Shown here: piece after piece, positions 1 to 22,020 of the stretch
Position numbering within the stretch: position 1 is the stretch's first letter
Layout of the letters: each line of letters starts with the position of its first letter
IMG/VR virus record: IMGVR_UViG_3300021409_000010
Location: 1 to 22,020 of that record
DNA length: 22,020 nucleotides
Strand: one strand, 5' to 3'
From: a virus
Position numbers and translations under genes: made by a program
The notes under the pieces: model-generated
Told to the model about the DNA's origin: nothing
Database searches by the model: none
The model's input: only the letters and a program-made list of their open reading frames with translations

Positions 1-322
1 CGTCCGACTTGAGCAGCGGCAGGCCGATGGCGCCGGCGAAGTCGTAGGGCTTGCCGTCCTGGGCTTCGCCGAACGCGATCGCTGCGTCAATGTCGGGCAC
101 TTCGATGTGCATGTCGCGGTACCGCACCACGCCGTCCATCACCTGGTCGACCGAGCAGGCTCGGCAGCCGTGTGTCATCGACGCCTCGTAAGCCCGCTTT
201 CCGATTATCGACACGACGTGGCTGAAGAACTTCGATCCGGTGAACGTGGCAATCGCCAGGCTCATGGGGTTGTATGGCCAGCGCGACGTGAATCGCAACG
301 TGACAATTCCTGCTCGTGTCAT
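1..322 (-). CDS. Permuted papain-like (NlpC/P60-type) hydrolase, N-terminal part, truncated by window edge
   Basis: The frame starts at the ATG at 320-322 and stays open to base 1, giving 107 residues; the C-terminus lies outside the window. Visible features are a short hydrophobic N-terminus (MTRAGIVTLRF), a KFFSHVV stretch with His35, and a GKPYDFAGAIGLPL stretch at about 90-103. The SHV motif followed by PYD-x-x-G-x-x-G is the layout of circularly permuted NlpC/P60 (YiiX/DUF830-like) proteins, in which the catalytic His precedes the Cys. The Cys would be just off the window, so catalysis cannot be confirmed. Related phage proteins are sometimes called endopeptidases, or wrongly enoyl-CoA hydratases. 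Its place among tail-tip genes suggests a virion-associated cell-wall hydrolase, as lambda gpK is. The start overlaps the previous stop by one base (TAATG), implying translational coupling. Confidence 0.68.
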   Translation of the reverse strand, partial: MTRAGIVTLRFTSRWPYNPMSLAIATFTGSKFFSHVVSIIGKRAYEASMTHGCRACSVDQVMDGVVRYRDMHIEVPDIDAAIAFGEAQDGKPYDFAGAIGLPLLKSD

Positions 323-1158
323 TAGAGCTCCTCTACATACAGGGTGGATGAATACGCCGAGGCGTACTTGATGGCGACGGCCGAGTCTTGCGACCGCTTG
401 CCGTAGACCGTGTAGTCGCGCTCGCGCGCGGTGTCGGCGTCGCCCGGGAAGACGCTCAGCAGGATCGGGTACGCCTGGCTGTTGCGCAGCAGCCCGATGA
501 ACGTCTCGCGGTCCGCCGGCGGCATGCACGACAGGTCGACCGGCACCTTCCGGAAGATGAAGCCCGGGTCGGTGACCAGGCCGCCCGCCGCGGTGCGCTC
601 ATGCTTGCTGCTGTCCACGATCGTCAGCGGCGCGTCCGACGCGTTGTACTGCGGCGACCAGTACGGGCCGACGACCATGCAAGCGGCCTCGATATAGCCC
701 TGCAGGTTGCTTGGATCCGCGATGTCGACAATGACCTTGAACGCCGTGACCTGGCTGAACCAGTGCCGCGCGCACGCGCCGCCACCGTTACTGTAGGCGC
801 TGGCTGCCTGGGCCGCGGTGAAGCCTCGAGGCCGCGCCGCCGGCGCCGGGCACGCCGGTAAAGGTGTAACACCGCTGTCGTACAGGACCGTCGTGCCATT
901 GCTGGCATAGGCCCGCACGCGTATGGTCGCGGTCGGCGACAGGTTGCAATACGGAAGAGCGACGCAGCCGATGGGCTCGCCCGTCGTCCATGTTGCGGTG
1001 TATGTGAGGGCCAGCGGCGTCGCGCCTGCGGACCGGTGCACGCTCGACTTGCTCGCTTGCAGCAGGTTCGCCACCACCAGGGTGCCGGCGGTACTCGATG
1101 CGGTGAACGTGGCCGCGCGCTCGAGCGCGTTGTCGGAGACGATTCTCAGGTTGGGCAT
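322..1158 (-). CDS. Tail-associated structural protein, beta-rich, unknown function (278 aa)
   Basis: This 278-residue protein starts at the ATG at 1156-1158, one base after the stop of the upstream gene, and its TAA shares a base with the next ATG. The N-terminus (MPNLRIVSDNALERAATFTASSTAG, read here in parts) and the internal CNLSPTATIRVRAY, GGGACARHWF and GPYWSPQYNASDAP stretches resemble a family of phage proteins found near tail-tip genes of beta- and gamma-proteobacterial siphoviruses. From memory these are annotated only as hypothetical or virion proteins. The first 110 residues read like a galactose-binding or discoidin-like beta-sandwich (SSVHRSAGATPLALTYTATW, then IRVRAYASNG). No catalytic motif is visible. 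Position between the tip genes and the hydrolase supports a structural tail role; the exact job is unknown. Confidence 0.72.
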   Translation of the reverse strand: MPNLRIVSDNALERAATFTASSTAGTLVVANLLQASKSSVHRSAGATPLALTYTATWTTGEPIGCVALPYCNLSPTATIRVRAYASNGTTVLYDSGVTPLPACPAPAARPRGFTAAQAASAYSNGGGACARHWFSQVTAFKVIVDIADPSNLQGYIEAACMVVGPYWSPQYNASDAPLTIVDSSKHERTAAGGLVTDPGFIFRKVPVDLSCMPPADRETFIGLLRNSQAYPILLSVFPGDADTARERDYTVYGKRSQDSAVAIKYASAYSSTLYVEEL

Positions 1159-1159
1159 G

Positions 1160-1810
1160 CTATTCCGTCAGGGTGAGGTTGATCTGCTGGGCTAGCGTCC
1201 GCATGTCGGCGCGCATGTCCGCGCTGATCGCGGCGATCTCGGCGGCGTCGGCGGCGTGCCGCACGTCTTCCTTATTAGCCAGCCGCAAGTCTCGGACCTC
1301 GTCGAGGATGTACATCCAGCCGTCCGCCGTGGCCAAAATGTCGTCGGCAGCCTGGCGGTTGGTCCAGCCGTCCCGCCACTTCGCCATGGCCCAGCCACGC
1401 ACACCTCGCGGCGCGCTGGGGCCGCCCTCCTCTTCCGGGTAGCCCTCTTCACGCCATGCGCGCGCCTGGGCTTCGACTCGCCGGTACTCCTCGGTCTGCA
1501 TCGTCATGTGGTTGACGACCGCCAGGCGCAGCGCTTCGCCGGCAGCGTCAATTTGCTGGATAGCGCGATTCCGCAACTCCGCGATCGGCGCGACCTCCTC
1601 CCAGCGGGCGGCGCCCTCCGCGTACCGTCTCAGCACGCTCGTCGGACTTGGGCGGTCGCGGAAGAAATCGAGCGTGTTGACCCGGAAGTATCGAATCCCC
1701 TCGACTGGCTCAGGGGGTGGCCCAGGTGGCCCCACGAACCCTTCAGGATCAGGGGAGCCTGTCGCGCCGACAACGATGTCCTCGTCGTTGACTTCCATGT
1801 ATGCGGTCAT
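1160..1810 (-). CDS. Tail protein with helical C-terminal domain, possibly fibre-assembly related (216 aa)
   Basis: This 216-residue protein starts at the ATG at 1808-1810, nine bases after the stop of the 972-residue tip gene. Residues 1-35 are acidic and end in a proline/glycine stretch (GFVGPPGPPPEP). The rest is predicted helical and highly charged. A C-terminal segment with the pattern QTEEYRRVEAQARAW, then WAMAKWRDGWTNRQAADDI, then DEVRDLRLANKEDVRHA resembles a helical domain found at the end of many phage fibre-assembly or tail accessory proteins (DUF4376-like in style; this is memory-based and not a search result). It may act as a chaperone or accessory of the large tip protein encoded just upstream. 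A structural role in the virion is equally possible. Confidence 0.62.
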   Translation of the reverse strand: MTAYMEVNDEDIVVGATGSPDPEGFVGPPGPPPEPVEGIRYFRVNTLDFFRDRPSPTSVLRRYAEGAARWEEVAPIAELRNRAIQQIDAAGEALRLAVVNHMTMQTEEYRRVEAQARAWREEGYPEEEGGPSAPRGVRGWAMAKWRDGWTNRQAADDILATADGWMYILDEVRDLRLANKEDVRHAADAAEIAAISADMRADMRTLAQQINLTLTE

Positions 1811-1819
1811 CTCAGCCTA

Positions 1820-4738
1820 TCAATAAAATTCGGTTTGCTCATCGAATGAGTGGAACGCACTTAAACCTGCGGCGTCTCGAACCCGGCAAGTCACAACCGC
1901 CCGGGAGAAGCCTGGATTAACCGCAACACTGGCGGTCAACCCAATGGTGGCTGTTCCCTGCCCGGACGTAATACGCAAAGTTCCCTCAGTGGACGCGATG
2001 GTCCACTCATAGGAAAAGGGACCTGTTCCATACGTGACGACCGCAGTTTGTGGAGGAAGAACTTTTGATTTGCCCGTCGAAATTTCCGAGATGCCCGGAC
2101 CCGCATTGACTTGTGGCGGATTGTTGAGCTTGGACGCGGCACCTGCCCCAGCCACCGCGCCAGCCTCGACCGTTGTGGCGGGCGTGCTGCCTACGTTGGT
2201 TCCGGCTGGTGCGCCCCACGAAGCGTTCAGGTCGCCCGTGTACATTGCCCTGTCCAGGTCCCGGACCCATGCTCCCCATGAAGCGGCGCTAGCCCCAGCA
2301 CTGCGCTTCCAGATCGTGGAGGCGCTGACGTATGCCCACTGGATGGCCTCCCCGCCCGAGCTGTCCACCCAGCCTTTCATTGTCTCCAGCACGCAGTAGA
2401 GGCCCGCCGCGCCAACGCCAATGACGTCCTGCGCTTTGAATTCCTTAATGTGTCCGACGGGGTAGCCGCTAGGAGGGGTGTTGACAGCCCTCGTATCAGG
2501 GACCGCCAGATAGGTCGCCGTCGTCGCGGCCTTTGCGGCCATCGCATTCAACAGAGCCTGCTTCGCGGTGTAATAATCGGAGAATCGCGTGCGGAAAGTG
2601 GCGCCCACAATCACCGTATCGACGCCGATGCTGTTCCATTGGGTCCCTGGGAGGTATGCCTCAAGCGCCGAGTAGGCTGCGGCATAGGCGGCACTGCTGA
2701 CCCCGAGGCTCGATGCCTGGTTGAGTACGCCCGCCACCTCACCCACGATGGCGTCCCACTTCAGAATGACCTCAGGCTTCTCGCCCTTCGACAGAATGTT
2801 GTCGTTTGCGATGTCCGCTAGGACCGCGTTAGCCGCGTCGGCTGATGCTTGAGCAGCTGCCAGCTCAGCAATCGACACCGCCGGACCATACCTGCCGAGG
2901 CTGATCCAGTCGATCTCGAAGGTGTCCGCTGCGGAGCCACCGAGGTCTGGGCGGACATACTGGACAGTACGGCCCGTCCACTCAGCCACCTTGGACATGT
3001 TCCATTCCAGAATGACCCACTCATTTAAGATGGTTATATCGGGAATCCCAAGGGCCTGCCCGCTCCCGCCCTCAGTTGGGAATTGAGTTGTGGACCAGAA
3101 CAAGTTGCCGTCCCAGCTTGAACCTGCGGTGCCAGCCAGGCGCTTCACCTTCATGCGCAGGACATTGTAGAGGTTGCCCGGTAGCGCAAGGCCATACGGG
3201 GACCTGAAGATCGGGTCGGCTCCCCCGGAATCAATAATCATCGAGTCCGACGTGAAGCTCATCGACGTGATACCGCCAATATTCTGCCAGCCGTCGAGCG
3301 TTCCGCGGAAGTCCCACGTCTTGTACGAGGAGAATCCAGAACGGGCTGCTGCGCCGGCAATGGCGTTGAGCAGCGCCTGCTTCGCGGTGTAGTACGCGGT
3401 CCAGTTGGACCTGAAGTCCGTTCCCACGATGGCAGAGTCCGTCGTCAGGACGTTCCACCCGCCAGGGATGCCTCCCAGGTAGTTGGACAGCGCCGTGATC
3501 GTGGCCTCGTAGCCCGCGTTACTCACACCAAGGGCCAGCGCCTGGGCGCCGAGTGGCCCGCGCTCTGCCGTCACGGTGTCCCACTGCCTGATGACGTCTG
3601 ATTTTTCGCCCCGCGACAGTACGTTGTCGTCTGCAATCACGGCGACTGCGTCGCTTGCAGCTTTACCGGCTGCCGCATTCGCCACCAGCGTGGCCGCGGC
3701 GGTTCCGTTGATGGTGCCGGTGATATCGCCGCCAAACGCCACGCTGAGACTCGGACGGTACGGGTTCTCCGAGGCCAGGCCAGGCTTCACCATCGGTGAT
3801 TTGATAATGCCCGCCGCGTTCACGTCCTTGTCCACCGAACGGTAGGCCATCACGCCAAACGTCGTGTACAGGTCGGCCGCCGCGCCGAACAAGATGAACG
3901 CGCGCTTGCTGGCCGGGACTGTGTAGACCGTCTCCAGCGAGGGAGTCGAGCCGAAGGTGTAGGCGAACGAGGACGTGCTCTGGTACACGTAGACCAGGAA
4001 GCCGTCGATGTCGCCCTCGGCGCCCGCCCAGGCCCACTCGAAGGAGATGTCAGCGGCACCGTCCTTGCGAATCGTATGGTCGACCGCGCTGCCATCGGCC
4101 AGGATCGTTGGGATCGCCAGGGCGGTCGCATTGCGGTCGTTGCTGGCGTTGAAGTTCGTGACCGCCGCGGTGATATTCGCCACCGGCACGCCGTTCACCA
4201 GGGTGCCAGCCGGCGCACCGACCGTGGCGCCGTCCTCTGGCTTGCCAGCGCCGGAGATATTCGCCCAGACCGCCTTCGTCGCTGTCGCGGTCGTGATGGC
4301 GTTTCGGAGAGCCTGCCGCTTGGCGTAGACGTCGCCGAACTTGGCGCGCATGTCTGTGCCCGTGATGTTGATCGTGACGCCTGGGATCGTGTTCCACCCG
4401 GTGAGCGGCGCGCTGGCCAGGTAATTCGTCAGCGCGGTGATGGCGGCGGTGTAGGCCGTCTTTTCCGTGGTGACGCCAAGGGCCGTCGCAGAAGCTTCGA
4501 TGCCTACCTGCTCGGCAACGATCTCGTCACGCTTGGCGACGACATCAGGTTTTTTATCGGGGGTCAGCTTGTTGTCGCTGGCGATGTCGGCCAGCAGCAG
4601 GTTTGCAGCATCGGCGTCCGCCTGGGCGGCATCGGCCGCGTCCGCGGCATCCTGCACCAGGGCGGCCAGGCCATTCGGAATCACGCGCAACACGGCGCCC
4701 TGCAACAGCGTGTCGCAGTCGTTCAGTACTCCGCTCAT
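1820..4738 (-). CDS. Large modular tail tip / receptor-binding protein candidate (972 aa)
   Basis: The 972-residue protein starts at the ATG at 4736-4738, overlapping the previous stop (ATGA). It contains three copies of a helical module (about 31-155, 352-465 and 625-738) with the shared pattern LADIAxDNxLSxGEKPxVI, then ALGV, then FRxxFxxYYTAKQALLNAI. Between and after them lie different beta-rich segments. Residues about 225-330 look like a fibronectin III-type phage tip domain (ISFEWAWAGAEGDIDGFLVY, then FGVMAYRSVDKDV). Residues about 467-620 look like a carbohydrate-binding jelly roll (WDFRGTLDGWQNI, then FEIDWISLG). Residues about 745-830 resemble a pyocin-knob domain (TIWKRSAGASAASWGAWVRDL), and about 895-972 an Ig/PKD-like fold. 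No enzyme motif is seen. The mix points to a host-recognition component at the tail tip, partly comparable to lambda J, but the fold assignments are by eye. Confidence 0.75.
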   Translation of the reverse strand: MSGVLNDCDTLLQGAVLRVIPNGLAALVQDAADAADAAQADADAANLLLADIASDNKLTPDKKPDVVAKRDEIVAEQVGIEASATALGVTTEKTAYTAAITALTNYLASAPLTGWNTIPGVTINITGTDMRAKFGDVYAKRQALRNAITTATATKAVWANISGAGKPEDGATVGAPAGTLVNGVPVANITAAVTNFNASNDRNATALAIPTILADGSAVDHTIRKDGAADISFEWAWAGAEGDIDGFLVYVYQSTSSFAYTFGSTPSLETVYTVPASKRAFILFGAAADLYTTFGVMAYRSVDKDVNAAGIIKSPMVKPGLASENPYRPSLSVAFGGDITGTINGTAAATLVANAAAGKAASDAVAVIADDNVLSRGEKSDVIRQWDTVTAERGPLGAQALALGVSNAGYEATITALSNYLGGIPGGWNVLTTDSAIVGTDFRSNWTAYYTAKQALLNAIAGAAARSGFSSYKTWDFRGTLDGWQNIGGITSMSFTSDSMIIDSGGADPIFRSPYGLALPGNLYNVLRMKVKRLAGTAGSSWDGNLFWSTTQFPTEGGSGQALGIPDITILNEWVILEWNMSKVAEWTGRTVQYVRPDLGGSAADTFEIDWISLGRYGPAVSIAELAAAQASADAANAVLADIANDNILSKGEKPEVILKWDAIVGEVAGVLNQASSLGVSSAAYAAAYSALEAYLPGTQWNSIGVDTVIVGATFRTRFSDYYTAKQALLNAMAAKAATTATYLAVPDTRAVNTPPSGYPVGHIKEFKAQDVIGVGAAGLYCVLETMKGWVDSSGGEAIQWAYVSASTIWKRSAGASAASWGAWVRDLDRAMYTGDLNASWGAPAGTNVGSTPATTVEAGAVAGAGAASKLNNPPQVNAGPGISEISTGKSKVLPPQTAVVTYGTGPFSYEWTIASTEGTLRITSGQGTATIGLTASVAVNPGFSRAVVTCRVRDAAGLSAFHSFDEQTEFY
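2525..2866 (-). repeat. Helical tip module, copy C (residues 625-738)
   Basis: This is the third copy, containing ASADAANAVLADIANDNILS, KGEKPEVILKWDAIVGEVAG and FRTRFSDYYTAKQALLNAMA. It is closest to copy B. It separates the jelly-roll-like segment from the knob-like C-terminal part. Confidence 0.75.
3344..3685 (-). repeat. Helical tip module, copy B (residues 352-465)
   Basis: This is the second copy, containing VIADDNVLSRGEKSDVIRQW, ALGVSNAGYEATITALSNYL and FRSNWTAYYTAKQALLNAIA. At the DNA level it shares a 17-base identical stretch with copy C (3375-3391 versus 2556-2572) in the codons for the YTAKQAL segment, consistent with duplication or strong codon conservation. Confidence 0.75.
4274..4648 (-). 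repeat. Helical tip module, copy A (residues 31-155)
   Basis: This is the first of three protein-level repeats in the 972-residue tip protein. It begins with an alanine/aspartate-rich helix (AADAADAAQADADAANLLLA), continues with DIASDNKLTPDKKPDVVAKR and ends in FGDVYAKRQALRNAITTATA. It is the most diverged of the three copies. Boundaries are approximate. Confidence 0.7.
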
Positions 4739-6222
4739 ACGAGGAACCCTACTTTGACGCGCCCGGTGGTCCAGTCAGGCGCGAGTGAAATAACGATGCC
4801 GGCGGCGCCGGCGGACATGCCGAAGCGCGGGCTATAGACGGTGACTGCCTGGCCCAGCTCGAGCTGCAACAGCTCCGGCAGGCCGTCGAACTCGTAGGTG
4901 GTGCGCGGCACCTTCCACAAGTCGAGGCGGCGCTGGGCCTCAGCATCGGCCTCGGCCCGGGTCAGCAGCAGCGTGTCCTGCTGCACCGGCTCGGCGTTCA
5001 GCTTAAATTTCGCCAGGGTGGCCGCGTCCGACTTAGTAGTGGTGCGCCACTCGTTGGAGAACAGATCCTTGTGGCGATCGGGTATTCCCGCGAGCGTACC
5101 CGCCTCCTGGACAGTCCAGTTTTTGCAGAAGCCGAGCTTCACCGCGCCCACCGCAGCTGTGCGCCCGGTCGGCGAGAGCGTGCCGTCGACCATGTGCTCT
5201 GGCCGGATCACAAACGGCGTGCCGGTGCCGGGAAGCGCAAGCTGAACGATCCGCAGTTTCCCTAATCGCGACATCACCAGTTGCCCACCCAGGCTGCCCA
5301 CCAGCATTTGGCAGGCCGTCAGGACGTTCATGCGATCCGTCGCGTACAACCCCATACCTTGCGGGTGCGCAGCGTCGAATGCAGCGAAGCTGGCCAGGTC
5401 GATGTCGTCGTCGATGAAACGGTCGGTCACCTTGCCATAGCCCGTGACCAGGCGCTTCACCAGCTGCGCCGCGGTTTCGGCATAGACCGGCGACTTGTCG
5501 CCACGCAACGATGCAGTGACCGCGCCGGCCGGCTCTGCCGCAAGCGTGAACGTCCCGGTCGCCAGGTCAGCGGTGAATGCCACGGGCGCCCCATTGTCTC
5601 GGACCTCGATGATGCTGTCGATTGGACCAGCGTGAACCTGGTACTTCAAAGTAGCAGGCACGATCAGCAGCGGCGTGACATTGAACACCTGACCCAGCGC
5701 GATCGGCAGCAAGGCGTCTTGGTTCTCGCCAGCACCACCCATCTTGGCTTCGCTGATCGCCGTGTTCAGGCGCTGCAACTTATCACGCAGTTTTAGCCCG
5801 AATTTGTTGCGCCCGCGCGGTGCGATGTCGGCCGATATTCCATCAAAGATCCGGCTGATCGGCGGCAGGTCAGTGAGGGTCCAGCGGATGTCGCCGAGGC
5901 GAGCTTTCATCGAGCGATTCATAAAGACATAACCCGTGCCGGTCCATGCATCGCGCTCGCCGCCGGTGTTGTCGATCTCCAGCTCACCCGCCGATAGCGC
6001 GCCGTCACCCTCAAGCGACAGCTGCTCCGTAAATAGCGTGCCCACGGTGGCGATTGGCAGATACATCGTGTTTGCCGGCGTATCGGCGGCGCCGGAGGTG
6101 AATGGTTTCGTCGCCAAGTAGACGACGGACTCCACGCCACCGATTTGCACTGCGACCTCGATGAGGACGCAACGGTACGCGGCCTGGCTTTTCAGCCAGT
6201 CCAGATATTGAGCATCAGTCAT
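4735..6222 (-). CDS. Tail hub / tip protein candidate (495 aa)
   Basis: This 495-residue protein starts at the ATG at 6220-6222, overlapping the tape measure stop by four bases (ATGA), and ends overlapping the start of the 972-residue tip gene in the same way. The first 160 residues include QLSLEGDGALSAGELEIDNT, YVFMNRSMKARLGDIRWTLT and LKLRDKLQRLN, reading as a beta-rich baseplate-type domain. The C-terminal part (LPELLQLELGQAVTVYSPRF, then GIVISLAPDWTTGRVKVGFL) matches the style of the closing beta-barrel of phage tail hub and tip proteins, where a line on surface position is followed by 'DWxxGxVxvxL'. Location directly after the tape measure fits a distal tail or hub role. I recognise no named family with certainty; distal-tail (Dit)-like or a split part of a lambda J-type tip are the alternatives. 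Confidence 0.72.
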   Translation of the reverse strand: MTDAQYLDWLKSQAAYRCVLIEVAVQIGGVESVVYLATKPFTSGAADTPANTMYLPIATVGTLFTEQLSLEGDGALSAGELEIDNTGGERDAWTGTGYVFMNRSMKARLGDIRWTLTDLPPISRIFDGISADIAPRGRNKFGLKLRDKLQRLNTAISEAKMGGAGENQDALLPIALGQVFNVTPLLIVPATLKYQVHAGPIDSIIEVRDNGAPVAFTADLATGTFTLAAEPAGAVTASLRGDKSPVYAETAAQLVKRLVTGYGKVTDRFIDDDIDLASFAAFDAAHPQGMGLYATDRMNVLTACQMLVGSLGGQLVMSRLGKLRIVQLALPGTGTPFVIRPEHMVDGTLSPTGRTAAVGAVKLGFCKNWTVQEAGTLAGIPDRHKDLFSNEWRTTTKSDAATLAKFKLNAEPVQQDTLLLTRAEADAEAQRRLDLWKVPRTTYEFDGLPELLQLELGQAVTVYSPRFGMSAGAAGIVISLAPDWTTGRVKVGFLV

Positions 6223-9200
6223 TCGACGGCAACCCTGTTGTAAATAGGCTTGGCGACCCGGACAGCTTCCGAGACCTGATCCGCGTTATCGCTGGCAGAA
6301 TTGTGGGCCGCCATGGTCAGTTGGACGGTCTGCTGCTGAATCACCTGGGTTTGAGCTTCGATCTTCGCGTTGAGCGACTTGATCTCGGCCACCAGCGGCT
6401 CGGTGTTGGACGTCCCGTACGAACCGTACGGAATCGGCGTGTTCACCGGCGGCGCTACAGCAGTCAGGGGAGCGGTGTTCTTGTTCATCGCTTCGCTGTA
6501 CTGCAGCAGCGCATCACGCACCGACAGCACCGACTGGTTGATCTCGATGATCCCGGAGACCTGTGACTTGAGCATGTCCAGCTGCGCCTGGCCGACGTCA
6601 ACCTGCGCCTCAGCCCAGCGCGCGGCCTCCTCCGTCGCGGCCTGCGCATATGCGAAGTCCGTCTGGTATTGGGTGCTGCTGGCGAACACCGTGCGCGACG
6701 CCTCGAGGAATGAGGTGAACGCATCTCGGTAGTTCGACTGGGCGCCCTCATCTCCACCGCGCGCGGCGGCCAGCACACCTTCATACTGGGCCTTCGCCTC
6801 GGCATATTTCTGCTGCGGCGAAAGCGGCGACAGGTTCCCCAGCAAGGCGCTCTTGTTCAGGTCGCGCAAGCTGGTGGCAAAAGATCCGAGCCGGCCCGTC
6901 GTGGCCTTTAGCGCGTCAGCTTCGGCGTTGTAGGCCTCAGTCACCGCCGAGCGTTGGGCGGCCAGGTCCTTCGTGGCCGCCTCAACCTCGGGATGCATCT
7001 GCGCGAACGCGCCGGCCACGCCCAGCAGCACCGACACGGACTCCGCGCCCTGCGTGCCGAGTGACATCTGCGCCTCGACCAGCGCGCGGAAACCGTCCCT
7101 TGTTGCGGGCATCGCCAGATTCACGGCGGCCAGCTGCTTGGCAATCTGTCCGTTCACGGTCGAGTTCTTCTCCGCCTCGGTATAGAAGGCGTCGTAGTAC
7201 GCGCTCGCGCTCGAGAACAGTTTTTCGATGCCCCCGGACGCCGCCATCAGCGCGCTCACCGCGGTATCGCTCAGGTTCGCAAAGCCTGCCAGTTGCGAAC
7301 GCATCGCGCCGAGTGCTGCCTGGGCCTGGTTGACCTGGTCGACCACCTTCGCCAAGTCGTCGAGCGAAGCGTCCGACGCGACGCCGTTCAACATCGTCCG
7401 GGCCCAGTCAGGCAGCCCGATCGAGTCCAGCGCGATGCGCACCGACGACGTCAGGGCGGCCAGGTACTGCTCCTGACCCTTCTCCCCATCAGCGAACGTC
7501 TTCTGCGACCACTTGCCGTTGCCGCGCGTGTCCTGCCAGTTCACGATGCTCTGGCCCAGCTTGCTGATCACGAGCGAGCCCCAGGCGCCATCCTTGCTGG
7601 TGTCGTCGGCAAACGCGGTCGCGGCCTGATAGCCGGCCGTCTTGCCGAAAGCGAGCGCCGTCGAGTCGAGGATGCCAACGACGCCCTGGGCCAACTGGGC
7701 GACCATCGACTGTGTCGCAGCGTTGGACTGGATCCGTTCCATGTTCAACGAGCCTGCCGAAACAGCTGTGACGCCTGCCGACGTGGCCGACGCCGCGCCG
7801 CCGGCGTGGTAGGTGCCGGAGGTGTCGAGCTTCTTCCACACGACATAGGCCGCCATGACCGCAGCCAGGTACGGCGCCGCGGCCGCCAACGTCGAAAGCC
7901 CGGTACCGAGCGCCGATGCTGTGCCCTCGCCGATCACGCCGACAATCCCGTTGCCCAGCGCCAGCCCCGACGACGAGGCCAGGCCAGAGCCAATGCCAGC
8001 TCCCTGAAGGCCGCCGGCGAGCGAGCCCATGAACCCGGTACCGAGACCGCCCGCTAGCGTCATGCCGCCTGTGACCGCGCCGTATGCGTTGCTGGCCATA
8101 CTGGCGATGTTGCCGAAGCCACCACCACCCGCTGCCGCCTGCGCGATGCTGCTGACGCCGCCACCGCTGCCGGCGACATTGCCGCTGATGTTCATGATCC
8201 ACTTCTTCATGGTCATCTGGTACAGCAGCTCGTACAGGCCATTCTTCAGCGCGTCCTTCAGGCGATCGAAAGCCGATTTGCCACTGTCAAAGATGCTGAT
8301 GAAGGTGTCGTGAGCCGTGCGCTCGATATCCCCCCAGAGCCGCTTCTGCTCCTCGGCCATTTCGTCAGCCGCCTTCTTATTCGCGTCGAGTGCCTCCTTA
8401 TTTTTAGCCAGGCTGGCCAGCTTGCCCATCTTCGCGATTTGCTCGTCGAGCGCGATCAGCTCCGCATAAGTGGCCGGACCAAGCGCTAGCTTTGCCTCGA
8501 GCTTGGCCTTTTCCATCTCGATAGCCGCCGACTCAGCCAGACCGTACGTCTCGATCTCACGCTCCACTTTGTTGATCTGGTCGCCGATGGCGGCGGTGCT
8601 GGCGCGCAGGCGGTCATAGTGGTCAGAATCGTTCTTCGCTTCAGTTTCAGCCCACTTCGCCGCCCGCTGCTGGGCCTCGATAGCCTGCTCCTGCGCCTCG
8701 ACCTTGCCGATCAGCGCGCGCCCCTCCTTGATGTGCTCGGTGCTCAGCTTATTCTTGCCAGTACCGATTGCCGCGTCCAGCTTGATTGTCATCTGCTGCG
8801 ACTGCGAAAGCTTGTCGTAGCCGCTGAGCTCGAGCTCGTTAGCCGCCATCCTCTCGCGGATCGAAGTTATCAAGTTGGTGTATGCGGTTTCCTCTTGCTT
8901 GATATTCTGCGCGGCGCCCTTGTCAGCATATTTTGCCTGGATAAGCTTTTCCATCTCGGGCGGGATCGTGCCAAATTTCTTTCTAAGCTCATCCATCTCG
9001 GCAGCCATTTTTTGCGCGGCCGTGCCATTCTTCCCGTACCACTCCTTCAGATCGGTGTCGCGAGTATTCTTCGCTGCACGAGCAACTTCCTCCTGGACTT
9101 CGCCTACGCGCTTCAACTGCGTTTCATAGGTGCTGATCAGATTGATCTCGTCCAGCTGCAGGAGCATCCGTGCATGGTCGTCCGCCGTTCCTTTTTGAGT

Positions 9201-10964
9201 GGCTCGATTTGCGTCAAGCGCCGCTTTGGCTCGCGCAAGCCCGTCGCGGTCGGCGTCGCTTAACTCGTTAATGCCCTTCAAGCGCGGCTCCGTCTCAGCA
9301 AGCTTGTTCCGCTCCCTGAGCTTTTCGATTTGCTTGTCCAGGCGCGCAATCATTTCCGCGCCAGTTTCTTCCGTCGATTTAAGTGCTTTGTCGTTGCCTT
9401 CCTGTGCCTTATTACCCCACATTGTCCAACCGATAGCGCCAAGCGAAAGGAGCGTGATGACGGCACCGACCGGGCCACCCAGCAGCGCCAGGGCACCGCG
9501 GAATACACCAGCAGCGATTGATGCTGCTCCCATTGCAGTGGTCAGCGCCGCACTGGCGAGTCGCATGCGAAGGGTCGCGGCAGCTGCGCCGCCAGTTGCA
9601 ATGACTTCGGCTTCACGTGCAGCCGCGATCTTGGCAGCGCCTACAGCTGCGGCATTTGATGCAGCGTTTTCATTTGCGATCCGCACTGCGGTCAATTCTG
9701 CCGATGATGCCGCCATACCCTTCTCGATGGCTGCGAGCTGTGTTGCCAGCGCCGCCATTTCAGCGACGCGCGCGGCGCGCCCGATGCCATTAATCTGCGC
9801 GGCGTGGCGCGTTTGCTCCAGAGCAATTTCTGCACGGACGATGTTTGCGGTCTCTACGAATTGAGCTTGGCGCGCCAAGACCGCACTTTCGGCTGCAGCG
9901 GCGGACGAAGCCATGCGCTGCTGATCGGCAGCAACCTCTGCTCGCACTGTGATCGTCGCTTCACGAGCGCGCGATTGCGCAATCAGCGCGGATTGGCGCT
10001 CTGCCTGAGCGCGGCGCAATTCTGCCGCAGCCGCAAGCTCGTTTGCCTTTGCCTGCTCAATGCTGGCAGCGATCCCCTTCACCTTTTCCACCGTTGTCGA
10101 GGCGAGGCTTCCCGCCAGGCGCCCGGCAAATACAGTAGCGACAGCAGCACCGGACGCGGCGACATAGGCAAGATTGTCGGCCAGTCCCTCGATGGAGCTT
10201 GTAAGTGCCGATACAACGCCGCTCGCGTTTGCCTGCACGCCAACGAATTCCATCGCACTATTCTTGAGCACGGTCATTGCCCCGCCGATGGTCTGAATTT
10301 CGCGCGCTTCTTCGCGAACTTTTACGAGCGCCTTCGGCAGCACGTCAGCCATGATTTCAGAGGTGATTCTTCCCTCCTCGGCCATCTTCTTAAGGGCGCC
10401 CACGGGCACGCCGATTCCGTCCGCCAGGGCTAACATGAGGCGCGGCGCCGCTTCGTTGACAGCATTGAATTCTTCGCCGCGCAAAGTGCCGGACGCAAAT
10501 GCCTGGGACAGCTGCAGCTGCGCAGATGCGGACTCTGAAGCAGTAGCGCCAGACACCTTCAGTGCCATGTTGACCGTTTCGGTGATGGCAGCGACCTGCG
10601 CCTGAGTTACGCCAAGTTCGCGCGTTCCGTTTGCAATCTTCGCGTACAAGACACCGGTCGCACCGAGATCCTGCTGCGCCACTCGAGCGATGCGCTGGAC
10701 GTCCGAGCGAGCCGCAGCGTACTCGCGCTCCGTGCTCGTCGCGAGCTTCAGCTGCGCCGAATATTTCTGGTACTGATCGATCATCTGGGCGAATTGCTGG
10801 ATGCCGAGTCCGGATGCGATCGACGCGATTGCGCCTTTGGCCGCGTTGGCGGCGCGCTCCATCCCTGCAGTGGCATTGCCCACAACCTGACGCGCGGAAT
10901 CCATGTCGCGCTGAAGTCGGGCGATGTCGGCCCGGAGGCGGATCTCCATTTCGCTGATGACCAT
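6219..10964 (-). CDS. Tape measure protein
   Basis: This very long protein sets tail length and is threaded through the tail tube. I chose the ATG at 10962-10964 (MVISEMEIRLRADIARLQRD), which gives 1,581 residues; ATG 10947-10949 is also possible. The frame is open further to a TTG at 11039, but that stretch encodes a hairpin plus T-tract and is poor as protein. The N-terminal region carries the tape-measure signature GTLRGEEFNAVNEAAPRLML with GRITSEIMADVLPKAL. Long alanine- and glutamine-rich coiled-coil stretches follow, with hydrophobic glycine-rich segments around nt 9415-9548 and 7815-8065, which are typical membrane-inserting parts. At about 0.15 nm per residue the tail would be near 240 nm. 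No peptidoglycan hydrolase motif was noticed. The stop overlaps the next start. Confidence 0.95.
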   Translation of the reverse strand: MVISEMEIRLRADIARLQRDMDSARQVVGNATAGMERAANAAKGAIASIASGLGIQQFAQMIDQYQKYSAQLKLATSTEREYAAARSDVQRIARVAQQDLGATGVLYAKIANGTRELGVTQAQVAAITETVNMALKVSGATASESASAQLQLSQAFASGTLRGEEFNAVNEAAPRLMLALADGIGVPVGALKKMAEEGRITSEIMADVLPKALVKVREEAREIQTIGGAMTVLKNSAMEFVGVQANASGVVSALTSSIEGLADNLAYVAASGAAVATVFAGRLAGSLASTTVEKVKGIAASIEQAKANELAAAAELRRAQAERQSALIAQSRAREATITVRAEVAADQQRMASSAAAAESAVLARQAQFVETANIVRAEIALEQTRHAAQINGIGRAARVAEMAALATQLAAIEKGMAASSAELTAVRIANENAASNAAAVGAAKIAAAREAEVIATGGAAAATLRMRLASAALTTAMGAASIAAGVFRGALALLGGPVGAVITLLSLGAIGWTMWGNKAQEGNDKALKSTEETGAEMIARLDKQIEKLRERNKLAETEPRLKGINELSDADRDGLARAKAALDANRATQKGTADDHARMLLQLDEINLISTYETQLKRVGEVQEEVARAAKNTRDTDLKEWYGKNGTAAQKMAAEMDELRKKFGTIPPEMEKLIQAKYADKGAAQNIKQEETAYTNLITSIRERMAANELELSGYDKLSQSQQMTIKLDAAIGTGKNKLSTEHIKEGRALIGKVEAQEQAIEAQQRAAKWAETEAKNDSDHYDRLRASTAAIGDQINKVEREIETYGLAESAAIEMEKAKLEAKLALGPATYAELIALDEQIAKMGKLASLAKNKEALDANKKAADEMAEEQKRLWGDIERTAHDTFISIFDSGKSAFDRLKDALKNGLYELLYQMTMKKWIMNISGNVAGSGGGVSSIAQAAAGGGGFGNIASMASNAYGAVTGGMTLAGGLGTGFMGSLAGGLQGAGIGSGLASSSGLALGNGIVGVIGEGTASALGTGLSTLAAAAPYLAAVMAAYVVWKKLDTSGTYHAGGAASATSAGVTAVSAGSLNMERIQSNAATQSMVAQLAQGVVGILDSTALAFGKTAGYQAATAFADDTSKDGAWGSLVISKLGQSIVNWQDTRGNGKWSQKTFADGEKGQEQYLAALTSSVRIALDSIGLPDWARTMLNGVASDASLDDLAKVVDQVNQAQAALGAMRSQLAGFANLSDTAVSALMAASGGIEKLFSSASAYYDAFYTEAEKNSTVNGQIAKQLAAVNLAMPATRDGFRALVEAQMSLGTQGAESVSVLLGVAGAFAQMHPEVEAATKDLAAQRSAVTEAYNAEADALKATTGRLGSFATSLRDLNKSALLGNLSPLSPQQKYAEAKAQYEGVLAAARGGDEGAQSNYRDAFTSFLEASRTVFASSTQYQTDFAYAQAATEEAARWAEAQVDVGQAQLDMLKSQVSGIIEINQSVLSVRDALLQYSEAMNKNTAPLTAVAPPVNTPIPYGSYGTSNTEPLVAEIKSLNAKIEAQTQVIQQQTVQLTMAAHNSASDNADQVSEAVRVAKPIYNRVAVE

Positions 10965-10977
10965 TGATCTGCCCAAT

Positions 10978-10997
10978 AAAAAACCGCCCGTAGGCGG
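10978..10997 (-). terminator. Hairpin with UACG tetraloop plus T6, upstream of tape measure
   Basis: On the minus strand the order is CCGCC, loop TACG, GGCGG, then six T residues (10983-10978). A C-G closing pair around UACG makes this a UNCG-type tetraloop, which is unusually stable. The 5-bp GC stem followed at once by a T-tract has the form of an intrinsic terminator. It lies 14 bases before the chosen tape measure ATG and 38 bases after the second chaperone stop. It argues against the more upstream TTG start. Confidence 0.62.
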
Positions 10998-11035
10998 CGT
11001 TATGAAGTTCCCGCCCTGATTTGCGACGGGTCGGT

Positions 11036-11278
11036 TCAACGTCTTGCGGCGGCTTCCATAGCGATCCGATCAAACGTCTGCAGCACCTCGAGCTCCCATT
11101 CGGTGAAGCGGACTCTGTAAAGATCTTGGTGCGCCAGGATGCCTGCGGTGGTGATGGGGCCGATCCCCTCCATCACTGGCTGGCGATCGAGCCGCTTGAA
11201 TGCCTCCCACAGCGGGAGGCCCAGCTTTGGCCACTGGATGTTTAGGCGAGGATCGACCTCGCCCGTGTTTTTTGCCAC
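11036..11278 (-). CDS. Second tail-assembly chaperone frame (gpT-like), probably made by -1 frameshift
   Basis: From the GTG at 11276-11278 the frame gives 80 residues (MAKNTGEVDPRL..., ending TFDRIAMEAAARR). No Shine-Dalgarno sequence precedes this GTG, and the same frame is open upstream to 11392, inside the end of the first chaperone gene, adding protein-like sequence such as FYQGLRESLAECCRAEYELL. It is in the -1 frame relative to that gene. This is the arrangement of lambda G and GT, where a fraction of ribosomes shift and make a longer chaperone that recruits tape measure and tube subunits. The position directly before the tape measure gene is the family norm. Independent initiation at GTG is the alternative. 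Confidence 0.72.
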   Translation of the reverse strand: MAKNTGEVDPRLNIQWPKLGLPLWEAFKRLDRQPVMEGIGPITTAGILAHQDLYRVRFTEWELEVLQTFDRIAMEAAARR

Positions 11279-11355
11279 ACGCTGCAGGTGGGCCCGCAGC
11301 GTTGAGCCGTCACCTTGTCGAGCCAGAAGCTCGTACTCGGCCCGGCAGCACTCCG

Positions 11356-11811
11356 CTAGGCTTTCGCGGAGTCCTTGATAAAAAGCTCGGTCTTACGGAT
11401 GCCGGCCAGCACCTGGGCGCGCAGCCACTGTTTTTTCGGGTCGGTGTACAGGGCGCGGGCGTTCGCCGGCGAGAACTCCAGCGGAACGCCGCCACGGGTC
11501 AGGTTCCAGCCCAGCGTCGACGCGACGAGGTAGTCGGTTTCGTCTTCGATGTCGTCAAGCGGGTCCGTCGCGTTGAGCTTGCCGTTGTTGGCGAACTCGG
11601 CGCGCAGGCGGCGCGTGCGCGCCAGGTCGATGCGCTTGCGCGACTCGTGCTCCGGGCTGGCCAGCTCGATGACAGAGCTAGTCGGCGCGCCGGTGCGCGG
11701 ATCCGTCAGGGTCAGCTTGCCGACGGCGATGTCTTCGTAGGCGTCGATGTCCAGGGTGTCGACCAGTTTGTACAGCAGGTTCGAAGGCTGGGCGGTGTTC
11801 ATGGTGTTCAT
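11356..11811 (-). CDS. Tail-assembly chaperone (gpG-like, 151 aa)
   Basis: This 151-residue protein starts at the ATG at 11809-11811; a second ATG lies three codons in (MNTMNTAQP). A purine-rich stretch (AAAGAGA) precedes the first ATG. The protein is soluble and charged, with SSVIELASPEHESRKRIDLA and DDIEDETDYLVASTLGWNLT segments and no membrane or secretion signal. Small acidic-basic proteins between the tube and tape measure genes are typically the abundant chaperone product of a frameshifting pair. The -1 open frame crossing its 3' end supports that role. Family membership is judged from position and style, with some resemblance to phage tail assembly chaperones containing the DDIEDETDYLV-type segment. 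Confidence 0.78.
   Translation of the reverse strand: MNTMNTAQPSNLLYKLVDTLDIDAYEDIAVGKLTLTDPRTGAPTSSVIELASPEHESRKRIDLARTRRLRAEFANNGKLNATDPLDDIEDETDYLVASTLGWNLTRGGVPLEFSPANARALYTDPKKQWLRAQVLAGIRKTELFIKDSAKA
11359..11392 (-). other. Predicted -1 translational frameshift window
   Basis: The first chaperone frame stops at TAG (11356-11358), and the -1 frame has its last upstream stop TAA at 11393-11395. A shift must therefore happen in these 34 bases. Candidate sites are a run of five T residues (CTT TTT A; bases 11380-11384) and GCG AAA G just before the stop. Neither is a canonical X-XXY-YYZ heptamer in the right phase, so the exact slip site is uncertain. Confidence 0.5.
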
Positions 11812-11832
11812 GGGTTCTCTTTCGCGAGTGGT

Positions 11833-11890
11833 AAAAAAATGAGCCCGCGCCGGCCGCCGCTCCCGCGAAAGGAGACAGCGGCCCGCCGGT
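11833..11890 (-). terminator. GC-rich palindromic stretch followed by T7 in the tube-chaperone gap
   Basis: The 111-base gap between tube and chaperone genes (11812-11922) holds no gene. On the minus strand GCCGCT (11882-11877) can pair with AGCGGC (11861-11856), and flanking CCGG pairs may extend it. A run of seven T residues follows at 11839-11833, but about 16 bases after the main stem, so it is a weak terminator or a plain mRNA structure. The chaperone start follows 21 bases later. Confidence 0.35.
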
Positions 11891-11922
11891 GCCTGGGTTG
11901 CCGCGCGTGGCGGCGAAAGGGT

Positions 11923-13134
11923 TTAAGCGGCCGAGTCCTGCACCGAAATGGTGGTCAGGTCGGTGGCCGCCGCGGCGCCGCCGGCGGTGTTCAGCAGCGC
12001 CTGGTACGGGATCGTCTGAATCAGGATCTTTTCGCCGTCGTCCTTGTCGGCGCCGTTGACCTTCAGCCGGTTCATGCTGAACGCGATGAAGTCCGAGCTC
12101 GGCGAGTTGTCCGCCGTGAAGGCCAGGTAGGCCGACACTTCGGTCTCGTTGTAGAACGCATCGCGCAGCGCAGTCGAATCGAACTTGGCCGTGATCTGAC
12201 CGGTCACGATCACGCGGCCGGTGGCCACCTGCTCGGCGACGTTCGAACCGATGCCAGGCTCGCTGGACTGCGCGGCCGAGATCTCGATGCTCGCGCTCGT
12301 GATCGTGCCGCCCGTCGCGGGGCCGACCTTGACCACGCCATTGACGGCAGCCATGGTGCCGGTGACGGTCACAGGCGTCGGGCTGGTGAAGTACTGGGCG
12401 CTATCGCCCTTGGCGTCACGGCCGGTGAATTCGACAGCGACGGTGGCCATGCCGGTTGCCGGCAAGGTGAAGGTGACCTTCGACACCTTGCAGCCGGTGA
12501 ACAGCTCACTGGCCGGGACATCCGGATGCCAGTGCTCGATCGAGAACGACTTGTCGGTGTGGCCGGTCTGCGGAATCATCGTCTTCTTGCCGATGACCGC
12601 GACGGTTGCGGTGGCGATCGGGCCTTCGGTGACGAGCGCCGAGCCGTTCAGCACCACGCCAGTCAGCACCGTGGCGGTGAGCGCGGTAACCTGGACGTTC
12701 TTGTTCAGGTTCGCCGCGTTGAAGCCACCGGTGGTGGCGCGCACCACGTCGCCGACCTTCACGCCGTCGGTGAGCCAGGAGCCGGCCGCGCGCGTGATGG
12801 TCCAGGCGCCGGCCGTGCCGCCGATCGTGATCGACGCGCCCGTGACGCTCACGCCGGCGACGAAGTCCTTCTTCAGCGCTGCGGCGATGAAGTCGGCGTA
12901 GGTCTTGGCGGACAGCTCGCCACTGATCGAACCGCCGACCTTGCGCAGGCCATGGCGGAAGTCCGCGACCTGGAAGTCAGGGCGGATCTCGCCCGACTGG
13001 TACGTGTCTTTCGACAGGCTCAGCGACGAGCCAACCCGGCGCATCGATTGCGCGCTGGCCGCTGCCGGCGCCACGCCGTAGGTCACTTCCGGCTTGTAGG
13101 TGACCTGTTTATAAACTCCGCTTGCGACTCCCAT
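11923..13134 (-). CDS. Major tail tube protein
   Basis: This 403-residue protein builds the tail tube by ring stacking. It starts at the ATG at 13132-13134, with a strong Shine-Dalgarno sequence (AAAGGAG) four bases upstream. The N-terminus (GVYKQVTYKPEVTYGVAP, then RRVGSSLSLSKDTYQSGEIRP) and the segment GGSISGELSAKTYADFIAAA are typical of the phage tail tube family of siphoviruses. Residues about 89-186 form an inserted beta-rich part (VGDVVRATTGG, then NKNVQVTALTATVLTGVVLN), and the C-terminal third has alternating strands with PSSDFIAFSMNRLKVNGADK. It is longer than lambda gpV (about 250 residues) because of the insertion. Isolation by gaps with hairpins on both sides suggests expression set apart from its neighbours, as expected for an abundant subunit. 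Confidence 0.9.
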   Translation of the reverse strand: MGVASGVYKQVTYKPEVTYGVAPAAASAQSMRRVGSSLSLSKDTYQSGEIRPDFQVADFRHGLRKVGGSISGELSAKTYADFIAAALKKDFVAGVSVTGASITIGGTAGAWTITRAAGSWLTDGVKVGDVVRATTGGFNAANLNKNVQVTALTATVLTGVVLNGSALVTEGPIATATVAVIGKKTMIPQTGHTDKSFSIEHWHPDVPASELFTGCKVSKVTFTLPATGMATVAVEFTGRDAKGDSAQYFTSPTPVTVTGTMAAVNGVVKVGPATGGTITSASIEISAAQSSEPGIGSNVAEQVATGRVIVTGQITAKFDSTALRDAFYNETEVSAYLAFTADNSPSSDFIAFSMNRLKVNGADKDDGEKILIQTIPYQALLNTAGGAAAATDLTTISVQDSAA

Positions 13135-13138
13135 GTTT

Positions 13139-13145
13139 CTCCTTT
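13139..13145 (-). promoter_or_regulatory. Strong ribosome binding site of the tube gene
   Basis: AAAGGAG on the minus strand, four bases before the ATG. It is the best match to the anti-Shine-Dalgarno sequence that I saw in the window and fixes the start of this abundant product. Confidence 0.75.
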
Positions 13146-13151
13146 GGGCAT

Positions 13152-13183
13152 AAAAAAGCCCGCAAGCGGAAAGCGTTGCGGGC
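13152..13183 (-). terminator. Intrinsic terminator directly upstream of the tube gene
   Basis: On the minus strand GCCCGCAA (13183-13176) pairs perfectly with TTGCGGGC (13165-13158) over a 10-base loop, followed immediately by six T residues (13157-13152). This is a textbook intrinsic terminator. It sits in the 68-base gap after the tail-completion gene and only 17 bases before the tube ATG, leaving no room for a promoter between it and the start codon. Tube transcripts must therefore pass through it, by read-through or antitermination, unless a promoter overlaps the hairpin. Confidence 0.75.
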
Positions 13184-13202
13184 GGGTTTGAAGTGTCTAC
13201 TG

Positions 13203-13610
13203 CTAGTTCGGTTCGTGGTACGTGACCTTGAAGTCGATGCTCTTGATGCTGTTGCCTGCGGCGTCGTCCAGGTCTGGCCCGACGATGTCGCGCACCACGC
13301 TGATGACGTCGACGCCGGCAATCTGCCCACGCTGGAAGTTGCAGGCGCGCCGCACCACGTCGGCCAGAGCCTTCACGTCCGGATAGGGCTTGCCGACCAT
13401 GGTGACTTGGACGCGACTGATGACGACCGAGTACTCGGCCTGCGCGTCGATGGCGCCCACTGGCACACAGCTCACTTCCTTGATGCCCAGGGCCGGCAGC
13501 TGCGCGGCAGCTGGAATGTCGCCCGCTACGATCCGATCCGGCTCATCTGGGACGCGCGCGGTGACTGCGGCGGCGCCGACCAGCAGTGCGCGGATGACCT
13601 TGACGCTCAT
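13203..13610 (-). CDS. Tail completion / terminator protein candidate (135 aa)
   Basis: This 135-residue protein starts at the ATG at 13608-13610, overlapping the gp10-like gene stop by four bases. The pattern VVISRVQVTMVGKPYPDVKA-LADVVRRAC, then VVRDIVGPDLDDAAGNSIKS-IDFKVTYHE, matches the DUF3168-like tail completion proteins: a strand, an 'ALADxVRxA' helix, then a closing strand pair. Lambda gpU and its relatives cap the tail tube and join it to the head. Position between the gp10-like gene and the tube gene is exactly where this protein occurs in HK97-type phages. Confidence 0.75.
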   Translation of the reverse strand: MSVKVIRALLVGAAAVTARVPDEPDRIVAGDIPAAAQLPALGIKEVSCVPVGAIDAQAEYSVVISRVQVTMVGKPYPDVKALADVVRRACNFQRGQIAGVDVISVVRDIVGPDLDDAAGNSIKSIDFKVTYHEPN

Positions 13611-14089
13611 GAATCCTCCGGTGCCGGCGTGCTAATGTTCTCTTTCGTCAGACGCTCGCGAATCTTGGCAGCGATAGCTGCGACAGCTTGCGGTGGCCGG
13701 CTATCGGCCGCCGGCCGCATGAACGGCTGCGCTTTGGCGCCCGGATGGTTGACCTCGCGCACCGCGACGCCGTTGAACGACAAAGCATGCCCCGGTTTTG
13801 CCAGGATCTTGTGCGCAGCAGTACCGAACTCCACCAAGTTCGCGTGGGGCGCGCGCTTGCCGCCCGCTTTCAGCTTGGCATATACAGTGCCGCGCTTGGA
13901 GGTCGTGGTCACGCGGATACTGGCGCGCAGATCTCCCTCATCGACTGGGACTCGAAGCTTCGCCTCGTCTTTGAACTCGTTGGCGCCTGCGCGCAGTGCG
14001 GCGCGCAGAATGTTGCGCTCGACCTTGACCGGCAGCTGCTGCAAGAACGCGTCGAGCTCGCGACCACCTGAAATTGATTCGTCAGCCAT
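13607..14089 (-). CDS. HK97 gp10-like head-tail / minor tail protein (160 aa)
   Basis: I start this at the ATG at 14087-14089 (MADESISGGRELDAFLQQLP), which has a GAGGGG ribosome site seven bases upstream (14097-14102); an upstream ATG at 14131 would overlap the previous gene more deeply and encodes unlikely residues. The body has the family hallmarks: an early amphipathic helix, AALRAGANEFKDEAKLRVPV, DEGDLRASIRV, an ANLVEFGTAAH segment (the conserved 'EFGT' turn) and QPFMRPAAD. These are typical of the HK97 gp10 family, which acts at the head-tail junction. It overlaps the upstream adaptor gene by eight bases. Confidence 0.88.
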   Translation of the reverse strand: MADESISGGRELDAFLQQLPVKVERNILRAALRAGANEFKDEAKLRVPVDEGDLRASIRVTTTSKRGTVYAKLKAGGKRAPHANLVEFGTAAHKILAKPGHALSFNGVAVREVNHPGAKAQPFMRPAADSRPPQAVAAIAAKIRERLTKENISTPAPEDS

Positions 14090-14432
14090 GCGAATACCCC
14101 TCAAGCATGCACTCGACGTGCATTCGATCATCCATTAGGGCCGGCCCCGCCACGATTTGCATTACTCGATCGCCGAAGCGGCCGTGCAGCGTCACCCGCA
14201 TCTCCGGCGTCACAAAGTGAAACTTTCGAATGCGCAGGCGGGCTGGCTGCGTCGCCGTGGCCAGGCCGTTATCGGTTTTTTCTCCGCGGCTCGGCAGCAC
14301 GTCCTGGACATTTGCCCAGATGCATGGCGCCACAATTTCCCAGCTATCAGACTCGGTTCCATATTCTGGGTCGCGCTGCAATGTCTTGCGCTCGATCGTC
14401 ACCTTGTCGTCAAGCCTGAACAGGGCGGCCAT
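14082..14432 (-). CDS. Head-tail joining / head closure protein (116 aa)
   Basis: The likely start is the ATG at 14430-14432 (MAALFRLDDKVTIERKTLQR), which shares one base with the previous stop (TGATG). The frame is open upstream to 14627, but that extension lies wholly within the connector gene and is arginine-rich shadow sequence. The body (VTIERKTLQRDPEYGTESDS, WEIVAPCIWANVQDVLPSRG, then RLRIRKFHFVTPEMRVTLHG) matches the phage head-tail joining family (SPP1 gp16 / HK97-type adaptor): a small beta barrel with the 'W...WA.v' and 'R.r...it..mRv' pattern. It closes the head after DNA packaging and docks the tail. Confidence 0.85.
   Translation of the reverse strand: MAALFRLDDKVTIERKTLQRDPEYGTESDSWEIVAPCIWANVQDVLPSRGEKTDNGLATATQPARLRIRKFHFVTPEMRVTLHGRFGDRVMQIVAGPALMDDRMHVECMLEGYSHG
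14097..14102 (-). promoter_or_regulatory. Ribosome binding site deciding the gp10-like start
   Basis: GAGGGG on the minus strand, seven bases before the ATG at 14089. It favours this start over the ATG at 14131. Confidence 0.55.
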
Positions 14433-14977
14433 CAGAGATACACCCGGTAACGATCCAACAACCGGCACAGGTATGGACTTTTCGGCGTGCCGGGTGCAGC
14501 GAAATGTTCTTGAACTTTTGCGAGAATGAAACCTTTGATCGCGTCGGGCACACTTGTTTCGTCGGGACCGTAGCCGGCCGTGTACTGGACTTCCACGGCG
14601 TTTATCCGCGCCGCTGTTGCTGGCCAAGCCCTGTCCGGCGCCGGAACGATATAGCCCGGCTCGCTGACGTTGTCTACTTGGTAGTCCTGCGGGTCGAGGG
14701 TTTCCAGCGTGCCGGAGGTCGATTCGAAGTGCACATGCGCGACCGACTGCAGTGGCGCATATGGCAGCCTGATGGCGGCTGAGAATCCGTCGAGCGTGAC
14801 GCGCCAGGTCTGCGTGATGAGCACGCGTTGCATTTCGTGTTCGGCCTCTTCCGTGTACATTCCGATCGCGAGGCGTAGCTCAGCGTCAGCCTGGTCGCCG
14901 TCGAGGCGCGCCGCTGCTCGAGCAGCCTCCAGCGACACAGCCAGCGCGGCGGGCGGGATGATAAGTCTTGCGGTCAT
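14432..14977 (-). CDS. Head-tail connector, gp6 / phiE125 gp8-like (181 aa)
   Basis: This 181-residue protein starts at the ATG at 14975-14977, overlapping the repeat-protein gene stop by four bases. It begins MTARLIIPPAALAVSLEAAR and continues with helical DADGDQADAELRLAIG-like content, ITQTWRVTLDGFSAAIRLPY, APLQSVAHVHF, VEVQYTAGYGPDETSVPDAI and KGFILAKVQEHF. The 'tWr..ldgf...i.LP..Pl.sV..v.Y' and 'v.ytaGyg....vP..ik..il' pattern is diagnostic of the phiE125 gp8/HK97 gp6 connector family. The protein forms a ring below the portal. In simple HK97-type phages this gene follows the capsid gene directly; here six genes intervene. Confidence 0.9.
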   Translation of the reverse strand: MTARLIIPPAALAVSLEAARAAARLDGDQADAELRLAIGMYTEEAEHEMQRVLITQTWRVTLDGFSAAIRLPYAPLQSVAHVHFESTSGTLETLDPQDYQVDNVSEPGYIVPAPDRAWPATAARINAVEVQYTAGYGPDETSVPDAIKGFILAKVQEHFAAPGTPKSPYLCRLLDRYRVYL

Positions 14978-16605
14978 CGGACATTCCTTTGAATTGCTAG
15001 CGGCCGGGAACCACCGACCTGAGCCGGGCGCACCTGGTATTCGTTGCGTTGCGGGGTGTAGCCGGATCCTGCTGGTGCCCGTGCGTATTCGATCGTTGAT
15101 CCGTAGGCAAGCACGGCCGGGTTGCCGGCCAGGTCGAACGCACCAGGTGCGAGCGACAGGCGCCGCGTCACACGCAGGACGGCGGCGCCGGATGCGACGA
15201 CGAACGCCCCCTGGCCGCCCGCCATGCGTCGCGAACAGCGGATCGTTGCAACGGCGCCAGCATGTCCAAAGCTGCCAGACCCGGCCTGCAGACGACGCAT
15301 GACGCGCATGCCCACAGCCGAACCGGTCAACAAGAACTGACCCGTCTCCGTGAAGAGAACGTTGCCCTCGACGACCGGCGAGTACACAAGCTGCGCCGCG
15401 CCACCGGAGAGCATGAAAGCACCGACGTTCGCAACCAGCCGACGCACTGCGGCAAGCCGCGCATCGGCACCGGTCAGCGCGAATGCAGCCGGCGCTGCGC
15501 TGACTCGACGCAATGCGCGAAGCGAACCGCCTGAACCTGAAATGGCAAAAGTTCCAGTCGATGTCGCCAGTGCGCGAGAAGCCCGAAGCGCTCCTGCGGC
15601 GCTGGCCAGCACGAATTCGCCCGGCGAACCGGCGAGCTTTCGCGAAACGATTAAGCCGGCCGCGCCGCCCGCTAGGGTAATGACACCGGTTGCGCCGACG
15701 ACGCGGCGCCCGGCCCGCAGCACTGCTTGGGTTCCGGTCAGCGAGAATGAGCCGTTGCCGCCAACCAGCGTGCGAATAACCCGCAGCGATGCGGACGCAC
15801 CCGATAATCCGAAGGCACCAGGCGCCGCCGTCAGGGTGTAGCTGTTCGGGGCAGTCGCAGCGCCGACGGTAAGTTCGTCTTCGTCGGTCGGGTCATCAAA
15901 CAGCTGCCATGGATTTACCTGGAGCGCTCCGACCTCGGGCGCGCTGACTGCCCGCGAGAACGTTGCAGCAAGCACGTGTATTGCCGCACCATGGGGCGAT
16001 GCAGTAACGCTGGAGCCGTGGTAGCCGAGAGATACGCCTCGCGTCGAAACCCGCAGATTGCCATTACCACCACTTGCGCTCGCGCTCTTTCCTTTGCAGT
16101 AGACCGTCACCGTGTTACCGCGTTTAGTGCCAATAAGGAGCACTAACTCGCCAGCGCCAATACCTGCCCCAGAAGTCGTCGCGGTGAATGCCGCCGGTGA
16201 TGTGTCGACGTAGGAGAACCGAGCCTCGCCTGCCGACGTGATGCTCAGTCGCAGGCTGGAGCCTGCACCCATGCTGTCATCGCCGCGGCACATTACGCCG
16301 CCGTACTGCAAGTCGGCGAGAGAGCCCATCCATACGAAAGTCGCGTCAGTCCCCGGGACTAGGGCGGTTGTGCCTGCCTCGAGGGTCGCGGTCAGAAACG
16401 AATCAGCCGCACTCATGCTGTTGTTCATCAGGCCGATGCCGATGCGGGTCGCGCGGAAGGGGCTCCCTGTGATGGTATTAAACGTCGGCCTTCGGCTTGC
16501 TACAGCGTCAACGCACCCAAGTGATGTGAAGTTGAACAGGCCAGTCAGTCCCGGCCACCCCTTCGCCGGGCGCATCAAACCTTGCGGTTGGTAGCGCATC
16601 GCCAT
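14974..16605 (-). CDS. LamG-like domain protein with eleven 22-residue repeats (543 aa)
   Basis: This 543-residue protein starts at the ATG at 16603-16605 (MAMRYQPQG; the ATG two codons on is equally possible), one base after the previous stop. Residues about 40-245 look like a concanavalin-type LamG sandwich (ATFVWMGSLADLQYGGVMCR, VLLIGTKRGNTVTVYCKGKS, then GALQVNPWQLFDDP, an ending often seen in phage LamG proteins). Residues 258-502 are eleven tandem 22-residue units of the type LxAxxGxFxLxGxxAxLRxx followed by RR or a similar basic pair. The C-terminus (PQRNEYQVRPAQ, SRPLAIQRNVR) is basic. LamG domains bind sugars or proteins, so a surface-exposed head or neck decoration, or adhesin, is plausible. 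The function of the repeat arm is unknown. It lies last in the accessory cassette, coupled to the connector gene. Confidence 0.8.
   Translation of the reverse strand: MAMRYQPQGLMRPAKGWPGLTGLFNFTSLGCVDAVASRRPTFNTITGSPFRATRIGIGLMNNSMSAADSFLTATLEAGTTALVPGTDATFVWMGSLADLQYGGVMCRGDDSMGAGSSLRLSITSAGEARFSYVDTSPAAFTATTSGAGIGAGELVLLIGTKRGNTVTVYCKGKSASASGGNGNLRVSTRGVSLGYHGSSVTASPHGAAIHVLAATFSRAVSAPEVGALQVNPWQLFDDPTDEDELTVGAATAPNSYTLTAAPGAFGLSGASASLRVIRTLVGGNGSFSLTGTQAVLRAGRRVVGATGVITLAGGAAGLIVSRKLAGSPGEFVLASAAGALRASRALATSTGTFAISGSGGSLRALRRVSAAPAAFALTGADARLAAVRRLVANVGAFMLSGGAAQLVYSPVVEGNVLFTETGQFLLTGSAVGMRVMRRLQAGSGSFGHAGAVATIRCSRRMAGGQGAFVVASGAAVLRVTRRLSLAPGAFDLAGNPAVLAYGSTIEYARAPAGSGYTPQRNEYQVRPAQVGGSRPLAIQRNVR
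15100..15834 (-). repeat. Eleven tandem 66-base (22-residue) protein repeats
   Basis: Residues 258-502 divide into eleven units: starting at LTAAPGAFGLSG, LVGGNGSFSLTG, VVGATGVITLAG, LAGSPGEFVLAS, LATSTGTFAISG, VSAAPAAFALTG, LVANVGAFMLSG, LFTETGQFLLTG, LQAGSGSFGHAG, MAGGQGAFVVAS and LSLAPGAFDLAG. Most are followed by xxAxLRxxRR. Only the seventh to eighth junction differs, with YSPVVEGNV replacing the basic pair. DNA copies are diverged, so the period is conserved by protein structure rather than recent copying. Confidence 0.88.
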
Positions 16606-16606
16606 A

Positions 16607-16981
16607 TCAGCCCGCTATAGCCTGAAGGATGGCCTCGAAAGTGACTTGGTTCGTGGTGTGGCCGTAGCACAGCGCGCGCACGTTTTGCACGTAGGCGTCG
16701 ATCACGATGGTGCCGGAATTGTCGCTGTTGGCAACCGTGTCGCCAGCCATCGTCTGGTAGTCGAACCAATTGGCTCCATCGGACGAAATCTGGATAGCCA
16801 TCACGCCGGCGGCGCCTGGCGCACTCGCGCCGTTCTTGATGCGGTATGTCAGGCCGCTGCGGCCGTAAGACGACGTGCTGACGCTCGTGCCCGTGCCACC
16901 CGTCGCCGGCGCCGCCTTGGTACCGCCGGCGGGAACAGCGGCCGAAGTAAAGACGGTAATCGCAGATTTTGTGATTGCCAT
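16607..16981 (-). CDS. Small beta-rich virion protein candidate (124 aa)
   Basis: This 124-residue protein starts at the ATG at 16979-16981, sharing one base with the previous stop (TAATG). The sequence is Ser/Thr/Gly/Ala-rich with alternating strands (AITVFTSAAVPAGGT, YGRSGLTYRIKNG, VMAIQISSDGANWFDYQTMA, VQNVRALCYGHTTNQVTFEA). The 'IQ.S.DG.NW.....' strand-turn-strand followed by a late 'vR...' strand looks like a small beta sandwich of the discoidin or decoration type. I know no named family. It has a similar strand plan to the 130-residue protein next to the capsid gene. A head-surface or fibre-base role is inferred from place only. Confidence 0.65.
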   Translation of the reverse strand: MAITKSAITVFTSAAVPAGGTKAAPATGGTGTSVSTSSYGRSGLTYRIKNGASAPGAAGVMAIQISSDGANWFDYQTMAGDTVANSDNSGTIVIDAYVQNVRALCYGHTTNQVTFEAILQAIAG

Positions 16982-17406
16982 TATTTTTCAGTCCCGTCTG
17001 GGTGGAAGAGTGCATCGGCAACGTCTTGCGGCGTCAGTGGATCAGGATCCATGCCGATCGCGCACATCTTGTCGGCGTCTGCCTGGGTGATCGCGCCAGC
17101 GCCGACGAACGACTGCAGCGCGGCCTGCACTACGGCCGACCCAATATGCAGCCGGCCCTGGTCGAGCAGCGGCACGACGTAGCGGAGGTCGGCGTTTGAC
17201 TTGATGAAGTCGATCAACTGGTTGCCGGCGGCAATGCCCAGCACCTCGAGGATCGTGCCGCACCCGATTTCGCGCTCATTCGCCCTGGTGCGGCCCGCCG
17301 ACAGCAGGCTGGCCAGTGCCGCGCAATCGCGAGCAGCCAGCGGGGCCGAGCACGCCGGGTTCGCGCGAGCCTCAGCACGCAGCGCGGCTTGTTGTTCCAG
17401 GCTCAT
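16981..17406 (-). CDS. Phage hypothetical protein, helical (141 aa)
   Basis: This 141-residue protein starts at the ATG at 17404-17406, two bases after the previous stop, with only a weak upstream purine stretch. It appears mostly helical: MSLEQQAALRAEARANPACS, TILEVLGIAAGNQLIDFIKS, a NADLRYVVPLLDQGRLHIGS segment and AAVQSFVGAGAITQADADKM-like end followed by GMDPDPLTPQDVADALF. The 'l..Gri.ig...vq..l..lv..GaiTqadad.l......dP.t..dV' pattern resembles a group of phage proteins often encoded beside LamG or fibre genes. Role unknown. Confidence 0.68.
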   Translation of the reverse strand: MSLEQQAALRAEARANPACSAPLAARDCAALASLLSAGRTRANEREIGCGTILEVLGIAAGNQLIDFIKSNADLRYVVPLLDQGRLHIGSAVVQAALQSFVGAGAITQADADKMCAIGMDPDPLTPQDVADALFHPDGTEK

Positions 17407-17408
17407 GA

Positions 17409-17822
17409 TTAGCCCAAGGTCAGGACGCCGGCCGCCTGGTCGAGGTCGAGCAGGATGGACTCGCCGTCGAGCAACGTGATGCTGTCGCCACGGTCGTAGA
17501 AGCCGATCAGGTCCTTGGCGGTCGCCGAGTCGTTGTAGAGCACGGCGTAACGGAACGGACCAACGGAGCCGCCAGTGGCAGTCAGCGTCAGGTCGGCGCA
17601 GGTCAGCTTGTACGTGCCGCCCGTCTGGGCGGATGCGCTCGTCGTGACGTTGCGGCTCGAGCAGTAGGTATAGGCGATCTCGGTGATGTCGACCAGCACG
17701 CCGGCAGTGGCCGCCACGGGTAGCGTGTTCGTCAGCGCGACCTTGATCTGCGCCGTGCTCAGGTTGTGCTTACCGTGGGCCACAGCTTCAGGGAATTTTT
17801 GCAGCTTGGTGAATGCGGGCAT
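17409..17822 (-). CDS. Phage structural protein candidate, unknown function (137 aa)
   Basis: This 137-residue protein starts at the ATG at 17820-17822, with a GAGGA ribosome site four bases upstream (17827-17831). Segments [86 protein letters not shown] and [20 protein letters not shown] form a strand-rich protein ending in a hydrophobic turn. From memory, similar proteins (with a 'F.kf...l..g.hnl' start and 'fRYavlYND' core) occur in the head region of several siphoviruses and are called hypothetical or virion proteins. It sits in the accessory cassette, 18 bases after the 94-residue gene. Decoration or fibre function is inference. Confidence 0.72.
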
Positions 17823-17840
17823 GTGGTCCTCGTTCGTGAT

Positions 17841-18125
17841 TTATTCTGGTGATTCCGTGCCGACCGACGCCGACAGCTCGATTGTTTTCATGCGCCCGTG
17901 CCGCTCGAGCATCACCGTGGTGACGCCGCGTTCGCGCAGCAGGTCGAGCGTCCTTTCCCAGGTCTCGCGACAGACCACGCCGACGGCGCCATGGAGGTAG
18001 ACGATTTTGTCGGTGAGGTGGGTCACCGTGACGATGGCCTGGTAGGGTCGCCGGGTTTCGTAGCCGCCTGGCTGGTCATAGGCGCGAATGACCGAGGTTT
18101 GCGCGGTCATCTTCAGGTGGATCAT
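17841..18125 (-). CDS. Small phage protein of unknown function (94 aa)
   Basis: This 94-residue protein starts at the ATG at 18123-18125 behind a strong GGAGG site (18131-18135). It consists of strands followed by a helix and a final strand: VIRAYDQPGGYETRRPYQAI, VTVTHLTDKIVYLHGAVGVV, ETWERTLDLLRERGVTTVML and ERHGRMKTIEL. The 'yl.Ga.g..........ll..rGv..v..eRhGr.k..' layout resembles small mixed alpha/beta proteins found in phage head regions, some of which carry doubtful acetyltransferase-type names. No catalytic motif is seen. It is next to no regulator and fits the same operon. Confidence 0.7.
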   Translation of the reverse strand: MIHLKMTAQTSVIRAYDQPGGYETRRPYQAIVTVTHLTDKIVYLHGAVGVVCRETWERTLDLLRERGVTTVMLERHGRMKTIELSASVGTESPE

Positions 18126-18142
18126 GTCGACCTCCAGGCGGC

Positions 18143-18157
18143 GGCCGACGGGCGGCC
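18143..18157 (-). other. Short GC hairpin in gap before the 94-aa gene
   Basis: On the minus strand GGCCG (18157-18153), a five-base loop and CGGCC (18147-18143) form a 5-bp stem in the 39-base gap, seven bases before the GGAGG ribosome site. There is no T-tract. Confidence 0.4.
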
Positions 18158-18164
18158 TAGGGTG

Positions 18165-18464
18165 TTACTGCTTCTTGCCGCGGCCTTGCTTTGCTGCTGG
18201 TGCGGCCGGCTCGGGTTCGTCGATAGGTGTTCCTGGATTTCCTGGTTCCGGACCGCCGCTCGGCGCAGCATCGCCATCACCATCTCCATCATGGCCATGC
18301 TGAGCGCCATTCAGCTCGACTGCGCAGCCTGCGCCAACAAATGCCGCAGCGAGCGAGCGCTCGCCGTCAGTGGCTCCTAGCACGTAATCCGCGCCGCCCT
18401 CGTAGGAGGCGACACGGATTCCGTCAACCGATCCGTTTTCAGTCTTCAACATGCGAATGTGCAT
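18165..18464 (-). CDS. Small phage protein with His/Asp/Gly-rich, Pro-rich tail (99 aa)
   Basis: This 99-residue protein starts at the ATG at 18462-18464 with a GGAGAG site upstream (18470-18475). Residues 1-52 (MHIRMLKTENGSVDGIRVAS, then YEGGADYVLGA, LAAAFVGAGCAVEL) match the short head-region proteins that follow capsid genes in many phages, typically 'mKvrml.t..Gs.dGi.v..y..G..Y.l...la.afv..G.A'. The remaining half is an atypical disordered tail: HGHDGDGDGDAAPSGGPEPG, then PIDEPEPAAPAAKQGRGKKQ. The tail may be a linker or bind metal ions; neither is proven. Confidence 0.75.
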   Translation of the reverse strand: MHIRMLKTENGSVDGIRVASYEGGADYVLGATDGERSLAAAFVGAGCAVELNGAQHGHDGDGDGDAAPSGGPEPGNPGTPIDEPEPAAPAAKQGRGKKQ

Positions 18465-18481
18465 GGTCTCTCCGGTGGATA

Positions 18482-18497
18482 GGCGGCCGAAGCCGCC
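18482..18497 (-). other. UUCG tetraloop hairpin between two accessory genes
   Basis: On the minus strand GGCGGC, loop TTCG, GCCGCC form a perfect 6-bp stem closed by C-G around UUCG, a very stable RNA hairpin. It fills the 41-base gap, ending seven bases before the ribosome site of the 99-residue gene. No T-tract follows, so mRNA stabilisation or a processing barrier is more likely than termination. Confidence 0.6.
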
Positions 18498-18505
18498 CGC
18501 GACAC

Positions 18506-18898
18506 TTAGGCGGTCGGCGCGTTGGTCGGATGGCCGAGGATGACGGCGGCGGCGCAGTCGAGCGTTGGCGAGGTGCCGGACACGGTTTTCAGAGCGGCGC
18601 GGATGTATCGCTTGTAGCCGAGATAGGCGACCTGCGAGATCTGGTTGGCGGTGGTGATCACCGGCTCAACGCCGCGGAGATCCCTGTCAGCGACGGCAGT
18701 GAACGTAGTGTTGTCGTCGCTCTCCTGCACTTCGAAGGTGAAGGTTGGCGAAGCAGTGCCGCCGATCGCGCCACTCGAGAACAGAACCGAGGCGCCGTTG
18801 AAGCCGGACAGGTCAACGCCCGAGCCATTTGCAGCCGCATTGCGGTTGATCGGCACCAGCGACTGCACTGGCTTGATATTGGATTTCAGGTCACGCAT
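18506..18898 (-). CDS. Head decoration-type protein candidate (130 aa)
   Basis: This 130-residue protein is the first gene after the capsid. It starts at the ATG at 18896-18898, with an AAGGA ribosome site. Segments VDLSGFNGASVLFSSGAIGG, SPTFTFEVQESDDNTTFTAV, ADRDLRGVEP and AYLGYKRYIRAALKTVSGTS alternate short strands and turns; the 'f.fevQeSdDn.tFt.Va...l' followed by 'Y.gykRYiRa.l' is typical of small beta-sandwich phage proteins encoded near capsid genes. Decoration of the head surface is inferred from that place. No family can be named with certainty. Confidence 0.72.
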   Translation of the reverse strand: MRDLKSNIKPVQSLVPINRNAAANGSGVDLSGFNGASVLFSSGAIGGTASPTFTFEVQESDDNTTFTAVADRDLRGVEPVITTANQISQVAYLGYKRYIRAALKTVSGTSPTLDCAAAVILGHPTNAPTA

Positions 18899-18931
18899 GG
18901 CGGTTTTCCTTGTGAATGGGTTGCGATGAGC

Positions 18932-18950
18932 CCCCGGCGCGCGGCCGGGG
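18932..18950 (-). other. Hairpin downstream of the capsid gene
   Basis: On the minus strand CCCCGGC, loop CGCGC and GCCGGGG form a perfect 7-bp stem 12 bases after the capsid stop. No T-tract follows. Such a hairpin could protect the capsid message 3' end or act as a weak, Rho-assisted stop. The gap (18899-18962) otherwise holds only the ribosome site of the next gene. Confidence 0.5.
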
Positions 18951-18962
18951 ACTGGCTGGCGA

Positions 18963-20195
18963 TTAGGCCGCGATCTTCAGCTTGCGGCCGGCTTCGGCCT
19001 GACGCACGCCACCGCCGACACGGCGCCGCGCGCGGAACACGACCAGGCCATCATCGGCACCGGTGGTGTAGTCGGCTTGCAGCGACACGTTCACGCGGTC
19101 GGCGATCACGTACAGCTTTTTCCAGTCGGCGAACACGACCGGATGCGCATTGGCCGCGACGTTCGGCAGGTCAGCCATTTCGGCATACGAGGCGCCGAGG
19201 ATGGTGTTCGGCGCGCCGGTCGCGATGCCCGGGGCCCACAGGTACTGGCCGGTAGTGCCATTTTCTTTCAGGCGGCGCACCTGGCCCAGCGTGTTGCGAT
19301 TCAGACCCCAGATCGCGTTGCGGGCGTAGGCGGTTTTGAGGTCGCTGTACACGGCCAGCATGCCGTCAGCAGTCAACAGGTTGGCGTCGCCGCTCTTGCT
19401 GAATCCGATGTCGGGATTGACCAGCACGCCCTCGAGTTGCGCCGAGCCGCCACTACCACTGATCGACTCCTGACCTTCGCGCACCGCGAACTGCTCGGCC
19501 GCGTCGTCACGCAGCTCGGCGAACAGATCGTAATCCGAGTCTTCCAGCATTTGCTGCGAGATCTCAATGCGCGCGAACATCTCCGGCGCAAAGAATTGCA
19601 GCATGCCGTAGGCCGGGTCGCCGGTGTTGGTACGCTTCTGCACTTCACCGATACGCGAGGCCGAACCGTTGCCGGTCTTGCGCGGCATCTTCAGGCTGTC
19701 GCCGCCGATGGTGCGCACGGTTGCCAGCGCGCGGATTGGGGTCATCTCGATGATGTTCTTGATGATGTCCTTCTGCATGTCGGGCGGGGCCAGCAGGTAG
19801 CCGGCGCTCGCGTCGTCACCCTTGACCAGCGCTGCCGAGCGATCACGGATGATCTGCATGTCGGCCGGATCGCGGTCGCTGCCCGACTTGCGCATGACGC
19901 GGTTGAAGGCGTCCATGTATTCGCGCGCAGCCTTTGCCTGCGGATCGGCATCGCCGCCCAGGCCGGCGCGGTTGGCGATCTTTTCGATGCCGTCGAGCTG
20001 CGCCTGCATTGCCTGATTCTGCTTTTCGATCAACACCAGTTGCTGGCTCTGGTTCTCGTACTTATCGAAAACCTTGTTGAGCTTGTCGAGCTTTTCTTCG
20101 TGCGCCGCGTTCTGCTTTTTCAGATTCGCGTCGTTCGTTTCCTTGAACTCATTGAACGCTTGCATTACTTCTTGGACCGGGTCTTTTTCAGCCAT
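18963..20195 (-). CDS. Major capsid protein, HK97 fold, with N-terminal delta domain
   Basis: This 410-residue protein starts at the ATG at 20193-20195, behind an AAGGA site (20206-20210) that lies over the end of the protease gene. Residues 1-72 are a charged coiled coil (EVMQAFNEFKETNDANLKKQ, KLDKLNKVFDKYENQSQQLV), the scaffold-like delta domain normally removed during maturation. The capsid fold starts around residue 128 (DDASAGYLLAPPDMQKDIIK), with EMTPIRALATVRTIGGDSLK, MLQFFAPEMFARIEISQQML-EDSDYDL, and an 'AEQFAVREGQESISGSG' turn leading to the E-loop/P-domain region typical of HK97 capsids. The C-terminus is basic (FRARRRVGGGVRQAEAGRKL). Cleavage by the upstream protease is expected; the cut site is not identified. 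It is the most abundant head protein. Confidence 0.95.
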   Translation of the reverse strand: MAEKDPVQEVMQAFNEFKETNDANLKKQNAAHEEKLDKLNKVFDKYENQSQQLVLIEKQNQAMQAQLDGIEKIANRAGLGGDADPQAKAAREYMDAFNRVMRKSGSDRDPADMQIIRDRSAALVKGDDASAGYLLAPPDMQKDIIKNIIEMTPIRALATVRTIGGDSLKMPRKTGNGSASRIGEVQKRTNTGDPAYGMLQFFAPEMFARIEISQQMLEDSDYDLFAELRDDAAEQFAVREGQESISGSGGSAQLEGVLVNPDIGFSKSGDANLLTADGMLAVYSDLKTAYARNAIWGLNRNTLGQVRRLKENGTTGQYLWAPGIATGAPNTILGASYAEMADLPNVAANAHPVVFADWKKLYVIADRVNVSLQADYTTGADDGLVVFRARRRVGGGVRQAEAGRKLKIAA

Positions 20196-20201
20196 GATGA
20201 T

Positions 20202-21215
20202 TTATTCCTTGATGGTGGACGTAAGTTGTTTGATGCTCTGCGCCAGGCGGTTGGCCACCGAACGCTGCTCATCCGCAGGGTCCCCACCATCACGGAGGGG
20301 CTTTTCTGTCGGGGCCGACGAATCGTCGCGATTCGTCTTCGGCATCGCGGCTGCGATGCGCTTTGCTTGCGCGTGCGAGAGCCCTTCTCCATCGCGGAGG
20401 AAGGCTTCGAACTCGCGCACCTCGGGGGTGCCCGCTGATGCCAGCAGGTTCTGAGGGGTATTCTTGAAGTAATTCAGCATTGCCGAGGCAGCAGCCTTTT
20501 TCTTCTTGGCCGGTACGATGACGTCGGCAAAGCCGGCATCGACCGCGGCTTGACCGAGGAACCAGGTCTCAGCGTTGACCCAGGCTTCCAGGTCGGCTCG
20601 CTTTGCATCGGTGCGAGCCTCGTAGATGTTGATCAGGCCCGCCTGGAGTTGGTCCAGCACATCGGCCTCCTTGCGCAGCGCGTCGGCGTCACCCCACAGT
20701 CCCGACCAGGGCTTGTGGATCATGAGATTTGCCCCTTCGCTGATGCGAATCTCGTCGCCGGCCATCGCGATGACGCTGGCGATCGAGGCCGCGATACTGT
20801 CGATGTGGACGATGATGTGAGCGTCGTGCCGGGCGAATGCTTGATAGATGGCCAGGCCTTCGAACACCAAGCCGCCGCCGCTGTTGATGCGTACGTGGAT
20901 CGTGTCGACGTCCAGACCGGCGATCTGGTTCGAGATCGATTCGCCGGTAATGCCCTCGTCGTACCAGCCGTAGCCAATGTCGCCGTAGATCAGCACCTCA
21001 GCCTCGTTGTCGGCCAGCTGCGCGTTGACGCGGACATGACCCGGCTTCAGCGCCATGCGGTTCATGTGACGGAGCGAACCGGCATCTTCCGGATCTTCCT
21101 GGGCCATCTTCGACAGAACGGTATCGAGGTTGTTGCGCGCCTCGATCAGCAGGCGCTCGTTTTCAGCGGACAGGACTCGTCCTGCAGCCTTGCGCTGCAT
21201 ATTCGGGTTTGGCAT
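20202..21215 (-). CDS. ClpP-like head maturation protease (337 aa)
   Basis: This 337-residue serine protease starts at the ATG at 21213-21215, seven bases after the portal stop. Its AGGAG ribosome site overlaps the last portal codons. The ClpP-type core spans about residues 72-235: LIYGDIGYGWYDEGITGESI, INSGGGLVFEGLAIYQAF (Gly-rich oxyanion strand at 111-115), IDSIAASIASVIAMAGDEIR with nucleophile Ser144, and GANLMIHKPW with His167. The Asp is probably in the following DVLDQL helix. Residues 1-70 and about 240-337 are charged, flexible extensions; the C-terminal tail could act as scaffold or target the protease into the prohead. It would trim the capsid delta domain. Order portal-protease-capsid matches HK97. 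Confidence 0.93.
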   Translation of the reverse strand: MPNPNMQRKAAGRVLSAENERLLIEARNNLDTVLSKMAQEDPEDAGSLRHMNRMALKPGHVRVNAQLADNEAEVLIYGDIGYGWYDEGITGESISNQIAGLDVDTIHVRINSGGGLVFEGLAIYQAFARHDAHIIVHIDSIAASIASVIAMAGDEIRISEGANLMIHKPWSGLWGDADALRKEADVLDQLQAGLINIYEARTDAKRADLEAWVNAETWFLGQAAVDAGFADVIVPAKKKKAAASAMLNYFKNTPQNLLASAGTPEVREFEAFLRDGEGLSHAQAKRIAAAMPKTNRDDSSAPTEKPLRDGGDPADEQRSVANRLAQSIKQLTSTIKE

Positions 21216-21222
21216 GCGGGAT

Positions 21223-22020
21223 TTACTCCTGGAGAGCTGGTATTGCTGGTTCAGCGGGCTTCGGCTCGCCGACTATGTTTGCTGGGATGCGAAGCTGGTC
21301 GCTTGCCGGATCGTTGTCGGGGTTCAGGTCGAGCAGATCGCGGCCCTCGTTCGGGTACATCAAGCCGCCGTTCACGTAACCCAGGATGACGTCCTTCGTA
21401 TCCTTAGCTGAGCCGCGGAGAAGGCCCTCTTCCGTAAAGTTGAAATACAGCCCTTCTTCAAGCTCTGCGTCGGTCAGAAGATTTATCATCGCCGACTGTT
21501 CGAATGACTCCCACCGGGGCGACAGGCAGTCTTCGCGGTGCGCGCGGTTCATCTCTTCCGCGCTGGCGAAGGTGGCAGTCTTGTCCGAGAATCCGACTTT
21601 GATCGGAAGCACGCCCATGAAGGAGCAGATCTGCTCGACCTGCGTCTTGCGCGTTTCGTTCGACTGCGCGTCGACGCTGCTCATAGAGGTGTTCAGGAAT
21701 TTGGCGCCCCGATCGAGGATCATCGGCTTGCCTGCATTTTGCAGTCCGGCGAACTGCTTGCTAATCCATGCCGCGAGGTCGTCGTACTGTTTCTTGTCCA
21801 GCGTGGAGTCGACTGCGTAGACGCCGGTATTCTGGATACCGTTCTTGTGCAAACGGCCTGCGGCCTCCTCGGTCGCCATGGCCAGGCCGATCGCTTCGCG
21901 TGCCAGCCTCACTACATCTAGGCCATGGAAACCATCGATTGTTGGCCCCCGAAGATGCCAGATTTGGTCTCTTGTGAGAGTCCGGGACGAGCCGTCGAGA
22001 CCGGTTACGTCATACGTAAT
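21223..22020 (-). CDS. Portal protein, HK97 family, C-terminal part, truncated by window edge
   Basis: The frame is open from the right edge to the TAA at 21223-21225, giving 265 residues; the N-terminus is outside the window. The GTG at 21910-21912 is internal, since the reading frame continues unbroken to base 22020 (ITYDVTGLDGSSRTLTRDQI, then WHLRGPTIDGFHGLDVV). HK97 portal family hallmarks include LAREAIGLAMATEEAAGRLH-KNG, KPMILDRGAKFLNTSMSS, QVEQICSFMGVLPIKVGF, FASAEEMNRAHREDCLSP and LNPDNDPASDQLRIPANIVG near the end. The protein forms the dodecameric vertex ring through which DNA is packaged. The terminase should lie beyond the right edge. Confidence 0.95.
   Translation of the reverse strand: MTYDVTGLDGSSRTLTRDQIWHLRGPTIDGFHGLDVVRLAREAIGLAMATEEAAGRLHKNGIQNTGVYAVDSTLDKKQYDDLAAWISKQFAGLQNAGKPMILDRGAKFLNTSMSSVDAQSNETRKTQVEQICSFMGVLPIKVGFSDKTATFASAEEMNRAHREDCLSPRWESFEQSAMINLLTDAELEEGLYFNFTEEGLLRGSAKDTKDVILGYVNGGLMYPNEGRDLLDLNPDNDPASDQLRIPANIVGEPKPAEPAIPALQE
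21226..21230 (-). promoter_or_regulatory. Protease ribosome binding site inside the end of the portal gene
   Basis: AGGAG lies in the last two portal sense codons (CAG GAG), directly before the TAA stop and ten bases before the protease ATG. This ties protease translation to portal termination. Confidence 0.65.

Follow-up and report, generated by a model that had tools for sequence, protein, structure and literature searches.

The tail-tip protein encoded in the window (the entire 22,020-nucleotide stretch of viral DNA analysed here, IMG/VR record IMGVR_UViG_3300021409_000010) carries three copies of one helical module with differing domains between them, and in its relatives we found seams at the module edges, chimeric modules and differences in copy number. 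The reading that we prefer, with a probability of roughly 60%, is that the module is a portable spacer domain of ancient origin, with edges and a conserved motif that form one of several exchange joints.

The tip gene and its three module copies

The tip gene (1820..4738; 972 residues; this and all following features are on the minus strand) is an open reading frame with a 4-base overlap with the upstream gene (4735..6222; 495 residues, phrog_8917), which served as the syntenic anchor for the comparison of tip genes. The gene order is tape measure (TMP_3), 495-residue gene and tip gene, and the PHROG matches of the tip protein include tail and adsorption families. The locus shows the pattern of a modular tail fibre or tip adhesin, with variable beta domains on a conserved anchor beside tape-measure and hub-type genes. 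Following an N-terminal anchor (residues 1-36, 4631..4738), the first 22 residues of which are 74% identical in the related locus L034, the HMM delimits module A at residues 37-156 (4271..4630), module B at residues 353-466 (3341..3682; also from the model) and module C at residues 628-741 (2516..2857; also from AF2). The initial annotation had recognized the three copies at residues 31-155, 352-465 and 625-738, only a few residues from these bounds.

The modules, of approximately 113 residues, are 40-49% identical (blastp: A/B 42.9% over 105 residues, A/C 40.4% over 99 and B/C 49.5% over 95), with E values from 1e-18 to 3e-22. The three pairwise Smith-Waterman scores were 177, 241 and 248 (Z of 24.5, 34.7 and 34.7 from 500 shuffles each), while comparisons with 75 segments of the tape-measure protein gave 46 at most; the likeness of the copies is well beyond chance. 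The consensus strings originally quoted for the module fit best in B and C, but copy A deviates from them (LTPDKK, VYAKRQALRNAI).

The 17-base identity noticed earlier between module B (3375..3391) and module C (2556..2572) is exact. Because the two copies share a common peptide and codon usage, such a match is fairly often expected: 23 of 300 codon-recoded controls gave a B/C match of 17 bases or more, and we rejected the identity as a trace of recombination. Nucleotide identity among the three copies is 55-59%. At identical residues, B and C agree in codon at 25 of 55 positions, against 25.3 expected from codon usage; the agreement of A with B (29/49, 22.1 expected) and with C (34/59, 26.9 expected) is slightly above expectation. 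In a tree of 50 hand-chosen modules, an origin of copies A, B and C from one clade was rejected by the AU test (p=0.017), and copy A grouped with modules of L034 and L007 (support 100/97), its nearest relatives at 68% and 65% identity, respectively. The AU test and a B/C codon agreement no greater than codon usage alone would give both disfavour a recent duplication within the gene or gene conversion there, and neither codon agreement nor the tree gave a clear sign of recent exchange among the window's own copies, which look old judging from their sequences.

These data also bear on the possibility of a tandem duplication within the gene that produced all three copies, the beta domains being inserted later. 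Closely spaced modules are common in the family (35 of 64 neighbouring pairs have a spacer of 62 residues or less), two copies within one protein are 83-87% identical in L013, L065 and L084, and the slight codon excess of copy A would fit such an origin. The AU result and the well-supported placement of copy A with L034 and L007 among the chosen modules argue against it, and we consider this history highly unlikely.

Domains between the modules and fold of the module

As the initial annotation had claimed, the parts between the copies differ. A KPEDGATVGAPAGT linker and an FN3-like domain separate A from B (residues 157-352, 3683..4270); its Pfam stretch (residues 195-314, 3797-4156) matches DUF7359 (PF24058) with 150.6 bits, against a threshold of 27.5 bits (E 2e-44). 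This domain is shared with YomG of Bacillus SPbeta, at 44% identity and over residues 193-333 only. Between B and C lies a carbohydrate-binding-type jelly roll (residues 467-627, 2858..3340), identified by a profile match to the R4C megatron (8gtc_M 486-628, E 1.3e-27) and by an AF2 model of the folded B-jelly roll-C piece, which VIA aligned with 8gtc_M at a Z of 15.4 (rmsd 2.6 over 146 aligned residues); the full-length alignment was not used for structure prediction, since it aligned jelly rolls onto the DUF7359 region. The domain is homologous to the carbohydrate-binding domain of the R4C megatron (8gtc_M 482-629), which is described in the available text as an extra domain relative to RcGTA (PMC10276861). 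In R4C the domain lies within the megatron peripheral domain, while the sequence match to the window is confined to the jelly roll. Binding of a host receptor by the tip protein is accordingly putative, as suggested by the fold type.

Module C is followed by a knob-like domain with a trailing GDLNASWGAPAGT linker (residues 742-850, 2189..2515), which recurs in L017, L020, L007 and L067 at 49-59% identity and in L094 at 38%; sequence searches of Pfam and the PDB gave nothing for it at E 1. The earlier labels FN3-like, jelly roll and knob-like were borne out, but that of a C-terminal Ig/PKD domain (residues 873-972, 1823..2122) rests on a weak Pfam match (PKD_6, E 0.13), and blastp gave no relative of this domain at E 0.001 among the tip loci compared.

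The module was found in 101 distinct proteins including that of the window, in one (58 proteins), two (24), three (17) or four (2) copies. Over 149 distinct modules, K26 is invariant (149/149), and D18 and E25 are conserved at 96% and 95%. The closest module is a copy in the same protein for just 27 of 101 modules of multi-copy proteins. The AF2 model of module C (mean pLDDT 91.9) predicts four helices: a long helix, a motif loop and then three helices, the last of them long. Solved relatives were not recovered by sequence, where the best matches (E 0.11 and 0.12) were to unrelated proteins, and a Foldseek search of the PDB gave no clear match (best E 0.79); the VIA hits to DnaK lid and FAT bundles (Z 7.7 or less) score so low that they may reflect no more than a common way of packing helices. 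An NCBIfam scan with the whole tip protein and with module C only found no match at E 1. A description of the module was not found in the open-access literature searched, and the available portions of papers on phage LSH1 (PMC13243795), Basilisk-like phages (PMC6145125) and iF6 (PMC10054541) offered nothing decisive.

Two functional alternatives to a spacer were weighed against this family. In the first, the module would be GA-like and have a host protein as its ligand. Of 116 modules, 26 match Pfam GA_3 (PF22775) with E values no higher than 0.01, the lowest being 3.7e-6; however, the 8 matches among 15 modules scanned singly reach 15-22 bits, below the curated cut-off of 27, and extend over roughly the N-terminal half to two thirds of the module, with none in module C of the window. 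With such a weak profile likeness, this function appears very improbable. In the second, the D-x-A/S-x-D-N-x-L-S/T-x-x-E spacing would mark an EF-hand-like, calcium-binding metal switch or clamp. EF-hand and dockerin loops carry D or N at positions 1, 3 and 5 and E or D at position 12. D18, L21 and E25, at 91-96%, would occupy loop positions 5, 8 and 12; however, loop position 3 holds A (65%) or S (22%), position 1 is D in just 47%, and K26 is invariant. We rejected an EF hand on position 3, and a metal switch seems the most remote of the readings considered. T/S22 together with E25 fits a helix capping box, which the loop motif D-N/S-x-L-S/T-x-x-E-K resembles.

Seams and chimeras in related tip genes

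Related phages differ by gain, loss or replacement of the intervening domains at the module borders. The initial annotation would have had to be abandoned if related proteins held identical domain content without swaps; instead, the same upstream gene is directly adjoined by 17 distinct tip ORFs that range from 273 to 1605 residues and carry 0-2 modules each. Several seams coincide with module edges. The DNA homology of L034 with the window spans the upstream gene and ends at residue 149, at the end of module A, and that between L020 and L028 (66% nucleotide identity) ends at residue 762 in both, again at a module end. In L085, L099 and L107, modules at corresponding positions share 84-97% identity; the domains between them are 89% and 71% identical between L085 and L107, but in the other pairings they match only in brief C-terminal segments or, across the domain, at 24-31%. 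The proposed exchange at module boundaries stands for these cases, but in L150, L017 and L026 the module was swapped together with its neighbours as part of the cassette (45-51% protein identity in the module versus 72-81% DNA identity in the flanks). In the 32 protein pairs whose homology covers the upstream part and enters a module, it ends 0-32 residues beyond the module end in 16 and 41-83 residues before it in 8, and continues for 50 residues or more in the remaining 8.

Breaks also occur inside the module. In L029/L032, residues 1-26 of the module are 94% identical at the nucleotide level and the remainder 50%, the largest drop among 11,935 module pairs, while the contigs are 90-97% identical upstream and 87% downstream of it; the module is a clear chimera. 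Global chimerism is weakly indicated: over 131 modules, congruence between the two halves had an r of 0.627, whereas random halves gave 0.696 (sd 0.026), with 2 of 200 being as low, and alternating blocks 0.657, and no pair passed the chimera thresholds. The L029 chimera was missed because the cut was placed mid-module, and it did not emerge until the cut was moved to residue 26. Blocks in L067/L083, L007/L032 and L016/L212 end at about residues 27 to 32, but these pairs were rejected as chimeras, as they show no sharp drop by segment. The matches listed for 364 gene pairs contain 746 internal breakpoints, which fell at the N edge in 19.6% of cases (4.2% if uniform), at the C edge in 23.6% (3.7%) and inside the module in 26.6% (13.7%); these statistics are not proof, because many blocks are module-only, the pairs are dependent and blast ends can overrun the conserved motif. 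Besides the module, another element recurs at borders, GxGKPxDxAT / GAPxGTxV.

The same module family occurs in the central tail fibre of Enterococcus phages of Schiekvirus (Porthos PORT_106, iF6_103). Seven fibres of cultured Enterococcus phages carry 6, 6, 5, 4, 4, 4 and 4 modules, with GGRNL-type domains between and after them (the label jelly roll was given by eye, CBM_4_9 being below cut-off), and neighbouring copies are more alike than those of the window and visibly recombined. Four of the seven can be read as fusions of neighbouring modules, as judged from informative sites on each side of the best crossover with the Porthos copies as reference. Module 5 of 21C1 follows copy 5 at 27/33 sites to the left and copy 6 at 86/88 to the right, and module 4 of EA1 follows copy 4 at 27/29 and copy 6 at 65/93; the corresponding values are 23/23 and 68/99 in iF6 and 62/88 and 31/34 in EFDG1. 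None of 1000 permutations matched the scores of these fusions. The crossover interval of 21C1 shifts with the reference (residues 35-41 against Porthos, 26-28 against EFP01), and the position of crossovers in identical runs shows no preference, since such intervals by definition lack informative sites. Recombination of the repeats with each other is seen in the Enterococcus relatives, while none was seen between the window's own copies, and the view of a helical linker enabling domain exchange is supported in part, by the relatives.

These observations allow a competing explanation, in which the module is a mere well-folded linker bead without a special part in recombination: exchange would be illegitimate or proceed via flanking homology, and selection would preserve joins that keep the frame, whichever domain border they fall on. 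The cassette swaps in which the module moved too, the weak global incongruence of module halves, the second border element and the B/C codon agreement in the window, just as codon usage predicts, all agree with it, as does the occurrence of the intervening domains elsewhere: of 53 DUF7359 domains found, 47 had no module within 70 residues, and the same was true of 55 of 63 jelly rolls. The crossovers inside the module in L029/L032 and the four Enterococcus fibres, and the conserved modules around replaced domains in L085/L099/L107, speak against it, and we give this explanation a lesser but appreciable chance. The cassette swaps and the module-free domain copies led us to reject the module as the only exchange point.

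Exchange of binding domains at a portable spacer

Under the preferred reading of an ancient spacer domain that is one of several exchange joints, the tip protein would be a modular adhesin built as beads on a rod. Its interchangeable beta domains, which may contact the host surface, would be kept apart by an old and portable module of four helices and about 113 residues. In-frame exchanges at the module edges would be tolerated owing to the helical ends and the standardised place of the module in the chain. A crossover between module copies, within one gene or between two phages, would swap or remove the intervening part, and the N-terminal helix and motif, as the most conserved stretch, may sometimes supply the homology. 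The module may act as a rigid spacer in a trimer and the beta domains as host binders, and the same process may have built the window's own gene.

Domains parted by a repeated spacer are likewise known from antireceptors of Streptococcus thermophilus phages, with collagen-like repeats (PMC5601072), and from E. coli prophage fibres, with collagen or coiled-coil spacers, where the domain combinations were attributed to recombination (PMC3368898, both as far as their accessible text goes). Those spacers are fibrous, whereas that of the window is a predicted folded helical domain of 113 residues, and collagen-like Gly-X-Y repeats are absent from the module sequences. A survey of mosaicism in phage receptor-binding proteins reported common fragments in otherwise unrelated tail fibres, with 50% identity or more as the criterion for ongoing exchange; in its available text it is agnostic on the genetic process and notes that tail fibres rarely match more than one ECOD domain (PMC10684548). 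In contrast, one unnamed helical module is here a recurrent seam with internal crossovers. For Porthos, a mutation in PORT_106 is reported from one evolved host-range mutant (PMC11210271).

The mosaicism of tail fibres is well known, while the seams themselves are rarely seen. Here, an unnamed domain family often lies at the seams, and natural chimeras, some of them in culturable phages, roughly mark the places of crossover, so that the in-frame swapping of binding domains by phages becomes directly testable. In addition, one HMM marks domain borders in long, poorly annotated tail proteins. A bolder reading, which we regard as doubtful, sees in the module a dedicated joint for exchange, spread across phages or prophages of Bacillota, Bacteroidota and Pseudomonadota, its conserved stretch being kept for in-frame recombination besides folding; if true, a common currency of seams would link the otherwise separate adhesin repertoires of unrelated phages. 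Taken together, our analyses hint at how phages may alter the part that contacts the host.

The helical module of the tail-tip protein

The structural genes run along the minus strand of the window (a 22,020-base virus record), in which the tape measure gene (TMP_3) is followed by a gene of 495 amino acids (phrog_8917) and then by the 972-aa ORF 1820-4738. The spot after the tape measure and its following gene is the usual location of the tail-tip protein, and the ORF product has seven PHROG matches, three of which are tail families and one an adsorption family. On the same strand, several diverged GxFxLxGxxAxLxxxRRL repeats were seen by eye in a 543-aa protein (14974-16605), and no DNA-level tandem array was detected in its gene.

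The initial annotation had proposed a modular fibre in which a helical linker, used three times, permits domain exchange by recombination between the repeats. The three copies were borne out: modules A, B and C (minus strand; residues 37-156, 353-466 and 628-741 by HMM bounds) are 40-49% identical pairwise and align with scores of 177-248, versus at most 66 for shuffled sequences (500 per pair) and at most 46 for a tape-measure control (75 windows). The 17-base identity between B and C is exact, but a shared peptide combined with the phage's codon usage produces such a match fairly often (23 of 300 codon recodings give it). Codon agreement between B and C equals the codon-usage expectation, and that of A/B and A/C is slightly higher. 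In a tree of 50 hand-chosen modules, whose bootstrap had not settled, a single clade for the three window copies was rejected (AU p=0.017).

Across 113 fetched loci and the window, the module profile detected 178 copies, spread over 111 ORFs that encode 101 distinct proteins, of which 58 have a single copy, 24 have two, 17 have three and 2 have four. This count is no measure of prevalence because the loci were retrieved by whole-protein or module query. K26 is present in every one of 149 distinct modules, and D18, L21, T/S22, E25, E39, A47, Y59, L66 and Y69 are each conserved in at least 90% of them. In the AlphaFold2 model (116 rows; mean pLDDT 91.9), residues 15-36, 46-69, 75-87 and 104-137 (model numbering) form long helices. 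Neither sequence search nor Foldseek (best E 0.79) found a solved relative, an NCBIfam scan with the whole tip protein and module C gave no match, and Pfam GA_3 matched weakly. A viral model library yielded 18 matches at E <=0.001, the named ones being mostly tail or receptor-binding proteins of Acinetobacter, Enterococcus, Bacillus and Lactobacillus phages. Module-bearing genome contigs were those of Rhodanobacter glycinis, a Dysgonomonas MAG and a Bacteroidales MAG.

Domains between the modules and their exchange in relatives

The domain between A and B is DUF7359 (E 2e-44), also present in SPbeta YomG (44% identity); the segment at 3797-4156 (minus strand) has 39-44% identity to YomG-type proteins from SPbeta-like phages of Bacillus, a wide phylogenetic distance for a tail domain to span. 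The domain between B and C, modelled as a beta sandwich (mean pLDDT 84), is a jelly roll that matches the R4C megatron's carbohydrate-binding domain as a homologue in both sequence (E 1.3e-27) and structure (Z 15.4); the R4C authors regard that domain as extra relative to RcGTA (PMC10276861). The complete series of module, jelly roll and module recurs in one fetched locus (L155), and the module also precedes the knob, which follows module C, in L007, L017 and L020. Spacings between neighbouring modules fall into two classes, 35 of 64 at <=62 aa and 29 of 64 at 98-277 aa, the latter corresponding to about one domain. The domains also occur with no module within 70 aa (47 of 53 copies of DUF7359, 55 of 63 of the jelly roll and 7 of 14 of the knob). 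A second recurrent border element, GxGKPxDxATVGAPAGTxV, lies between domains in the window (residues 158-180 and 836-850) and its relatives, within 60 aa after 15 of 185 modules.

Sequence comparisons indicate that domains were exchanged at modules in several lineages; the window's own copies, judged by codons and tree, give no clear indication of recent mutual exchange. The tip ORFs adjoining homologues of the 495-aa upstream gene come in 17 distinct forms, which measure 273-1605 aa when counted from their first start codon and carry between 0 and 2 modules; in L014 and L022 the module-bearing ORF is non-adjacent to that homologue. L034 and the window share the 495-aa gene and tip residues 1-149, ending with module A (75-85% DNA identity across matching blocks upstream), and DNA homology then resumes only in downstream genes. 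In L007, an A-like module (65%) is followed by the knob that follows C in the window, and L020 and L028 are homologous in DNA (66%) as far as the final module residue and divergent beyond. At matching positions, the three modules of the large relatives L085, L099 and L107 have 84-97% identity. L085 and L107 share their first intervening domain at 89% identity, its match to L099 being limited to the last 32-36 residues; the second is 71% identical between L085 and L107 versus 25-29% in comparisons with L099.

The contigs L029 and L032 share 90-97% identity upstream and 87% downstream; within their module, residues 1-26 are 94% identical and the remainder 50%, the largest such drop among 11,935 module pairs, and the next part also differs. 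Since the loci are mostly metagenome contigs, individual assembly chimeras are possible; the L029/L032 exchange has an open frame and homology on either side. Of 32 upstream-homologous protein pairs reaching the module, 16 end 0-32 aa beyond its end, 8 end 41-83 aa before it and 8 continue for at least 50 aa, and 8 of 10 downstream-homologous pairs begin 3-37 aa ahead of the module, the other 2 within it. Between module 3 of L093 and module 2 of L103/L104, residues 3-38 have 78% DNA identity, the rest ~50-55% and the region after 71-80%, which could reflect a small exchange or strong motif conservation.

L150, L017 and L026 form a counter-case, with seams outside the module: their DNA is 72-81% identical over the first ~670 residues and again over the C-terminal part, with no DNA match in the pre-module domain, the module (45-51% protein identity) or the following part. 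The post-module domain of L150 (8838-9440) matches Pfam ILEI (interleukin-like EMT inducer) above the cut-off (E 4e-10), in the position of the knob in L017. In multi-copy proteins, a copy in the same protein was the nearest module for 27 of 101 modules, excluding >90% identical copies in other proteins, and when 131 modules were split in half, congruence fell only a little below that of random halves.

Fused modules in Enterococcus phage fibres

Seven fibres from deposited phage genomes (six Schiekvirus and the unclassified EA1, chosen by hand from the records found) are 87-97% identical in DNA across their common first ~1600 residues and carry six modules in Porthos and EFP01, five in 21C1 and four in EFDG1, iF6, EA1 and EfV12, differences that may reflect loss or gain. 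Windowed identity and informative sites revealed fused modules in four shorter fibres. Compared with Porthos, the left part of 21C1 module 5 matches copy 5 (27/33 sites) and its right part copy 6 (86/88), with the best-fitting crossover at aa 35-41, and EA1 module 4 passes from copy 4 (27/29) to copy 6 (65/93) at aa 16-26; the fused modules of iF6 (23/23 left, 68/99 right) and EFDG1 (62/88 left, 31/34 right) cross at aa 5-7 and 99. Against EFP01, the best-fitting positions are aa 26-28 (21C1), 23-24 (EA1), 1-2 (iF6) and 99 (EFDG1), and permuted sites matched the crossover score in 0 of 1000 cases in all eight tests. EfV12, whose left flank is unlike the other fibres, was compared by windows only.

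In EA1 and iF6, a differing GGRNL-type domain lies behind the last module, and farther on the gene is 96-99% identical to Porthos. By eye, EA1 apparently has two domains here (residues 1600-1959, ~360 aa), versus one of ~180 aa in Porthos. The type is not simply tied to host, being the same in EFDG1 (E. faecalis) and EFP01 (E. faecium), with hosts as given in their records. In a published study, one Porthos mutant with extended host range is mutated in the fibre gene PORT_106, although the authors hold point mutations, not recombination, responsible for the Porthos-derived phages (PMC11210271).

A proposed modular adhesin with seams

Domain mosaicism in fibres (PMC10684548) and other types of repeated spacer (PMC5601072; PMC3368898) have already been described, and the available portions of these three reports do not name the present module. 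On the best-supported reading, the protein is a modular adhesin, for which we infer spacer geometry, trimer state and binding, with the module edges and the conserved N-terminal part as seams. The helical spacer would hold the adhesin domains in line, and the module borders, together with the conserved N-terminal part, would act as the sites of exchange, where sufficiently similar copies may undergo homologous crossover and less similar ones may yield in-frame joins that are retained by selection.
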